DNA from: Flavobacteriales bacterium
GTDB lineage: Bacteria; Bacteroidota; Bacteroidia; Flavobacteriales_F; PHOS-HE28
Assembly (NCBI GenBank): GCA_024103275.1
Contig: JAGFIV010000130.1
Coordinates: 1-64,000, forward strand
Length of the DNA: 64,000 nucleotides
Reading direction: 5' to 3'
Part shown: positions 1 to 64,000 of the stretch, piece by piece
Layout of the letters: each line of letters begins with the position of its first letter
Position numbering within the stretch: position 1 is the first letter of the stretch
Made by a program: the position numbers and the translations under genes
The notes under the pieces: model-generated
Told to the model about the DNA's origin: nothing
Database searches by the model: none
What the model saw: the letters and a program-made list of their open reading frames with translations, nothing else

Positions 1-160
1 CCTCTATGGCCAGCACGTCTACGGCAAGGAGTTCGGCAACAGCGGCGAGCGCTTCAGCACCGTGCTCAACCTGCCGGGCGACATCGCCAGCGGGGTGTAC
101 CTGGTGAACATCACCATCAACGGGGAGTTGACCACCAAGCGCCTGACCATCGTGCGCTAA
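1..160 (+). CDS. C-terminal end of a T9SS-secreted protein (type A sorting domain), partial
   Basis: The reading frame enters from the left edge of the window and ends in TAA at 158-160. The last 52 residues have the shape of a type IX secretion type A sorting domain: a strand-rich stretch, then a segment with GVYLVNITING and a basic end KRLTIVR. In this family the domain sends the protein through the outer-membrane T9SS channel and is then removed. The passenger domain lies outside the window, so its function cannot be given. A strong terminator follows 16 bases later. Confidence 0.8.
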   Translation, partial: LYGQHVYGKEFGNSGERFSTVLNLPGDIASGVYLVNITINGELTTKRLTIVR

Positions 161-176
161 GCGACCAACCTACCGA

Positions 177-217
177 AAGCAAAAAGGCCGTTCCCGCATG
201 GGGCGGCCTTTTTGCTT
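177..217 (+). terminator. Strong hairpin terminator after the T9SS gene
   Basis: A perfect 14-bp inverted repeat (AAGCAAAAAGGCCG at 177-190 and CGGCCTTTTTGCTT at 204-217) encloses a 13-base loop. The descending arm contains a run of five T. The A run in one arm and the T run in the other mean the hairpin could work in both directions, but only the upstream plus-strand gene clearly needs it. Confidence 0.9.
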
Positions 218-246
218 GGGGCGTGGAGGGGCGTAGCAAGTGGTTC

Positions 247-300
247 GTAGGGCGTGGGGAACAGGGCGTTGGGCGTGGGGAACAAGGCATAGGGCGAGGG
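247..300 (+). repeat. Degenerate GTAGGGC/GGGCGTGGGGAACA repeats
   Basis: The 14-mer GGGCGTGGGGAACA occurs at 250-263 and again at 271-284, embedded in variants of GTAGGGC and GGGCGTT. With the blocks at 373-400 and 544-571 it fills the 161-666 gap, where no gene is supported. An open frame runs through these repeats into the DUF349 gene, but it has no protein-like character. Confidence 0.75.
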
Positions 301-372
301 CATGGTGCGTCGGATGGAGGTTCACCCCGCGCCTGCGGCACCAAGCTGCGGCCTACGGACCACGAACCTCGT

Positions 373-400
373 CCTACGAACCGCACCCTACGAACTGCAC
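373..400 (+). repeat. Tandem 14-bp repeat, two copies
   Basis: CCTACGAACCGCAC (373-386) is followed directly by CCTACGAACTGCAC (387-400), one mismatch apart. A looser copy of the same phrase lies just upstream (cctacggaccacgaacc). The C-rich strand here is opposite in orientation to the G-rich block at 247-300. Confidence 0.8.
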
Positions 401-543
401 CCCCTGCCCTTCGGCCTCAACGGCTTCATCTGCGACCAGCTTATTCCTTCCCCGTCCCGCCGAAGCCTTGGCGAAGGCGGATCACATTTCAGCTTTGGAT
501 CCACTGGACAGGTTACCCGCGCCGCGGCGCAACGCCAGCCTAT

Positions 544-571
544 GCCCTACGCCCTACGCCCTGCGCCCAAC
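544..571 (+). repeat. Four tandem GCCCTAC heptamers
   Basis: Four 7-base units follow one another: GCCCTAC, GCCCTAC, GCCCTGC and GCCCAAC. The reverse complement, GTAGGGC, is the unit seen in the block at 247-300, so the gap before the DUF349 gene holds the same sequence family in both orientations. Confidence 0.8.
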
Positions 572-666
572 GGCCACCGCATGCTGCCTGCCGATTTTCA
601 TGGTGCCAAAGCCCCATCCTTCTATATTTGGTCGCTCTAACCCCCTCAAGGGGTTGGTTGGTACGC

Positions 667-2517
667 ATGGCATCGAAAAGCGAGTTGATCGCCCGTCTGG
701 AGGAATTGCTCCGGGAATCCGACATCGAGGGATCGTCCGAGGCAGTGGAGTCCCTGAAGGAATCGTACGAGGCCCTGGTGGCAGCGGAAAAGACCGAGGC
801 CGAGGCCCGGGCGGCCGAGGCGGCGCAGGAGGAAGCCGCGGCCGTGGCCGAGGAACCGGCGGAACCGGCACCGGGGCCGCCCCCGGCACCCACGCCTAAA
901 ATGCCGGTGGAGGTTCCGAAACCCATTGAATCGGCACCCCTGCACAGCGAGGATGACAAGCGTTTCAAGCAACTGCTGGACGCGTTCAACACCAAGGTGA
1001 ACGACCTGCGGCGGCAGCGCCTGAAGGAGGAGAACGACAACCTGGAGGCCAAGCGTGGCGTGATGGGCGAATTGCGCGCCTTGATCGCCAACGAGGAGAA
1101 CATCGGCAACGCCTTCCAGCGCTTCAACGAGCTGGGCGAGAAGTGGCGGGCCATCGGTGCCATCCCCCAACAGCACTTCCGCGAGCTGCAGCAGGAATAC
1201 AACCAGTTGCGCGAGGATTTCTTCTACCACATCCGCATTTACAAGGAGCTGCGCGACCATGACCTGCGGAAGAACACCGCCCTGAAGCAGGCCCTGGTGT
1301 CCGATATGCAGGCCGTGCAGCGGGTGGACAGCGTGCGGGAGGCGGAACAGCTGGTGCGCGAATACCAGGACAAGTGGCACCAGATCGGGCCGGTGCTGCG
1401 CGAGGAGCGTGAAGCGGTGAACGATGCCTTCTGGAACGCCACGCGCACGGTGTACGACCGGATCAACGACTACTACAAGGCGCGCCGGGCCGAACACGAG
1501 GCCAACCTGGCCAGCAAACAGGCGCTGGTGGAGAAAGTGAACGAGCTGGCCAAGCAGGCCGTGGACCTGGACGCGCAGCAATGGAAGACCTTGACGGACC
1601 AGGTGCTGGAACTGCAGAATGCGTGGAAGAACATCGGCTTCGCCACCAAGAAGGACAATGAGCGGGTGTGGCTTGAGTTCCGCGAGGCGTGCAACGCCTT
1701 CTTCGGGAAGAAGCATGCCCACTACGGCGCGATCAAGGCGCAATTCAAGGCAGCGCGCGACAGGAAGGAATCACTGATCGGCCAAGCCGAAAAGCTGAAG
1801 GACAGCACGGCGTGGCGGCAGACGGCGGACAAGCTCAAGGACCTGCAACGGCAATGGAAGGAGGTGGGGAGCGCCGGAACGCGCGACGAGCAAAAGCTGT
1901 GGGCGCGCTTCCGGGAAGCCTGTGACGCCTTTTTCCAGGCGCGCAAGGAGAACTTCGCCCAGCAGGATGCCGAGCAGGCCGCGCATGCGCTGGTGAAGGA
2001 ACAGCTGATCGCGGAGATCGAGGCCTTCTCCCTGAGCGGCAACCGCAATTCCGACCTGGAAAGCCTGAAGGCCTTCAGCGTGCGTTGGCTCGAGGGGGGC
2101 CATGTCTCGCCCCGGCAGTATGAGCAGTTGAGCGCGCGCTACCGTGCGGCCATGGACAAGCAATACGACCAGCTCAAGGTGAACGTGGATGAGCGGCGCC
2201 GCATGACCTTCCACAACCGGGTACAGGAGATGGCCTCGGCACCGGACGGCAAGGACCGGATCGAGCGCGAAAGCCGGTTCGTGAAGCGCAAGATCGAGGA
2301 GCTGGAGGCCGAGGTGCGGCAGGGCGAGGAGAACATGGGCAAGTTCAGCTTCAAGAGCGCGGCCGGCGAAGCGATGCGCAAGGAGATGGAAAGATCACTG
2401 GAGCGCACCCGTCAGCAGATCGAACGGCTGCGGCAGGAACACAAGCAACTGCGGTCACAATTGAGATCGCCGAAGGCGGAGGCGGCCGATGCCGCGCCCG
2501 AGGGGCCCAAGTCCTGA
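667..2517 (+). CDS. DUF349 domain protein (616 aa)
   Basis: This is a cytoplasmic, strongly charged, mostly helical protein. After a short N-terminal helix comes an Ala/Glu/Pro-rich linker (about residues 40-85). The rest is a series of about 75-residue helical units with the DUF349 pattern, seen as recurring W-K-x-I/V-G phrases such as EKWRAIG, DKWHQIG, NAWKNIG and RQWKEVG. DUF349 proteins are common in Bacteroidota and their biochemical role is not established. The frame is open upstream to 223, but that part runs through tandem repeats. The ATG at 667 (MASKSELIARLEELL) is the credible start. No signal peptide is seen. Confidence 0.88.
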   Translation: MASKSELIARLEELLRESDIEGSSEAVESLKESYEALVAAEKTEAEARAAEAAQEEAAAVAEEPAEPAPGPPPAPTPKMPVEVPKPIESAPLHSEDDKRFKQLLDAFNTKVNDLRRQRLKEENDNLEAKRGVMGELRALIANEENIGNAFQRFNELGEKWRAIGAIPQQHFRELQQEYNQLREDFFYHIRIYKELRDHDLRKNTALKQALVSDMQAVQRVDSVREAEQLVREYQDKWHQIGPVLREEREAVNDAFWNATRTVYDRINDYYKARRAEHEANLASKQALVEKVNELAKQAVDLDAQQWKTLTDQVLELQNAWKNIGFATKKDNERVWLEFREACNAFFGKKHAHYGAIKAQFKAARDRKESLIGQAEKLKDSTAWRQTADKLKDLQRQWKEVGSAGTRDEQKLWARFREACDAFFQARKENFAQQDAEQAAHALVKEQLIAEIEAFSLSGNRNSDLESLKAFSVRWLEGGHVSPRQYEQLSARYRAAMDKQYDQLKVNVDERRRMTFHNRVQEMASAPDGKDRIERESRFVKRKIEELEAEVRQGEENMGKFSFKSAAGEAMRKEMERSLERTRQQIERLRQEHKQLRSQLRSPKAEAADAAPEGPKS

Positions 2518-2581
2518 AGAAGCAGCGGTTGCGGGGCCCACCCCCTTCCCAACATTCCGTAAAACCAATAACCACTTTGAA

Positions 2582-3013
2582 ATGGGCATGCTGAAGGAGT
2601 TCAAGGAGTTTGCCATGAAGGGCAACCTGGTGGACATCGCCGTCGGTTTTGTGATGGGTGCCGCCTTCACCAAGTTCGTCAGTTCATTTACCGAGGGGAT
2701 CGTGGCCCCGGTGATCAGCCTGTTCACCGGCAACATCAATTTCGGCGACCTGAAGATCGTGCTGCGCCAGGGTGTGCCCGAGGTACTTGGGCCCAACGGG
2801 GATGTGGCTGTCCCGGCCATCGCGGAAGTGGCCGTCAGGTATGGGAACTTCCTGCAGGCGGCCATCGACTTCATCATCGTGGCCTTCGTGATGTTCCTGA
2901 TCGTAAAGGCGGTGAACCGGATGAAGAAGCCGGAAGCCCCGGCTGCGCCGGCCGGGCCCACCGAGGACCAGAAATTGCTGGCCGAGATCCGCGACCTGTT
3001 GAAGAACAAGTAA
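2582..3013 (+). CDS. mscL: Large-conductance mechanosensitive channel MscL
   Basis: A 143-residue protein of MscL size and layout. It has an amphipathic N-terminus (LKEFKEFAMKGNLVDIAVGF), a first pore-lining helix, a periplasmic loop that is longer than average and rich in Gly/Val/Pro, a second helix (IDFIIVAFVMFLIVKAVNRM) and a charged C-terminal helix ending in LLAEIRDLLKNK. MscL forms a homopentameric inner-membrane pore that opens under osmotic downshock. ATG 2582 and ATG 2588 are both possible starts; the family N-terminus fits either. The wider open frame from 2489 overlaps the DUF349 gene and is rejected. Confidence 0.95.
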   Translation: MGMLKEFKEFAMKGNLVDIAVGFVMGAAFTKFVSSFTEGIVAPVISLFTGNINFGDLKIVLRQGVPEVLGPNGDVAVPAIAEVAVRYGNFLQAAIDFIIVAFVMFLIVKAVNRMKKPEAPAAPAGPTEDQKLLAEIRDLLKNK

Positions 3014-3149
3014 GGCCGGCAGGGCCATTCCGTGGCCATTGACGGCGGTGAGTGGCCTGCGGCCGTTGCTACGGGGCCGATCGGAAGGTCCTTGCATGGA
3101 CCGCCCCCGGCAAACCGCCAACGCCAGGGTACAGGACACCGCAACATGA

Positions 3150-3178
3150 AAGACCCCGGCAACCGCGCCCGGGGCCTT
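3150..3178 (-). terminator. Possible terminator after the ABC importer genes
   Basis: CCCCGG (3154-3159) and CCGGGG (3169-3174) form a GC stem around a 9-base loop. AAG and CTT extend it after one mismatch. On the minus strand the hairpin is followed by TCTTT, and it lies 37 bases past the stop of the ATPase gene. The mscL gene converges from the other side, so the hairpin may serve both directions. Confidence 0.5.
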
Positions 3179-3214
3179 AGCCTGCATGCCGGCCCGAACA
3201 ATGTGTATGAGGCA

Positions 3215-3994
3215 CTATGGCACGAACCGATGGGTGCCGGACCGCGGGTCGATCACCACCCCGCTCCCTTCGAAGACCTCGGCCAGCCGCCCGGAGGCCA
3301 TGGCCTCCCCCGGTGCACCTTGCCAGGGGTCGGCCCCTGCGCGCAGCAGCACCAGGCGGTCGCACAGGTCCAAGGCGATCTGCAGGTCATGGGTGCTGAA
3401 CAGGACGGCCTTGCCCTCTTTGCGGGCGACATCCCGCAACATCCGCACGATGGCCGCCCTGTTGGGCAGGTCCAGGAAGGCGGTGGGCTCATCCAGCAGC
3501 AGCACCGGGGTGTCCTGTGCCAGCGCCCGGGCGATGAGGGCCTTCTGGCACTCGCCGTCGCTGCACGTGTCCAGCAGGCGGTGCCTCAGCGCCTCGGCAC
3601 CGGCCCGCTCCAGGGCGCGTTCCACGGCCTGGCGGTCGGCGGCCCGCCGCCTCCCCCATCGGTCGGTCCAGGGTTGGCGGCCCAGGCCCACCAGTGTCTC
3701 CACGTCCAGCATGCCCACGGGCGGCCGCCCGGTGAGCACCACGGCGATGTGCCGCGCCCGTTCCGCGGCGGTCATCGCGTGCATGTTTCTTCCATCGGCG
3801 AGCACCTGCCCGGCCATCGGCGGAAGCAGCCCTGCCAAGGTGCGCAGGAGCGTGCTCTTGCCCACGCCATTGGGCCCCAGCAGGGCCGTGAGCCCGCCGG
3901 GCCTGACCAGCAGGTTGACCTGGCGCAACAGGGCACGGGTACCGTGGCCCACGGCGAGGTTGCGGGCTTCCAAGGTACCGTGGCCCGCGGTCAT
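3215..3994 (-). CDS. FecE/BtuD-type ABC importer ATP-binding protein
   Basis: A 259-residue nucleotide-binding subunit of a siderophore, heme or cobalamin importer. Visible parts are Walker A GPNGVGKS near residue 40, an ABC signature in the form CSDGE near residue 143 (in place of the usual LSGGE), Walker B VLLLDEP near 162, and the switch histidine in STHD. Its ATG (3994) shares ATGA with the permease stop, which suggests translational coupling. ATG 4006 in the same frame is an alternative giving four more residues. No periplasmic binding protein or TonB receptor is encoded next to it, so the substrate cannot be assigned. Confidence 0.9.
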   Translation of the reverse strand: MTAGHGTLEARNLAVGHGTRALLRQVNLLVRPGGLTALLGPNGVGKSTLLRTLAGLLPPMAGQVLADGRNMHAMTAAERARHIAVVLTGRPPVGMLDVETLVGLGRQPWTDRWGRRRAADRQAVERALERAGAEALRHRLLDTCSDGECQKALIARALAQDTPVLLLDEPTAFLDLPNRAAIVRMLRDVARKEGKAVLFSTHDLQIALDLCDRLVLLRAGADPWQGAPGEAMASGRLAEVFEGSGVVIDPRSGTHRFVP

Positions 3995-5001
3995 CGCCTG
4001 TTCCATTTTCGTCCGCTGAGCAATACCCACAGCACCACCGGGGCCCCCATGAGGCTGGTGACGGCATTCAGCGGCAAGGACGTCCCGTTGGGGGCCAAGC
4101 GCACGATGAGGTCGCAGGCCAAGGCGACCACCGCGCCCAGCAGGATGGTGCCCGGCATCAGCAGCCGATGGTCCGCGCTGCGCAAAAGGGCGCGCGCCAC
4201 GTGGGGCACCGCCAGGCCCAGGAAGGCCACGGGCCCGCAAAAGGCGGTGATGACCCCGGCCAGCAGTCCGGTGATCGCTATGGCCGTCCGGCGCACCCGG
4301 GGCACGTCCACCCCCATGCTGCGGGCGGTCTCATCACCGAGCAACAAGGTGTTCATGGGTTTCACCAGCACCAGGGCGCCGGCCAATCCGATGATCACGG
4401 GCACCACGATCCAGGCCAAGCGGTGCAGTTCCATGCCGGCGAATGAACCCAGGCCCCAGAGCACGAATCCTTTCAGGGCATTGGCCTCGCCGGCGGCCTG
4501 GAGCACGCCCACCAGGGCGGTGCAGAGGTAGCCCACCATCAGGCCCAGGATGAGCAGGGCCACCGGGTCGCCCACGCGGCGGTCCGCAGCCATGATCAGC
4601 AGCAGCACGGCAAATGCGCCGGCCAGGGCGGCCGCGGCCACCAGCAGTTCAACAGGCCATGGCAGCGTGGCCCACAGCGGCCTCGCCAGCATCACCAAGG
4701 CCACGCCCAAGGAGGCCCCGCCGCTGATGCCCAGCACGCCGGGCCCGGCCAACGGGTTGTGGAACACCGTCTGCATCAGCAGGCCCGCCGCGGCCAGCCC
4801 GGCACCGGCAGCGGCAGCCGTGATCACCCCGGGCAGGCGAATGTGCCGTACGATCACCACGGCGGCACCGTGCCCCTTGCCGTTCAATGCTTCCCACAAG
4901 TCGCCCACCGGCACGGCCACGCTTCCCAAGGCAAGGCCGAGCAGGGCCATGAGCACCCCCAGCACCGCGCATGCGACCAACCACCAGCCTTTGCCCCGCA
5001 T
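3991..5001 (-). CDS. FecCD-family iron/cobalamin ABC permease
   Basis: A 336-residue inner-membrane permease with the hydrophobic pattern of the FecCD/BtuC family, roughly nine to ten helices. Family signatures include LPGVITAAAAGAGLAAAGLL after the second helix, GISGGASLG, and the C-terminal GPVAFLGLAVPHVAR loop that contacts the ATPase. It pairs with the ATPase encoded immediately downstream (ATGA overlap). The start at 5001 lies four bases after a TAAGTTTG promoter box, so the message probably has almost no 5' leader. Confidence 0.92.
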   Translation of the reverse strand: MRGKGWWLVACAVLGVLMALLGLALGSVAVPVGDLWEALNGKGHGAAVVIVRHIRLPGVITAAAAGAGLAAAGLLMQTVFHNPLAGPGVLGISGGASLGVALVMLARPLWATLPWPVELLVAAAALAGAFAVLLLIMAADRRVGDPVALLILGLMVGYLCTALVGVLQAAGEANALKGFVLWGLGSFAGMELHRLAWIVVPVIIGLAGALVLVKPMNTLLLGDETARSMGVDVPRVRRTAIAITGLLAGVITAFCGPVAFLGLAVPHVARALLRSADHRLLMPGTILLGAVVALACDLIVRLAPNGTSLPLNAVTSLMGAPVVLWVLLSGRKWNRR

Positions 5002-5005
5002 GGGG

Positions 5006-5013
5006 CAAACTTA
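5006..5013 (-). promoter_or_regulatory. Bacteroidota -7 box for the FecCD operon
   Basis: TAAGTTTG on the minus strand matches the TAnnTTTG consensus exactly and lies four bases from the permease ATG. No clear -33 element was found. Confidence 0.65.
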
Positions 5014-5138
5014 TTGAGCGGGCACCACTGTCCCGGAGCGGTGGTCCTTGGCCCCCGCCGTCGCACCCGGATGGCCGCCCCGGGGGGGCGGCATGGCCAA
5101 ACTTGCCTTGGCATGACGGACATTCGCCCCGGATTGGA

Positions 5139-5146
5139 AAACTTTG
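5139..5146 (+). promoter_or_regulatory. Probable -7 box for the DUF3817 gene
   Basis: AAACTTTG matches TAnnTTTG at seven of eight positions and lies eight bases before ATG 5155. It falls within the longer reading frame and so supports the later start. Confidence 0.45.
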
Positions 5147-5154
5147 CGGCCGCC

Positions 5155-5445
5155 ATGAACGAACACGCCGCCATCATCCGCAGGTTCCGTTGGATCGCGA
5201 TCCTCGAGGGACTGAGCTTCCTGATCCTGCTATTCATCGCGATGCCCTTGAAGTACTGGTGGTCCATGCCCGCCCTGGTAACCTACATGGGCTGGGCGCA
5301 CGGGGTGCTGTTCATCAGCTACGTGGTGCTTGCCGTGCCGATGTTCACCAAGGTGAAATGGCCCGGGGAACGCATGTACGGCGTGGGCGTGGCTTCCTTG
5401 CTGCCCTTCGGCACGTTCGTGATGGAGCGCCGCTGGCTGCGGTAA
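5155..5445 (+). CDS. DUF3817 small membrane protein (96 aa)
   Basis: A short protein with about three hydrophobic segments. It carries the DUF3817 pattern: FRWIAILEGLSFLILLF, then MPLKYWW, a GWAHGVLFI histidine segment, and a final helix ending FGTFVMERRWL. Members are small integral membrane proteins of unknown function, often found alone. ATG 5155 is preferred because a -7 box lies just upstream. ATG 5113 would add 14 residues that do not look like the family. Confidence 0.85.
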   Translation: MNEHAAIIRRFRWIAILEGLSFLILLFIAMPLKYWWSMPALVTYMGWAHGVLFISYVVLAVPMFTKVKWPGERMYGVGVASLLPFGTFVMERRWLR

Positions 5446-5464
5446 GTCATGCGGATGCTTCCCC

Positions 5465-7240
5465 CTAACGGGCCTTGAGCAGCCCCTCGTTCCGGTACTC
5501 GAGCATCACGGCATGGGCGTTGTTCCACCCGTTGCCGGGCCCGAGCTGCACCATGCTGAAATCCAGGTAGATCGGTTTGGCGGCCACCTCCCCATAGTGC
5601 TGGGGGAAGGATTCACCGTACAGCATCTCGGCCCGCATGAAGAACAGCGCCACATCATAGCCCAGGAAGGCATACTCGCCAGGTTCGTTGCGGAAGCGTG
5701 CCCGGTACCCCGCGATAAAATCATTGACCCGAGGCGAGGCCAGGTCGAGGAAGGCATTGGCGGGCACATGCACCTGCAGCTTCACCAAGGCTTGTACATC
5801 CAAGGTGTTCATCCGCGTCCATGCGTGCAGGCCGAACACCTTGATGGGGTACTTGTCCGCCAGGGGGGCCATCTTGCCCAGCACCGTGGTGACGAACTCC
5901 ACATCCTCGCTGGGCACCACCAGGACATTGGTCCGCCCCGGCACCAGCATGGCCACGGCCTTCGATACATCCCGTCGCCCGCAACCCACCCACAGCAGGC
6001 TGTCGCGCATCCTGCCGCTTTGTTTCGCCAAGGCCTGGTCCAGTTCCCTGGCCACCAGGTCCTGCAGGTCGCGCTCGCTGAAGATGTCCGGCTTGAGCAG
6101 GATCACGTTGTCGCGGGCGTGGTTGTAGGCCACATACCGGGCCATCAGCTTCAGCCTGTCGGTGCGCCCGCCCAGCGCCTTGCTTACCGTGGGGTTGCCC
6201 AGGATCACCTTGTTGCTCTGCGGCACCGGGCAAATGATCGGGCTGCCCCCGGCCACTTTGGCCAGGCCCTCGATGGCGGCGCGGTGGAAGGGGCCGATGT
6301 ACAGGTCCATCCCGCGTACCTGGTCGCTTTTGAACAGGTCGTTCCATTGGGTCGGCTTCATGCCGGTATCGAACACGTAGACATCTGCGTTAAGGCCCTG
6401 GGCCCTGAGCGTGTCCAAGGCGATGTCCACCCCCGCGCGGAATTCCACCGCGGCCTCGGTGGCCGGGTTCTGCCGGGGGTCTTCCTCGTTGGCCGGGGAT
6501 TCCTGGTCGGAGGCCTGGGTGAACGGCAATAGGATGGCGATGCGGTGGCGCACTTCCGATGAAAGGGGGGCGGCCGTCGCGTCCTTCCCTGCCGGTTCTT
6601 CCTGTGCCCCGCCGGACCCGCCGCGCGGGATCCGCACATATTGGCCGGCCTTCAAGCCTTCGGGCAGGCCCCCGTTGGCCTCCTTGATCTCATCGGTGGA
6701 AAGGCCGAATTGCTGCCCCAGGGAATACAACGTCTCCCCGGGGGCCACCATGTGGAACAGATCGCTGTCGGCCTCGGCGGGCTGCACGGCCAGCGGCGGG
6801 GCGGCAATGCTGGAGGCTGTTTCGACGCGCAGCACCATGCCCACCACCAGTCCATATTGGAGGTCGGGGTTCCAACGCCGCAAGTCCTCCTGCGTCACCC
6901 CGTACTTTTTCGCGATGCCGTAGATGGTCTCCTTCCTGGCCACGGTGTGCAGCAGCCCACCCCCGCCCAGTTCCGGTGCGTTCTTCAGTTCACGCCTGGA
7001 CTGGGCCTTCACCGGCACCAGGATCATCTGGCCGATGCTGAGCCCTTCCGCGGCGGCGGGGTTGGCCCCTGTGAGGTCATCCAGCGGTACGGCGTAGTGG
7101 CGGCTGAGGCCGAACAGGGTCTCACCCTGCTTCACCTGGTGGGCGATGAACTTTTCCCCGTCGATGGTGCGCACCTCCTGCGCCATGGCGCGCGCCGCCA
7201 GCAGGACGGTGAGGAAGAGCAAGGCGATGCGAAGGCGCAT
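5465..7240 (-). CDS. Secreted LysM protein with a periplasmic-binding-like domain (591 aa)
   Basis: The N-terminal signal peptide ends near ARAMA (about residue 20). Three LysM units follow, recognisable from HQVKQGETLFGLSRHY, HTVARKETIYGIAKKYG and HMVAPGETLYSLGQQFG. LysM binds peptidoglycan glycan chains. After a short linker the rest resembles a type I periplasmic binding protein of the branched-chain amino acid receptor class, starting HRIAILLPF and containing YIGPFHRAAIEG. Its ATG overlaps the guaA stop as TAATG, so the two are probably translationally coupled. The wider open frame up to 7486 is not used. Any ligand is unknown. Confidence 0.88.
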   Translation of the reverse strand: MRLRIALLFLTVLLAARAMAQEVRTIDGEKFIAHQVKQGETLFGLSRHYAVPLDDLTGANPAAAEGLSIGQMILVPVKAQSRRELKNAPELGGGGLLHTVARKETIYGIAKKYGVTQEDLRRWNPDLQYGLVVGMVLRVETASSIAAPPLAVQPAEADSDLFHMVAPGETLYSLGQQFGLSTDEIKEANGGLPEGLKAGQYVRIPRGGSGGAQEEPAGKDATAAPLSSEVRHRIAILLPFTQASDQESPANEEDPRQNPATEAAVEFRAGVDIALDTLRAQGLNADVYVFDTGMKPTQWNDLFKSDQVRGMDLYIGPFHRAAIEGLAKVAGGSPIICPVPQSNKVILGNPTVSKALGGRTDRLKLMARYVAYNHARDNVILLKPDIFSERDLQDLVARELDQALAKQSGRMRDSLLWVGCGRRDVSKAVAMLVPGRTNVLVVPSEDVEFVTTVLGKMAPLADKYPIKVFGLHAWTRMNTLDVQALVKLQVHVPANAFLDLASPRVNDFIAGYRARFRNEPGEYAFLGYDVALFFMRAEMLYGESFPQHYGEVAAKPIYLDFSMVQLGPGNGWNNAHAVMLEYRNEGLLKAR

Positions 7241-8775
7241 TATTCCCACTCGATGGTGGCCGGGGGCTTGCTGCTGATATCGTACACCACGCGGTTCACC
7301 CCTTTCACCCGGTTGATGATGCTGTTCGAGATCCGTGCCAAGAACGCATAGGGCAGGTGTACCCAATCGGCGGTCATGCCATCGGTGCTGGAGACGGCGC
7401 GCAGGGCCACGGCATTTTCGTAGGTGCGTTCGTCGCCCATCACGCCCACGCTGCGCACGGGCAGCAGGATGGCACCGGCCTGCCACACCTGGTCGTACAG
7501 CCCCTCGTCACGCAGCCCTTGGATGAAGATGTGGTCCACTTCCTGCAGCACGGCCACCTTGTCCGGGCTGATCTCGCCCAGGATGCGGATGCCCAGGCCG
7601 GGCCCGGGGAAAGGATGGCGGCCCAGGATCGCGGGGTCGAGCCCCAGCTCCCTGCCCACGCGGCGCACCTCGTCCTTGAACAAGGAGCGCAGCGGTTCCA
7701 CCACCTTCAGGTGCATGCGCTCGGGCAGGCCGCCGACGTTGTGGTGGCTTTTGATGGTGGCGCTGGGCCCTTTCACGCTCACGCTTTCGATCACATCGGG
7801 ATAGATGGTGCCCTGGCCCAGCCACTTCACCTGGCTGATCTGCCGGGCCTCCTGCTCAAACACCTCGATGAAGGTGCGTCCGATGGCCCTGCGCTTGGCC
7901 TCCGGCTCTTCCAACCCTTTCAGCGCCGCGAAGAAGGCGGCTTTCGCGTCCACGCCCTTCACGTTCAGGCCCATGCCGTGGTAACTCTCCAGCACTTGGC
8001 GGAATTCATCCTTGCGGAGCAGGCCGGTGTCCACGAAGATGCAATGCAGGCGTTCGCCGATGGCCTTTTGCAGCAGCAGGGCGGCCACGGAACTGTCCAC
8101 CCCGCCGCTGAGCGCGAGCACCACCTGGTCCCGTCCCAGCTGTTCCCGGAGCAGGTGGATGGTTTCCTCGGCGAACGCCTTGGGCGAATGGTCGGCCGTG
8201 CACCCGCAGACGCCCATGATGAAGTTGCGCAGCAGCGTTGCACCATCGGTGGTGTGGAACACTTCGGGGTGGAACTGCACGCCGAAGGTCTCCTCTCCCT
8301 GAAGGCGGAAGGCGGCCACGGGCACGGCATGGGTGCCCGCCAGCACCTCCATGCGCGGCGAGGCCTTGACGATGCTGTCGCCATGGCTCATCCACACCTG
8401 GGTGCCGGGGCGGATGCCGGCGAACAGGGGTTCCTGCACGAAGATGTTGTCCAGCAAGGCACGCCCGTATTCGCGGGTCTCGCTGCGCACCACCTCGCCA
8501 CCGGCACGCCGGGCCAGCAATTGGGCCCCGTAGCACACGCCGAGCACGGGCACCCTTCCTTGCAGGCCGCGCAGGTCCGTATCGGGTGCGCCCTGATCGA
8601 ACACCGATGCGGGGCTTCCGCTGAGGATCACGCCCCTTACCGCGGGATCGTCGACGAAGTCCCCGGCGGCATGGAACGGGTGGATCTCGCTGTAAACGTT
8701 CAATTCACGCACCCGCCGGGCAAGCAACTGCGTGTATTGCGACCCGTGGTCGAGGATAAGGATCTTGGAATGCAA
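7240..8775 (-). CDS. guaA: GMP synthase (glutamine-hydrolysing)
   Basis: GuaA converts XMP to GMP using ATP and glutamine-derived ammonia in the cytoplasm. The N-terminal class I amidotransferase domain starts [20 protein letters not shown] and has the nucleophile in GVCYGAQ (Cys81) and a later HPEVFHT histidine-glutamate pair. The ATP pyrophosphatase P-loop is [13 protein letters not shown]. The C-terminal dimerisation domain ends [10 protein letters not shown], as in known GuaA. The frame is open to 8838, but a perfect TACCTTTG promoter box lies inside that extension and the conserved sequence begins at the TTG at 8775. That TTG is therefore the likely start (511 aa). Confidence 0.95.
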
Positions 8776-8795
8776 CGGAATGGGATTTGGCCGGC

Positions 8796-8803
8796 CAAAG
8801 GTA
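8796..8803 (-). promoter_or_regulatory. -7 promoter box for guaA
   Basis: TACCTTTG on the minus strand matches TAnnTTTG exactly. It lies 20 bases before the TTG start and inside the longer open frame, which is why the upstream start at 8838 is not chosen. Confidence 0.65.
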
Positions 8804-8898
8804 TCGGTCGCGGCGATCGGGAGCGAAGGATTTTGCACCGCCAGGCCCCCGTGGGCAGGCCTTGGTAAAAAACGTTTCAGGGGCGGTAGCGGCGATCC

Positions 8899-9747
8899 AT
8901 GCCCGCATTACTTTCGTGCCACCGTAATCCGATCGCCGTGGTACGCATCCTGGGATCCAGTACGCCGCTCGGTGCGCAGCTGACGGAGGAACAGAAGCGG
9001 TCCTTTGCGGACAATGGCGCGATATTGTTCCCGGGCTTCATCAGCCGGGACACGGTGACGGAGATCTGGCGGGCCGTGGAGGACGTGCAGCGGCAATGGA
9101 TCGCCGAGGGGCGGGAGAAGGTGAACGGCATCCCGATCAAGTACGGCCTGGACGTGGACGGCCGGAGGATCGTGCAGCGTTTCGCGTTCGCCAACCATTT
9201 CAGCCCCGTGCTTGCCGAGTTCCTGAAGGACCCGCGGTTCAGCGAGCTGCTGGAGCTGGTGGGGCCCGGTGCGCGGCTGGGGATCAACGAAAAGGACGGC
9301 CTGGTGGTGAACCATTACGTGAACGTGGACGGCAGCCAATTCACGCAGATGGGCTGGCATACGGACAGTGTGCGCGACATCTTCCTGGGCAAGCGGATCC
9401 TGCCGATGCTGAACGTGGGGATCCACCTGGACGACCAGGACCCTCAAAACGGGGGCCTGCGCCTGTTGCCGGGCACGCACCGGCAAAGCACCTGGAACAT
9501 GCTGTTCCGCAAGAAGCCGTTCATGGACAATCGCCCGGACCCGCGGGAAGTGGCCTTCGACATCCACGCCGGCGACCTGACGGTACATGACGGCAGGTGC
9601 TGGCACCGGGTGGAAAGGAGCCGGCTCACGGGTGAAGCGAGCCGTCGCCGGGTGATGTACATCCCCATCATCGCGGGGAAATACACGCCGAAGTCGGAAA
9701 AGAGCCCGACCCCGCTGTACCATCATTTCCAGCATTTGGTGAAATAG
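8899..9747 (+). CDS. Phytanoyl-CoA dioxygenase (PhyH) family protein
   Basis: A 282-residue putative Fe(II)/2-oxoglutarate-dependent oxygenase. The iron ligands are visible as HxD in GWHTDSVRD (His154, Asp156) and a distal histidine in [11 protein letters not shown] (about 236), followed by arginines that could bind 2-oxoglutarate. The jelly-roll core includes [14 protein letters not shown], typical of the family. The substrate cannot be told. The GTG at 8938 is an alternative start, because a weak -7 box (TACTTTCG) lies between the two candidates. The following SDR gene starts 32 bases after the stop and may be co-transcribed. Confidence 0.85.
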
Positions 9748-9779
9748 CGGCGGTGGCTTCCTTTGCCCAAGGCAGGGCC

Positions 9780-10583
9780 ATGGGAAACGGACGGGGATAC
9801 GCATTGGTCACGGGTGCGAGCCAAGGGCTGGGGGCGGCGCTTGCGCTGGAATTGGCGCGCCAAGGCTTCGGTCTGCTGCTCACCTCGCGGCGGGCGGATG
9901 CGTTGGCGGACGTGGGCCGGCAGGCCGGGGCGCTGAACGGCGGACGGGTGCAATGGCTGGCGGCCGACCTCTTTGAACCGGATGCACCGGCGCGCATCAC
10001 CGCCTGGGCGGAAGGCATGGGTGTTCCCGTGACCTGCCTGGTGAACAATGCGGGCCAAGGGCTGTGGGGCCTGTTCGACGAGCTGTCCCTGGGGGATCAG
10101 CAGCGCATGATGCGGCTGAACATGGAGGTGCCGGTGGAGCTGGCCCGGCGGCTTCTTCCCCGGCTGAAGCAGGCGCGGCGGGGCTATGTGCTCAACATCT
10201 CCTCGATGAGCGCCTACACGGCGATGGCGGGCTTTGCGGTGTACGCGGCGAGCAAGTCGTTCGTGCTGCGGTGGTCGCGGGCCTTGCGGGGCGAACTGTC
10301 GGGCAGCAGCGTGACGGTGACGGCGGTTTGCCCGGGCAGCATCATCACCGGGTTCACGGAGCGGGCGGGCATGCAGGCACTGGACCGCCTGGCGCGGCGC
10401 TTCGGCACCGGGCCGGCACCGGTGGCGCGCGCGGCGGTGAAGGCCATGCTGAAAGGCAAGGCGGAGGTGGTGCCGGGGCTGATGAACCTGCTCACCGCGC
10501 GGATCCAAGGGTGCCTACCGGACCGCCTGAACGAGCGGTTGACGGACACGATCTACCTCAGGCGGCTTCCTCGGAAGCGCTGA
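9780..10583 (+). CDS. Short-chain dehydrogenase/reductase (SDR)
   Basis: A 267-residue classical SDR with the NAD(P) Rossmann motif TGASQGLG at residues 11-18, the NNAG motif, the catalytic serine in NISSMS, YAASK carrying the Tyr-x3-Lys pair, and CPGSIITGF after the active site. It probably reduces or oxidises a small carbonyl or alcohol; the substrate is unknown. ATG 9780 is preferred over 9753 because a weak -7 box (TTCCTTTG) lies between them. The 3' end overlaps the convergent PAP2-like gene by 26 bases. Confidence 0.88.
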   Translation: MGNGRGYALVTGASQGLGAALALELARQGFGLLLTSRRADALADVGRQAGALNGGRVQWLAADLFEPDAPARITAWAEGMGVPVTCLVNNAGQGLWGLFDELSLGDQQRMMRLNMEVPVELARRLLPRLKQARRGYVLNISSMSAYTAMAGFAVYAASKSFVLRWSRALRGELSGSSVTVTAVCPGSIITGFTERAGMQALDRLARRFGTGPAPVARAAVKAMLKGKAEVVPGLMNLLTARIQGCLPDRLNERLTDTIYLRRLPRKR

Positions 10584-11214
10584 GGCCCCACCGGGCCAGC
10601 AAGGCTCCGGCGGCCCACCAAGCCGCCCATGCGGCCGGCACGGCGGCCACCACATCCAAGGTCCAGTGTACATGCTGGGCCAACACCAGCAGGGCCACCG
10701 TGGCGGCACCCAAGGCGGCCAGCCACCGCACCCGGCCGGGCGGCACGAGCAATGCCATCAACACCAAGGTGGCCGTGTGGCCGGAGAAGAAGAGGTCCTT
10801 CAGGAACGGTGCGGCACCCGGGTAGAAAAGTTGCGTCACGGGGTCGACCAACGGAATGATCCCGTCGGGCGGCTCCAAGGTGAAGGAAGCCATGGCGGCC
10901 ATGCGCAGGAGCACCATCAGCAGGTAGGCGTACAGGCCTTGCAGCAGCCGCCACGGGTGCCTCGCCGCGGAAACGATCGCCACGGCGAGCACGGCATAGA
11001 GCACCCCGAAGGTGAGGCCGGAAACATCCATAGGTCCGAAGCGGTCCAACACCGGATCATGCAGGCGGCTGCCGGGCTTCGCCCCTATCCAGGCGAAAAA
11101 CCGCGGCAGCACGGCCACCAATGCCGAGCCCGCCAACACAGCCCCGAGGAAGGCGGTGCGGAAGGGCGGTGCCGCCCACGCCTGCCGCCATGCGGGAATG
11201 CCGGTGCTGCCCAT
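10558..11214 (-). CDS. PAP2-related / sphingomyelin-synthase-like membrane protein
   Basis: A 218-residue multi-pass membrane protein with about six helices. Near the C-terminus it has KDLFFSGHTATLVLMAL and then AQHVHWTLDVVAAVP. These carry the two catalytic histidines and the aspartate of the PAP2-like lipid phosphatase/phosphotransferase fold, in the form seen in sphingomyelin synthase relatives (PAP2_C). It probably acts on a membrane phospholipid or sphingolipid, which Bacteroidota can contain. ATG 11214 is preferred over 11259 because a weak -7 box (TACCTTGG) separates them. The coding end overlaps the SDR gene tail to tail. Confidence 0.8.
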   Translation of the reverse strand: MGSTGIPAWRQAWAAPPFRTAFLGAVLAGSALVAVLPRFFAWIGAKPGSRLHDPVLDRFGPMDVSGLTFGVLYAVLAVAIVSAARHPWRLLQGLYAYLLMVLLRMAAMASFTLEPPDGIIPLVDPVTQLFYPGAAPFLKDLFFSGHTATLVLMALLVPPGRVRWLAALGAATVALLVLAQHVHWTLDVVAAVPAAWAAWWAAGALLARWGLSASEEAA

Positions 11215-11324
11215 GCCTGTTCGCGCCCCAAGGTAGCCCGGACGCGGTGCTGCCCGCACGACATGCCCAGGACCATCGGCTCCCTTTCATGCGCCTGGCG
11301 GCGCATCCGATGAACGTGGTCGGC

Positions 11325-11442
11325 ACCACGGATGGACGCGGATATGCACCGATAAAGACACCTGCATGGCCAGCTGCGACGACATGGGCTACTCGTTCAA
11401 TGGAAACGGCCCATCTGCGTCCAACTGCGTGGATCCGTGGTT
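11325..11442. repeat. Inverted copies of an accacggat/gacgcgga repeat
   Basis: ACCACGGATGGACGCGGAT (11325-11343) is mirrored by a segment at 11414-11442 that contains GCGTCCA and GGATCCGTGGTT. The match is imperfect. A third relative lies at 63700-63737. The 11215-11565 gap between the PAP2-like and mannosyltransferase genes otherwise shows nothing recognisable. Confidence 0.6.
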
Positions 11443-11565
11443 CTCATTCAGGAAGTCCATGTGTCCGTGCGTCGTGCAAGGCGCAATGACCTTGGGGCAT
11501 GCCCGGCCAGGACATGCACGGCCGTGGATTACATTGCCCCCGTGTCCAGCACGCTGTTCCATGAG

Positions 11566-13077
11566 ATGGCGATCGCGGCCCGGCGGAGGCCGCTGTTCTG
11601 GCTTACGGTGATCGCCATGGTGCCCCGCCTGCTGGCGGCGTTCTTCTCGGGCGGCTACTATGCGCAGGATGACCACTTCCTGGTGATCGAGGCGGCCCAG
11701 AGCTGGGTGGACGGTTTCGACTACGACAACTGGTTGCCCTGGAACCAGGGCGGCCATCCGGCACCGACAGGGCACATGATGCTGTACCCGGGGCTGCATT
11801 ACCTCCTGTTCCTGTTGTGCAAGGCCCTGGGCATCACCGGGCCGTTGGCGAAGATGGTCATCGTGCGGGTGCTGCATGCCTTGTGGAGCCTGGTCACGGT
11901 GCGCATCGGCTACCGGATCGCGCTGCGGCTTTCCACCCCCGCAGTGGCGTGGCGCACGGGTCTTTTCCTGGCACTGTTCTTCTTCATGCCGTTCCTCTCC
12001 GTGCGGAACATGGTGGAAATGGTGAGCATCCCGCCGTTGATGCTCAGTGCTTGGTGGCTGATGCGCGATGGCGGCAAGCCTTCCGCGAAGGCGCTGCTCA
12101 TCGCCGGGCTTTTTGCCGGGCTGGCCGTGGACCTGCGGTTCCAGACGGTCGTCTTCGGCGGTGGCGTCGGCCTGGCCCTGCTGATGCAGCGGCAGGTGAA
12201 GGGAAGCCTGGTCTTTGGCGCGGGCCTGTTGCTGGCGGTGGCCGCGGTGAACGCCACGGTGGACCTGTTCCTCTGGGGCCGGCCTTTTGCCGAGATGTGG
12301 GAGTACGTGCGCTACAACCTGGCCAACAGCACCACCTACTTTGATCAACCGTGGTACAACTACCTGCTGGTCCTGGGCGGGATCTTCATCCCTCCCTTCT
12401 CCCTGTCGGTGCTCTTCGGTTTTTTCCGCAGACCGCGGCCCCTGCCGGTCTGGATGGGCGTGTTCTGCTTCCTGTTCCTCCATTCCCTTTTCCCCAACAA
12501 GCAGGAGCGCTTCATCCTGACCATTGTACCGCTGGTGCTGGTGCTGGGCCTCGCCGCGTGGGAGGACTTCCGGGCGCGCAGCGGGTGGTGGCGGCGGCAT
12601 CGGGGACTGTGGCGGGGCGTGCTGATCTGGACCTGGTGCCTGAACGCCCTGCTGCTGGTGCCGCTCACGTTCAGTTACAGCAAGCATGAGCGCGTGGAGG
12701 CGATGTTGCTGCTGCGGGACCGGCCCATCCGGGGCGTGATCATCGAGGACACCGCCGAGCAGGACCCGCCGATGCTGCCGCTCTTCTACCTGGGCCGGTG
12801 GGGCATCACGCAGCAGATCCTCACCGACCCGGACGCGGATCCACGGGCCTTCGTGCAGGAGGTCGGCCCGGACCACCGGCCCGACGTGGTGATGTTCATC
12901 GGAACGGAGGACCTGGATGCCCGCGTGCGGCACATGGAGGAAGGCACCGGCCCGCTGGAGCTGATCGGGCGGGCGCGCCCCGGCCTGCTGGACCGCGTGA
13001 TGCACCGGCTGAACCCGGTGAACCGCAACGTGACGATCACCCTTTACGGCATCCCTGGGGACAAGGGCGGCCACTGA
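11566..13077 (+). CDS. GT-C membrane glycosyltransferase, GT22 (Alg9-like) mannosyltransferase family
   Basis: A 503-residue integral membrane protein with around ten helices. The first periplasmic loop carries the acidic pair YYAQDDHFL, at the position of the catalytic HPDE-type motif. It is followed by GHMMLYPGLHYLLF. A later loop has SLFPNKQERFILTIVPL, which resembles the HKEERF motif of the GT22/PIG-B/Alg9 family. Such enzymes move a mannose-type sugar from a polyprenyl phosphate donor on the outer face of the inner membrane. The acceptor is unknown. ATG 11566 was chosen; a GTG at 11542 just after TACATTGC is possible. The wider frame to 11437 crosses repeats. Confidence 0.75.
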   Translation: MAIAARRRPLFWLTVIAMVPRLLAAFFSGGYYAQDDHFLVIEAAQSWVDGFDYDNWLPWNQGGHPAPTGHMMLYPGLHYLLFLLCKALGITGPLAKMVIVRVLHALWSLVTVRIGYRIALRLSTPAVAWRTGLFLALFFFMPFLSVRNMVEMVSIPPLMLSAWWLMRDGGKPSAKALLIAGLFAGLAVDLRFQTVVFGGGVGLALLMQRQVKGSLVFGAGLLLAVAAVNATVDLFLWGRPFAEMWEYVRYNLANSTTYFDQPWYNYLLVLGGIFIPPFSLSVLFGFFRRPRPLPVWMGVFCFLFLHSLFPNKQERFILTIVPLVLVLGLAAWEDFRARSGWWRRHRGLWRGVLIWTWCLNALLLVPLTFSYSKHERVEAMLLLRDRPIRGVIIEDTAEQDPPMLPLFYLGRWGITQQILTDPDADPRAFVQEVGPDHRPDVVMFIGTEDLDARVRHMEEGTGPLELIGRARPGLLDRVMHRLNPVNRNVTITLYGIPGDKGGH

Positions 13078-13112
13078 AGCCCTGGTCCGTGGGGGTCGGC
13101 GGGCAGGGTTGC

Positions 13113-15221
13113 CTACTTCGCGATGATCACGAAGGTCGTGCGCCTGTTCTCGGCGCGCCCGGCCTCGGTGTCGTTGGAGGCGATGGGCTTGGTGGGGCCG
13201 TAGCCCTGGCTGGTGAGGCGCTGTGCGCCGATGCCATGCGCGGTGAGGTACGCCACCACCGCCCCTGCCCGGTTGTTGCTCAGCACCATGTTGCTTTCCA
13301 TGTCGCCGACATTGTCGGTGTGGCCCTGCACCTCGATGCGCACCCTGGGGTTCTCCTTCAGGAAATCGATCAATTCATCCAGGATGTACCGGCTGGCACC
13401 AGTGATCTTCGAACTGTTGGTGGCAAAGCGCACATCGTTGACCTTGTAGCTGCGCCCCACCTCCACCTTTTCCAGTTTCATGTCCACTTCCGCCACGCCG
13501 CCCCGCGCGGTATCCTCCACGCTGAATGACCGGCTGTCGAACACGTGGTCGGCCTTCTTCACCGTGACGATCACGTCGCTTCCCGCCTTCAGCCGCACCA
13601 CGGCTGCGTACCGGCCGTCCTCCGCATCCACCTTCACCAATTCGGTCTTGCGCGTGTCCATGTAGGTGATGGACACGGTGGCGTCCTTCACCGCGTTGCC
13701 CTTTTCGTCCTTCACCACGCCCTTGGTGATGAGGATGTCCTCGGGCCGCGCCTCCACCGGCAGGTCGAAGCCGTAGATGTCCAGGCCGCCGGCGCCGCCC
13801 TTGAACCGGCTGCTGGCGAAGTATGCCGTGCGCCCGTCGGCGCTCACCACCAGCCCGTGTTCATCCTGCGGGGTGTTGATGGGATTGCCCAGGTTTTTAG
13901 GTTGCGTCCAGGTGCCGTCGTCGTTCAGGCGGCTGAAGAACAGGTCGTAACCCCCAATGCCGCGGTGGCCCGCGCCCACATCCTCATTGCCACGCTCGTC
14001 ACGGGGCGGCCGGGCCGCGAAATAGAGGGTGCGGCTGTCGGAGTGCATGAAGGGTGCCTTCTCGTCGCCATCGGTGTTGATCGGTGCCGGCAACGGCTTG
14101 GCGGGGCTCCATTCCCCTTTGTCGTTGCGCGTGCTGCTGTAAATGTCCATGCCCCTGCTGCCGGGCCTGAGCGCCGCGAAGTACAGCGTGCGCCCGTCGG
14201 TGCCCAACGAAGGTTGGCTCTCCCAGCCATCCTCGGTGTTGATGTTGGGCCCCAGGTTCACCAGCTCGCCCCAGCGGAACCGCTGCTGGCCGGTCCCGAA
14301 CTCCATGTCGGTGGTGTAGTGGGTGCTGTAGAGGTCGCAGTTCTTGTAGTTGGCCGACACCGGCTTGCAGATCGTGACGAAGAGTTCCTTGTTGTTCAGG
14401 CTCACGGTGACGCCGCCATAGCTGTCGCCCTCGTTGAAGGGAGGAGGCAGGGGTTTTCCACGGTCGAAGTCGTCCTTGGGCGAAGGGCGCCTGGCCTCGG
14501 AGAGTTCCTCGATCTCGCGCGGGAAGCGGTCCCCCAAGGCTTGGTGCTTGCTGACGCGGGTGAAGAAGATGATCTCGTTGTCGGGCGAGAACATGGGCAG
14601 GTATTCATCGGCCGGCGTGCTCACGCCTTTGAGCGGATGGGGATTGAACTCCCGGTGGTCCTTGTAGAAATCGCGATAGAAGGCCAGTTCGGGCATCAGG
14701 CGCTCCACCTCCAGGATGCGGGGAGCCGTTGCCTGCTCCTTCATCGAGGGGTCGTCGGCGGGGAAATCGAGGAACTTGTGGAAGGCCTGTTCCGCATCCG
14801 CAAAGCGGTCCTGGGCATAATACATGGACCCGAGGAAATAGTACATGGCGGCATGGTATTCCGGGCATCGCGTGCGCAGGTCCTCCAGGTAGTTGATGCC
14901 GGGCCCAAAGCCGCCGGCACCGGCGCGTGCCCGTTCAAACGCGCTCTCGCCGACGCGGAACAGGCATTCGGCACAATCGGGCCACTCGGCGGCCAGGGCC
15001 TTCAGCTTTTGGTGGCGATCACCCGGGCTGCGCATGGCCATGGCCTCGTTCAACTGCTTCAGCAGCTTTTTGTCCGTGGGCTTGGCGCAGGGCCCGCCCT
15101 CCCCGTCCTGCGCGCGGACGCCGGCCAGGCCGGTGGTGGTGGTGATGAGCACCAACAAGAGCACCCGGGCCCAGGCAGGCCAGGCCCCGCTCCGTCCATG
15201 CTCCGATCTCCGCATGTGCAT
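13113..15221 (-). CDS. OmpA-family protein with PD40 (WD40-like) beta-propeller
   Basis: A 702-residue envelope protein. It begins with a signal peptide (to about residue 37), then a TPR-like region. A PD40 beta-propeller follows, with recurring S-x-D-x-R-T-L-Y-F-A-A phrases (TDGRTLYFAALRPGS, SDSRTLYFAA, ADGRTAYFASSRFKGG). Next is a carboxypeptidase-regulatory-like segment (about 510-590), and at the C-terminus an OmpA domain with VQGHTDNVGDMESNMVLSNN that should bind peptidoglycan. Such proteins link the outer membrane to the wall in Bacteroidota, and some relatives belong to secretion or gliding machinery. Its ATG overlaps the upstream AsmA stop as TGATG. Confidence 0.88.
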   Translation of the reverse strand: MHMRRSEHGRSGAWPAWARVLLLVLITTTTGLAGVRAQDGEGGPCAKPTDKKLLKQLNEAMAMRSPGDRHQKLKALAAEWPDCAECLFRVGESAFERARAGAGGFGPGINYLEDLRTRCPEYHAAMYYFLGSMYYAQDRFADAEQAFHKFLDFPADDPSMKEQATAPRILEVERLMPELAFYRDFYKDHREFNPHPLKGVSTPADEYLPMFSPDNEIIFFTRVSKHQALGDRFPREIEELSEARRPSPKDDFDRGKPLPPPFNEGDSYGGVTVSLNNKELFVTICKPVSANYKNCDLYSTHYTTDMEFGTGQQRFRWGELVNLGPNINTEDGWESQPSLGTDGRTLYFAALRPGSRGMDIYSSTRNDKGEWSPAKPLPAPINTDGDEKAPFMHSDSRTLYFAARPPRDERGNEDVGAGHRGIGGYDLFFSRLNDDGTWTQPKNLGNPINTPQDEHGLVVSADGRTAYFASSRFKGGAGGLDIYGFDLPVEARPEDILITKGVVKDEKGNAVKDATVSITYMDTRKTELVKVDAEDGRYAAVVRLKAGSDVIVTVKKADHVFDSRSFSVEDTARGGVAEVDMKLEKVEVGRSYKVNDVRFATNSSKITGASRYILDELIDFLKENPRVRIEVQGHTDNVGDMESNMVLSNNRAGAVVAYLTAHGIGAQRLTSQGYGPTKPIASNDTEAGRAENRRTTFVIIAK

Positions 15222-18070
15222 CACTTCACCGTGGCATCGGTGGCCTCCGCCTTTTGGATGATCTCGTCACCCCGTTTGCGTGCCGCGTTCACCAAGGCAT
15301 CGGCGCGCTTGTCCGCCTCGGCGACAAATTTGCGTTCCTGGTCATCGGCAACCTTCTTCGCCTTGTCGGCCGCCACCTTGGCCGCCGCCTTGGCCAAGGG
15401 GTTCGCGGCCTGGGTCACCAGGTCATCCGCGGCCTTGTAGGCCTCCGCCTTGGCATGGGCGGCCTCGCTGCGGGCCTTGGCCTTGATATCGTCGGCCTGC
15501 TTTTGTGCCTCGGCCACCAGCCTGTCCGCCTCCGCCCGCGCCCGGGCAAGGGCTTCCTCCTTGGCCTTCCCGATCTGCACGTTCACCTCTTCCTTCACGG
15601 CATCCTTGATGTTTTCCTTGACCTCCTGCACCACGTTGCCGCCGCTGCCGAACACGGGTTTCACCACGGGCTTGTCGATGGTGCCGGTGATCTTTGCCGT
15701 GAGGTCCAGCTCCGCGGGCATCTTCATGTCGCTGCCCACGGCCTTGTTCACCTGGCCCAGCAGGCCGCCCACCAGCTCATTGGCACCGGCGCCGAACAGT
15801 TCCGTGGGCACCTTCGCCTTCATGGTGTAGTCGATGGCCTGGTCCTCGAAGGCGGTGCTGCCCTGCACGTTGGCCTTGATGCGGTCGATCTTCACGTCGA
15901 AAGGCTTGGTGATCAATTTGCCGTCGGCGATCTCGTAGCTGAAGTCCAGGTTCTCCAACCGGGCCGAGGCCAGCTCGGGCTTCTTCAGCACGTTGGCGAT
16001 CTCCACCAAGGGCTTGAATTCCTTGATGTATACGTCCTTGGTCTTCAGCGTGCCGGCCCCTTGCAACGATCCCATCACCGGTGCCATCTGTGCGTCCAGC
16101 GTCCCGGCGAGGTTCAGCGAGGTGGTCATCCGTCCCACCACGTAGCGCGCGGCGGGCGCCATGTTCCGGATCATCTCCATGTGGTCCACCAGCTGTTTGA
16201 TGTCCACGTCGGACACCAGCACGTCCATGTCGAAGCGGGGGTCTTTTTCCTTGGTGCTGTACCAGCCGTTCATGCCCAGGCGGCCGTCGTACATGTTGAA
16301 GCCCATGTCGGTCAACGTCACCTTTTGGTCCGCGACCCGCAGCTTCCCCCGGGCATCGGTGAGGTGCATGTCGCTGTAGCGCACCTCCTTGGCCGCGGCG
16401 ACCAAGGTGAAATCGATGTTCTTGGGCACCTCGATCACGCCCATGGCCGCCGTGTCGGCGGAAGCGGGGGCGGCCGTCCCGTTGGCTTGGGGCGGCCCCA
16501 TGAGTTCGTTCACGTCGAACCGGTTGCTGCTGACGTTGAAGGTGCCGGTGATGGTGCTGTCCTTGAGCCACCACTGGAGGTAGTTGTCGAACCGCCCCGA
16601 GGCCTGCACATCGCTCTTGCCCACCTCGCCGTTGAAGTCGGAGAGGGCGAGGAAGCGCGGGCTGAAGTCGAGCACGAGGGAGCGGATGGCCACGGGCCAG
16701 TCTAGCGAATCGCTTCGGTAGTTCATGCCGCTGAGGGCCACTTGGCCTTGGGCCTTGAACTTGTCATGGCGCCCGGCCTCCACATCGCTGATGCGGCCCG
16801 CCATTTCCACGGCGGCCTTCACCTTCCCGGTGAGCTCGTCACCCTTCGCCATGGGCACCACCTTGGCGATGTTGGCCAGGTCCAGGTCGGCCTTCAGGGC
16901 CGCATCCACGACCGGGTCGCTGATGGGTTTGGTGAGGTGCATGCGGGCTTCCACGGGGTTCCCGGCGAGGGTCACGGCAAAGCGCTTCAGGTCCACCACC
17001 ATGCCGTCCAGGTCATTGCCTTGCGGGCTCCGGATGTTTGCATCCACGAAGATGTCCTCCGCGCTGGCGGGCAGGTCCGGGTACTTGAACCGGCCCTTGT
17101 CCACATTGATGTCCAGGCCGAAGCCGGGCATGGTCCGTTCGTTGTACGTGCCCTTGACGTATCCGCTGAAGGCCGCCTTGCCCGACATGTCCACGCCCTT
17201 CATGTCCTTGGCGAACTCGGCGGGGATCAGGGAAAGCAGGGCCCCGATGTCGCTTTTCCTCATGTTCCACTTCAGGTCCATGTCGATGTCGTCCGCCGGC
17301 ATGGCCAGCCATCCGTCAAGCCCCAGTTCCAGCTGGTTCACCTTCACGTCGTTGTCCTTGAAGGTGAATTTCATGTGTGGCATGTCCATCTCCAGGTCGG
17401 CGCGTATGTCGGCCTTGGCGTTGCGGAGGTATTTGATTCCGTCGTAGGCGACGGTGGCCTTGTCCGCGACGGTCTTGGTGGCCAGGGTGAACAGGTCTTG
17501 CGTGAAGTCGCCTTTCCCCGTGTGGTCCACACCGTCAAGGTCCATGAAGAAGGCAAGGCTTTCGTCATCGTAGACGATATGCGCTTGGGAGATGCTGTAC
17601 TGCTTCAGGGCCACGTTGAACCGCGTGGTGCCGGTGTCCACGGGCAGTTCGGCCGCGGTGCTGTCGGGCAGCGTGATGTCCCAGTTGGCGGTGCCGTCCG
17701 CCAGCACCTTGATGTGGATGTCCGGCTTCACCAGGTCCACATTGCGCACCTTGATCTGGTCGCTGAACAGGCTCATGATGCCGATGGTGATCCGAAGCTC
17801 GCCCACCTGCGCCAGGCAGATGCCTTCGAAGGGCGCCTTGTTGCACACGTTCAATCCCTTCACGGCGATGCTGGCGTTGGGGAAGCTGCGCAGCAGGCTG
17901 ATGTCCAGCCCTTGCCAGTCCACGGTCGCATTCAGGTTTTTGTTGACCTGCTGCTTGGCGGCCTGCTCGATCTTGTCCTTGTACAGGATGGGCACCAGGA
18001 TGGCGGCCACGAGCAGCAGCGCGATGAGGATCGCGAGGGTGACGAGGATGCGTTTGGTCCACTTGGCCAT
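15221..18070 (-). CDS. AsmA-family protein with Ala/Lys-rich helical tail (949 aa)
   Basis: An N-terminal membrane anchor (KRILVTLAILIALLLVAAIL) is followed by a long beta-rich AsmA-like body, as in proteins thought to bridge the periplasm and move or order lipids. Family marks include LLRSFPNASIAVKGLNV near the start and a C-terminal AsmA domain with NLAGTLDAQMAPVMGSLQG. The last 130 or so residues differ: a highly charged, Ala-rich amphipathic helix made of repeating KAKxEA and DKAKK phrases. The stop codon is shared with the OmpA/PD40 start, so the two proteins are probably made together. Confidence 0.85.
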   Translation of the reverse strand: MAKWTKRILVTLAILIALLLVAAILVPILYKDKIEQAAKQQVNKNLNATVDWQGLDISLLRSFPNASIAVKGLNVCNKAPFEGICLAQVGELRITIGIMSLFSDQIKVRNVDLVKPDIHIKVLADGTANWDITLPDSTAAELPVDTGTTRFNVALKQYSISQAHIVYDDESLAFFMDLDGVDHTGKGDFTQDLFTLATKTVADKATVAYDGIKYLRNAKADIRADLEMDMPHMKFTFKDNDVKVNQLELGLDGWLAMPADDIDMDLKWNMRKSDIGALLSLIPAEFAKDMKGVDMSGKAAFSGYVKGTYNERTMPGFGLDINVDKGRFKYPDLPASAEDIFVDANIRSPQGNDLDGMVVDLKRFAVTLAGNPVEARMHLTKPISDPVVDAALKADLDLANIAKVVPMAKGDELTGKVKAAVEMAGRISDVEAGRHDKFKAQGQVALSGMNYRSDSLDWPVAIRSLVLDFSPRFLALSDFNGEVGKSDVQASGRFDNYLQWWLKDSTITGTFNVSSNRFDVNELMGPPQANGTAAPASADTAAMGVIEVPKNIDFTLVAAAKEVRYSDMHLTDARGKLRVADQKVTLTDMGFNMYDGRLGMNGWYSTKEKDPRFDMDVLVSDVDIKQLVDHMEMIRNMAPAARYVVGRMTTSLNLAGTLDAQMAPVMGSLQGAGTLKTKDVYIKEFKPLVEIANVLKKPELASARLENLDFSYEIADGKLITKPFDVKIDRIKANVQGSTAFEDQAIDYTMKAKVPTELFGAGANELVGGLLGQVNKAVGSDMKMPAELDLTAKITGTIDKPVVKPVFGSGGNVVQEVKENIKDAVKEEVNVQIGKAKEEALARARAEADRLVAEAQKQADDIKAKARSEAAHAKAEAYKAADDLVTQAANPLAKAAAKVAADKAKKVADDQERKFVAEADKRADALVNAARKRGDEIIQKAEATDATVK

Positions 18071-18155
18071 GATCTATGGGAAGCTTGGGGGTACGGATGC
18101 GCGGCCTGGGTTGCCCTGCGGATCCCGTACACTTAACGGATACCGGCCACAAAGA

Positions 18156-19586
18156 TCATGCGGCCTGCAGATTTTCCTCGCTTGTGAAAAGTTTTTCGCC
18201 CTGCGAATGGGCGACCACGGTGCACACGGCGGCATCCCCGGTGACGTTGATGACGGTGCGCATCATGTCCAGGGGGCGGTCGATGGTGAAGATGATGGCG
18301 ACCCATGCGGGGTCGAGGCCGAGCGAGGAGAGCACCACCACCATGAGCATCATGCCGCCGCTGGGGATGGCGGCGGCGCCTATGCTGGCGAGGGTGGCCG
18401 TGAGCACGATGGTGAGCTGCTGGCCCAAGGTGAGGTCCACCATGTGCAATTGGGCGAGGAAGACCACGGCCACGGCCTGCATGAGGCTGGTGCCGTCCAT
18501 ATTGACGGTGGCTCCCACGGGCAGGACGAAGCCGGCGGTGCCCGTGCTGACGCCGATGTTGTGCTCCACGCACCGCAGGGTGGCGGGCAGGGTGGCGGCG
18601 CTGCTGCTGGTGCTGAAGGCCAGGAGCTGTGCGGGGCTCATGGCGCGGAGGAATTTCATGTAGACGTTGCGCCGCATCAGCAGGGACATCAACCCGGGGT
18701 AGATGCCGAAGAGGATCAAGGCAAGGCCCAGGGTGATGGTGAGGGCATAGCCGGCCAGGCCCATGAAGAGTTCGCCCACGGCGGCGACATCATCGCCGGC
18801 CATGCGGGCGACCACGCCCGTCATCAGGGCGAACACGAACCAGGGTGCGGCGAGCATGATCACGTCGACCATGCGGATGAAGGCGGCATTGAAGGCCTCC
18901 ATGAGGTTCCTCAGGGGGGCGGCATGGTTCTCCGGCAGCATCAGCAGGATGATCCCGAAGAAGATGGCGAAGAAGATGACCTGCAGCATCAGCATGTCGG
19001 AGAGGCTGAGGAAGATGTTTTCGGGCACCAGGTCCACGAGGAATTGCAGCGGGCTGGTCCCGGATCGCGATTGGGCGGTCTTGGCGGCGGCCTCGGTCCA
19101 TTCGTTGGGCACTTGGGTGCCCCTCACCGCGGCGATGGAATCGCGCAGGGCCTGGTGGGCGGGCTCACAGGCCAGGCACAGGCCGTCCACCGGGGCTTGC
19201 ACGCCCGGGGTTTCCTGCACCCACAGTTCGTAGTTGATGCGGTTGGCCACGCGCTTGTCGCCGCTGCCCCACGTGCCGGGCTGCAGGGCATTCACCAGCA
19301 CCAGGCCCAGGACGACCGCCATGATGGTGGTGGACAAATAGAGCACCAACGTCTTCAGGCCGATGGCGCCCAGCCGCCGCACCTCCCCCATGCCCGCCAC
19401 CCCGCTGATGATGCTGAACAGCACCAAGGGCACGGCCACCAGCTTGAGCAGGTTGATGAAGATCTTGCCGAAGGGGTCGATCCAGTCCAGGTTGAAGCGG
19501 CTCCAGCCGAGGTAGCTGCTGAGCAGCGCCCATGCCACGCCCGCCGCCATGCCAAGAAGGATGCGGACATGGAGGGGTGTTCTCAT
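18156..19586 (-). CDS. Dicarboxylate/amino acid:cation symporter (DAACS family)
   Basis: A 476-residue inner-membrane symporter of the GltP/DctA fold. Key motifs are the serine-rich re-entrant loop FSTSSSAATLPATLRC, the NMDGTSLMQ unwound helix that binds sodium and substrate, the second hairpin IPSGGMMLM, and DRPLDMMRTVINVTGDA near the C-terminus. It probably imports a C4-dicarboxylate or acidic amino acid with sodium or protons. A large periplasmic insertion (about residues 105-170), containing the two cysteines of CLACEPAH, is longer than in the classic enzymes. The gene begins 25 bases after the stop of the repeat protein upstream. Confidence 0.92.
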   Translation of the reverse strand: MRTPLHVRILLGMAAGVAWALLSSYLGWSRFNLDWIDPFGKIFINLLKLVAVPLVLFSIISGVAGMGEVRRLGAIGLKTLVLYLSTTIMAVVLGLVLVNALQPGTWGSGDKRVANRINYELWVQETPGVQAPVDGLCLACEPAHQALRDSIAAVRGTQVPNEWTEAAAKTAQSRSGTSPLQFLVDLVPENIFLSLSDMLMLQVIFFAIFFGIILLMLPENHAAPLRNLMEAFNAAFIRMVDVIMLAAPWFVFALMTGVVARMAGDDVAAVGELFMGLAGYALTITLGLALILFGIYPGLMSLLMRRNVYMKFLRAMSPAQLLAFSTSSSAATLPATLRCVEHNIGVSTGTAGFVLPVGATVNMDGTSLMQAVAVVFLAQLHMVDLTLGQQLTIVLTATLASIGAAAIPSGGMMLMVVVLSSLGLDPAWVAIIFTIDRPLDMMRTVINVTGDAAVCTVVAHSQGEKLFTSEENLQAA

Positions 19587-19611
19587 CGGCGGGATGGCGG
19601 CCAGGGCGGGA

Positions 19612-22600
19612 TCACCGTTCGGTGTTCACCGTCCAGATGTGCTCGGTAATGCTTTGGCCGTTCTTGAAGTAGAAGGTGCCCCACTTGGCGATCACCTTGC
19701 TGTATTCATCCGCCTTGTTGCCTTGCACCAGCACGCGGCGGATGATCACCTTGTTCCCTTCGGTGTAGCTCTCCTCGGTTACCCCTTGCGGATATTGGGA
19801 GGCGAGCTCGTTGCGCGCGAAGTTGTCGAAGGACCGTTGCTGGTCGGGCAGGATCTCGTTGATCCGGGCCTCGTTGCCCTGTTGGCGTTCCAAGGCGGCG
19901 GTCTGCACCATCTTTCCTCGGGCTTCCAGGTCCTGCTTCCAGTTGTCCATCACCTCCTGGTTCCTTTCGGCGCGGGCCTGGTGCTGCTGCGTTTGTTCCC
20001 TGATGCGTTGCTGTTCGTCCTGGATGTTCTCCCAGGCCTTGTCGCTCCGCTCTTCGCCCGCATTGGCCAGTTCTGCCTGGTATTGCAGCCATTCCTGTTC
20101 CTGCACACCCGCCCGCGCCGTGCGCCGATCCTGTTGCAGGGAGATCTGCCGCTGCCGCTGATCGGCCTCCTGGTCCTGCACCCGGGCGTAGGACGCATCC
20201 GTTTGTTGTTGCCCCCGTTCGTTCCACGCACTCATGCGCCGTGCATTGGCTTCCTTCAGGGCCTCCACTTCCTCGATGTGCCGCAAGCGCAGGGCCTCGC
20301 TTCCCTGGTAAAGGCCAGCCGCCGCGCCTGCGAGCTGGTCCTGGCGTTGCCGGGCCTGCCCATGTCTTTCACCGGCCTTTCCCCCCCATGCATCGGCCTG
20401 TTCCTCCTCTTGCGCCCTCATGCGCTTCACCCGGCCATATTTCTCCGCTTCCTCGCGCTCGCGCGCCTCGCGCATGAACTCCTCGGCTTCCTGTTCCTTC
20501 CGGCTGTCCATGCTGCCAGAGGACACGGGCGGCGCGGCCGCCACCTCCTGGCGGCGTTCAGCCTTTTCGCGCAACTTCCGCTGTTTCTCCAGTTCGGCCT
20601 CCAGCTTTTCGATCTGGTCGATCTTCACTTGGGGATAGGATTCGTCCGGCTTGATGTCCAGGGCCTGGGTATACAGTTCCCTGGCCAGTGAATAGTCCTT
20701 GCCGGCCATGGCCTGGTCGGCATCCCGGACGGTGCTGGCATAGCGTTCGTCCAATGCGCGCTGCGACTCCCGTTGGCGCTTTGCCTGAGCCAACGCATCG
20801 GCCTCCTCCTGCTCCTTGCGCAGGCGTTCCTGTTCGGCCAGTCGTTCGGCCTCGGCCCTGGCCAGTGCATCCTTATCGGCCTTTGCCTGGTCCTTGATGG
20901 CCTTCTCCAATGCCGCCAACTGGTCCTTGGGGTATTTTTCCTTGGGCATCAAACCCAAAGCCTCCTGGTACCCGGTTCGTGCGTCGTCCCAGGCCTTGTC
21001 CCTGAACGCCGCATCGGCCTTGGCCACGGCTTGGTCATAGCGCGCCCGCAGCTCGGCGGCCGCTTGCTCCTTGCCGGTCCTCTCGGCCTCCAGGCGGGCG
21101 CGTTCCTCGGCATCGCGGGCCGCCTTCAGGCTGTCCGCCTCGGCCTTCTTGCGTGCCTCTTCCTCCAGGCGTGCCCGTTCCGCCGCTTCCCGGGCGGCCT
21201 TGTCCCGGTCAGCAGCGGCCTGCGCCTCCAGCAATTGCCGGGCCTCCGCCAGCTTCTTGGCGGGGTATTTCTCATCCGGCTTCACCTCCAGGGCCGACCC
21301 GTACCCGGCGATGGCGGCTTCATAGGCCTTGTCTTTGAGATCCTTGTCGGCCTGGGCGACGAAGTCGTTGTACCGCCGGTCGCGCTCGGCGGCCTCGCGG
21401 GCCAGGCGCTCCTTCTCGGCGGCTTCCTTGGCCTTGGCGTCCAGCAGGTCGTTGATGGCGGCGATCCGGTCCTTCGGATACTGCTCCTCCGGCTTCAGCC
21501 CGGAGGCATCCTTGTAATCATTCAGGGCATCGGCGTGCTTGCCCGCATCGTACTTCTTGTCGGCGCTGGCGACCAGGGCATTGTACCGCGCATCGAGCTC
21601 AGCCTGCTTGCGCCGGGCTTCGGCATCACGGGCCTTCTGCGCCAGCAAGGCATCGATCTCCACGATGCGTTCCTTGGGCCTGGGCTCCGCGGGCTTCACA
21701 TTCCCCGCCTCGGCGAAGCGGGCCTTGGCATCGGCGTATTTTTCCTGTGCGAAAAGCGCTTCGGCCTGGTCCATGAGCCCCTGGTACTTGGCATCCCGCT
21801 CCGCGGCCAGCCGTTCCTCCTCGGCCTTCTTCGCCTTGTCGGCCACGGCCTTGGCGATCAGCGCCAACTGGTCCGCCGGATACTTCTCCTTGGGCTTGAG
21901 GGCCAGCGCCTCGTTGTATTTCTTCTTCGCGCCGTCATAGTCCTCCTGGTGGAAGGCCGCGTCGGCCGCCGCCACGGCGGCCTGGTAGGCCGCGTCCAGC
22001 TCCTTGGCCTTGCGCTCCTCCTCGGCCTGCTTGGCCAGCTCGGCCAGTTTCCTGGTGATGGCCGCCAATTGGTCCGCCGGATATTTCTCCTTCGGCTTCA
22101 GCGCCAGGGCCTCGTTGTACTTGGTGCGCGCCTCCTCGTATCGGGCAGCCTTGAAGGCCTCATCGCCCGCTTTGACGGCCGCCTGGAACGCCGCATCCAG
22201 TTCGGCCGCCTTGCGGTCCTCTTCGGCCTTTTTGGCCAGTTCTTCCATCTTCTTGGCGATGGCGGCCAGCTGGTCGGCGGGGTATTTCTCCTTCGGCTTC
22301 AGGCCCAGGGCCTCGTTGTACTTGGTTTGCGCGGTGGCATAGTCCGCCTTGTTGAAGGCCGCATCGCCCGCCTTGACGGCAGCTTGGAAAGCCTCCTCCA
22401 ATTCCTTGGCCTTGCGCTCCTCCTCGGCCTTGGCGGCCAGGAATCCGTCGCATTCCTTGATGCGCTGCCTCGGGTAGGTCTCCTCTTCCTTGATCTGCAA
22501 GGCCGCCGCATACTTCGCCTTGGCCTCCTCGTAGCTCTTCTTGCCGAAAAACGCATCAGCCTCCTTGACCAGGTCTGCATATTGCTTATCCCGCTGGGCC

Positions 22601-23328
22601 GCACGTTCCAGTTCGCCCAGCCGCATCTGTGCATCGCTCAGGCGGGCGGTGGCCACGGCATCGCCCGGCTTGATCCCCAGCGCATCGGTAAAGGATTGTG
22701 CCGCCTTTTTGTAATCCTTCGCGGTCATGGCGGCGTTGCCCTGGTCCATCAATTTCTGGAATGCCGCGTCCGCATTGGCCTCCTTCTTCTTCTTTTCGTC
22801 GTATTCCTTCTGCAGGCGGTTCAGTTCCGCACGCATTTGCTCGGTGTAGGCCAGGTCCCACGAGAGCATGCCCTGCCCGCCATCGTACTTGGACTTCCCG
22901 ATGGGCTGGTCCAGGATGGAATAGTCGATGCCGGGGATGTCCTGGAAAAGGGTCATCTCCACGTTCATCGCCAGCCCTCCTACGCGCTCCTCCTCCGGGA
23001 TGCCGCGCGTGTCGATGACCACGTTCTTGCCCACCATGCCCGCCTTTTCGTACAGCAGCTTGTACTCGTAGCCGTAGTCAAGGTTGAACTCGTACTTCCC
23101 GTTGGCGCTGGTGACCACCGAATTGGTCCTGGTACCGTTCTTGATCACGGTGACCGTTACGGCATCAAGCTTCTTGGAGGTGTTGTAGTCCTTCACGGTG
23201 CCGTACACGTACACGTTGTCCACCTGGGCCATGGACATGCATGCGACCAGGGCCAGGACGGAAAGAAACAAGGCACGCAGGCCCCGTGACAAGGGGCGGA
23301 TGGCCAAGCGGACCGGTTGCTGAAGCAT
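19612..23328 (-). CDS. Secreted 1238-aa protein with ten TPR-like repeats
   Basis: The signal peptide ends near MSMAQ (residue 35). Residues 38-130 form a carboxypeptidase-regulatory-like beta domain (VYVYGTVKDYNTSKKLDAVT). From about 190 to 910 there are ten units built on a 45-residue core: an A-D-x-A-F helix, then Y-x-x-A-x-x-x-Y-x-x-A-L-x-L-K-P-x-E-K-Y-P and D-Q-L-A-A-I. Charged helices of variable length (E-E-R-K-A-K type) separate the units. The remaining 330 residues are mostly coiled coil, with a short structured end (FYFKNGQSITEHIW). The protein is probably periplasmic or on the inner face of the outer membrane, as a scaffold. The function is unknown. The start at 23328 sits next to a weak TAAATTGC box. 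Confidence 0.8.
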   Translation of the reverse strand: MLQQPVRLAIRPLSRGLRALFLSVLALVACMSMAQVDNVYVYGTVKDYNTSKKLDAVTVTVIKNGTRTNSVVTSANGKYEFNLDYGYEYKLLYEKAGMVGKNVVIDTRGIPEEERVGGLAMNVEMTLFQDIPGIDYSILDQPIGKSKYDGGQGMLSWDLAYTEQMRAELNRLQKEYDEKKKKEANADAAFQKLMDQGNAAMTAKDYKKAAQSFTDALGIKPGDAVATARLSDAQMRLGELERAAQRDKQYADLVKEADAFFGKKSYEEAKAKYAAALQIKEEETYPRQRIKECDGFLAAKAEEERKAKELEEAFQAAVKAGDAAFNKADYATAQTKYNEALGLKPKEKYPADQLAAIAKKMEELAKKAEEDRKAAELDAAFQAAVKAGDEAFKAARYEEARTKYNEALALKPKEKYPADQLAAITRKLAELAKQAEEERKAKELDAAYQAAVAAADAAFHQEDYDGAKKKYNEALALKPKEKYPADQLALIAKAVADKAKKAEEERLAAERDAKYQGLMDQAEALFAQEKYADAKARFAEAGNVKPAEPRPKERIVEIDALLAQKARDAEARRKQAELDARYNALVASADKKYDAGKHADALNDYKDASGLKPEEQYPKDRIAAINDLLDAKAKEAAEKERLAREAAERDRRYNDFVAQADKDLKDKAYEAAIAGYGSALEVKPDEKYPAKKLAEARQLLEAQAAADRDKAAREAAERARLEEEARKKAEADSLKAARDAEERARLEAERTGKEQAAAELRARYDQAVAKADAAFRDKAWDDARTGYQEALGLMPKEKYPKDQLAALEKAIKDQAKADKDALARAEAERLAEQERLRKEQEEADALAQAKRQRESQRALDERYASTVRDADQAMAGKDYSLARELYTQALDIKPDESYPQVKIDQIEKLEAELEKQRKLREKAERRQEVAAAPPVSSGSMDSRKEQEAEEFMREAREREEAEKYGRVKRMRAQEEEQADAWGGKAGERHGQARQRQDQLAGAAAGLYQGSEALRLRHIEEVEALKEANARRMSAWNERGQQQTDASYARVQDQEADQRQRQISLQQDRRTARAGVQEQEWLQYQAELANAGEERSDKAWENIQDEQQRIREQTQQHQARAERNQEVMDNWKQDLEARGKMVQTAALERQQGNEARINEILPDQQRSFDNFARNELASQYPQGVTEESYTEGNKVIIRRVLVQGNKADEYSKVIAKWGTFYFKNGQSITEHIWTVNTER
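20600..22760 (-). repeat. Ten coding repeats inside the large TPR-like protein
   Basis: The units are most alike in the middle (about 21880-22380), where three or four share nearly the same LKPKEKYPADQLAAI core. The outer units have diverged, for example with IKEEETYP or VKPAEPRP. Unit spacing varies from about 60 to 90 residues because the charged linkers differ in length. Confidence 0.75.
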
Positions 23329-23352
23329 CGGGTATGAAGCCGCAATTTAGCA

Positions 23353-23360
23353 CAACTTTG
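23353..23360 (+). promoter_or_regulatory. Probable -7 box for the FAD oxidoreductase gene
   Basis: CAACTTTG matches TAnnTTTG at seven of eight positions and lies 34 bases before ATG 23395. It sits in the divergent gap shared with the large repeat protein. Confidence 0.4.
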
Positions 23361-23394
23361 CGGTCCAACTGGAATTCAACGCGTTGAAAGCTAC

Positions 23395-24519
23395 ATGACA
23401 CACAGTTTGTGGGAGGACAGGTCGTTCCGTGGGCAACCGGACCTGGTGGTGGTGGGCGGCGGCCTCACCGGGCTTTTTACGGCGCTGCACACCAGAAGGA
23501 AAGATGCTTCGCGAAAGGTCCTGGTGTTGGAGCGCGGCCCCCACCCGGCGGGTGCCAGCGTGAAGAACGTGGGCTTTGCCTGCTTCGGCAGCCCCGGCCA
23601 GCTGCTGTACGACCTGGATACCGAGGGTGAAGACGTGGCCCTGGGCCGCGTGGAGGAACGGTGGCGCGGGCTCAACGAGCTTCGCCAGACCCTGGGCGAC
23701 ACGGCCATCGGTTTCGAGCCGGTGGGCGGATACGAGGTGTTCCGAAAGGATGACCCCATGCATGCGAAGGTGGCGGAGCGGCTGAGCGAGCTGAACGGGA
23801 AATTGCGGGCCATCTTCGGTATGGACGTATTCTCCTGGGTGGATGACCGCATCGGGGAACTGGGCCTCAACGCGGGGCACCTGGCCTGGAATGCCCTGGA
23901 GGGCGCCGTGGACAGTGGGATGCTGATGCATGCGCTGCTGCACCGGGTGCAGGGTGAAGGAGCGGACGTGCGCTTCAACGCGGCGGTGGAGGGCTGGGAA
24001 GAACAGCCGCACGGCGTGGAACTGCATCTGGCGGATGGAACGCGCATCAAGGCCGGTCGCGCGGTGATCGCCACGAACGGCTACGCTCGCGACCTGGTGC
24101 CCTCCACGGACATCGTGCCGGGCCGGGGGCAGGTGGTGCTTACCTCGGAAGTGCCGGGCCTGGCCCTGAAAGGCACCTTCCACATGCGCGAGGGCTTCTA
24201 CTATTTCCGGCACTTCCATGGCCGGGTAGTATTGGGCGGCGCCAGGCACCTGGACATCGCCGGGGAGACGACGATGGCGGAAGGGACCACGCCGCTGATC
24301 CAAGGCGACCTGGAGCGCATGCTGCGCGAGGTGATCATCCCGGGCAAGGACTTCCGCATCGAACGGCGGTGGAGCGGCATCATGGGATTCCGGGCCCACG
24401 GGGGGCCTGCGGTGGTGGAGCACCTGTCGCCGCACGTGGTGCTGGCGGCAGGCCTGGGCGGCATCGGCGTGGCCGTGGGCATCCGCGTGGGGCGCAGGGC
24501 GGCCGACCTGGTGGGCTGA
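23395..24519 (+). CDS. FAD-dependent oxidoreductase (DAO family)
   Basis: A 374-residue flavoprotein of the D-amino acid oxidase/glycine oxidase type. The dinucleotide-binding motif VVVGGGLTGLFTAL is at residues 18-31, and KVLVLERG ends with the acidic residue that holds the ribose. C-terminal family marks are ERRWSGIMGFRAHGGPAV and AAGLGGIGVAVGIRVGR. It probably oxidises an amine or amino acid in the cytoplasm. The substrate is unknown and there is no signal peptide. The gene is divergent from the large repeat protein. Confidence 0.88.
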   Translation: MTHSLWEDRSFRGQPDLVVVGGGLTGLFTALHTRRKDASRKVLVLERGPHPAGASVKNVGFACFGSPGQLLYDLDTEGEDVALGRVEERWRGLNELRQTLGDTAIGFEPVGGYEVFRKDDPMHAKVAERLSELNGKLRAIFGMDVFSWVDDRIGELGLNAGHLAWNALEGAVDSGMLMHALLHRVQGEGADVRFNAAVEGWEEQPHGVELHLADGTRIKAGRAVIATNGYARDLVPSTDIVPGRGQVVLTSEVPGLALKGTFHMREGFYYFRHFHGRVVLGGARHLDIAGETTMAEGTTPLIQGDLERMLREVIIPGKDFRIERRWSGIMGFRAHGGPAVVEHLSPHVVLAAGLGGIGVAVGIRVGRRAADLVG

Positions 24520-24694
24520 ATCCAATTCCCTGGCGGACGTCACCCGTTTACCCTGGCGTACCTCACCTGCAGCGCACCAACCCCTCCGGCATGGCGGCCC
24601 TTGGGCGCCCGGAAGCCTCCGCACACCAGCGGCCGCCGCATACCGGGCCGCAGGCCTCCCCCGCGGCCGGCATTCCGGGGTGGCTGCACGGGCA

Positions 24695-24702
24695 TACATT
24701 TG
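24695..24702 (+). promoter_or_regulatory. -7 promoter box for the M1 aminopeptidase gene
   Basis: TACATTTG matches TAnnTTTG exactly and lies five bases before ATG 24708. The rest of the 24520-24694 gap shows no recognisable feature. Confidence 0.65.
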
Positions 24703-24707
24703 AAGCG

Positions 24708-26438
24708 ATGAGGCATTGGATCACCGCAACGGCGCTGTTGGCGTGCGTTCCGCTCATGGCGCAGCCCCTGAAGCGGGTTGATGCGTACACGCGGGCCGAC
24801 ACGCTCCGGGGCAGCATCGGCCCGTACCGCGCGTGGTGGGACGTGGTACACTACGCCATCACCGTGCGGCCGGACCATGGCAGCAAAACCATCCAAGGAA
24901 GCAACACCATCCTCATCCGGGCGGTGCATGACGGCCAACGGATGCAGATAGACCTTCAGCAACCACTGGTGGTGGACAGCATCAAGGCCTATGTGGCCGC
25001 CCCTGGCGCGGAAGGCGGGCGGGGCGGCGGGCTTGTCCCCTTCACCCGCGACGGCAATGTGATCTGGGCCGATCTCCCGGGCACCATCGGGGCCGGCTCG
25101 GAATTCGCCGTACACATTTACTATCACGGCAAACCGCGCGAGGCGCGGAACCCGCCCTGGGACGGCGGTTGGATCTGGGCCCGTACGCCGGACGGGCGCC
25201 CCTGGATGACCGTGGCCTGCCAAGGCTTGGGGGCCAGTGCATGGTACCCGTGCAAGGACACACAGTCCGATGAGCCGGACAGCGCCGCGTTGCTCATCGT
25301 GGTACCGGACAGCCTCACGGGGGTGGGCAATGGCCGCCTGCACGGCACCACGCCCAACGGAGACGGCACCACCACTTGGCATTGGAAGGTGGCCAACCCC
25401 ATCAACAACTACAACCTGGTGCCCTACATCGGGCCATACACGCACATCGGCAGGCGGTACAAGGGTGCGGACGGCCCGCTGGACCTGGACTATTGGGTGC
25501 TGCCCTCCCATTTGGCGAAGGCCTTGGAACAATTCAACCAAGTGCCCCCCATGCTGGCCTGCTTCGAGGACTGGTTCGGGCCCTACCCCTTTTACACCGA
25601 CGGCTACAAACTGGTCGAGGCACCCCACCTGGGCATGGAACACCAGAGCGGCATCGCTTATGGGAACGGGTACATGAACGGCTACCTGGGCACCGACCTC
25701 AGCGGCAGCGGCTGGGGATTGAAGTGGGATTACATCATCGTTCACGAAAGCGCGCACGAGTGGTTCGGCAACAACATCACTACCGCCGACATCGCCGACA
25801 TGTGGGTGCATGAGGCCTTCGCCAACTATGCCGAGGCGCTGTACACGGAATGCCTGTTCGGGGCCGGGGCCGGTGCGGACTATGTGACGGGGCTGCGCAA
25901 GAACGTCCTCAACGACATCCCCGTGCAGGGCCGCTATGGCGTAAACCAGGAAGGAAGCCGCGACATGTACTACAAGGGGAGCAACATGCTGCACACCATC
26001 CGGCACATCATGGACGATGACAGCCTGTTCAAGGGCATGCTGCGTGAAATGAACAGGCGCTTCCGCCACGGCATCGTCACCGGTGCGCAGATCGAGGCGT
26101 TCATCAGCACGTACAGCGGGCACGACTTCAGCAAGGTATTCGACCAGTATTTGCGCTCCACGCAGGTGCCGGTGTTGCAGTGGGGCGTTCGGAAAGGCCG
26201 GTTGTATGTGCGGTTCACCCAATGCCTGGAGGATTTCGCCATGCCCACATCGATCATCGTGAACGGGGAAACGCGGACGGTGCCGATCGGCACGCGGTGG
26301 AGCTCCCCTGCCGGGGGGCTGCGGGCACGGACCGCCACCTTGGAGCCCGACCGGAACTGGTATGTGGGCGTGCAGGCGGTCCGGGGAAGGGAGCTCAAGC
26401 AGGCCATCGGGGCATCTCTGCCCCATCACCCGGATTAG
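24708..26438 (+). CDS. Secreted M1-family metalloaminopeptidase
   Basis: A 576-residue gluzincin peptidase. A signal peptide (ATALLACVPLMAQ) directs export. The catalytic zinc site is HESAHEWFGNN (His346, Glu347, His350) with the third ligand in WVHEAF (Glu369, 19 residues on). The exopeptidase substrate loop LGMEHQSGIAYGNG lies just before it, in place of the usual GAMEN. M1 enzymes cut single residues from peptide N-termini. The start at 24708 lies five bases after a perfect -7 box. The frame is open to 24369, but that part overlaps the previous gene. Confidence 0.92.
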   Translation: MRHWITATALLACVPLMAQPLKRVDAYTRADTLRGSIGPYRAWWDVVHYAITVRPDHGSKTIQGSNTILIRAVHDGQRMQIDLQQPLVVDSIKAYVAAPGAEGGRGGGLVPFTRDGNVIWADLPGTIGAGSEFAVHIYYHGKPREARNPPWDGGWIWARTPDGRPWMTVACQGLGASAWYPCKDTQSDEPDSAALLIVVPDSLTGVGNGRLHGTTPNGDGTTTWHWKVANPINNYNLVPYIGPYTHIGRRYKGADGPLDLDYWVLPSHLAKALEQFNQVPPMLACFEDWFGPYPFYTDGYKLVEAPHLGMEHQSGIAYGNGYMNGYLGTDLSGSGWGLKWDYIIVHESAHEWFGNNITTADIADMWVHEAFANYAEALYTECLFGAGAGADYVTGLRKNVLNDIPVQGRYGVNQEGSRDMYYKGSNMLHTIRHIMDDDSLFKGMLREMNRRFRHGIVTGAQIEAFISTYSGHDFSKVFDQYLRSTQVPVLQWGVRKGRLYVRFTQCLEDFAMPTSIIVNGETRTVPIGTRWSSPAGGLRARTATLEPDRNWYVGVQAVRGRELKQAIGASLPHHPD

Positions 26439-26479
26439 GGATGCGGTGGTCCGCGCCAGCTTCCCTTATTTTTCGACCT

Positions 26480-27529
26480 ATGCGGCTGAAGCTTGCCCTC
26501 CTGTGCGCCATGTCGGCGGCCGGGGCCCATGGCCAACTGGGCGACAAGCTGCGCGGCCTGGTGGAAGTGGACGTGAACGCGCCATCGGACTACGACACGG
26601 TTTATGTGACGCAGTACCGGGGAAACCTGCTGGTGAGCGCGGTGGTGAAGGCCCAGTCCGTGGACGTCGGCATCGAGCCAGAAGAGGGCGAAGGCCTGGA
26701 GTACTCGATCAACGGCATGGAGCAATACGGCATCGGGCTGGACTACAAATGGCTGAGTGTCGAGGCTCTTTTCTCCCTTCCGCAATGGAGCGACCTGGAC
26801 CCCGCCTTGGGCAAGAGCAAGTCCCGGGGCTTCGGGCTGGGCATCACCCGCAACCGGCTGTGGGCGCGGGGTTCGTGGAACACCACGGAGGGCTACTTCC
26901 TGAACGACCCGCTGCGCTGGACGGGCAGCGCCGAACCGTACGTGCGGCCGGACATCAAGAACCGGACCTTCCTGCTCTCGGTGAACTACGCCTTGAGCAG
27001 GAAGCGGCGCTACAGCCAACGGGCGGCCTTGTTCCAGACGGAGCGGCAGAAAAGGAGCGCGGGCACCTGGGTGGCGGGCTTTTCCGGATGGCACACCACC
27101 CTGACGGCCGACAGCTCGCTGCTCAGCCGGGCGCTGCTGGACACCTTCCTGCTGGACGTCACGGGCTTCATGGAGGCCCAGCGTTTGATCCTCGGTGCCA
27201 CCTTCGGCTACACGCACACCTTCGTGTTCTGGCACAAGGGCTTCATCCAGGCCTCGCTGCTCCCCGGCCTGAGCTACGCCCAGCAATGGCTGGCCACGCC
27301 GGAGGAACGGCTGCACGGCACGGGCATGGTGCCGGTGGTGGAGTTCAAGGGCGGGCTGGGCTTCAACGGTGACCGTTGGTACTGCGCGATGACCGCGGCG
27401 TACTACTACACCACGGCACAGATCTCCGAGCAAGTGTACCTCAGCCTGAACACGGGACATGTCCGTTTTGCCCTGGGCGTGCGGTTTGGCGACCCGCGGA
27501 TCAAGGCCCTGAAGAAGGTGGGGCTGTAG
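26480..27529 (+). CDS. DUF4421 outer-membrane-like beta protein
   Basis: A 349-residue exported protein. The signal peptide ends near AAGAHGQ. The rest is rich in aromatic, alternating segments, including RGFGLGITRNRLWARGSW, LLSVNYALSRKRRYSQRAA and FNGDRWYCAMTAAYYYTTA, and ends in VRFALGVRFG. This fits the DUF4421 family, probably an outer-membrane beta barrel of Bacteroidota with no known function. A weak -7 box (TATTTTTC, 26467-26474) precedes the ATG. The frame open to 26180 overlaps the aminopeptidase and is not used. Confidence 0.82.
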   Translation: MRLKLALLCAMSAAGAHGQLGDKLRGLVEVDVNAPSDYDTVYVTQYRGNLLVSAVVKAQSVDVGIEPEEGEGLEYSINGMEQYGIGLDYKWLSVEALFSLPQWSDLDPALGKSKSRGFGLGITRNRLWARGSWNTTEGYFLNDPLRWTGSAEPYVRPDIKNRTFLLSVNYALSRKRRYSQRAALFQTERQKRSAGTWVAGFSGWHTTLTADSSLLSRALLDTFLLDVTGFMEAQRLILGATFGYTHTFVFWHKGFIQASLLPGLSYAQQWLATPEERLHGTGMVPVVEFKGGLGFNGDRWYCAMTAAYYYTTAQISEQVYLSLNTGHVRFALGVRFGDPRIKALKKVGL

Positions 27530-27561
27530 GACAGCGCTGGACCGGTGGAGGCATGCTTGCC

Positions 27562-27569
27562 TAACTTTG
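27562..27569 (+). promoter_or_regulatory. -7 promoter box, TAACTTTG
   Basis: A perfect TAnnTTTG match 25 bases upstream of ATG 27594. It overlaps a TTG that would otherwise extend the reading frame and so argues for the later start. Confidence 0.65.
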
Positions 27570-27593
27570 CACGCTATTCCCGAGGCCGCATCC

Positions 27594-29048
27594 ATGCCCA
27601 TCATCGACCCCCATCGCGTACAGCTGAGCCCCAACCAAAAGGCCAAACGGATCAATGCCGACCCGGATGCCTACGGCACGTTCGCGGAGATCGGCGCGGG
27701 CCAGGAGACGGTGCGCCATTTCTTCCGCGCGGGTGGCGCCTCGCAGACCATCGCGAAGGCGATGAGCGCGTATGACAAGGACTTCAGCAACGCCATCTAC
27801 GGTGCCGAGCCGGGCAACCGCTTCGTGTGCGAGAGCCGGCTGCGCAACATGATCCGGCACGAATACGGCCTGATCGTGGAGCGCCTGGACCGCAAGGACC
27901 ATCCCACCAAGCGCTTCTTCAGCTTCGCGAACACGGTCACCACCAGTACCTTCAACCAGCCCCACAGCGGGCATGGCTGGCTGGGCGTGCGTTTCCAGAC
28001 GGCACCGGAGCGCCCCACCAACGACGTGGTGATCCATGTGCGCCTGCACGACCCCGACATCAACCTGCAGCAGGAATGCATCGGCGTGCTGGGCGTGAAC
28101 CTGCTCTACGCCTGCCTTTTCCACCACGACGACCCGCAACTGATGATGACCACGTTGTACGACAACGTGAGCCGGCACGTGGTGGAGATCGACATGATCC
28201 AGATGACGGGCCCGGACTTCTCCGATGTGGACAACCGCCTGCTGAGCCTGCAACTGGTGAAACGCGGCTATACCGACGCGGTGATCTTCGGCCCCGACGG
28301 GCAGAACCTGCAGGCCACCGAGGTGCTGTACAAAAAGAACATCCTGGCCATCCGCGGCAGCTTCCGCCCGGTGACGAAGGTGAACATCGACATGATCATG
28401 AACGGCTACAACATGTTCATCAAGGAACAGCGTGTGGACCGTCAACAACTGCAGGTGCTGTTCGAGATCACCCTGAACAACCTGCAGGCGGACAGCGGGG
28501 ACGTGGACGAAAAGGACTTCATCGATCGGGCGGACATCCTGTGCTCGCTGGGCCAGACCGTACTGATCAGCAACTATCAGGAGTATTTCAAGCTGGTGGA
28601 ATACTTCAGCCGCTACACCAAGGCGCGCATGGGCCTGATCATGGGCATCGACAACCTGGTGAAGGTGTTCGACGAGAAGTATTACCGCAGCCTGAACGGG
28701 GGCATGCTGGAGGCGTTCGGCATCCTGTTCACCCGCGACCTGAAGATCTACGTCTACCCCAGCCGCCCCAACAAGGAGGCCGAGCTGGTGACCCTGGACA
28801 ACATGCCGATCCATCCGCGCGTGCGGCCGCTGTACGACTACTTGCGGAACAACAAGCGGATGGTGGACATCGACAGCTTCGACCCCCAGGTGCTGCACAT
28901 CTTCAGCAAGTCGGTGCTGCAAATGATCCGCGAGGGCAAGCCCGGCTGGGAGATCCTGGTGCCGCCCTACGTGGACAATATGATCAAGGACAACAAGCTG
29001 TTCGGCTACCGCCCCGCCAAGGCCGCCAAGGTGGAGCTGAAGAACTGA
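27594..29048 (+). CDS. Conserved 484-aa protein of unknown function
   Basis: A soluble protein with no signal peptide or membrane segment. It begins IDPHRVQLSPNQKAKRINAD and has GTFAEIGAGQETVRHFFRAG, LYDNVSRHVVEIDMIQM and a C-terminal PPYVDNMIKDNKLFGY. I recall the family as widely conserved and often carrying misleading database names, such as TonB-dependent receptor or nicotinate-nucleotide adenylyltransferase. Neither fits, because there is no barrel, plug or nucleotide-binding HxGH motif. The pattern suggests a cytoplasmic globular protein, but no reaction can be assigned. The gene stands alone behind its own promoter box. Confidence 0.8.
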   Translation: MPIIDPHRVQLSPNQKAKRINADPDAYGTFAEIGAGQETVRHFFRAGGASQTIAKAMSAYDKDFSNAIYGAEPGNRFVCESRLRNMIRHEYGLIVERLDRKDHPTKRFFSFANTVTTSTFNQPHSGHGWLGVRFQTAPERPTNDVVIHVRLHDPDINLQQECIGVLGVNLLYACLFHHDDPQLMMTTLYDNVSRHVVEIDMIQMTGPDFSDVDNRLLSLQLVKRGYTDAVIFGPDGQNLQATEVLYKKNILAIRGSFRPVTKVNIDMIMNGYNMFIKEQRVDRQQLQVLFEITLNNLQADSGDVDEKDFIDRADILCSLGQTVLISNYQEYFKLVEYFSRYTKARMGLIMGIDNLVKVFDEKYYRSLNGGMLEAFGILFTRDLKIYVYPSRPNKEAELVTLDNMPIHPRVRPLYDYLRNNKRMVDIDSFDPQVLHIFSKSVLQMIREGKPGWEILVPPYVDNMIKDNKLFGYRPAKAAKVELKN

Positions 29049-29056
29049 GCACCCCC

Positions 29057-29076
29057 GGCCCGGCCATGCCCGGGCC
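29057..29076. terminator. GC hairpin between convergent genes
   Basis: GGCCCGG (29057-29063) and CCGGGCC (29070-29076) form a perfect 7-bp stem with a 6-base loop between the stop of the conserved protein and the convergent RDD gene. There is no T tract, so termination here is an inference. Confidence 0.4.
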
Positions 29077-29093
29077 AAGCCCGCGCAGCCAGG

Positions 29094-29792
29094 CTACCGG
29101 CTGGTGAGGAAGGCGTGGTCCGCGACCAGGGTTTGCAGAAAAGCCTCCGGTCCCATCCCTTGGCCCTTCGGGAACAGCTTTGCGAAATGGTCGGCCAGCT
29201 TTCGCAACGCCGCCTGGCGGGCCCCGCTCCGGTCGGCTAGCACTTCCCTGATCAAACGGGCCTGTGCGTCGGTGAGGCGGGCGGCATCGGGGAAAACGGG
29301 GTCGCGTCCCTCCTGTGCCCCGATCCCCAAGGCATCGGAAAGCTTCACGCGCCGCCTGAGGGACACCACCGAGGTGCCCGCGGCGATGTCGCCCAGGCGT
29401 TGGCCCTTGCCGTTGAGCAGGATCACCAAGGCCCCCACGAAGAACAAGGAGTCCACCAGGCGCAGGGTCCAGCGCAACAGGAAGTGGCCGATGCCAGGCT
29501 GTCCGCCGTCCAGGCGCGCCACCTTGATGTTGCGGGCCCGCTTGCCCAGGCTTTGGCCGTCCATCAGCAACTCGCTGAGCAGGTGGTAGAAGGTCCAGGG
29601 AACGCCGATGAGGATGACCCACACCCAGTCCGGGAAATGCAACCCCGCCTCGTTGGCCAGGACGATCCAACCCACGGTCCATCCGGCCAGCACGAGCCAG
29701 TCGATCACCACGGCCAATCCCCGGTCCACGATGGTGGCCACCTGCACGGTGAGCGCCACGTTGTGCGCGGTCTCGATCCGGACGGTCTCCAT
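29094..29792 (-). CDS. RDD-family membrane protein
   Basis: A 232-residue protein with an N-terminal RDD domain. The first helix begins VDRGLAVVIDWLVLAG, the second segment is WVWVILIGVPWTFYHL, and the third follows GQSLGKRARNIKV and carries the Arg/Asp residues of the name. The C-terminal 80 residues form a soluble helical extension. RDD proteins are inner-membrane proteins of uncertain transport-related function. In Bacteroidota they commonly lie divergent from the SpoIIM/DUF4129/MoxR/DUF58 genes, as they do here (48 bases between start codons). Confidence 0.87.
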   Translation of the reverse strand: METVRIETAHNVALTVQVATIVDRGLAVVIDWLVLAGWTVGWIVLANEAGLHFPDWVWVILIGVPWTFYHLLSELLMDGQSLGKRARNIKVARLDGGQPGIGHFLLRWTLRLVDSLFFVGALVILLNGKGQRLGDIAAGTSVVSLRRRVKLSDALGIGAQEGRDPVFPDAARLTDAQARLIREVLADRSGARQAALRKLADHFAKLFPKGQGMGPEAFLQTLVADHAFLTSR

Positions 29793-29817
29793 GGGGCCGC
29801 AAAGTAGCGCGGCACGT

Positions 29818-29825
29818 TAAGTTTG
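29818..29825 (+). promoter_or_regulatory. -7 promoter box for the SpoIIM-DUF58 operon
   Basis: TAAGTTTG matches TAnnTTTG exactly and lies 15 bases before ATG 29841, in the gap shared with the divergent RDD gene. Confidence 0.65.
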
Positions 29826-29840
29826 CTTCACCCTTGTGGC

Positions 29841-30809
29841 ATGCGCGAAGCGGCATTCGTGAAACGGAACGGCGCCAGATGGCAGCGGCTGGAGGCCTTG
29901 GTGTCCAAGGAAGGCCCCGCGATCACCCCGGACGAGGCCAGCAGCCTGTACATCGGGCTGAACGACGACCTGGCGTATGCACAGACCTTCTTCCCCGGCT
30001 CGCAGGTGACTGCCTACCTGAACGGACTGGCGGGCGGGATGCACCGCCACATTTACCGCAACCAGCGCACCGGGCTGGGCCGCTTTGCATCCTTCTGGAA
30101 AACGGAGCTGCCCTTGTTGCTGGCCCGCAACCGCAAGGCGTTGTTGATCTCGGCCACCGTCTTCGGCCTGGCCGTGCTGCTGGGGGCGCTCAGCACGCGC
30201 CATGACGACACCTTCGTGCGCCTGGTCATGGGCGACGGCTATGTGAACATGACCCTGGAGAACATCAGGCAGGGCAAGCCGATGGCGGTGTATGGCAGCG
30301 CCGGCCGCATGGACATGTTCCTGGGCATCACCCTGAACAACATCATGGTGTCCTTCCATGCCTTCGCATACGGGCTGCTGCTGAGCTACGGCACTTGGAT
30401 CATCCTGCTGCGCAACGGGATCATGCTGGGATGCTTCCAGTACTTCATGTACGAACAGGGTGTGCTGCGTGAAAGCGTGATGGCCATCTGGCTGCATGGC
30501 GTGGTGGAGATCAGCTGCATCGTCATCGCCGGGGCGGCGGGCATCGTGATGGGCAACAGCATCCTTTTTCCGGGCACCTACACGCGGCTGGCCAGCTTCC
30601 GGCGCGGGGCGCTGGACGGCGTGAAGATGGTGGCCGGCCTGGTGCCATGCTTCATCCTGGCGGGCTTCATCGAGTCGTTCATCACCCGGCACAGCGCCGC
30701 CTTGCCCACGGCGGCCAGCCTCGCGATCATCCTGGGCAGCCTGGCCTTCATCATCGCCTATTTCCTCATCTACCCGTACCATGTCCAACGAAGCAAGCAA
30801 CTACATTGA
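29841..30809 (+). CDS. Stage II sporulation protein M-like membrane protein
   Basis: A 322-residue protein with a soluble N-terminal part (MREAAFVKRNGARWQRLEAL, a typical opening for the family) followed by five or six membrane helices, including ISATVFGLAVLLGAL and HGVVEISCIVIAGAAGIVMG. It belongs to the SpoIIM/DUF95 family. The name is historical, since these bacteria do not sporulate. Relatives sit in MoxR/DUF58 clusters and may shape an envelope complex. The stop overlaps the next gene's start by 29 bases. Confidence 0.88.
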   Translation: MREAAFVKRNGARWQRLEALVSKEGPAITPDEASSLYIGLNDDLAYAQTFFPGSQVTAYLNGLAGGMHRHIYRNQRTGLGRFASFWKTELPLLLARNRKALLISATVFGLAVLLGALSTRHDDTFVRLVMGDGYVNMTLENIRQGKPMAVYGSAGRMDMFLGITLNNIMVSFHAFAYGLLLSYGTWIILLRNGIMLGCFQYFMYEQGVLRESVMAIWLHGVVEISCIVIAGAAGIVMGNSILFPGTYTRLASFRRGALDGVKMVAGLVPCFILAGFIESFITRHSAALPTAASLAIILGSLAFIIAYFLIYPYHVQRSKQLH

Positions 30810-31650
30810 ACTGCGCAAGGTCCGTGACTTCAGTGAAGTGATCGGCACGGGCTTCCAGTTCATCCGGCAGAACTGGAAGGCCCTGTACCGCCCGCTGCTG
30901 TTCTACTACCTGCCGCCCTACGTGGCGGCATCGTTCTTCCTCGGCCGGTTCCTGCGCAACGTGGGCCTGACCACCGCCACCGGTTCATCGGCGGGCCTGG
31001 TCTCCGGGATGGGCAGCATGCTTTTCGGCTACCTGCTGCTGGTGCTGGCCTCGGTGCTGATGTATGCCATCGTGTATGAGTTCATGGCGTTTTACCTGAT
31101 GAACCACGGGCTGGCCCCCGGCGCGGGCGAGGTGGGGCGCCGGGCGCTGCGGCGATCGCCCTCCTATCTGGCCGTGATCATCGTTGCCGGCATCATCACC
31201 TCGGTTGGCCTGGTCTTGTTCATCCTGCCGGGCATTTGGCTGGCAGTGCTGTTCAGCCTGGCCTTGCCGGTACTGGCCTTCGGCAGCGGTGACATCGGCG
31301 ACGGCATCAGCCGACCGTTCAAGCTGGTGCGCGGGCAATGGTGGGTGACCTTCGGGCTGATCGTGGTGCTGGCGATGTTGATCACCTTCATCAGTTACAT
31401 CATCTACCTGCCCTTGATGCTGCTCACGGGCTTCGGGGCCATGAGCGGTGCCACGGGCATGGAGGACCCGGAATCCCTGGGGTGGTTGATGAGCTTGTTC
31501 ATGATGGGCGCCGGTGTGGTGAACATGCTGTTGCAGCCGTTCCTGCTGGTGCCCATCGGCTTCCACGCCCTGTCGCTGATGGAGGCGCAGGAAGGGCAAG
31601 GGTTGATGGAGCGCGTGGACGCGGTCACCGGGACAGGCCAACCGCAGTAA
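30781..31650 (+). CDS. Multi-pass membrane protein of the SpoIIM-MoxR cluster (289 aa)
   Basis: After a short cytoplasmic N-terminus (IELRKVRDFSEVIGTGFQFI) there are about six hydrophobic helices, with two Gly-rich hairpins and the family-like phrase SRPFKLVRGQWWVTFG in a loop. I do not recognise a defined Pfam function. Similar proteins occupy the same slot in other Bacteroidota clusters. The gene begins inside the end of the SpoIIM-like gene (29-base overlap) and is followed after 9 bases by the DUF4129 gene, so it belongs to the operon. Confidence 0.78.
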   Translation: MSNEASNYIELRKVRDFSEVIGTGFQFIRQNWKALYRPLLFYYLPPYVAASFFLGRFLRNVGLTTATGSSAGLVSGMGSMLFGYLLLVLASVLMYAIVYEFMAFYLMNHGLAPGAGEVGRRALRRSPSYLAVIIVAGIITSVGLVLFILPGIWLAVLFSLALPVLAFGSGDIGDGISRPFKLVRGQWWVTFGLIVVLAMLITFISYIIYLPLMLLTGFGAMSGATGMEDPESLGWLMSLFMMGAGVVNMLLQPFLLVPIGFHALSLMEAQEGQGLMERVDAVTGTGQPQ

Positions 31651-31659
31651 GCCCCGGCC

Positions 31660-32409
31660 GTGCTTCTCCGTTCGACCTTCCTGGTGGTGATGCTGTGCGC
31701 AAGCCTTGGCGCACGGGCGCAAGCCGGCGGTCAGTCGGCGGCGGAACCGCCCGGGGCCGGCGCAGCCGCCGCCGTGGAACGCGTGGAGCTGCGCCAAGCC
31801 GCCTTCGACACCGCCGCGATCAGCGAACTGAAGGCCGTGCCGGACCATGACTACGACCGGTATGTGTACGAACAGGAGCTGTTGTGGGACCGCTTCAAGC
31901 GCTGGCTGGGCTACCAGCTGCGCAAGCTCTTCGGCAGCCGGACAGGCCAGGCCATCATGGACCACCTGCACTACGTGATCCTCGCGTTGGCGGTGTTGGT
32001 GGTGCTGATGCTCCTGCGCAAGCGGCTGTTCAGCCCGGTCCTGGTCCCGGCGCCGCATGCGGCCAGGCAGGTGCGCGAGCTAATGGTGGACCCCACGTCG
32101 CTGGACCTGGACGCTTTGCTGGAGCAGGCCGAGAAGCAGGAGGATTGGCGCGGCGCCCTGCGTTTGCACTACCTGAAGATGCTGCGGCACCTGGTGGACC
32201 AAGGGCATGTGCGCTGGCAGCCCGAAAACACCGATGAAGACTATCTGCGCCAGCTGGATGACGCGGAGGAGCGGTCGCGCTTCCGCGAGCTGAGCTTCCT
32301 GTTCCGCTGGGCCTGGTTCGGCGGCCTGCCCGTGGATGCCGGCCGCTACCGCGATTGGGCACCGGCATTTATCCGCTTCCATTCACCCCCCCGCGCCACC
32401 CGGCCATGA
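31660..32409 (+). CDS. DUF4129 domain protein
   Basis: A 249-residue protein. It has a signal peptide (MLCASLGARAQA), a periplasmic stretch, one membrane helix (YVILALAVLVVLMLL), and a cytoplasmic C-terminal domain with WRGALRLHYLKMLRHLVDQG and FLFRWAWFGGLPVD. This matches DUF4129, the partner of transglutaminase and MoxR/DUF58 proteins in many bacteria. The start is GTG 31660. The stop shares ATGA with the next gene. Confidence 0.83.
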   Translation: MLLRSTFLVVMLCASLGARAQAGGQSAAEPPGAGAAAAVERVELRQAAFDTAAISELKAVPDHDYDRYVYEQELLWDRFKRWLGYQLRKLFGSRTGQAIMDHLHYVILALAVLVVLMLLRKRLFSPVLVPAPHAARQVRELMVDPTSLDLDALLEQAEKQEDWRGALRLHYLKMLRHLVDQGHVRWQPENTDEDYLRQLDDAEERSRFRELSFLFRWAWFGGLPVDAGRYRDWAPAFIRFHSPPRATRP

Positions 32410-33632
32410 GCCGCAGCGAAAAGGCCATCCTTTGGGGCACCGGGCTGCTGGTGGTGCTGACCATGCTGCTGGACACCCTCGCGCCCCGGGAACCCGACTG
32501 GCGGCGGAGCTTCTCGCGCTACAGGAACGACCCTTACGCCTGCGCGATGGTCTATGGCCGGCTGAAGGATTTCTTCCCGAAAGGAGTGCGCACGCTGCGG
32601 CAATCCCTGTACGAGACCGGCCTGGAGCGGGCGGAGGAAGCGGATGCCCCACCGGCCACGCACATGTTCATCGACCAAAGCTTCGGTGCGGACTCCCTGG
32701 GCGTCGCGAGCCTGCTCGCCATGGTGGAGGCCGGTGATGATGCCTTCATCGCGGCGGAATGGTACACCGAATGGCTCACCGGGGAGTCGGGGGTGCAGAC
32801 CGCCAGCCACTGGGACATGCCCGCGGTGGAAGATGCCTTCCCGGTGAACAAGGAGATGCCCTTCGCCCGGCCCGACACCCTGCACTTCACGGCGGCGCCG
32901 CTCCGCACGGGCACCCCTTCGGTCTTCGTCCGCGGGGACATGACCACCTACTTCAGCCGGCTGCCGGGGGACACGGCACTGGTATTGGCCACCAACCAAC
33001 GGGGGCAGCCGGTGCTGGTGCGGCTGCGCCACGGCCAGGGCCGCCTGTACCTCTGCACCGTCCCGCTGGCCTTCACCAACTACTACCTGCTCAAGGATGA
33101 GGCCCGCCCCTTCATGGCGGGCGTGTTCAACCTGCTGCCGGACCGGCCGGTGCTGTGGGATGAATTCAGCAAGGCCGGGCGGGAAGGCAGCCGCACGCCC
33201 CTGCGCTACATCCTTTCGCAGCCCGCGCTGAAGGCGGCCTATTGGGCCGCGGTGGCCCTGCTGTTGCTGACCATCGTGGTGCATGCCCGCCGCCGCCAGC
33301 GGGCCATCCCGGTGGTGGCGCCGCCGCGCAACACCAGCCGCGACTTCGCGGAGACCATCGCGCGGCTCTACTACTTCCGCGGCGACCATGCCGACCTGGC
33401 GCGCAAGCTTTCGGCCCAGTTCCGCGAGGAGGTGCGCCGCCGCCTGCGGCTGCACGGCACCACCTGGGACGCGGCCACGGTGCGGGAGATCGCCTTGCGC
33501 ACGGGCATCCGCGAGGGCGAACTGGACCACGCGCAGCGCCTGATGGAGCATCTGGGCAGCGCCGAACACGTCACCGAAGAACAACTGCTGCGGCTCAACC
33601 AGGCCCTCCGGCAGATCCGTACCCGACTCTAA
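32406..33632 (+). CDS. DUF4350 domain protein
   Basis: A 408-residue protein with an N-terminal helix (ILWGTGLLVVLTMLLDTLA), an external domain of the DUF4350 type (about 40-260, with FSRYRNDPYACAMVYGRLKD and FIDQSFGADSLG), a second membrane helix near residue 280 (AAYWAAVALLLLTIVVHARR) and a helical cytoplasmic tail. It lies in the canonical order DUF4129-DUF4350-MoxR-DUF58. Function is unknown; the context suggests it belongs to a MoxR-chaperoned envelope complex. ATG 32406 gives an ATGA overlap with the DUF4129 gene. Confidence 0.82.
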   Translation: MSRSEKAILWGTGLLVVLTMLLDTLAPREPDWRRSFSRYRNDPYACAMVYGRLKDFFPKGVRTLRQSLYETGLERAEEADAPPATHMFIDQSFGADSLGVASLLAMVEAGDDAFIAAEWYTEWLTGESGVQTASHWDMPAVEDAFPVNKEMPFARPDTLHFTAAPLRTGTPSVFVRGDMTTYFSRLPGDTALVLATNQRGQPVLVRLRHGQGRLYLCTVPLAFTNYYLLKDEARPFMAGVFNLLPDRPVLWDEFSKAGREGSRTPLRYILSQPALKAAYWAAVALLLLTIVVHARRRQRAIPVVAPPRNTSRDFAETIARLYYFRGDHADLARKLSAQFREEVRRRLRLHGTTWDAATVREIALRTGIREGELDHAQRLMEHLGSAEHVTEEQLLRLNQALRQIRTRL

Positions 33633-33639
33633 ACACCAC

Positions 33640-34659
33640 ATGTCCATGAACGAAACCAACCCGCCCGCGGACGGCCGACAGCCCGAGCCCGCCGGCTATA
33701 CCCCTGCCCTGCCCCTGGGGGGGCTGCACGGCACGGCGGAGCGCATCCGCCACGCGATGAAGCGCGTGCTCATCGGGCAGGATGCGGTGATCGATCAGCT
33801 GCTCATCGCCCTGTTCAGCGACGGGCACGTCCTGATCGAAGGCATGCCCGGCGTGGCCAAGACCCTGGCCGCCAAACTGCTGGCGCGCACAGTGGACACC
33901 GGCTTCAAGCGCATCCAGTTCACCCCGGACCTGATGCCCGGCGACGTGGTGGGCACCAGTGTCTTCGACCCCGCCTCCACGCAATTCCGCTTCGAGCCGG
34001 GCCCCATCTTCAGCAACATCATCCTGGTGGACGAGATCAACCGGGCACCGGCCAAGACGCAGAGCGCCCTCTTCGAGGTGATGGAGGAACGGCAGGTGAC
34101 CGTGGACGGCACCACGCGCCCGGTGGGCGAGCCGTTCATGATCGTGGCCACGCAGAACCCCATCGAGCACGAAGGCACCTACCGCCTGCCCGAGGCGCAG
34201 CTGGACCGCTTCCTCTTCAAGGTGGACATGGGGCAGCCCAGCCTGGAGGAGGAGGAACAACTGCTGCTGCGCGCCCAGGAAAGCCCGGACCGGCTGGAGG
34301 TGGAACAGGTGCGGCCGGTGGTATCGCCCGACGAGCTGCGGCACCTGCGTGCCTTGATCTTCGCGGTGAAGTGCGATCCCAAGCTGGTGCGCTACATCGC
34401 GGAGATCAGCCATGCCACGCGCACGGACAAGGACCTGCTGCTGGGCGCCTCGCCGCGTGCCAGCCTGAACATCCAGCGCACGGCCAAGACGGTGGCCGCG
34501 TTGCAGGGCCGCGACTTCGTCATCCCCGAGGACGTGCGCCACGTGCTGCCAGGCATCCTGCGCCACCGCATCATCCTCAGTCCCGAACGGGAAATGGAAG
34601 GCGTGCGCCCGGACGAGGCCATCGAACGCATCATCGCCCAAGTACCCGTGCCCCGGTGA
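33640..34659 (+). CDS. MoxR-family AAA+ ATPase
   Basis: A 339-residue AAA+ chaperone-type ATPase. Walker A is GMPGVAKT (about 68-75), Walker B IILVDEINRAP (about 127-137), and sensor 1 is ATQNPIEHEGTYRLPEAQ with the family-typical QLDRF arginine finger segment. The C-terminal lid includes LGASPRASL. MoxR proteins remodel or load von Willebrand factor-type partners, here probably the DUF58 protein encoded next. The GTG start of that gene overlaps this stop as GTGA. Confidence 0.95.
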   Translation: MSMNETNPPADGRQPEPAGYTPALPLGGLHGTAERIRHAMKRVLIGQDAVIDQLLIALFSDGHVLIEGMPGVAKTLAAKLLARTVDTGFKRIQFTPDLMPGDVVGTSVFDPASTQFRFEPGPIFSNIILVDEINRAPAKTQSALFEVMEERQVTVDGTTRPVGEPFMIVATQNPIEHEGTYRLPEAQLDRFLFKVDMGQPSLEEEEQLLLRAQESPDRLEVEQVRPVVSPDELRHLRALIFAVKCDPKLVRYIAEISHATRTDKDLLLGASPRASLNIQRTAKTVAALQGRDFVIPEDVRHVLPGILRHRIILSPEREMEGVRPDEAIERIIAQVPVPR

Positions 34660-35990
34660 AGCGCCTGCCTGGTTCGTTCTTCCTCACCGGCCGCTTCTTC
34701 CGCATCGGCTGGGGCATCGCCGTGGCCTATGTCGCCGCCTGGTTCCTGCCCTGGCTGATGCCCATCGCCACCGTCGCGCTGGCCTTGCTGGCCGTGGCCA
34801 CCCTGCTCGATGCGCGGCGCCTGTACGGCGTGCCGGGCGCCATCACCGCCTCGCGCCACACCTTGGGCAAATGGAGCAACGGCGACGAAAACCCCGTGGG
34901 AATCCGCATCCACAGCCGCTACGGCATCCCGGTGCAGGTGCGCGTGCTGGACGAACTGCCGGAACAATTGCAGGAGCGTTCGTTGGACCTGCGTGCCCGG
35001 ATGCCGCCCCGGGGCACCGTGCAGGTGGACTACATGGTGCGGCCGGCCACGCGCGGCGTGTACGGCTTCGGGGCCATCAACGTGCTGGTGCGCACCCCGC
35101 TGGGGCTGGCGCTGCGCCGCTTCCGCCAGGAACAGGGCCGTGAGATCGCCGTTTATCCCAGCTACATCCACCTGCGCAAGTACGAGCTGATGGCCCTGGC
35201 GGACCCGTTCAGCGCGGCGGGCGTGCGCAAGCTGCGGCGGGTATCACAGCGCTCGGAGTTCGAGCACATCCGCGAATACGTGCCGGGCGACGACCGCCGC
35301 AGCGTGAACTGGAAGGCCGTGGCGCGGCGCGGCAAGCTGATGGTGAACCACTACCAGGACGAGAAGGCGCAGCAGATCGTGTCGCTGATCGACACGGGGC
35401 GCACCATGAAGATGCCCTTCGGCGGCCTCACCCTGCTGGACCGCGCCATCAACGCAGCGCTCGTGCTGGGCGACATCGCCTTGAAGAAGGACGACAAGGT
35501 GGGGCTCGTCACGTACAGCAACACGGTACACAGCGTGCTGCCGCCCGAGCGGGGCCGCCAGCGCCTGCCGCAGCTGATGGAGCTGCTGTACGCCCAGCGC
35601 ACGGATTTCGCCGAGACCGACGTGGAAGCCTTGTTCACCGAAGTGCGCCGGTCGCTGCCGCGCCGAAGCCTGCTGATGGTGTACACCAACTACGAGACCG
35701 TGCAGGCCATGCACCGCCAGCTCCCCTACCTGAAACTGCTGGCCCGCACCCACCTGGTGGTGGTGGTCATCTTCCGCAACACCGAGCTGGACGCCTTGCT
35801 GGCGGGCCCTGACCGCAACACGATGGACGTGTACCTGAAGACCATCGCCACCAAGTTCATCCAGGAAAAGGAGCTGATCGCCAAGGAACTGGCGCAACAC
35901 GGGGTGCTCTCCATCCTTACCGCGCCGGAAGACCTCACCACAAGCGTGCTGAACAAGTACCTGGAGATCAAGGCCCGCGGGCAGCTGTAG
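34656..35990 (+). CDS. DUF58 domain protein
   Basis: A 444-residue protein. Two close N-terminal helices (FFRIGWGIAVAYVAAWFLPW and LMPIATVALALLAVATLL) anchor it in the membrane. A beta-rich segment follows, then the DUF58 signature EFEHIREYVPGDDRRSVNWK at about residue 210. The C-terminal part is a VWA-like fold with LIDTGRTMK standing in for the MIDAS DxSxS motif. The start is GTG 34656, four bases before the MoxR stop. It is the last gene of the 29841-35990 operon. Confidence 0.9.
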   Translation: MKRLPGSFFLTGRFFRIGWGIAVAYVAAWFLPWLMPIATVALALLAVATLLDARRLYGVPGAITASRHTLGKWSNGDENPVGIRIHSRYGIPVQVRVLDELPEQLQERSLDLRARMPPRGTVQVDYMVRPATRGVYGFGAINVLVRTPLGLALRRFRQEQGREIAVYPSYIHLRKYELMALADPFSAAGVRKLRRVSQRSEFEHIREYVPGDDRRSVNWKAVARRGKLMVNHYQDEKAQQIVSLIDTGRTMKMPFGGLTLLDRAINAALVLGDIALKKDDKVGLVTYSNTVHSVLPPERGRQRLPQLMELLYAQRTDFAETDVEALFTEVRRSLPRRSLLMVYTNYETVQAMHRQLPYLKLLARTHLVVVVIFRNTELDALLAGPDRNTMDVYLKTIATKFIQEKELIAKELAQHGVLSILTAPEDLTTSVLNKYLEIKARGQL

Positions 35991-36021
35991 CGGATCGGGA
36001 GACTTGTAGGCCGCTTGCCAC

Positions 36022-36069
36022 TTCGCCAATTCGCCAATTTGCCCATTCGCCCATTCGCCCATTCGCCAA
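36022..36069 (+). repeat. Six tandem TTCGCCMA octamers
   Basis: Six consecutive 8-base units start at 36022, 36030, 36038, 36046, 36054 and 36062: TTCGCCAA, TTCGCCAA, TTTGCCCA, TTCGCCCA, TTCGCCCA and TTCGCCAA. They lie just after the DUF58 gene. The rest of the 35991-36399 gap holds a -7 box at 36333 but no gene I can support. Confidence 0.85.
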
Positions 36070-36332
36070 AGGGCCAGTGGGCGCGCATTGCGTTGCGGTG
36101 CTTGCAGGCTGGATCATCGGCGGGCAGGAACGGCAGTTTGTACCGCAATGGATCGACCTTTGCCACGGCTTCGGCGGGATGTGGCTGGAACGCACGCCAC
36201 CGCGATCGCTGGGGTTTCCATTCCCCCCACTACCCACGCCGCTGGCATCAGGCCGGGCGGCAACCGGGAACCCGGTGCGGCAGCAACGGCGTGCACGTGA
36301 ACCGACAGCCTGGGCGGACCTGGGGCCTCAAC

Positions 36333-36340
36333 TACCTTTG
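36333..36340 (+). promoter_or_regulatory. Possible -7 box for terC
   Basis: TACCTTTG matches the consensus exactly, 59 bases before the TerC start. This is a longer leader than for the other genes here. Confidence 0.5.
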
Positions 36341-36399
36341 CCGACCGACCGGCCCCGGGGCCGGGGAGGCATTACCCCCACCGATTCACTCTCCGCCCC

Positions 36400-37338
36400 A
36401 TGATCTTATGGATCGCCTTCATCGCCTTCCTCATCGGGGCGTTGGTCCTCGACCTCGGGGTGTTCAACAAAGATCCGCACGTGATCTCCACCAAGGAGGC
36501 AGGCACCTGGACGGCGATCTGGGTGGGCTGCGCGGCGTTGTTTTCCGGCGTGGTGTACCTGGCCTTTGAACACGGTTGGGTGGACAACCCCACCCACCTC
36601 ACCCCGGGCACCGCCGTGGTGAAATACATCACCGGTTACCTGATCGAGCTGTCGCTCAGCGTGGACAACATCTTCATCATCGCGTTGATCTTCTCCTCCT
36701 TTGCCATCCCGCGCCAATACCAGCACGAGGTGTTGTTCTACGGCGTGCTGGGTGCCGTGGTGTTCCGCGCGGTGATGATCCTGTTCGGCGTGGCGCTGAT
36801 CAACAAGTTCAGCTGGATCATCTACGTGTTCGGCGTCTTCCTGATCTTCACCGCCATCCGCATGCTCTTCCACAAGGAGGAGCAGTTCGACCCGCGCAAG
36901 TCCAGGACCTTCCGGGTCGTGCGCCGGTTCTACCCGGTGACCCGCGAATTCCAGGAGGACAAGTTCTTCATCCGCAAGCGGGGCCTGCGCCTGGCCACCC
37001 CACTATTCGTGGCGCTGGTCATCATCGAGGTGAGCGACATCTTCTTCGCGGTGGACAGCATCCCCGCCATCCTGGCCATCACGGCCGACCCGTTCATCGT
37101 GTTCAGCTCGAACATCCTGGCAGTGATGGGCCTGCGCTCGATGTTCTTCCTGATCGACAGCATGCTGTCGAAGTTCAAGTACATCAACTACAGCCTGGTG
37201 GCCATCCTCGGTTTCGTGGGCGTGAAGATGCTGCTCTCCCATACCGTGGACATCCCCGAATGGCTGTCGCTGGGCGTGATCGTGGTGGCCTTGGGCGCGG
37301 GGATCGGCGCATCGCTCAGGGCGGCGCGCACCGCATGA
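36400..37338 (+). CDS. TerC-family integral membrane protein
   Basis: A 312-residue protein with about nine helices and the two TerC signature segments: ELSLSVDNIFIIALIFSSF in the third helix and FFAVDSIPAILAI in the sixth, each with the conserved Asp. TerC proteins are linked to metal-ion homeostasis, including manganese export and metal loading of exported proteins, and to tellurite resistance. ATG 36400 gives the family's usual N-terminus (ILWIAFIAFLIGALVLDLGV). It is separated from the nitric-oxide-type cluster by its own gap and by that cluster's promoter. Confidence 0.92.
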   Translation: MILWIAFIAFLIGALVLDLGVFNKDPHVISTKEAGTWTAIWVGCAALFSGVVYLAFEHGWVDNPTHLTPGTAVVKYITGYLIELSLSVDNIFIIALIFSSFAIPRQYQHEVLFYGVLGAVVFRAVMILFGVALINKFSWIIYVFGVFLIFTAIRMLFHKEEQFDPRKSRTFRVVRRFYPVTREFQEDKFFIRKRGLRLATPLFVALVIIEVSDIFFAVDSIPAILAITADPFIVFSSNILAVMGLRSMFFLIDSMLSKFKYINYSLVAILGFVGVKMLLSHTVDIPEWLSLGVIVVALGAGIGASLRAARTA

Positions 37339-37470
37339 CCCGTGCATGCCCGTGCTTCCGGGGTATGGCCTTGCCGCTCCTCCCCGCCCGCCATGCGCAT
37401 CCCCCAGCCGCCAATGCACGGAACCACCCAATAAAAGTACCGGCATGCTTTTATTCCCGATCGCGAGGTT

Positions 37471-37478
37471 TACCTTTG
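37471..37478 (+). promoter_or_regulatory. -7 promoter box for the DUF2249/RIC gene
   Basis: TACCTTTG within TTTACCTTTGCGCC, a 14-base phrase that occurs identically upstream of the marR efflux operon (43592-43605). It lies 30 bases before ATG 37509. Confidence 0.65.
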
Positions 37479-37508
37479 CGCCACTTCCACACTATTTAGA
37501 ATCATTCC

Positions 37509-39185
37509 ATGGAAACTGTCACCGAGAACATCCTTGATGTCACCCAACTGGCGCCGATGGTGAAGCACAGCACCATCTTCAGCCGCATCGCCCAGCTGAA
37601 GCCCGGCGAGAGCCTGACCATCCACAACGACCACGACCCGGTGCCCCTGCGCTACCAATTGCAGGCCCAGCACGGCACCGATGCCTACGGCTGGGAATAC
37701 CTGGAGCAGGGTCCCCAATGGTGGAAGGTGAAGATCACCAGCCACAAGGCGGCCGGTGCGACGGAGGACAACGTGCTGGACGTGACCAAGCTGGCACCGA
37801 ACGTGAAGCACAGCACCATCTTCAACCGCATTGCGCAACTGAAGGAGGGTGAGAGCCTGGTGATCCACAACGACCACGACCCGGCCCCCTTGCGCTACCA
37901 GTTGGCGCATACGCACCAGGACACGGTGGCCTGGGAATACCTGGAGCAAGGGCCCGAATGGTGGAAGGTGAAGCTGACCAAGCGCGCGCCGCAGAATGAG
38001 AAGGGCCGCAACATCCTGGACGTGACCAAGCTGCCCCCGCACGAGAAGCACCCCACCATCTTCAGCCGCATCGAGGCGCTGCAAGGGGGTGAAAGCCTGA
38101 CCATCCACAACGACCACGACCCCGTGCCGCTACGCCACCACTTGGAGGCCCAGTATGGCCCGGTGTTCGACTGGGAATACCTGGAGCAAGGCCCCCAGTG
38201 GTGGAAGGTGAAGATCACGCGCAAGATCGCGGGCGGTGCCGCAGGGGAGAACATCCTGGACGTGACCAAGCTGGCGCCCCGCGAGAAGCACCCCACCATC
38301 TTCAGCCGCTACCACGCCCTGCAGGAAGGTGAAAGCCTGACCATCCACAACGACCATGACCCCAAGCCGCTGTACTACCAGATGCAGGGCGAGATGGGCG
38401 ACGTGTTCACCTGGGAATACCTGGAGCAAGGCCCCAGGTGGTGGCGCGTGAAGATCACCAAACGCCCCAGCACGGGGAGCGTGGAGACCCTGGGCGAGAT
38501 CGTGGCCAAGGACATGCGCAAGACCGAGGTGTTCAAGAAATACGACCTGGACTTCTGCTGCAACGGCGGCATGACGGTGAAACAGGCCTGTGACGCCAAG
38601 GGCATCGACTCCACCAAGGTGGAGCAGGAACTGCGCGAGGTGGAGAAGGACCAGGGCAAGACGGCATTGCCCTACAACGATTGGGGCTTGGATTTCCTGG
38701 CCGACTTCATCGTGAACACGCACCACGCCTACCTGCGGAAGAACCTGCCGGAGATCGCCAAGTACAGCGCCAAGGTGGCCACGGTGCACGGCATGAACCA
38801 CCCCGAGCTGCACCAGGTGAACGAGCTGTTCACCAAGGTGAACGCCGAACTGTCGGCCCACATGCAGGAGGAAGAGGCGGTGATGTTCCCGTACATCAAG
38901 CGGCTGGTGGCGGCGAAGAACGCCGGCCAACCGCTGCCGGCCAGCACCATGGGCCGTTTCAAGGATGCGCTGGACGCCTTGGTGGCGGAGCACACCAGCG
39001 TGGGCGGCATGCTGGACGAGATCAACGACCTCACCGACAAGTACACCCTGCCCGGTGATGCATGCGCCAGCTACACCCTGCTGTTCCGCATGCTCAGTGA
39101 GCTGGAGGATGACACGCACATCCACATCGCGCTGGAAAACAACATCCTGTTCCCCAAGGCGGCCGACGTGGAGAAATCATTCTGA
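37509..39185 (+). CDS. Four DUF2249 domains fused to a ScdA/RIC-like iron-sulfur repair protein
   Basis: A 558-residue soluble protein. Residues 7-317 hold four tandem DUF2249 units of about 80 residues. Each runs ILDVTKLAP, a KHxTIF segment, the motif HNDHDPxPL, and WEYLEQGPxWW near its end. Next is a ScdA N-terminal domain with YDLDFCCNGG (Cys350, Cys351), then a hemerythrin-like four-helix domain with several His and Glu (NTHHAYL, HGMNHPEL, LSAHMQEEEAVMFP, HIHIALENNILFP) suited to a di-iron site. RIC proteins repair iron-sulfur clusters damaged by nitric oxide or peroxide. Four DUF2249 domains on one such protein is unusual. It starts a probable NO-stress cluster. Confidence 0.9.
   Translation: METVTENILDVTQLAPMVKHSTIFSRIAQLKPGESLTIHNDHDPVPLRYQLQAQHGTDAYGWEYLEQGPQWWKVKITSHKAAGATEDNVLDVTKLAPNVKHSTIFNRIAQLKEGESLVIHNDHDPAPLRYQLAHTHQDTVAWEYLEQGPEWWKVKLTKRAPQNEKGRNILDVTKLPPHEKHPTIFSRIEALQGGESLTIHNDHDPVPLRHHLEAQYGPVFDWEYLEQGPQWWKVKITRKIAGGAAGENILDVTKLAPREKHPTIFSRYHALQEGESLTIHNDHDPKPLYYQMQGEMGDVFTWEYLEQGPRWWRVKITKRPSTGSVETLGEIVAKDMRKTEVFKKYDLDFCCNGGMTVKQACDAKGIDSTKVEQELREVEKDQGKTALPYNDWGLDFLADFIVNTHHAYLRKNLPEIAKYSAKVATVHGMNHPELHQVNELFTKVNAELSAHMQEEEAVMFPYIKRLVAAKNAGQPLPASTMGRFKDALDALVAEHTSVGGMLDEINDLTDKYTLPGDACASYTLLFRMLSELEDDTHIHIALENNILFPKAADVEKSF
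37527..38459 (+). repeat. Four tandem coding repeats (DUF2249)
   Basis: Unit starts are at 37527, 37770, 38010 and 38250, so the period is 243, then 240 and 240 bases. The segments around CATCCACAACGACCA and GAATACCTGGAGCA are nearly identical in all four, pointing to duplication within the gene followed by modest divergence. Confidence 0.88.
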
Positions 39186-39199
39186 TGCCCTGGACCGAG

Positions 39200-39252
39200 A
39201 AAGGCGCGGAGCTGCGGTGGACCGCCTTTACCCATGCAGGCTCCGCGCCTTT
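39200..39252. promoter_or_regulatory. Long inverted repeat between the RIC and DUF1858/DUF2249 genes
   Basis: AAAGGCGCGGAGC (39200-39212) and GCTCCGCGCCTTT (39240-39252) are a perfect 13-bp inverted repeat. The 27-base interior contains a second small hairpin, GCGGT/ACCGC (39214-39225). A third palindrome, AGCCGGGA/TCCCGGCT, follows at 39286-39302. The placement suits a terminator or attenuator between the RIC gene and the 39324-42201 operon, but no T tract follows and the role is inferred. Confidence 0.5.
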
Positions 39253-39323
39253 GCGGCCTTGGACCCACCTTTCCGCGAACCGCGCAGCCGGGATTCCCGG
39301 CTGATCGGCACCCGACCAAGCCC

Positions 39324-40142
39324 ATGCTGAAGATCGATGCCAACACCAAGATCTCGCACCTGCTGCGGGAGAATCCCGATGCGCTGGAGGCCATCGTGGG
39401 CTTGTCGCCGAAGTTCACCAAGCTGCGCAATCCCTTGCTTCGCAAGCTGATGGCCTCGCGCACCACCATCGGCATGGCCAGCAAGATCGGGGGCTGCAAG
39501 CCGGAGGACTTCTTCGCCAAGCTGCGGCCCTTGGGCTTCGAGGTGAACACGGAGGAGGAGGAGGTGGCGGAAGAAGCCTTGGAGGCGGCCCCGATGCCGG
39601 CGTTCATGAAGCAGCTGAAGCCCACGGACGTGGTGGACCTGGACGTGCGCCCCATCCTGAACGCAGGCCAGGACCCGTTCAACCTGATCCTGAAGCAGGT
39701 TGGCGGGCTGGCACCGGGCCAGGCGCTGAAGATCATCAACGACTTCGACCCCATCCCCTTGGTGCAGCTGCTGGAGAAGCGCGGCTTCGAGACCTACGGC
39801 GAAGTGCTGGACGGCGGCATCTTCCACACCTACTTCTTCAAGGGCGACGAAGTGCGCATGGGCAGCGCCAAGGCCGAGCGCCGCAGTGCGGACTGGGAGG
39901 AAAAGCTGAAGCACTACGAGGGACGCATGAAGGAGATCGACGTGCGCGCCCTGGAGATGCCCCTGCCGATGATGACCATTCTGGAGGAGTTGGACCAGCT
40001 GCCGGCAGGCCATGCGCTCTATGTCAACCACAAGCGCATCCCCATGTTCCTGCTGCCCGAGCTGGAGGACCGCAAATTCGACTACCGCAGCTGGGAGATC
40101 GAGGAAGGCAACGTGAAGATGCTGATCTTCAGCAAGGCGTAA
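39324..40142 (+). CDS. DUF1858-DUF2249 protein
   Basis: A 272-residue soluble protein. The N-terminal DUF1858 domain (IDANTKISHLLRENPDALEA ... IGMASKIGGC, residues 2-58) resembles the small helical domain often joined to DUF2249, RIC or hybrid-cluster proteins. Two DUF2249-like units follow, the first with VVDLDVRPIL and NDFDPIPLVQLLEKRGF, the second with EIDVRALEMPLP and VNHKRIPMFLLPELEDR. DUF2249 is suspected to bind or deliver a redox or metal cofactor, but no reaction is established. The gene lies directly against the NnrS-like gene (no gap). Confidence 0.82.
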   Translation: MLKIDANTKISHLLRENPDALEAIVGLSPKFTKLRNPLLRKLMASRTTIGMASKIGGCKPEDFFAKLRPLGFEVNTEEEEVAEEALEAAPMPAFMKQLKPTDVVDLDVRPILNAGQDPFNLILKQVGGLAPGQALKIINDFDPIPLVQLLEKRGFETYGEVLDGGIFHTYFFKGDEVRMGSAKAERRSADWEEKLKHYEGRMKEIDVRALEMPLPMMTILEELDQLPAGHALYVNHKRIPMFLLPELEDRKFDYRSWEIEEGNVKMLIFSKA

Positions 40143-41438
40143 ATGATCGGCTCCCCGCTCGCCAGCGCCGCACGCACCACCTCGTGGAAGGTGGTGATCC
40201 CCTTCTACGTCTATGCTGCGATCTCCTTCCTGGCGGGCACCCTGCTGCTGCTCTTCTCGCATGACGCCTTCAAGGGCCACTACTTCCAGCCGCACATCCT
40301 CGCGGTGACGCACACCATGGCGCTGGGCTGGGGCACCATGATCATCCTCGGGGCCAGCCACCAGTTGTTCCCGGTGCTGATCGAGACCGATCTGCACAGC
40401 GAGAAGCTCGCCTATGCCTCCTTCCTGCTGGCGGGCACCGGCATCCCGCTGCTGATCTACGCCTTCTACCGGTTCAACATGGGTGCCGTGGCCCAACTGG
40501 GCGGCAGCCTGGTGGTGGGCGCGGTGCTTTGCTACCTGGCCAACATCTTCATCAGCATCAGTAAGAGCAAGCGTGAGAACGTGCACGCCGTGTTCGTCTT
40601 CACCGCCGCGCTTTGGCTGCTGGTGACCGTGGCGCTGGGCCTGACCCTGGTGGTCAACTTCACGGGCACGCACCAGCTGCTGCCCCGCGGTTCGCTGCAC
40701 TACCTGGGCCTGCACGCCCACTTGGGCATCGTGGGGTGGTTCCTGCTGCTGGTGTTGGGCGTGGGCTCGCGCCTGATCCCCATGTTCCTGATCAGCAAGT
40801 ACACCAACACGCGGGTGCTTTGGGCCATCTACCTCCTGGTGAACGCGGCGCTGGTGGGCTATGCCGTGCTCTTCCTGTACTTCCCGAAGACGGGCCTCAA
40901 CACCATCCCGGCGGTGCTGGTGTTGGCGGCACTGTTGCTCTTTGCCTGGTTCTGCCGCAAGGCCTTCCTGGCGCGCATCCGCAAGAAAGTGGACCACCAG
41001 ATGAAGGTGTCGCTGCTTTCGGTGGGCCTGCTGGTGCTGCCCACGCTGGTGCTGCTGGCGCTGATCGGCATCTTGACGGCCACTGGCCGCGAGCACACCG
41101 GGGTGACGCTGCTCTACGGCTTCACCATCTTCTTCGGCTGGATCACCGCGATCATCCTGGGCATGACCTTCAAGACGCTGCCCTTCATCGTGTGGAACAA
41201 GGTGTACCGCCCGCGGGCCTACATCGGCAAGATGCCCAGCCCCAAGGACCTCTTCAGCGACCGCGTCTTCGTGGCCATGGCCTTCACCTATCTGGCCGGT
41301 TTCATCGGCTTCGCGGCGGGCATCCTGGCCGTTTCATCGGGGCTGCTGCAGCTGGGCTCGGCCCTGCTGCTGGCAGCGGCCGTGCTGTACAACTGGAACA
41401 TCGGAAAGATGGTGACCCAAAAGAAATTCAACACATGA
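40143..41438 (+). CDS. 12-helix NnrS / heme-copper-oxidase-subunit-like membrane protein
   Basis: A 431-residue integral membrane protein with about twelve helices. Histidines sit at helix positions that could bind heme: HILAVTHTMALGWG (His51, His57), GASHQLFPV (His73), and HYLGLHAHLGIVGW in the middle. This arrangement resembles the NnrS family and single-subunit relatives of cytochrome oxidase subunit I, found next to nitric-oxide-handling genes. It may sense, bind or protect against NO, or act in oxidase assembly; the choice cannot be made from sequence. It overlaps the next gene by ATGA. Confidence 0.75.
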   Translation: MIGSPLASAARTTSWKVVIPFYVYAAISFLAGTLLLLFSHDAFKGHYFQPHILAVTHTMALGWGTMIILGASHQLFPVLIETDLHSEKLAYASFLLAGTGIPLLIYAFYRFNMGAVAQLGGSLVVGAVLCYLANIFISISKSKRENVHAVFVFTAALWLLVTVALGLTLVVNFTGTHQLLPRGSLHYLGLHAHLGIVGWFLLLVLGVGSRLIPMFLISKYTNTRVLWAIYLLVNAALVGYAVLFLYFPKTGLNTIPAVLVLAALLLFAWFCRKAFLARIRKKVDHQMKVSLLSVGLLVLPTLVLLALIGILTATGREHTGVTLLYGFTIFFGWITAIILGMTFKTLPFIVWNKVYRPRAYIGKMPSPKDLFSDRVFVAMAFTYLAGFIGFAAGILAVSSGLLQLGSALLLAAAVLYNWNIGKMVTQKKFNT

Positions 41439-41758
41439 ACTTCCGCACCAACAACGAGGAGAAGACCGAAAAGGCCTTCGAGGGCCTGCGCTTCGTGGAC
41501 GACCCCGAGGTGGGCCTCAACGTGGTGGACCTGGGGCTGATCTACGGCCTGGACTTCGAGGACGGGCCCAAACGGGTGACCTGCCTGATGACCTTCACCA
41601 CCGAATTCTGTCCCATGGGCGAATCCATCCAGGCCAACGTGACCGAATCGCTGAAGATGTCGTTCCCCGGGGAGGAAGTAGTGGTGAACATCACGTTCGA
41701 CCCGCCGTGGAGCTGGGACATGATCAGCGATGCGGGGCGCGAATTCCTCGGCGGCTAG
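41435..41758 (+). CDS. MIP18/SufT-family iron-sulfur assembly factor
   Basis: A 107-residue cytoplasmic protein of the DUF59 (MIP18) family. It has FVDDPEVGLNVVDLGLIYGL at residues 20-39, the cysteine in TTEFCPMGESI, and a closing FDPPWSWDMISDAGREFLG. SufT and PaaD relatives help place iron-sulfur clusters in target proteins. Here it sits between the NnrS-like gene (ATGA overlap) and the Rrf2 regulator (11-base gap), which fits a repair role after oxidative or nitrosative damage. Confidence 0.88.
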   Translation: MNFRTNNEEKTEKAFEGLRFVDDPEVGLNVVDLGLIYGLDFEDGPKRVTCLMTFTTEFCPMGESIQANVTESLKMSFPGEEVVVNITFDPPWSWDMISDAGREFLGG

Positions 41759-41769
41759 TTGCCTCAGCC

Positions 41770-42201
41770 ATGCTCAGCCCATCCTGCAAGGCAGCCATCA
41801 AGGCGATGGTCTTTCTCGGCTCGCGCCTGGCCTCGGGCCGGCGCAGCAGCGTGAAGGAGGTGGCCTCCTTCATCGGCGGGAACGGACACACCGTGGGCAA
41901 GCTGATGCAGCGGCTGGTGAAGGAGGGGCTGGCATGCAGCGCCAAGGGCCCCAACGGGGGCTTTTACCTGACACCCGGGCAGGCGGCTCTGCCGGTGGTC
42001 CGCATCGTGGAGGCCATTGACGGGCCGGAGGTCTTCAAGCAGTGCGGTCTGGGGCTGAGCACGTGCAGCGACAGCCGCCCCTGCCCTTTCCACGAGGACT
42101 ACAAGCCGATCCGTGAGCAGTTCCGGCAGCTGTGCGAGGGCCGCCGCGTGCAGGACCTGTACGCGGACGTGAACAGCGGGCTGGCCTACCTGGTGGGCTG
42201 A
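41770..42201 (+). CDS. Rrf2-family regulator with three clustered cysteines
   Basis: A 143-residue winged-helix regulator. The N-terminal DNA-binding part includes SVKEVASFIGGNGHTVGKLM and the wing KGPNGGFYL. In the effector region Cys92, Cys99 and Cys105 (QCGLGLSTCSDSRPC) are placed like the [2Fe-2S]/[4Fe-4S] ligands of NsrR or IscR. An NO- or redox-sensing repressor of the adjacent genes is the natural inference. It is the last gene of the 39324-42201 operon, so it may control its own transcription. Confidence 0.87.
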   Translation: MLSPSCKAAIKAMVFLGSRLASGRRSSVKEVASFIGGNGHTVGKLMQRLVKEGLACSAKGPNGGFYLTPGQAALPVVRIVEAIDGPEVFKQCGLGLSTCSDSRPCPFHEDYKPIREQFRQLCEGRRVQDLYADVNSGLAYLVG

Positions 42202-42218
42202 ACCCACCGGCCGGTGCC

Positions 42219-43397
42219 TCACTTCAGCTTCTTCACCATATCCGCCGGTATCCCTTTCCGGTTCACCATGAAGCTCGTGGTCTTGTACCGCACATAGTTC
42301 TTGGTCATGTACAGGTAGCCCTGGTGATCGTTGTCGGTGCCCCACGAGTTCTTCACGATGTACCACTCGTTCCCGGCCTGATCCTTGGCAATGCCGGTGA
42401 TCTGCATGCCGTGGTCGTCCTGCGTGGTGTAGTTGTCGAACGCCTCCTGCCGCAGCTCCGGGGTGATCTTCATCTCCGGCTTCGGGCCGCTGAAGAGGTC
42501 GGCCTTTTGCTCCTTGGTCAGGTCTTCCGCGGGGGTCTCGGGGATCCAGGCAACGCCGTTCTTCCAGCTGAAGGAAGGTTCGCTCACGTCGCCGCCCCAG
42601 GCCACGGTGTATCCGTTGCGCAGCGCGTTGTCGATGATGGTGATCATGTCCTCCATGGGGACGTTCCAGGCCAGTTCCAGGGCCCAGTTGTCGGGCACCA
42701 TCATCATCGTTTTTTGCCAGTACGGCTTGTCGGTCACCGACACGAACTCGTAGTAGTCGTCGGGGTTGATCTTCACCACCTCCTTGGCGAAGCTTTGGGG
42801 CGTGTATGTCTTGCCCTGGTACTTGAAGGTCTCGGGCACCGGGCCGAGGTAGGCATCGAGCACGCTGCTGAACGCCTTCTTCCACACGGGGGTGAGCTTG
42901 CCGCGGTTCGGTGCCTTCACGATGGCCTCCAGCATGCCCTTCAGCACGGCCTGCATCTCGCCGAACTGGTTCTTGGTGGTGCCGTAGTTCAGGCCGGTGT
43001 ACAGTTCCTCCGGGATCGTGCCGTACTTGCGGTACATGTTGATCACATCGTGCGGTTCGCCCCCGTCGCCGTACCCGATGCCGCCGTGCATGCGCACGTA
43101 TGTCTCCGCCTTGTCCTCATAGCTCATGCGGGCGGTGTAGATCTTCGAAAGGTGGATCTCCGGCCCGCCGTTCCTCAGCATCTCGGATTCGATGAAGCTG
43201 TTGGCCGCATAGCTCCAACAGGTGCCCGATGAGGCTTGGTTCTCAACCGGGGTGGCCTCGGCGCTCACCACCGTGGTGAAATGGTAACCGGTGCTGTCGG
43301 TGGCGGTGGCGCTGGTCTTGCGCACCAGGTCATCCTGGGCCGCGAGGGATCCGACGAGGAACAAACAGGCCAACAGGGCCGAAGGACGTATGTGCAT
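42219..43397 (-). CDS. Secreted C1-family (papain-like) cysteine peptidase
   Basis: A 392-residue aminopeptidase C/bleomycin hydrolase-like protein, here with a signal peptide (LLACLFLVGSLAAQ), so it is exported rather than cytoplasmic. The active site is visible as QASSGTCWSYAANSF (Gln54, Cys60), the histidine in DDHGMQITGIA (His329) and the asparagine in VKNSWGT (Asn350). Long insertions separate the Cys and His segments, as in the bleomycin hydrolase group. The wider frame upstream to 43553 lacks protein character. The gene is divergent from the marR efflux operon. Confidence 0.88.
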   Translation of the reverse strand: MHIRPSALLACLFLVGSLAAQDDLVRKTSATATDSTGYHFTTVVSAEATPVENQASSGTCWSYAANSFIESEMLRNGGPEIHLSKIYTARMSYEDKAETYVRMHGGIGYGDGGEPHDVINMYRKYGTIPEELYTGLNYGTTKNQFGEMQAVLKGMLEAIVKAPNRGKLTPVWKKAFSSVLDAYLGPVPETFKYQGKTYTPQSFAKEVVKINPDDYYEFVSVTDKPYWQKTMMMVPDNWALELAWNVPMEDMITIIDNALRNGYTVAWGGDVSEPSFSWKNGVAWIPETPAEDLTKEQKADLFSGPKPEMKITPELRQEAFDNYTTQDDHGMQITGIAKDQAGNEWYIVKNSWGTDNDHQGYLYMTKNYVRYKTTSFMVNRKGIPADMVKKLK

Positions 43398-43575
43398 GCT
43401 GGGGTTCCGTGTGGGCCGGGAAGGCCGTTCAATTTGGTGCGGCAAAATAAAGGGCACGGTGGAAACGGATGCTTCCCGAAAAGCCAAGGATCTTGAAATG
43501 CAACGGCCTTCCTCCTCCTTTCCGCGCACGGCGGCTTGCGGGGATCGCGGCATGGCCCGACATGTTGGTTACATC

Positions 43576-43588
43576 TGAAACTATTTCA
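43576..43588. promoter_or_regulatory. Candidate MarR operator (TGAAA-CTA-TTTCA)
   Basis: A perfect 5-3-5 palindrome just upstream of the -7 box of the marR operon. The dyad continues weakly outward, with GGT at 43567-43569 matching ACC at 43595-43597 inside the -7 box. A repressor bound here would block the promoter. Autoregulation is inferred from position. Confidence 0.5.
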
Positions 43589-43593
43589 CCATT

Positions 43594-43601
43594 TACCTTT
43601 G
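43594..43601 (+). promoter_or_regulatory. -7 promoter box for the marR efflux operon
   Basis: TACCTTTG within TTTACCTTTGCGCC, 14 bases before ATG 43616. The same 14-base phrase precedes the DUF2249/RIC gene. Confidence 0.65.
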
Positions 43602-43615
43602 CGCCCCTTTCACGG

Positions 43616-44086
43616 ATGAACGCCCCGGACGAGGAACCCTTGGGTTATTGGTATGCGCTGATCGGCCAGCAGTACCTGCAGGTCCTGCGCAAGGAATTGG
43701 CCCATCTCGGGCTGGACCGCTGGTATCTGGCGCTGGTGCATCTGGCTGAAGCGGACGGGCCGATGACCCAGCAGGAACTGGCGGACGGGCTGCACCTGGA
43801 CAAGGCGACGATGGTGCGGGCGCTGGACCACCTGGGCGCCGAGGGCTATGTGCGGCGGGAACAATGCCCGAACGACCGCCGGAAGCACCATTTGGCCCTG
43901 CTGCCCAAGGCCAGGCCGGCGATCAAACAGATCAGGGATGCCTACCGGATGGCGAACGACGTGGTCTTTGCGGGCATCAAGGCGAGCGAGAGAAAACGGA
44001 TCATGGACCAGATCAAGCCGATGCTGGACCGGTTGAAAAAAGCGGAGCAGGCCATGGAGGCCCCGACAAGCAAAACGCACAAATGA
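43616..44086 (+). CDS. MarR-family transcriptional regulator
   Basis: A 156-residue winged-helix repressor. The recognition region is MTQQELADGLHLDKATMVRA and the wing LGAEGYVRREQCPNDRRKHH, with the conserved Asp-Arg at its tip. It is the first gene of a four-gene efflux operon and overlaps the adaptor gene by ATGA, so it very likely represses the pump until an inducing small molecule binds. ATG 43616 follows a perfect -7 box; the open frame back to 43469 is not used. Confidence 0.92.
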   Translation: MNAPDEEPLGYWYALIGQQYLQVLRKELAHLGLDRWYLALVHLAEADGPMTQQELADGLHLDKATMVRALDHLGAEGYVRREQCPNDRRKHHLALLPKARPAIKQIRDAYRMANDVVFAGIKASERKRIMDQIKPMLDRLKKAEQAMEAPTSKTHK

Positions 44087-45231
44087 TGAATCAGGAAAGG
44101 CCGGCCATTGCCGGTGCCGGGAAGATCAAGGGTGCCGTCGTCCGTTGGCCATGGGCGGCCGCGGCCCTGATGCTGGTGGCGGGCTGCGGCGGCAGGGGCA
44201 AGGATGGCCGGCAAGGCGGGGGCATGGGCCCCATGGGCCCGATGGCGGTGCAGGTGCACGTGCTGGCCTCCGCCCCGCTGGACAATAGCTTCACCGCCAG
44301 CGGCACCCTGCTGGCCAACGAATCGGTGGAACTCCAAAGCGAGGTGAACGGGCGCGTCACCGCCATCGGCTTCGAGGAGGGTGGGCGCGTGGCGGCGGGC
44401 CAGGTGCTGGTACACATCAACGACGACGACCTGCAGGCGCAGCTGCGCAAGGCCCAGGCCGAATTGCAGCTGGCGGTGGTGACCGAGCAGCGGCAGGAGC
44501 AGCTGTTGCAGGCCAAGGGGATCAGCCAGGAGGTCTTTGACGCCACGCGGGCCCAGCGCATCGGCAAGCAGGCCGAGGTGGACAACCTGCAGGCCCTGAT
44601 CGCCAAGCATACCATCCGCGCACCCTTCAGCGGCACGGTGGGCCTGCGCAACATCAGCAAGGGTGGCTTCGTGGGGCTGAACACGCCCATAGCCACCCTC
44701 ACCCAGACGGACCCGATCAAGCTCGATTTCTCGGTGCCCGAGCGCTATGCGCGCCAGCTGCGCCCCGGCTCCAAGGTGGCCTTCACCGTGGAAGGCGACA
44801 CCACGCGCCACGTGGCCACGGTGTACGCGGAGGAGGGCAGCGTGGACCTGGCCACGCGCAGCATCAAGGTGCGCGCGCGCTGCGCCAATCCGGGCGGGCG
44901 GCTGGTGCCGGGCAGCTTCGCCAAGGTGGACGTGCGGCTGGAGACCATCCCCGATGCGCTCACCATCCCGGCCGAGGCCCTGGTGCCCGACATCCAAGGG
45001 GAAAAGGTGATGGTGATGAAGGGCGGCAAGGCGCACAGCGTACGGGTCCATGTGGGCATCCGCACGGAGACCAGCGTGCAATTGATCAGCAACGTGCAGC
45101 CCGGCGACACGGTGATCACCAGCGCCCTGTTGGCGGTCCGCGACGGCATGGCGGTGCAACCCGCGACACGGAAACAGGCCACCAACGGGACCAAGCAGGA
45201 AGCTTCCTTGGCATCCGACGAGGACAAGTAG
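44083..45231 (+). CDS. RND efflux periplasmic adaptor (membrane fusion lipoprotein)
   Basis: A 382-residue HlyD/AcrA-type adaptor. The lipobox LVAGC (Cys35) predicts a lipid anchor. It is followed by a Met/Gly-rich linker, a barrel-sandwich half (SVELQSEVNGRVTAIGFEEG), a coiled-coil hairpin with LQAKGISQEVFDATRAQ, the second lipoyl half (KHTIRAPFSGTVGLR) and a beta-barrel (FSVPERYARQLRPG). It links the RND pump to the outer-membrane channel. The start shares ATGA with the marR stop. Confidence 0.93.
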   Translation: MMNQERPAIAGAGKIKGAVVRWPWAAAALMLVAGCGGRGKDGRQGGGMGPMGPMAVQVHVLASAPLDNSFTASGTLLANESVELQSEVNGRVTAIGFEEGGRVAAGQVLVHINDDDLQAQLRKAQAELQLAVVTEQRQEQLLQAKGISQEVFDATRAQRIGKQAEVDNLQALIAKHTIRAPFSGTVGLRNISKGGFVGLNTPIATLTQTDPIKLDFSVPERYARQLRPGSKVAFTVEGDTTRHVATVYAEEGSVDLATRSIKVRARCANPGGRLVPGSFAKVDVRLETIPDALTIPAEALVPDIQGEKVMVMKGGKAHSVRVHVGIRTETSVQLISNVQPGDTVITSALLAVRDGMAVQPATRKQATNGTKQEASLASDEDK

Positions 45232-45234
45232 GCC

Positions 45235-48200
45235 ATGAACATCAGCTCGCTCTCCATCAACCGGCCGGTGATGGCCACGGTCTTGTCCATCCTGATCGTG
45301 CTCTTCGGCGTGATCGGCTTCACCTACCTCGGTGTGCGCGAATACCCGAGCGTGGACCCGCCGGTGATCACCGTCACCACCAACTACCCCGGTGCCAACG
45401 CGGACATCATTGAGAGCCAGATCACCGAGATCCTGGAGGAAAGCATCAACGGCATCGCCGGCATCCGCACGCTGAGCAGCATCAGCACCGATGGGCGCAG
45501 CACCGTCACGGTGGAATTCGAGCTGGACCAGGACCTGGAGGCGGCGGCCAACGACGTGCGCGACCGGGTGAGCCGGGCCGTGCGCAACCTGCCCCAGGAT
45601 GCCGACCCGCCCATCGTGGTGAAGAGCGATGCCGACAGCAGCCCGATCATCTCCATGACGATCCAAAGCGACCAGCGCGACCTGCTGGAGCTGACCGAGA
45701 TCGCCAACAACGACTTCAAGGAGCGGCTGCAGACGATACCCGGCGTGAGCCAGATCAACATCTGGGGCGAGAAGAAGTACAGCATGAAGCTGCTGCTGGA
45801 CCCGGTGAAAATGGCCGGGTACAACATCACCCCGGGTGACGTCCGCTCGGCCCTGCTACGCGAGAACGTGGAGCTGCCCAGCGGCCGCATCGAGGGCTAC
45901 CGCACCGAGCTCACCATCCGCACCATGGGGCGGCTCACCACCCCCGGCCAGTTCAACGACCTGATCCTGCGCGACAACGGCGGCACCGTGGTGCGGTTGC
46001 GGGACGTGGGCCGCGCCGAGCTGCTTCCGGAGAACGAAAGGAGCCTGCTGCGCGGCAACGGTGCCGTGCCCATGGTGGCCGTGGCCATCACCCCGCAGCC
46101 CGGCAGCAACTACATCGCCATCGCCGATGCGTTCCACCAGCGTGTAGAACAGATCAAGAAGGAACTGCCGGGCGACCTGCGCTACACCGTGGCCATGGAC
46201 ACCACCATCGGTATCCGCAAGGCCATCAGTGAGGTGGAGGAGACCATCTTCATCGCGTTCGCGCTGGTGGTGCTCATCATCTTCATCTTCCTGCGCGACT
46301 GGCGCACCACGCTCATCCCCGTGATCGCCATCCCCATCTCGCTGATCGGCGCCTTCTTCATCATGTACATCGCCGGCTTCAGCATCAACATCCTCACGCT
46401 GCTGGCCGTGCTGCTGGCCACGGGCATCGTGGTGGACGACGCCATCGTGGTGCTGGAGAACATCTACAGCAAGATCGAGCGCGGCATGGACCCCATACGT
46501 GCCGGCCACGAGGGCAGCAAGGAGATCGCCATGGCCATCGTGAGCATCACCATCACGCTGGCGGCGGTGTTCCTGCCGGTGATCTTCCTCAGCGGCCTCA
46601 CCGGCAGGCTCTTCCGCGAGTTCGGCGTCACCGTGGCGGGCGCCGTCATCATCAGCGCCGTGGTCAGCCTGACGCTCACCCCCATGATGAGCGCCCATTT
46701 CCTGAAGGTGCGCCACCACCGCAGCCGCCTGTTCGAGGCCTCCGAACGCTTCTTCCACCGGATGACCGAGGGCTACAACCGCTCGCTGAAGCGGTTCATG
46801 ACCGTGCGCTGGCTGGCCTGGGTGATCATGCTGGCCAGCGTGGGGCTCACGCTCCTGGTGGGCAGCCAGCTGCAGAGCGAACTGGCGCCCTTGGAGGACA
46901 AGAGCCGCTTCCGGATCATGAGCACCGCGCCCGAGGGCACCAGCTTCGAGATGATGAACGACTACCTGACCGACATCATCGAGACCGTGGACACCCTGCC
47001 CGAGCGCGAGTCCATCATCAGCGTCACCGCCCCCAGCTTCGGGTCCGCCTTGAGCACCAACAGCGGCTTTGTGAGCGTGACCTTGGTGCAACCCGAGGAG
47101 CGGACCCGTACGCAGGACCAATTGGCCAAGCAGGTGATGGCGCAGGTGCAGAAGCACAACTTCGCCCGCACCTTCGTGGCACAGGAAGCCACCATCGGCG
47201 GGAGCCGCGGCGGGGGCCTGCCGGTGCAGTATGTGCTTCAGGCACCGGACTTCGAGCGGCTGCGCGAGGTGATCCCGGCCTTCATGGAGCGGGTGAACCA
47301 GGACAAGACCTTCCGCGTGAGCGACCTGAACCTGAAGTTCAACAAGCCGGAGATGCGCGTGGAGATCGACCGCGACCGGGCGCGTGCCATGGGCGTCACC
47401 ATGCAGGACCTGGCCGAGACACTACAGCTCTACTTCAGCGGCCAGCGCTACGGCTACTTCATCTTCCGGGGCAAGCAGTACCAGGTGATCGGCCAGGCCA
47501 TGCGCAGCAACCGTGACGCTCCCGTGGACCTCAGCAGCGCCTACGTGCGCAACGCCAAGGGCGACCTGATCCAGCTGGACAACCTGGTGCGCCTGACCGA
47601 CGAAAGCACGCCGCCGCAACTCTTCCGGTACAACCGCTTCGTGAGTGCCACCATCAGCGCCGACCCCGCCGAGGGCTACACCATCGGAGACGGCATCGCC
47701 GCCATGGACCGCATCGCCAAGGATGTGCTGGACGACAGCTTCAGCACCGCGCTGGCCGGGGAAAGCAAGGAATTCGCCGAGAGCGGCAGCAGCCTGGTGT
47801 TCGCCTTCGCCCTCGCCCTGGTGCTGGTCTTCCTCATCCTGGCCGCCCAGTTCGAAAGCTGGGTGGACCCCATGGTGATCATGTTCACCGTGCCCTTGGC
47901 CTTGACCGGTGCGGTGATCTCGCTCTGGCTGGGCAACCACACGCTCAACATCTTCAGCAACATCGGCATCATCGTGCTCATCGGCCTGGTGACCAAAAAC
48001 GGGATCCTCATCGTGGAATTCGCCAACCAGCGCAAGGAACACGGCCTGCGGAAGTACGACGCGGTGATCGATGCCGCCACGCAGCGCCTGCGCCCCATCC
48101 TGATGACCACCTTGGCCATGGTGTTGGGGGTGCTGCCCATCGCGCTGGGGCTGGGCGCGGCGGCCAAGAGCCGGATCCCCATGGGCATCGTCATCATCGG

Positions 48201-48333
48201 CGGACTGCTGTTCTCGCTGGTGCTCACCCTGTACGTGGTGCCAGGGCTATACAGCTACATGAGCGGTGAGAGCAAGGAATACCTGAAGGCACATGCCGGT
48301 GGACCCGGGGAAAACCAGAACGCGCGACCATGA
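45235..48333 (+). CDS. RND multidrug efflux permease (HAE1/AcrB family)
   Basis: A 1032-residue inner-membrane pump of full family length, with twelve helices and two large periplasmic domains. Key marks are the start ISSLSINRPVMATVLSILIV, REYPSVDPPVITV, the proton-relay aspartates in ATGIVVDDAIVVLENIYSK, and the second-half counterpart GLVTKNGILIVEFANQ. It uses the proton gradient to expel drugs, dyes or lipophilic compounds through the TolC channel. It lies 3 bases after the adaptor stop and overlaps tolC by ATGA. Confidence 0.96.
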   Translation: MNISSLSINRPVMATVLSILIVLFGVIGFTYLGVREYPSVDPPVITVTTNYPGANADIIESQITEILEESINGIAGIRTLSSISTDGRSTVTVEFELDQDLEAAANDVRDRVSRAVRNLPQDADPPIVVKSDADSSPIISMTIQSDQRDLLELTEIANNDFKERLQTIPGVSQINIWGEKKYSMKLLLDPVKMAGYNITPGDVRSALLRENVELPSGRIEGYRTELTIRTMGRLTTPGQFNDLILRDNGGTVVRLRDVGRAELLPENERSLLRGNGAVPMVAVAITPQPGSNYIAIADAFHQRVEQIKKELPGDLRYTVAMDTTIGIRKAISEVEETIFIAFALVVLIIFIFLRDWRTTLIPVIAIPISLIGAFFIMYIAGFSINILTLLAVLLATGIVVDDAIVVLENIYSKIERGMDPIRAGHEGSKEIAMAIVSITITLAAVFLPVIFLSGLTGRLFREFGVTVAGAVIISAVVSLTLTPMMSAHFLKVRHHRSRLFEASERFFHRMTEGYNRSLKRFMTVRWLAWVIMLASVGLTLLVGSQLQSELAPLEDKSRFRIMSTAPEGTSFEMMNDYLTDIIETVDTLPERESIISVTAPSFGSALSTNSGFVSVTLVQPEERTRTQDQLAKQVMAQVQKHNFARTFVAQEATIGGSRGGGLPVQYVLQAPDFERLREVIPAFMERVNQDKTFRVSDLNLKFNKPEMRVEIDRDRARAMGVTMQDLAETLQLYFSGQRYGYFIFRGKQYQVIGQAMRSNRDAPVDLSSAYVRNAKGDLIQLDNLVRLTDESTPPQLFRYNRFVSATISADPAEGYTIGDGIAAMDRIAKDVLDDSFSTALAGESKEFAESGSSLVFAFALALVLVFLILAAQFESWVDPMVIMFTVPLALTGAVISLWLGNHTLNIFSNIGIIVLIGLVTKNGILIVEFANQRKEHGLRKYDAVIDAATQRLRPILMTTLAMVLGVLPIALGLGAAAKSRIPMGIVIIGGLLFSLVLTLYVVPGLYSYMSGESKEYLKAHAGGPGENQNARP

Positions 48334-49724
48334 TCACTTCAACCTTCACGCGGTATCCGGCACATTCGTCGGGGCAGCCCCGCATCCCCCGCCATCGTCC
48401 CGGCCATACCTGGTTCACCTCCCCCGCCTTCTTTACCTCCCTTACCTTCCTCACCTTCCTCCTTCCCTTCTCCTCCACCGCCCAAGTGCTCACCCCTGAG
48501 CAGGCCGTGGCCATCGCCCTGGAGAAGAACCACGGGATCCAGGTAGCCAGGCTGCAGGCGCAAAGTGCCGCGGAGCTGAACAGCGCGGGCAATGCGGGCA
48601 TGCTGCCCACGTTGGACGCCAACGGTGCGTATAGCATCAACAATGCAGCCACCAAGCAGACCTTCTTCAGCGGCGAGGTGCGCGAGGCGGACAACGCCGA
48701 CAGCCGCGCGCTCAGCGGTGCCGTCTCGCTGAACTGGACCATCTTCGACGGCCTGGCCATGTTCGCCGCCAAGGACCGCCTGGCCGCGCTGGAGGGCATG
48801 GGCAAGATCCAGCTGCGGCAGGAGGTGGAGGCCACCGTGTACGATGTGCTCACCTCCTACTACCTCTCCGTCCAGGTCAAGAAGGCCCTGGAAGCGCAAC
48901 GCGATGCCATCCAGATCACGGGGGAAAGGCTGGAGATCGTGCGCACCGGCCTGCGCGTGGGCACGTCCAGCGGCCTGGCCGAGGTACAGGCCCGCCTCGA
49001 CCTCAGCGCGGACAGCATGGCCATCCTCAACCTGGAGGAACAGCTGGCCACGGCGTACACCCGCCTGAACCTGCTGTTGGGGCGGGCAACCGGCACGCCC
49101 GTGGAAGTGGCGGACGAGATACCGGCCGCGTTGGTGCTGGACCTGGGCACCATCCAGCAGCAGGCCCGGGCGGACAACGCCGCGCTGCAACAAGCCCGGC
49201 AAGCCCGTCTCCTGGGCGACCTGCAGGTGAAGGAATTGCGCGGGGCGCTCTTCCCCCGCCTGGACGTGTACGGCAACTACGGATACAACCGCAGCACCAG
49301 CTCCGTGGGCTTCCTGATGGAGAACACCGCCTTCGGTCCCGATTACGGCGTGCGGGCGAGCGTCCCCCTCTTCCACGGGCAACGCGCCAACAAAGCGCTC
49401 AAGGTGGCCCGGATCCAAAGCGAGCAGGCCCGCATCAGCGCAGAGGAGGCCCAGCTTCAGGTCGACCGCCAGGTGCAGGATGCCTGGTCTCGGTACACGC
49501 TCGCCAACCAGCGGGTGGCGCTGGGCCGGAAGGACCTGGAAGGCATCCGCACCCAGGTGGACGTGGCGCTGGAGAGCTACCGCCTGGGCATGATCACCGC
49601 GGTGGAACTGCGCGACGTGCAGCAAAGCATGCTCGACGCGGAGAACCGCCTGCTGCTGGCCCAGTATGAGGCCAAGAGCGCCGAACTGCAACTGCGCCTG
49701 CTGGCGGGGACGATCCTGCAGTGA
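48330..49724 (+). CDS. TolC-family outer-membrane efflux channel
   Basis: A 464-residue outer-membrane factor that completes the efflux system. Two homologous helical halves are seen, with LTPEQAVAIALEKNHGIQVA opening the mature protein and a second hairpin region around LGMITAVELRDVQQSMLDAE. The export signal is odd: residues 1-27 are Arg/Pro/His-rich, and the hydrophobic core (SPAFFTSLTFLTFLLPFSS) is encoded by C/T-rich short repeats, ending STAQV. Export should still work, because a hydrophobic core and small residues at the cleavage point are present. The start overlaps the permease stop as ATGA. Confidence 0.93.
   Translation: MITSTFTRYPAHSSGQPRIPRHRPGHTWFTSPAFFTSLTFLTFLLPFSSTAQVLTPEQAVAIALEKNHGIQVARLQAQSAAELNSAGNAGMLPTLDANGAYSINNAATKQTFFSGEVREADNADSRALSGAVSLNWTIFDGLAMFAAKDRLAALEGMGKIQLRQEVEATVYDVLTSYYLSVQVKKALEAQRDAIQITGERLEIVRTGLRVGTSSGLAEVQARLDLSADSMAILNLEEQLATAYTRLNLLLGRATGTPVEVADEIPAALVLDLGTIQQQARADNAALQQARQARLLGDLQVKELRGALFPRLDVYGNYGYNRSTSSVGFLMENTAFGPDYGVRASVPLFHGQRANKALKVARIQSEQARISAEEAQLQVDRQVQDAWSRYTLANQRVALGRKDLEGIRTQVDVALESYRLGMITAVELRDVQQSMLDAENRLLLAQYEAKSAELQLRLLAGTILQ
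48431..48466 (+). repeat. C/T-rich 9-bp repeats encoding the TolC signal core
   Basis: Successive 9-base units CTTTACCTC, CCTTACCTT, CCTCACCTT and CCTCCTTCC run through the part encoding FTSLTFLTFLLP. The degenerate short period resembles the intergenic repeats elsewhere in the window, but here it is translated. Confidence 0.65.
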
Positions 49725-49763
49725 GGCGCCCACAGCCGATGGCCGGGACCTGGTCCGGGCGCT

Positions 49764-51455
49764 TCAGGGACCTTGCACGCCCGCCACATCCGCGCTGGCC
49801 GGTTGCATTGTTTCCGGCGCGAACAGTTCCCTGGCCAGGCGGGCATCATGGCCGTACACGTCATCGCGGAAATTGAGCCGGCCCTTGCCGTCCACCCAAG
49901 CGGTGAAGTAGGCAATGGTGACGGGCATCGGCGGCTTTACGTCCACCATTTGTTCACGGCCGGCGTGCATCGCTTTTTCGATGGCCTTCGGGGTCCATGT
50001 ACTGTCATTGCGCAGCAGGTATTCCGCCAGTTTCACCGGTTCGCTCAGCCGGATGCAGCCGTGGCTAAAGGCCCGTTTCGCCGGTTCGAAGCGGCTGCGC
50101 GCCGGCGTATCGTGGAGGTAAATGCTGTACTCGTTGGGAAAGAGGAATTTCACCCGGCCCAGCGAGTTCTTCGGCCCCGGCTTCTGCCGGATGCTGTATC
50201 CCCCTCCACCCGCGTAGGTGGCCCAGTCTATGCTGCTGGCCGGCACCACGGCACCTCCCCGCAGCACCTCCATGTTCTGTGCGGCCAAGTAGCCCGGGTT
50301 GCGGCGCATGGCGGGCACGATCTCATTCCGCACGATGCTGGCGGGCACGTTCCAGTATGGCGCGAACGCAATCACCGAAACCTCCCCGCTGAAGATGACC
50401 GTGCGCGTGGCCACCGCACCCACCACCACTTTCATGCTCCAGGTTTCCTTGCCCTCCTCGAAGACATGCAGGCGGTACTCCGGAATGTTCACCAGCAGAT
50501 GGTCCTTCGGCGGCGAAGGGTTCACCCAGCGCAACCGCTCCATGTTCACCAGCAACGTGCGCATGCGTTCACCGATCGGCACGTTGAACGCTTCGGCCGT
50601 CGGCCCGTCCAGGATGCCGGTGCCCTTCAGCCCGTGCCGTTCCTGGAAGTTGACCAGGGCCTTGAAGAGCGTGCTGTCCATCACGTTGGTGATGCTGTCC
50701 TCCCATAAGTCGCCGAGCTGGAAGAGGCGGTGGCGCACATCACACAGCAGGGGCAGCGAATCACCTAATTCAACCTGCTGCCCGGCGAAGGTGAACGGAG
50801 TGAACGGTTCGATGGTGTCCGCGTACATGTACCGGCGAAGCCAGAACTTCAGGTGGTTGTACTGCGGATGGACGGGTTCCATGGGCGAAAGGTCGGTGCG
50901 CCCGGCCACCAGGGAATCCAGCAGCATGGTGTAGTCTTTCTTGAACCGTGGGATGTACCAGCCCAGTTCGCGGAGGTCACCTTGGATGTAGCCGTGATAT
51001 TCCTTGGCCGCCAGATTGAAATACTCCGCCGTGAGGCCGAGTTCCACCACCAGGCGGGCACTGTCGGCGAGCGGCTGCCCGTGCCCGTCCCGGACCAGGG
51101 CACGCCACTTGTCCGCCTTGGCATCGTGTCCCAAGGGATCGAGCAGGTTGAGCATGGCATCGGCGGTGGCGGACAGGGTGTCGTGGAGGAACCAGGCGTA
51201 TTGGAACCCGCGGCCGGCATAGAAATCGAGGATCTGCGCCGAATCCTTCCCCGCTTCGGGGTGGGCCTCCAGGAAGCCCAGCACCTCCAAACTGTCCAGG
51301 CGCAGCGGCGTGTACGGCTCCGGGGTCTCGAAGGTCCGGGTGATCTCCTCCGCGGCCTGCGCGATGCTCCTGCGCGCCGGTTGCTCCCCGCCGCCGCATG
51401 CCGCCAGGAACAACAAACCCGGCATGAGGATCGACAGAAGCTCCTTGCAGCGCAT
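49764..51455 (-). CDS. YcbB-type L,D-transpeptidase lipoprotein
   Basis: A 563-residue cell-wall enzyme. The lipobox FLAAC (Cys20) predicts a lipid anchor. A scaffold domain follows, then a peptidoglycan-binding-like stretch (NFQERHGLKGTGILDGPT). The YkuD catalytic domain carries the nucleophile in AFSHGCIRLSEP (Cys467), with the substrate-capping loop and VRNEIVPAMRRNPGYLA typical of YcbB. These enzymes form 3-3 cross-links in peptidoglycan. The gene follows a second, different transpeptidase by 11 bases and converges with tolC. Confidence 0.9.
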   Translation of the reverse strand: MRCKELLSILMPGLLFLAACGGGEQPARRSIAQAAEEITRTFETPEPYTPLRLDSLEVLGFLEAHPEAGKDSAQILDFYAGRGFQYAWFLHDTLSATADAMLNLLDPLGHDAKADKWRALVRDGHGQPLADSARLVVELGLTAEYFNLAAKEYHGYIQGDLRELGWYIPRFKKDYTMLLDSLVAGRTDLSPMEPVHPQYNHLKFWLRRYMYADTIEPFTPFTFAGQQVELGDSLPLLCDVRHRLFQLGDLWEDSITNVMDSTLFKALVNFQERHGLKGTGILDGPTAEAFNVPIGERMRTLLVNMERLRWVNPSPPKDHLLVNIPEYRLHVFEEGKETWSMKVVVGAVATRTVIFSGEVSVIAFAPYWNVPASIVRNEIVPAMRRNPGYLAAQNMEVLRGGAVVPASSIDWATYAGGGGYSIRQKPGPKNSLGRVKFLFPNEYSIYLHDTPARSRFEPAKRAFSHGCIRLSEPVKLAEYLLRNDSTWTPKAIEKAMHAGREQMVDVKPPMPVTIAYFTAWVDGKGRLNFRDDVYGHDARLARELFAPETMQPASADVAGVQGP

Positions 51456-51466
51456 CAGGAGGCCCT

Positions 51467-52102
51467 TCAGTTTGCGTGGACGTACAACAACCGTCCCTCC
51501 AACAGGCCGATCACTTGCGGGAGCACTTCGGGCGCCACGGCGGGGCAGCCGAAGCTGCGCCCCAGCCGGCCGTGGCGTGCAATGAATCCCGCGCCGACAT
51601 AGTCGGCGCCGTGGATGATGATCTCGCGCCGCAGGGCCGCCGAGTTCAGGCCCGGGTCAAGTCCCTCCAGCAACAGCGCATCGCCGTGCTTGGGGCTGCT
51701 GATCTTCCCGCCCACCCGGTACAGCCCCTTGCTGGTCTGCAGCGACCCGCTGACGTTGCTTACGCGCTCACAGTACAGGCCACCGGAGTTCTTGCCGTGG
51801 GCCACCCAGGTGCGCAACAACAGTTTGCGTGCCTCCAGGTCCACCACGAAAAAGCGCTGTTCGGTGGACGGGCGGGTCATGTCGGCAATGGCGATCACGC
51901 CGGCCTGGATCCCATGCTTCGCGCAACCCGCAAGTGCCGCATGGAACGCCTCCTCCTCCAGCACGCCGTCCAGCCCGCATGCATGGTAGAGCGTACCGGC
52001 CTCCGGGTCCGCGCTTTCTCCGGGTATCGCCGGGGCCGTAGCCCGCGGTGCCATTTTCCACAATGGGGCACAGGCGATCAGGAAGGCAACCAGCAATTGC
52101 AT
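51467..52102 (-). CDS. YkuD_2-type murein L,D-transpeptidase
   Basis: A 211-residue exported protein of the murein L,D-transpeptidase catalytic domain family (YkuD_2). It has a hydrophobic N-terminus, then VVDLEARKLLLRTWVAHGKN, the histidine in IIHGADYV and the nucleophile in GRSFGCPAV (about Cys186). In Bacteroidota this family is thought to trim or cross-link wall peptides. The start at 52102 lies seven bases after a perfect TAGTTTTG promoter box, and the larger transpeptidase gene follows in the same operon. Confidence 0.88.
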   Translation of the reverse strand: MQLLVAFLIACAPLWKMAPRATAPAIPGESADPEAGTLYHACGLDGVLEEEAFHAALAGCAKHGIQAGVIAIADMTRPSTEQRFFVVDLEARKLLLRTWVAHGKNSGGLYCERVSNVSGSLQTSKGLYRVGGKISSPKHGDALLLEGLDPGLNSAALRREIIIHGADYVGAGFIARHGRLGRSFGCPAVAPEVLPQVIGLLEGRLLYVHAN

Positions 52103-52109
52103 GGGCGTG

Positions 52110-52117
52110 CAAAACTA
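52110..52117 (-). promoter_or_regulatory. -7 promoter box for the L,D-transpeptidase operon
   Basis: TAGTTTTG on the minus strand matches TAnnTTTG exactly and lies seven bases from ATG 52102. Confidence 0.6.
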
Positions 52118-52194
52118 ACGTCGGTTACAAGCCATCCGGCCTACGACGGACCGCCCCCCGGGTTCCGCACATCCGATTGCCCTTGGCGTCCCCT

Positions 52195-52303
52195 ATTCCG
52201 CCAGCACCTGCAACAGATGCACATCAAACCACTCGGGCTGCTCCACGTTGCCGGCGTGGCCCGCATGCGGGATCACCAGGAAATGGTCCGCCGGCAGGTG
52301 GTT
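52195..52303 (+). repeat. 109-bp direct repeat, left copy
   Basis: The offset to the right copy is a constant 2002 bases with four mismatches and no gaps. It flanks the lower-GC T9SS gene on its upstream side. Confidence 0.9.
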
Positions 52304-52335
52304 GTGGTAATGGAGATGGTGATAAGGTGATCGCC
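52195..52335 (-). pseudogene. Relic of the 3' end of an alpha/beta hydrolase gene
   Basis: Positions 52195-52303 match 54197-54305, the 3' end of the intact hydrolase gene, at 105 of 109 positions in the same orientation. The relic still encodes the last residues, including HAGHAGNVEQPEWF, and ends in TAG rather than TGA. A 16-base gap and a weaker match (52312-52335 against 54330-54353) follow, after which similarity is lost. No start or catalytic serine region remains. With the intact copy it brackets the T9SS protein gene. The rest of the 52103-52489 gap shows nothing else. Confidence 0.85.
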
Positions 52336-52489
52336 TTGACTAAGAATATAACCATTTGCCTTATCGAAGATGGCCTTTATGGAGAAGCTCAAGTATCCGT
52401 TTAGGGGAATGGGGAGGATCGTGGACAAAACGGGGGCGCGGGAGGCAACCTTGGGTCCAGGGGGGCGTCTATTTCCCAACTGCAATGCT

Positions 52490-54052
52490 ATGGAGCCATT
52501 TGGAATATTCCGGATTTTCTTGATTGCCACTCTCCTTCCCTCCTTTCTTTATGGGCAGGACACGGCATGGTTCCACTTGTATGGGAACACGAATGCCCGT
52601 TGCAGCAGTTTGCAGCGTTCCTCCTCCGGGGACCTGTTCATGGCAGGAGACATTCTCAATGAACACCCGTTCGATGGCCAAATACCTGAATGGTACGGAT
52701 ACAACGATGGATATATTGGACGTACGGATCCCACAGGCAATATGCGTTGGATCCATTCAATCGGGGCATATAGCGCCGATTTTACATGGGCTCTCACGGA
52801 AACCGGGGGGCGGATCACCATGCTCGGGGAAGTGACCAATTTTGGAGGAACCTCAAACATCTATTATAACGGCACAGCGACCCCTATTACAGCTGATGGT
52901 AAATACGTCATGCAGGTTGATACTGCTGGCAACCAACTGTGGCTTCAGCAACCTTATCTCGGTGGTAGAAGCATTGAATCGGATGGAGAAGGCAACATTT
53001 ATTATTTCGTCATTGAAAATGGGATGAGGCAATGCAGGAAGGTGGATCTCAATGGCAATATGCTTGAGCAATTTGAGGTCACTGACTTGGTTGAATGTAA
53101 CGGATTGGCAATCAGTCCCACAGGTGACATCTGGGTGGCCGGCAGTACGGGAATGTCAATTCCAGGATCGATCACATGGGCCGGGCAAACCTATGTCATG
53201 CCATCGGGGGACTACGACATTTTCCTGGCGAAATTCAATCCGACTGGCGTTCCGCAATTCGCCACCAGATTTCGTAGTGCCGGGAACGACCTCCTACATG
53301 GTTTGGTTGTCGCTGCCGACGGAACTGTCCACATGTCCGGCTATTTCGGTGGGATCGTGGAACAGGACGGTGATACGCTCAGCGGTGATGGCGATCGTTG
53401 GTTCCTGGCTTCGTTCAATTCTGATGGGAACTTGGTCGCACTTGACGATACGTCCTTCAGAACGAAGCCAAGCATTGGCCACACACTTGGCCAACTCAGG
53501 GTGAACGACGCAGGGGAGGTATTTGCCGGCTTAAACTTTAGGGATACGCTATTCCAAGGTATGGATACAATATTGCAGCCCCCATTCAGCTCTGGGGGAG
53601 TTCTAGCCAAATGGAACACCATGGGGCAACTGAGCTGGTACCGGTCTTTCGGGACGGATGCATTGGGAAGGGTGAATACGACCGTCACGCTCGGCTCTGT
53701 GGTACAGGACAGCGTTTTCATCGGTGGACGTGCACAATACGGGGCCTACACGGCCCTGGTGATTGATACTACGTACGTGCCTCTTACCACTTCGGTCCCT
53801 GCCAATGATGCTATTGTGAATATGAATTGGAAAGTGTTCCCCAACCCCGCGAAGAACTACCTGACCCTGAACAATATTGGACCAGGAACACGCGTGCAAT
53901 TGATCGATCCAATGGGACACATTTTGCTCGAACGCATATTAAGCGACGGGAAGGAGATCATTGATCTAGCCGGTGTTCCGTCGGGTTGCTATATAGTGCG
54001 GTTGCGAAGTGCGGCCGGTACCGCCTCTAAACGAGTGATCGTGCTTCAGTGA
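52490..54052 (+). CDS. T9SS-secreted beta-propeller-like protein
   Basis: A 520-residue exported protein. The signal peptide is IFRIFLIATLLPSFLYGQ. The body contains repeating segments such as GDIWVAGSTG, GTVHMSGYFGG and GEVFAGLNFRD, followed by phrases like FLAKFNPTG and FLASFNSDG. This is the pattern of SBBP/YVTN-like propeller blades. The C-terminal 75 residues (WKVFPNPAKNYLTL ... GCYIVRL ... SKRVIVLQ) are a T9SS type A sorting domain. Codon use and base composition are visibly less GC-rich than in neighbouring genes, suggesting acquisition. ATG 52490 was chosen for its signal peptide; 52370 is the open-frame limit. The role is unknown. Confidence 0.82.
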   Translation: MEPFGIFRIFLIATLLPSFLYGQDTAWFHLYGNTNARCSSLQRSSSGDLFMAGDILNEHPFDGQIPEWYGYNDGYIGRTDPTGNMRWIHSIGAYSADFTWALTETGGRITMLGEVTNFGGTSNIYYNGTATPITADGKYVMQVDTAGNQLWLQQPYLGGRSIESDGEGNIYYFVIENGMRQCRKVDLNGNMLEQFEVTDLVECNGLAISPTGDIWVAGSTGMSIPGSITWAGQTYVMPSGDYDIFLAKFNPTGVPQFATRFRSAGNDLLHGLVVAADGTVHMSGYFGGIVEQDGDTLSGDGDRWFLASFNSDGNLVALDDTSFRTKPSIGHTLGQLRVNDAGEVFAGLNFRDTLFQGMDTILQPPFSSGGVLAKWNTMGQLSWYRSFGTDALGRVNTTVTLGSVVQDSVFIGGRAQYGAYTALVIDTTYVPLTTSVPANDAIVNMNWKVFPNPAKNYLTLNNIGPGTRVQLIDPMGHILLERILSDGKEIIDLAGVPSGCYIVRLRSAAGTASKRVIVLQ

Positions 54053-54194
54053 GCAATTGGATGGCCACCTCCCGGTCCGTGGGCTCCTTGAGGCATCCCT
54101 AAAAGTTTGGTGAATGTAGTAATGAGCGAATCCCTTCAGGTCTCGAGGCCCAAGCTCAACAATTATGGAAGGCTGGATCCTTTGAGAAAGCACC

Positions 54195-55142
54195 TCATTC
54201 CGCCAGCACCTGCAGCAGATGCGCATCAAACCACTCGGGCTGCTCCACATTGCCGGCGTGGCCCGCGTGCGGGATCACCAGGAAATGGTCCGCCGGCAGG
54301 TGGTTCCGGGCCACGATGGCCCGGCCCACGGAGATCGGGATCAGGCGGTCGCCCTCGCCCCAGAACACATACACCGGCATCAGCCAGTGGTAGGTCTTCT
54401 GCTCGTATTGCGGCGCGCGGTCCAGCAGGTCTTGCAACAGTGAGGAGTAGTTCGGCATCTTGTCCTTCATGGCCTCGTATAGCTGGCGCAGCGCGAAGCG
54501 CGGCACCTTCCTCGGCTTGTAGGTGATCAATGAGATCAGGCGCTTCTGCCCTTCCATGTCCTTGGGCTCAAAGAGGTCCTTGATGCCCGCAGCCCCCACG
54601 GACCGCGCCACGCTGTCGGCCATGGCGGGCGTGTAGTCGCTCGCGGGCCCGTCGTAGATCACCAGCTTCTTCACGAGCTCCGGGTGCTGCTCGGCGAAGT
54701 TGGCCGCGATGGCGCCGCCGTAGGAAGCGCCCACCAGGTTCACCGGTTGTTCGATCTTGAGGCTGTCCAGGATCTGGTCCAGGTGTGCGGTCTGCACGTT
54801 CACACTGTTGCCGGTCCACCGCGCGGTGCTGTGGCCATGGCCGATCAGGTCGGGGATGATCAGGTCGTAGTGGGCGGACAGGGCCTTCACGTTCTTGGCC
54901 CACATCAGGCTTTGGCTGGTGATGCCGTGGACCAGCATCAGCTTCGGGCGGCCGTTGTCCGGTGCGCCGGGCGGGACGCTGCTCCACGTGTAGTGCGGCC
55001 CCGCGGCATCGGTGAAGGTGTAGGCCTTCAGCCCGGCCTTCTCCATGGCCTTGGTGTCGCGGCGCACGCCCATGCGCACCACGTTGCACGAGCTCAGGGC
55101 GGCGATGAGCAGCAGAAGGATCGGAAGTCGGCGCAGGATCAT
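54195..55142 (-). CDS. Alpha/beta hydrolase lipoprotein
   Basis: A 315-residue alpha/beta-fold hydrolase. The lipobox ALSSC (Cys19) predicts a lipid anchor. The oxyanion region is LVHGITSQSLMW, the nucleophile elbow is GASYGG (Ser140), and the histidine lies in IPHAGHAGNVEQPEWF near the C-terminus. It may be an esterase, lipase or C-C hydrolase; the substrate is unknown. A weak -7 box (TACTTTTC) precedes it. Its last 109 coding bases recur at 52195-52303 on the far side of the T9SS gene. Confidence 0.9.
   Translation of the reverse strand: MILRRLPILLLLIAALSSCNVVRMGVRRDTKAMEKAGLKAYTFTDAAGPHYTWSSVPPGAPDNGRPKLMLVHGITSQSLMWAKNVKALSAHYDLIIPDLIGHGHSTARWTGNSVNVQTAHLDQILDSLKIEQPVNLVGASYGGAIAANFAEQHPELVKKLVIYDGPASDYTPAMADSVARSVGAAGIKDLFEPKDMEGQKRLISLITYKPRKVPRFALRQLYEAMKDKMPNYSSLLQDLLDRAPQYEQKTYHWLMPVYVFWGEGDRLIPISVGRAIVARNHLPADHFLVIPHAGHAGNVEQPEWFDAHLLQVLAE
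54197..54305 (+). repeat. 109-bp direct repeat, right copy
   Basis: This copy is inside the intact hydrolase gene and codes for its C-terminal 36 or so residues. It matches the left copy at 105 of 109 bases. Confidence 0.9.
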
Positions 55143-55217
55143 GGCGGAAAAGTAGCCTGTATCACGTGATCCTTGGCCCTTGCAATTGTGTGATGGGAGG
55201 AACCGGACACACACCGT

Positions 55218-56699
55218 TCACGCCCTCCTCCCCGACGACCACCACTTCTTGCCCGGCCCTTCCTCCGGTTCCACCGTGTTGCCGCTCATGTTCACGCCGT
55301 CGCTGCGGCGCAGGCCGGAGAAGCTCAGTGAGGAAAGGATGGTGAAGGCGCCCAACGCCAGGAAGGCGTGGTGCAGGCCGGCGGCATACAGTGCCGCATC
55401 CTGCTCCGCCGTATGGCCGGCCAGGAAGAGGGCGGCCACCAACGAGGCCACGGCCACGCCGAAGCCGCGCGCCATCTGCTGGAAGGTGGAGGCGATGCTG
55501 CTGGCCTTGCTGGCATCGTCGTCGCTGACGTCCGCGTAGACCAGCGTGTTCAGGCAGGTGAACTGCAATGAGGAGAACAGGCCCTGCAGCAGGCTGAGCA
55601 GCAGGATGGCGCCGATGGCCGCGCCGGGCCCGATGAGCGCGAAGGCCATGATGTTGGCGCCCAGCAGCACCGTGTTCACGCGCAGCACCGTGCGGAAGCC
55701 GAAGCGGGCGATCAGCCGCGTGCTGAGCACCTTCATGCCGATGGACCCCAGCGCCTGCGGCGTGGTGAACAGCCCGGCCTGCAAGGGGGAATAGCCCATG
55801 CCGAGCTGGTAGAGCAAGGGCAGCAGGAAGGGCATGCCGCTGATGCCGATGCGCGTGATGAAGCCGCCCACCACGGGAATTCGGAAGGTGCGCACGTCGA
55901 ACAGGCGCACGGCGATCAGCGGGTTGGGGATCCGCCGTGCGTGTACCGCATAGGCCACCAACAGCACCACCGAGCCGATGGACATGGCCAGCATGGGCGC
56001 AGGGCTCCATGAATGTGCGCCGAACACCTCAAGGACATACGAGAGCAGCGCCACCCCTGCCCCGAACAGCAGGAAGCCCCAGCGGTCCATGGGCGGCACG
56101 TCAGGGTCGCGGTGGTCGGGCATGTAGCGGCCCACCAGGTACCAACCCACCGCCCCGATGGGCAGGTTGATGAAGAAGACCGCGCGCCACGGGAGCCATT
56201 CCACGATGAGGCCGCCGAGGAAAGGCCCCACCATCGGTGCCACCAGCGCCGGGATCACCACGAAGTTCATCATCCGCAGCAGGTCCTTGCGCGGGAAGGT
56301 GCGCACCAGCACCAGCCGCCCCACGGGGTTCATCATGGCGCCGCCGATGCCTTGCAGGATGCGCGAGGCCACCAGCATCTCCACGTTCAGCGCCAGGCCG
56401 CACAGCAGCGACCCCAGGGTGAAAAGGGCCACCGCGGTGCGGAACACGCCTCGCGTGCCGAAGCGGTCCGTCATCCATCCGCTGATGGGGATGAACACGG
56501 CCAGGGTGAGCATGTACGCCGTCACCACGGCCTTCAGGCTCAGCGCGGTGACGTTCAGGTCCTCGGAGATCACGGGCACCACCGTGTTGAGGATGGTGCC
56601 GTCCATGATCTCCATGAAGAAACCCACCGCCACCAGCCACGGCGTGATGCGCCGGATGCGTTCCTGGTGGACCTCGGTGACGGACCTTCCGGTGGGCAT
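55218..56699 (-). CDS. MFS multidrug exporter, DHA2 (EmrB/QacA) family
   Basis: A 493-residue inner-membrane drug:proton antiporter with fourteen predicted helices. Family motifs include EIMDGTILNTVVPVISEDL in helix 1, motif A SGWMTDRFGTRGVF between helices 2 and 3, and SRILQGIGGAMMNPVGR (motif B-like) in helix 4, with GPFLGGLIVEW (motif C) after helix 5. There is no adaptor or regulator next to it, so it probably acts alone. The start at 56699 lies seven bases after CACCTTTG, a near-consensus -7 box. Confidence 0.9.
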   Translation of the reverse strand: MPTGRSVTEVHQERIRRITPWLVAVGFFMEIMDGTILNTVVPVISEDLNVTALSLKAVVTAYMLTLAVFIPISGWMTDRFGTRGVFRTAVALFTLGSLLCGLALNVEMLVASRILQGIGGAMMNPVGRLVLVRTFPRKDLLRMMNFVVIPALVAPMVGPFLGGLIVEWLPWRAVFFINLPIGAVGWYLVGRYMPDHRDPDVPPMDRWGFLLFGAGVALLSYVLEVFGAHSWSPAPMLAMSIGSVVLLVAYAVHARRIPNPLIAVRLFDVRTFRIPVVGGFITRIGISGMPFLLPLLYQLGMGYSPLQAGLFTTPQALGSIGMKVLSTRLIARFGFRTVLRVNTVLLGANIMAFALIGPGAAIGAILLLSLLQGLFSSLQFTCLNTLVYADVSDDDASKASSIASTFQQMARGFGVAVASLVAALFLAGHTAEQDAALYAAGLHHAFLALGAFTILSSLSFSGLRRSDGVNMSGNTVEPEEGPGKKWWSSGRRA

Positions 56700-56706
56700 G
56701 GGCAGG

Positions 56707-56714
56707 CAAAGGTG
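56707..56714 (-). promoter_or_regulatory. Probable -7 box for the MFS gene
   Basis: CACCTTTG on the minus strand matches TAnnTTTG at seven of eight positions, seven bases from the ATG. Confidence 0.45.
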
Positions 56715-56904
56715 CCGAAACGCGCTCTGTGCGCCGGAAAATTGATCAGCGTCGTCGCCCCTACTGTATTAGCTCGATGGATAGGTTGTTAGGCCAATTA
56801 CAATAGCCTCCGTGAATTGGAAGCTTCAGTCCAAGGGAAGACTATGTCGGATCAGTACTTCGGAACGGAGGACTGGAAATGAGAGTCGCTCTACGCCACT
56901 GTAA

Positions 56905-57312
56905 TCACTGTTTCACTATCCGTTGGACATAGGTCCCAATACCTGAAAAAAGGCTCAACATGTACACCCCCGCCGGTTGTTTGGAAAGGTCGATGACCTG
57001 TTTCTCACCTTTTAGCTTGCCATCAAGTACTGTTTGGCCAATCGGGTTCGTCACGGTATACCGGTCACCTGATGCCGTACGCAGCCAAATCAACGTAAAT
57101 ACACCATCTCCTGGATTGGGCGTTACCGTGCAAGGGCAATGGATCAGATCCAGGTCCGGTGTTGCCGAGATTGACGGCGTGGCTTCAGCAGAAGCGTATC
57201 CCTGGCCGGGACCTCCGCTGAACTGGGCCTGAGCCGATGAGGCTATACAACATACCAGACCCAATGCCATGGTGGCGCGGGCAAGATGGATGTCGAAATG
57301 CACGTGGTCCAT
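56905..57312 (-). CDS. Minimal T9SS protein: signal peptide plus sorting domain
   Basis: Only 135 residues. A signal peptide (MALGLVCCIASSAQAQ) is followed by about 30 residues with no recognisable domain, then a T9SS type A sorting domain (CTVTPNPGDGVFTL, PAGVYMLSLFSG, QRIVKQ at the end). A passenger domain is essentially absent. It could be the remnant of a larger secreted protein or a small surface peptide. Composition is less GC-rich than the surrounding core genes. It is followed on the same strand by two more secreted-protein genes. Confidence 0.75.
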   Translation of the reverse strand: MDHVHFDIHLARATMALGLVCCIASSAQAQFSGGPGQGYASAEATPSISATPDLDLIHCPCTVTPNPGDGVFTLIWLRTASGDRYTVTNPIGQTVLDGKLKGEKQVIDLSKQPAGVYMLSLFSGIGTYVQRIVKQ

Positions 57313-57389
57313 TTGCTGACGGGTTTGCAGTTCATAGAAAGCTGTTTGGGCAGGTCCGGAATCCTTGCAAATCTTTTAACTGTGGGCCA

Positions 57390-58976
57390 TCATCTGACGC
57401 CACGCGCACCAGTCCACAAATCATGTAGATAGTAGGGTGGGGAGAGATCAGCATAAATCCGGTCTGAGAGGGGTTCCAGATCACCCATGTAGACATCATA
57501 GTCCCCCCCACGGTAACAGAAACCTTCAACGGTCGGCCAGTTCTCGACATCGGCATTACCACCGGGACTCAAGGTGCCGTTGCCCAAGACACCTGTGAAG
57601 GCGCGTCCCGGGGCAATGCTCACAGAAATCACGCGATTCTCAAGGTTGCCGGTCAGGTCCAATACGCCATAGTACCCGGCACCGGACTCAGTACGTGTAT
57701 TTCCAGGCGTGGCGGTAATACCTACACGGGCAGGGCCCCACACCGATGTGTTTCTCACATTATACAGGTCGTAGTCAAAGCTGACCACGTTACCTGTTCC
57801 GGTTTCATCAATCATCCCCGCATTGCTGAGGTTTCCCCAGATCGGTGTGAATGAGGTGGTACCCCAAGCAAATTCATTCGGCACCGGCATGGCAGTCCCC
57901 CTCCCGGCCTTCTCGTATTCCAGCTCCGTCATGGGCCGCAGGCCGCACCAATCCAAATAGGCGGCCTGATCGGACCAACTCAGGAAATTGCAGGCCACCC
58001 ATTGCCCGTCGTCATCCTCATTGCCAATGCCATTTCCATTGGCATCGCAATAAAAGGTGATGGGGGAATAGCCGTCGATCACAGAATCGCAGCATATGAA
58101 TTGCCGGATGCTGCTGTTCACGCTGTCGGCCATCACGTAACGGTGGGCCACGTAAGTAATACCAGCAGAGAGATCAGCAGCCGTTCGGTTGTTCTGCTGG
58201 ACCCTGGTCAGGCAATTCAAGAAGTCGACATACTGGCCTTGTGATACAAGGTCCTTCATCATATAAAAGCCCGAATAGCCCTTCGGAAAAGCTAAGGGAA
58301 GTGTGGCCGTTTCGATGGCGGATGTGGCCCAAAGGTGGCCCATGGTGCTGGACATGTTAAGTGCGTCTTCCGAGCTGATCAAGAATGGGTTATTGGTGTT
58401 GCCATCCTTGAAGTGGACGGTCTCAGTGCCGCCACTGCCTACGTAAAAGGCCCCTTCCGGTATCCACACCATTTCAATCGCACACACTTTCACAGTGGTA
58501 ATTTCACCGTAGGTGATGCTGTTCTGGGAATAGTTCCAGCGCAGTTCCACACCATCGGAGGAGAAAGCTCCACTTCCATCACCACTACGGTATACAAAGA
58601 CACCCACTGCCCAGTTATTGGCAGCATCATACGGCGCGCCGGGTGTGAGAAGGCCATTAACCAAGCTGGCCGAAGTGCCGATTCCGGGCACATGGTCGGT
58701 CTCACTGCCCAAGCAGGCATGGTGCCACACCCCTGAAGCGTCCTTGTACTTTATGAAGATCCAGGCGGCATCCCAATTGGACGGGGGGCTGCTAGTGCGC
58801 CAACTGTTTTCCCAGCTAAGGTTAAAGCGTACGTTCACATAGCCCTCGATGCTATTGTTGTTCACCAACTGGGGGGCAGAGACCGTAATGTTATTGGCGT
58901 GGCTCGGAACGGACAAGGTCACGAAGGCCAAGCCCAAAAGCGCAACCGCGCGGCTGGGAGGTGAAATGTGTTTCAT
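57390..58976 (-). CDS. Exported protein with formylglycine-generating-enzyme-like (SUMF1) domain
   Basis: A 528-residue exported protein with signal peptide ALLGLAFVTLSVPSHA. Residues 30-165 look like a beta-sandwich domain (NVRFNLSWENSWR ... GVFVYRSGDG). From about 165 to the end it has the FGE-sulfatase/SUMF1 pattern: EMVWIPEGAFYVGS, CGLRPMTELEYEKAGRG, YYGVLDLTGNLENRV and a closing TGARGVR. True FGE oxidises a cysteine in sulfatases, but many bacterial relatives bind other targets, and the catalytic cysteines are not evident here. There is no T9SS sorting domain at the C-terminus. Lower GC than the neighbouring core genes. Confidence 0.8.
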   Translation of the reverse strand: MKHISPPSRAVALLGLAFVTLSVPSHANNITVSAPQLVNNNSIEGYVNVRFNLSWENSWRTSSPPSNWDAAWIFIKYKDASGVWHHACLGSETDHVPGIGTSASLVNGLLTPGAPYDAANNWAVGVFVYRSGDGSGAFSSDGVELRWNYSQNSITYGEITTVKVCAIEMVWIPEGAFYVGSGGTETVHFKDGNTNNPFLISSEDALNMSSTMGHLWATSAIETATLPLAFPKGYSGFYMMKDLVSQGQYVDFLNCLTRVQQNNRTAADLSAGITYVAHRYVMADSVNSSIRQFICCDSVIDGYSPITFYCDANGNGIGNEDDDGQWVACNFLSWSDQAAYLDWCGLRPMTELEYEKAGRGTAMPVPNEFAWGTTSFTPIWGNLSNAGMIDETGTGNVVSFDYDLYNVRNTSVWGPARVGITATPGNTRTESGAGYYGVLDLTGNLENRVISVSIAPGRAFTGVLGNGTLSPGGNADVENWPTVEGFCYRGGDYDVYMGDLEPLSDRIYADLSPPYYLHDLWTGARGVR

Positions 58977-59031
58977 GACCGGGAGATTTTAAGTGTCGGA
59001 ACAGGCCATGATCATGGCCGGGGAGTTTGGC

Positions 59032-59883
59032 TTACCTTACCACCACCGGCTGGCTGCTCACGGCGTTGGTACTGATGATTCGGAGCACGTAGTTGCCTGG
59101 GGCCAATTTGCCATCCAAATGAATGGCCAGCGGTTGGTCGGTACCCATGGCATGCTGCTCAGTGAGCACGTTGCGGCCGGCCAGGTCCAAAAACTCCAGG
59201 AGCACCATTCCCTTGAGGCCGCCATCACCGATGATGAGGTCACCCTTGGTTGGATTGGGATACACGGCCGGTGTTGCACCATTGCTCTCTTTCACGCTGG
59301 AGCTCTCTTCGATATTCACCGTGTAATCTTCCGTCTCGCCGTACGCGAGGAACATGCAGGGGTCCATATTGCCGGTTCCCGGAGTTTGTGCCCCGACCAT
59401 CGAGATGCGGATCCTGAGCCTGGTCGGTCCCGCAAGGGCATCAGCCGGAACCTGGAAGGTAAGGGAGGCATGTTCGGTCGTTGTGCCTTGAACCAGTTCA
59501 CCGAGCACCTCGGCCAGTTTTTCCCCGACTTGCCAAATGCTGTCCCCGTTGTAGTCGATCCATGCGGCGAAGACATCCTCCTGGTTCGTCCCCTCCCCGA
59601 TCGGCCCGTCAACGGAGATCGTGTAAGAACCGTTCTGTTGCAGTGTCGTGCTTTGTGAGGTGAAATCCGAATAGCCGGACGGGTCTGATGAACTTGATGT
59701 CTGGTGAATGTCACCCAGTGTGAACTGGGAGATGTAATTCCCATCGGACGTGTACGGGGGAGCGAGTGTACAGTACTGTGCTTCAACTGCGCTACCCTGT
59801 AACAACAGGGCGGCTGGAACAAACAATGCCTTCCGCCATGATTTCCGGACCTGCCGGGAAAGTGAAGTGGGGTTGTTTTTCAT
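59032..59883 (-). CDS. GEVED-domain protein with T9SS sorting domain
   Basis: A 283-residue exported protein. The signal peptide spans about residues 17-36 (KALFVPAALLLQGSAVEAQ). The mature part opens YCTLAPPYTSDGNYISQFTLG. A GEVED-type module follows, with FAAWIDYNGDSIWQVGEKL and the closing AYGETEDYTVNI. A type A sorting domain ends the protein (AVYPNPTKGDLIIG ... GNYVLRII ... QPVVVR). Such modules are found on large adhesins and enzymes; this one stands alone and its binding partner is unknown. ATG 59883 is preferred over 59910. Confidence 0.83.
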   Translation of the reverse strand: MKNNPTSLSRQVRKSWRKALFVPAALLLQGSAVEAQYCTLAPPYTSDGNYISQFTLGDIHQTSSSSDPSGYSDFTSQSTTLQQNGSYTISVDGPIGEGTNQEDVFAAWIDYNGDSIWQVGEKLAEVLGELVQGTTTEHASLTFQVPADALAGPTRLRIRISMVGAQTPGTGNMDPCMFLAYGETEDYTVNIEESSSVKESNGATPAVYPNPTKGDLIIGDGGLKGMVLLEFLDLAGRNVLTEQHAMGTDQPLAIHLDGKLAPGNYVLRIISTNAVSSQPVVVR

Positions 59884-60473
59884 CGTGCTTGCGTTTAGGG
59901 TTGATCGCAATACGCAAAAACACGATCGAATGTACCATCACTTCAATCGAAAGACAATACATGCAATCGGGTATTTTTCAACCACGGAGCACCTTGTGAT
60001 TATTGCAATTTCAACACCATGATCAATAGCGGACGATCAACGTCGTCACTCGCTTCAATTGATTCCATATCACTCATTTTTCCCCGCCCAGCCTGCCTCA
60101 AAAGGCATATTACCGGCGGGGTGGAGGCATGCTTGGTCACCCTTTTCCCACGTGCCTTTAGTGGAAGGCCAGATCCGAATAAGTGGTGCATCCCTTGGTA
60201 TTGCGGATGCTTCGGGAAACCTGGGGGCTCCGATACGCCCCCACGACGTGGCCCTACAAATGGTCCATATCATGCACCGGTCTTCCCGATCTGCGCGAAC
60301 GGTTGGAATGGACCCATGCCGGTCTTCATTCCAACAAGCGGTTAAACTATCGCACAGGTACCGTGTATGCCTAAAGGGGTGTTCCAATGATCCATACCAC
60401 TGTGGCAGATGCAATGCCCTGGCCGCTGTGCATTGTGGGCGCCAATACCTTCCTGCCCCCATTCATCAATCCG
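59884..60473. other. 590-bp gap without a supported gene
   Basis: The only structure seen is a hairpin, TGGGGGC (60222-60228) with GCCCCCA (60237-60243), with no T tract after it. Short open frames cross the gap, but none has a recognisable domain or a credible start. Composition is lower in GC than the core genes, as in the secreted-protein block to the left. Confidence 0.5.
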
Positions 60474-61046
60474 ATGGCCACCGCGTTGCATCTTTCGCAA
60501 ACCTTTGCCAAGGAGAATTGGAGCCATCAAGTCGTGCCGACCGGTGATTTCGAGCCATGCTCCTTCACGCAGTGCAACATCTCCCACTGCGATCTTTCAC
60601 GGGGCAAGTTCGCGGAATGCACGTTCACCGGCTGCGACCTGTCGATGATCAAGTTGACCGAGGCGGCCCTGCGCGATGTGACATTCAAGGAATGCAAGCT
60701 TCTCGGCGTGGACTTCAGCCGGTGCAAGGAGATGCTCTTCGGCGTAGCGTTCGATCACTGCATACTTGACCATGCCGTGTTCCACAAGCGGAAGATGAAC
60801 GGTACGCGCTTCCTCCGCTGTTCCCTGAAGGGCGTGGACTTTGAAGAGGCCTACTTGGAGAAAGCGGTTTTCGATCAGTGCGACCTGGATCAAGCGTTCT
60901 TCGTGAACAGCCAGCTCCAAAAGGCGGACTTCCGCACTGCCAGGTACATCGCCCTGGACCCGGACCGCAACAAGGTGGAGGGTGCCCGCTTCTCCGTGGA
61001 AGGCGCGCTGGGCTTGCTGGGTAAGTATGGGCTGGAGAACGGGTGA
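60474..61046 (+). CDS. Pentapeptide-repeat protein (Qnr/YjbI-like)
   Basis: A 190-residue soluble protein built of A(D/N)LxF-type pentapeptide repeats, for example CDLSRGKFAECTFTGCDLSM, LLGVDFSRC, LKGVDFEEAYLEKAVF and LQKADFRTARY. It has the two-part layout seen in Qnr-like proteins and ends DRNKVEGARFSVEGALGLLG. Pentapeptide proteins form a square right-handed helix. Some mimic DNA and protect gyrase; others have unknown roles. ATG 60474 was chosen because the extra 29 residues of the longer frame are not repeat-like. No neighbour suggests a function. Confidence 0.87.
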   Translation: MATALHLSQTFAKENWSHQVVPTGDFEPCSFTQCNISHCDLSRGKFAECTFTGCDLSMIKLTEAALRDVTFKECKLLGVDFSRCKEMLFGVAFDHCILDHAVFHKRKMNGTRFLRCSLKGVDFEEAYLEKAVFDQCDLDQAFFVNSQLQKADFRTARYIALDPDRNKVEGARFSVEGALGLLGKYGLENG

Positions 61047-61130
61047 AGCCGTGGCAGGCCCACCTTCATGGAATTGAGGATCCTTGGCGGATTGGTAAGT
61101 TCATGGCTCAGGAACCACAGCACCTCCCCA

Positions 61131-61727
61131 CTATTCCTTCCCGTACCGGTAATGCCCAATGATCGTGAACTTGAACAGGCAATCCTCCAGCACCTGTCCG
61201 GCGCCGATGTTGTGGACGATCAACGGGCGTTGGCCATCAGCGGAGCGTTTTCGGGATACGATCCCGATGTGCGTGATCCCGCCACCGAGGTTCCAGCACA
61301 CCACATCGCCCGACTGGTAGGCTTGGGCATCCCGGGTGATCGGCACTACGGTGCCATGCCGCCCGAAGAAGGTCATCAGGTTGGGCACGCGCCGATGGTC
61401 GATGTTGGGGTCGGGCTTGGACATGCCCCAGTTCTGCGGGTACTGTGCGAAGGCGGCCTTCATGTCCTCATGAACCGCCTTCTGGAGGTCGATGCCCAGC
61501 ATGCGGTAAGCGCGGATCACCACATCGGTACACACGCCCTTCCCCGCCGGCACATCCCCGTTGGGGTAGGCAATGCGATAGTACGATGGATCATAGACCA
61601 CCTGCTGCTTGGTCAACACCAGCGCGGAATCCGCCAAGCGCACTTGAAAGCTGTTCTGGGCCGTCGCAGGTAGCGCGACGCAAACAGCAAACAGGCACCG
61701 GACGATGATTGCTTGCGCTTTTGGCAT
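61131..61727 (-). CDS. DUF1287 secreted protein (NlpC/P60-like fold)
   Basis: A 198-residue exported protein with signal peptide CLFAVCVALPATAQ. It carries the DUF1287 pattern: YDPSYYRIAYPNGDVPAGKG, the cysteine in GVCTDVVIRAYRMLGID, HRRVPNLMTFF, and the histidine in GDVVCWNLGGGITHIGIVS. This Cys-His arrangement resembles NlpC/P60-type hydrolases, so a cell-wall or amide-hydrolase role is plausible but unproven. ATG 61727 is the start; the frame open to 61820 runs into tandem repeats. Confidence 0.88.
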   Translation of the reverse strand: MPKAQAIIVRCLFAVCVALPATAQNSFQVRLADSALVLTKQQVVYDPSYYRIAYPNGDVPAGKGVCTDVVIRAYRMLGIDLQKAVHEDMKAAFAQYPQNWGMSKPDPNIDHRRVPNLMTFFGRHGTVVPITRDAQAYQSGDVVCWNLGGGITHIGIVSRKRSADGQRPLIVHNIGAGQVLEDCLFKFTIIGHYRYGKE

Positions 61728-61795
61728 GAAGGAGGAACGGGGCAAGCCCAAACTTCTTGTCCGGCAAGGTGACGCAGAGCAGGTTCTGGGCTCAG

Positions 61796-61851
61796 CCAAC
61801 TGCCAACCAACAACCAACAACTAGCAACCAACAACTAACAACTGCCAACCA
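61796..61851 (+). repeat. Eight tandem 7-bp repeats (ACAACCA family)
   Basis: Eight consecutive 7-base units begin at 61796: CCAACTG, CCAACCA, ACAACCA, ACAACTA, GCAACCA, ACAACTA, ACAACTG and CCAACCA. They fill the space between the DUF1287 gene and the cysteine desulfurase stop. Confidence 0.85.
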
Positions 61852-61858
61852 ACACCCC

Positions 61859-63004
61859 TCAAGCCTTCACCGCCACGGGCAGCATCACCTTCTCCAGCAC
61901 CTCGGCGGCGCGGTCCACGTCAGCGGTGGTGTTGAACTTGCTGAAGGAAAAGCGGATGTTGGCGCCGGTGCGGCCGGGGTACAGCGCATCGATGACGTGG
62001 CTGCCCTTGTTGCTGCCGCTGCTGCAGGCGCTGCCCCCGCTGCACGCGATACCCTCGATGTCCATGTTGTAGATCAGCATCTCGGCCTTGCCGTCGTCCG
62101 GCAGGTGGATGTTGAGCACGGTGTAGAGGCTGTCCGCGCCGGGGTCGCCGTTCACGCTGCTGCCGGGGATGTTGGCCAGGATGCGCCCGCGCATGCGGTC
62201 CTTCAGGCCCTGGATGTGGCGTTGGTGTTCCTCCAGGTCGCGGTAGGCCACTTCCATGGCCTTGGCCAGTGCCACGATGCCGATGATGTTCTCGGTGCCG
62301 GCGCGCATGTTGCGTTCCTGCGCACCGCCCATGATCATGGGCTTCAGCACGGAGCTGCTGCGCATGAAGAGGAAGCCCACGCCCTTGGGACCATGGAACT
62401 TGTGGGCGCTGCACGTGAGGAAGTCGATGGGCAGTTGTTCCAGGTCGAAGCGGTAGTGGCCCATGGTCTGCACGGTGTCCGTGTGGAAGAGCGCGCCGTA
62501 CTTGCGGCACAGCTGGCCGATGGCCATCAGGTCGTTGCGGCTTCCGATCTCGTTGTTGGCGTGCATCAGCGAGACCAGCACATTTTGATGCGCCTTCAGC
62601 AGTTCCTCCAGATGGGCCAGGTCGGCCTTGCCGTCGGGCAGCAGGCGCAGCCAGTGCACTTCGGCCTCCTTGGTGCGCTCCAGTTCCTGGGCCACGTGCT
62701 CCACGGCATGATGCTCAATAGGCGAGGTGATCACGTGCTTCACGCCCAGGTCGCGCACGCTGCCGAACACGGCCATGTTGTCGGCCTCGGTGCCGCAGCT
62801 GGTGAAGACGATCTCGCCCGGCGCGCAATGGAGCAGGGCGGCCACCTGCCTCCGCGCCTGCTCGATGCCGGCCCGCGCCCTGCGCCCGAAGGCGTGGATG
62901 GCGCTGGGGTTGCCGTAGATCTCGTGCATGTACGGCAGCATGGCCTCGATCACCTCGGGGTCCAGCTGGGTGGTGGCGGCGTTGTCCAGGTAGATGCGTT
63001 CCAT
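61859..63004 (-). CDS. Cysteine desulfurase (NifS/IscS family)
   Basis: A 381-residue PLP enzyme that removes sulfur from cysteine as a persulfide for iron-sulfur clusters or thiolation. PLP contacts are visible: TSCGTEADN (about 68-76), HH in SPIEHHAVEH (His98/99), and the Schiff-base lysine in CSAHKFHGPKGVGF (Lys202). The mobile-loop cysteine is in GGSACSSGS (Cys327), group I in type. The start MERIYLDNAATTQLD is at 63004, just after a near-consensus -7 box (TAATTTCG, 63010-63017). No IscU or SufB partner is adjacent. Confidence 0.94.
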   Translation of the reverse strand: MERIYLDNAATTQLDPEVIEAMLPYMHEIYGNPSAIHAFGRRARAGIEQARRQVAALLHCAPGEIVFTSCGTEADNMAVFGSVRDLGVKHVITSPIEHHAVEHVAQELERTKEAEVHWLRLLPDGKADLAHLEELLKAHQNVLVSLMHANNEIGSRNDLMAIGQLCRKYGALFHTDTVQTMGHYRFDLEQLPIDFLTCSAHKFHGPKGVGFLFMRSSSVLKPMIMGGAQERNMRAGTENIIGIVALAKAMEVAYRDLEEHQRHIQGLKDRMRGRILANIPGSSVNGDPGADSLYTVLNIHLPDDGKAEMLIYNMDIEGIACSGGSACSSGSNKGSHVIDALYPGRTGANIRFSFSKFNTTADVDRAAEVLEKVMLPVAVKA

Positions 63005-63097
63005 GGGCGCGAAATTAGGGGTTGCCACGGAGCCTCATCCGGCGATGGCGTCGGCAATCCTCCACAGATCAGGTACCTTTATTGAAAGCCTTTGACC

Positions 63098-63349
63098 ATG
63101 GCCGACAACACCTCGATAACCTTGGGGGACCATTTTGACCGCTTCGTGCAAGAGCAGATCTCTGGAGGACGGTACCGCGATGCAAGCGAAGTGATCCGTG
63201 CAGGTCTTCGCCTGCTGGAAGCCGATGAGCAACGACTCCAAGCGTTGCGCAAAGCCATGGACGAAGGTATTGGGAGCGGCTTCGTGGCGGATTTCGATCC
63301 GGAAAAGCACTTGGAAGAATTGAAGGCGCGGCGGCATGATCGGTCATAA
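63098..63349 (+). CDS. parD: ParD-type antitoxin
   Basis: An 83-residue ribbon-helix-helix antitoxin. It opens NTSITLGDHFDRFVQEQI and continues YRDASEVIRAGLRLLEADE, the ParD DNA-binding and dimerisation core. The C-terminal tail (GSGFVADFDPEKHLEELKAR) is the toxin-wrapping part. It should bind and repress its own promoter together with ParE. The stop overlaps the parE start by 14 bases. The toxin gene is damaged, so this antitoxin may now be an orphan. Confidence 0.9.
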   Translation: MADNTSITLGDHFDRFVQEQISGGRYRDASEVIRAGLRLLEADEQRLQALRKAMDEGIGSGFVADFDPEKHLEELKARRHDRS

Positions 63350-63650
63350 GTTCGTCCTCAGCCGTAAGGCATTGGCCGACTTGGATGAGATCTGGGAATA
63401 CACGGTGGAACGTTGGTCGGAGCAGCAAGCGGAAAAGTATTACCGGTTGGTGATCCATGCCTGCCAAGAGGTCGCCAATACCCCAATACCCCGGCATCCG
63501 GAGCAGCCTATGATTTGATCCTACCGGGTTTTACGTGGCCTGCATACGGGAAGGCACATCATCTTCTATCGATTGAAAGACACCGGATACATCGAAGTGG
63601 CGAGAATACTGCACGAGCGTATGGACCTGCCAAGTCGATTGAAGGAGTAG
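63336..63650 (+). pseudogene. parE: Broken ParE-type toxin gene
   Basis: The N-terminal part (FVLSRKALADLDEIWEYTVE) and the C-terminal part (TGRHIIFYRLKDTGYIEVAR ... ILHERMDL) are clear ParE, and both lie in the frame of ATG 63336. A TGA at 63516-63518 interrupts them. The cause is visible: the octamer AATACCCC is tandemly duplicated (63477-63484 and 63485-63492), and one further base is extra near 63530-63533. Removing one octamer and one base restores a continuous ParE through EVANTPASGAAYDLILPGF and RGLHTGRH. As written, a 60-residue truncated product would be made. An assembly or read error cannot be excluded. Confidence 0.85.
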
Positions 63651-63699
63651 CCCAACCATCGCCCGCGATTGAAACGCAGGCGAGGTAGGACATGGAATC

Positions 63700-63737
63700 G
63701 GATCCATTGGGATCCATCCGTGTGAATCCGTGGTTGA
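63700..63737 (+). repeat. Copy of the ggatccatccgtg/aatccgtggtt repeat
   Basis: GGATCCAT occurs at 63700-63707 and again at 63710-63717, followed by CCGTGTGAATCCGTGGTTGAT. The ATCCGTGGTT end matches the intergenic copies at 11325-11442. It lies between parE and the phosphohexomutase gene. Confidence 0.6.
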
Positions 63738-63740
63738 TGC

Positions 63741-64000
63741 TCACGCCACCGCCAGCTCCTTCATCTCGGCCATGATCCGCCGCGCCAAGGCTTCGGCCTT
63801 CTCGGGGGAATCGCTTTCGGCGTAGATGCGCACGATGGGCTCGGTGTTGCTCTTGCGCAGGTGTACCCATTCTTTTCCGAACTCGATGCGCAGGCCGTCC
63901 ACCGTGCTGTGGGGCCGGTCCTTGTGGCGCTGCAGCATGGCATCCACCACCGCTTGGACATCCATGTCCGGTTGCAGCTCGATCTTGTTCTTGCTGATGA
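63741..64000 (-). CDS. Phosphoglucosamine/phosphomannomutase family protein, C-terminal part
   Basis: The stop is at 63741 and the frame runs off the right edge of the window, so only the last 86 residues are present. They include HSTVDGLRIEF and WVHLRKSNTEPIVRIYAES. The latter is the phosphate-binding loop (R-x-S-N-T-E-P) of domain 4 in the alpha-D-phosphohexomutase superfamily. Whether it is GlmM, ManB or a phosphoglucomutase cannot be told from this end. An ATG at 63965 is internal and should not be taken as the start. Confidence 0.88.
   Translation of the reverse strand, partial: ISKNKIELQPDMDVQAVVDAMLQRHKDRPHSTVDGLRIEFGKEWVHLRKSNTEPIVRIYAESDSPEKAEALARRIMAEMKELAVA

Follow-up and report, generated by a model that had tools for sequence, protein, structure and literature searches.

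A low-GC T9SS cargo gene enclosed by a duplicated hydrolase gene end in a Flavobacteriales genome: probable scar of a one-sided homologous insertion

The window analyzed here is a 64-kb stretch of DNA from a Flavobacteriales genome (G000). An alpha/beta hydrolase gene and a YkuD_2 L,D-transpeptidase gene, both on the minus strand, are separated by an insert with a single recognized gene, which is predicted to encode a secreted T9SS cargo protein (Table 1). The hydrolase gene has 65.3% GC and a GC3 of 91%. The insert is flanked by a 109-bp direct repeat (52195-52303 and 54197-54305, start-to-start distance 2002) with 105 of 109 identical positions (96%). This pair is the sole two-copy dispersed repeat of such length and identity in the window, the remaining long repeat families being tandem or located inside genes, and since the self-match has an E-value of ∼1e-47 (self-comparison, L090), the repeat is not a chance match. 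A preliminary description had read one copy as the live 3' end of the hydrolase gene and the other as a relic ending in TAG. The repeat and both readings were borne out: the live copy is the end of a minus-strand ORF with the stop codon TGA, and the relic keeps the last codons of the same gene in frame.

Table 1. Features of the window locus and gene-end duplications in related genomes
Feature	Location	Strand	Remarks
Alpha/beta hydrolase gene	54195..55142	-	315 aa; lipoprotein-like N-terminus; Pfam Abhydrolase_1 7.7e-30; live gene
Live 3' end copy of repeat	54195..54305	-	Hydrolase end; stop TGA; PHAGH motif
Insert	52304..54196	+	1.89 kb; one recognized gene; 51.5% GC
T9SS cargo gene	52490..54052	+	Signal peptide-like N-terminus; predicted beta-propeller; Por_Secre_tail
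Relic of hydrolase end	52193..52303	-	Last 37 hydrolase codons in frame; own stop TAG; 105/109 identical to live end
YkuD_2 L,D-transpeptidase gene	51467..52102	-	Pfam PF13645 3.1e-47
M91-peptidase-type gene end, 64 bp	G048		Surrounds a 222-aa gene
T9SS tail gene end, 48 bp	G059 (3.86-Mb contig)		Surrounds a 1.64-kb T9SS gene
acs 3' end relic, 182 bp, 87%	G010:C1 (L133) 10913-11766		Beside the live gene; one-contig genome
227-bp repeat	G043		End of Eco57I/ISP-type restriction-modification gene plus ∼100 bp beyond; flanks closest homologue of the window gene

The live terminus reads ...LAE-TGA and the relic terminus ...LAE-TAG; the shared block stops within the stop codon and no alignment was found further on. 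The left edge of the relic is abrupt and lies mid-gene, at codon 279 (junction 52303/52304). From live end to relic the codon changes are CAC to CAT, AAT to AAC, GCG to GTG, CTG to TTG and TGA to TAG, and three of the four substitutions within the 109-bp repeat are C to T in the relic. Five changed codons (4-5 differences) are too few to place the divergence of the copies before or after their joining. The 37 codons of the relic encode no working enzyme by themselves. Judging from the fold family, the PHAGH motif in the duplicated part should carry the catalytic His, and the live copy would therefore be needed for activity.

One way to arrive at the same final order is a tandem duplication of the hydrolase 3' end together with a T9SS gene that already adjoined it, followed by loss of the second T9SS copy; the excess of C to T changes in the relic resembles the decay of an exact copy. 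For such a history, however, a deletion would have to begin precisely where the relic's stop codon lies. The sequence at 52102-52194 shows no remnant of a second T9SS copy, the relic has a different yet valid stop, and in the related genome G010 (see below) the two copies of a gene end diverged under selection before they were joined. The partly decayed tandem duplication, one of the two origins suggested in the preliminary description, is thus not favored, and we regard it as unlikely.

The T9SS ORF is the only long ORF with a recognized domain between the repeat copies. Its longest form spans 52370-54052 on the plus strand, with the ATG at 52490 as the likely start; the N-terminus read from there, MEPFGIFRIFLIATLLPSFLYGQ, looks signal-peptide-like by eye. 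By its profile matches to Por_Secre_tail (TIGR04183, 2.2e-11, 43.5 bits against a curated cut-off of 23) and to PF18962 (2e-8), the C-terminus is a T9SS type A sorting domain. Matches of the gene body to Pfam SBBP and NHL stayed below cut-off, as did that to NF047494 (7.8e-8). An AlphaFold2 model of the protein reached a mean pLDDT of only 66, and at this confidence Foldseek matched it to propeller structures, the best being CylK (7roo, E-value 1.8e-17, TMq 0.56); a beta-propeller is predicted for the body of the protein.

The gene has 51.4% GC, against 63.7 ± 4.4% for 212 other genes of the genome, and a GC3 of 56% against the 91% of the hydrolase gene; its GC is the lowest among 11 T9SS-like genes sampled from the genome with a regex. 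The homologues in two related genomes, G043 and G048, have 62.5% GC, so the low GC belongs to the window copy and not to the family. Both the composition and the gene content agree with the preliminary description, which had noted a lone secreted-protein gene of lower GC between the repeat copies, with no integrase inside. A phage or plasmid origin of the gene was rejected: a search of phage sequences gave no match, and the sole match among plasmid sequences was an SBBP protein with 23% identity, encoded by a plasmid of Hymenobacter.

The T9SS gene is carried by 3 of 45 genus genomes, namely the window's genome, G043 (∼60% aa identity) and G048 (38%). In a class sample of 395 genomes, scanned at a threshold of 1e-40, it was found in two, the window's genome and G043; G048 is not listed at that level. 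Among the relatives examined, the nearest hydrolase is that of G002 ('BAC5' Flavobacteriales MAG, JAHDVX010000005), with 90% nt identity. As the preliminary description had anticipated for a relative that lacks the insert, the G002 locus has a single hydrolase end (stop TAG) and no T9SS gene; another gene lies downstream. In G022 the YkuD_2 gene is found downstream of the hydrolase gene, on the same strand and 6.6 kb away, and the hydrolase gene and the YkuD_2-YkuD-TolC-RND block have the order and orientation seen in the window. The YkuD_2 gene is probably the original downstream neighbor of the hydrolase. A clean empty site, with the hydrolase gene directly followed by YkuD_2, was seen in none of the genomes examined. 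The window insert and the G043 insert were compared for common flanks and have none, DNA similarity starting only inside the gene. Upstream of the hydrolase, a second block of lower GC with T9SS-tail genes lies at 56700-60500 of the window; it encodes a short tail protein, a sulfatase-modifying-factor-like protein and a GEVED-type protein, and is apparently missing at that place in G002 and G022.

Self-comparison of the hydrolase loci of 12 relatives gave no second gene-end duplication at this hydrolase, so the site is not a hotspot; a search for the same hydrolase end around different cargo had been proposed earlier, and these loci hold no second insertion. This result bears on the other origin suggested in the preliminary description, an element that integrates at the 3' end of a gene and carries a replacement end. 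Here this would mean site-specific integration of a mobile element between att-type repeats, followed by loss of its integrase. The anatomy of gene-end replacement does resemble att sites in gene 3' ends. However, no recombinase ORF, tRNA or Rfam feature was found in the insert or at the insertion site, the hydrolase end is not otherwise occupied in the 12 loci, and the phage and plasmid searches gave nothing beyond the remote SBBP protein. The parallel cases described below lie at unrelated genes (acs, an M91 peptidase, a T9SS tail gene and an RM gene) and therefore share no common att sequence, and the G043 homologue has the opposite orientation relative to its neighbor. Integration of a site-specific element is hardly probable.

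The layout is well supported as that of a foreign single gene inserted behind the hydrolase gene, with a spare copy of the hydrolase end on the far side. We concluded that the locus is probably the scar of a one-sided homologous insertion, that is, a single crossover of the Campbell type or homology-facilitated illegitimate recombination (HFIR). A direct repeat that matches the anchor is present on one side (109 bp, 96%, hydrolase 3' end), and the insert is foreign-looking and patchy in distribution (3 of 45 genus genomes; GC 51% vs. 64%). In such an insertion, a DNA fragment of a close relative, carrying the hydrolase end followed by the T9SS gene, would have entered the cell and undergone a single RecA-type crossover inside the hydrolase 3' end; the fragment would have been either circularized (Campbell-type) or linear, with its other end joined illegitimately (HFIR). 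The product would begin with the live gene and continue with DNA from downstream of the donor's hydrolase, including the T9SS gene; after a ligation junction at 52303/52304, which forms the edge of the relic, would come the second hydrolase end and the old downstream YkuD_2 gene. The repeat would stop at the stop codon because the neighbors of donor and recipient differ past it. The hydrolase gene is left intact, so the insertion would be tolerated.

The donor, the crossover and the entry route are the parts of this scheme that we infer. The donor order, hydrolase followed by T9SS gene, is absent from the 45 genus genomes and from the genome-contigs scan; the true donor strain may lie outside the sampled genomes, so that a confirmation is lacking but the scheme is not contradicted. 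The 4-5 differences between the window copies, with their C to T excess, would also fit an exact duplicate that later decayed. The window's genome has a gene of the ComEC family, which is widespread and not diagnostic of uptake. Natural transformation has been described in some Flavobacteriaceae, for example in Riemerella. Of the interpretation in the preliminary description, the insertion of a foreign single gene with duplication of its neighbor's 3' end stands, given the G002 locus and the narrow distribution of the gene, and site-specific integration of an element is not supported.

One-sided insertions of this kind are known from experiments. In an E. coli lacZ assay, single crossovers by partly degraded and recircularized DNA gave duplications of the lacZ end of 109-950 bp and were ∼10 times more common than HFIR (PMC3240628). 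The crossover at a gene end left a partial gene-end duplication around foreign DNA there, like the 109-bp duplication seen in the window; in contrast, a plasmid and selection were used there, whereas the window's copies differ by ∼4% and the donor is only inferred. HFIR in S. pneumoniae, A. baylyi and P. stutzeri likewise combines homology at one end with an illegitimate join at the other and needs no integrase, but its classical product deletes recipient DNA, whereas recipient DNA is duplicated in the window. An HFIR-like, anchor-based mechanism has been proposed for the displacement of T6SS effector-immunity modules and for orphan Rhs 3' regions in Vibrio (PMC5361080). There, too, a module anchored by upstream homology displaces the old downstream gene end; the displaced end is variable and immunity genes are kept, whereas in the window the displaced end is almost the same as the live one and the cargo has no relation to the anchor gene.

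Self-comparisons showed that the layout of a live gene end, an insert and a relic running to its own stop codon recurs in G048, G059 and G010 (Table 1). The same kind of scar thus occurs in at least four related species, in G043 in extended form. Recurrence elsewhere, like the anatomy, the foreign composition and the patchy distribution of the window insert, is a matter of direct observation. All gene-end relics remain in frame. They are rare in the survey of ∼1.5 Mb of genus sequence and 0.4 Mb of Bacteroidia control sequence. In G010 the insert between the acs ends is 490 bp long and holds no recognized gene. Of the 23 differences between the two acs copies, 16 fall at third codon positions; 22 codons are changed, 17 of them synonymously. 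The divergence therefore took place under purifying selection before joining: each of two lineages kept a working gene, and the copies were brought together only later, which points to a donor fragment with an orthologous gene end.

The parallel cases also bear on a TSD-like long duplication, in which replication template switching or double-strand-break repair would have placed a 109-bp target duplication around 1.9 kb of unrelated DNA, without a hydrolase end from a donor. The C to T changes in the relic are consistent with it, as is a 61-bp intergenic repeat around another T9SS gene of the window's genome (G000:C33), where no gene end is involved. However, the boundary lies at the stop codon in four of the five gene-end cases (the exception is G043, ∼100 bp past the stop), which is not expected from random breakpoints, and the third-position bias in G010 also argues against it. 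We consider such a duplication distinctly unlikely. An assembly artifact, with strain variants joined chimerically in a metagenome-type draft, was considered as well: the host draft consists of 137 contigs, so that a single locus could in principle be misassembled, and the repeat is at most about as long as a short read. The left edge of the relic is nevertheless a unique junction for which the repeat does not account, and the single contig of G010 and the 3.86-Mb contig of G059 carry comparable structures, so assembly error cannot explain the whole class; an artifact is very unlikely.

The G043 case is more complex. A 143-bp repeat in turn lies on both sides of the restriction-modification gene, and the block is missing from the relative G042. 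At 4646-10193 of L074 (G043:C64) lies a nested array, x-y-T9SS-w-x-y-RM gene-w-x, with repeats of 54-227 bp, which is absent from G042. The segments upstream (w) and downstream (y) are nearly the same for the T9SS gene and the RM gene, a pattern that looks like the exchange of one gene body for another within a duplicated unit. An integron-like att-site reading of the x, w and y repeats was dropped, since a 42-bp motif with which y begins is, by eye, a fragment of a LysM/peptidoglycan-hydrolase-type neighbor gene. Neighboring T9SS paralogues (L074 10415-12049 and L115 293-1829) have a near-identical 5' coding segment of 128-136 bp (95-97%) and then diverge, which suggests gene conversion, or an exchange of the gene body while the N-terminus stays fixed.

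Further repeats were also observed. In the window's genome, the T9SS gene on C33 (L176, 12345-14000) lies between the 61-bp direct repeats (12021-12081 and 14011-14071, 95%), one copy of which is located just upstream of an acid-phosphatase-like gene. On G000:C1 (L169), a 90-bp direct repeat (3502-3591 and 9539-9628, 97%) has its copies 6 kb apart with several genes between them and begins with the short palindrome GCGTAGC-CTAA-GCTACG. In G008 (L126, G008:C13, 1-10300) a Cas9-like ORF of 1365 aa lies beside a repeat array (GTTGTGAAAGGCTTTCAGGTCAAGATCTTTGACGAGCTGTGACACC), as identified by eye.

With 140 matches to the T9SS type A sorting domain, the 3.58-Mb genome of the window has a very large cargo repertoire. 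When the window and the two homology-selected loci (L074 and L075) are excluded, repeat pairs whose insert measures 1 kb or more surround 2 of 94 T9SS genes, vs. 0 of 1741 other ORFs (Fisher p 0.0026). The 1-kb condition was set after the data were seen, and the link to T9SS cargo is therefore a lead, not a result; when it is dropped, six short ORFs in repeat-rich stretches of G004 qualify too and p becomes 0.059. It is very unlikely that the genus has a gene-capture process biased to T9SS cargo, instead of random one-sided recombination, in which cargo genes travel one at a time as cassettes and are preferentially joined to the 3' ends of unrelated genes, leaving gene-end duplications.

The mechanism is already known, and the locus is a tidy natural example of it; the scar recurs across the genus. 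Gene-end relics are a readable record of the entry of single genes without a mobile element. Together with its parallels, the window locus suggests that plain one-sided recombination may supply part of the large and variable T9SS cargo repertoire of these bacteria.
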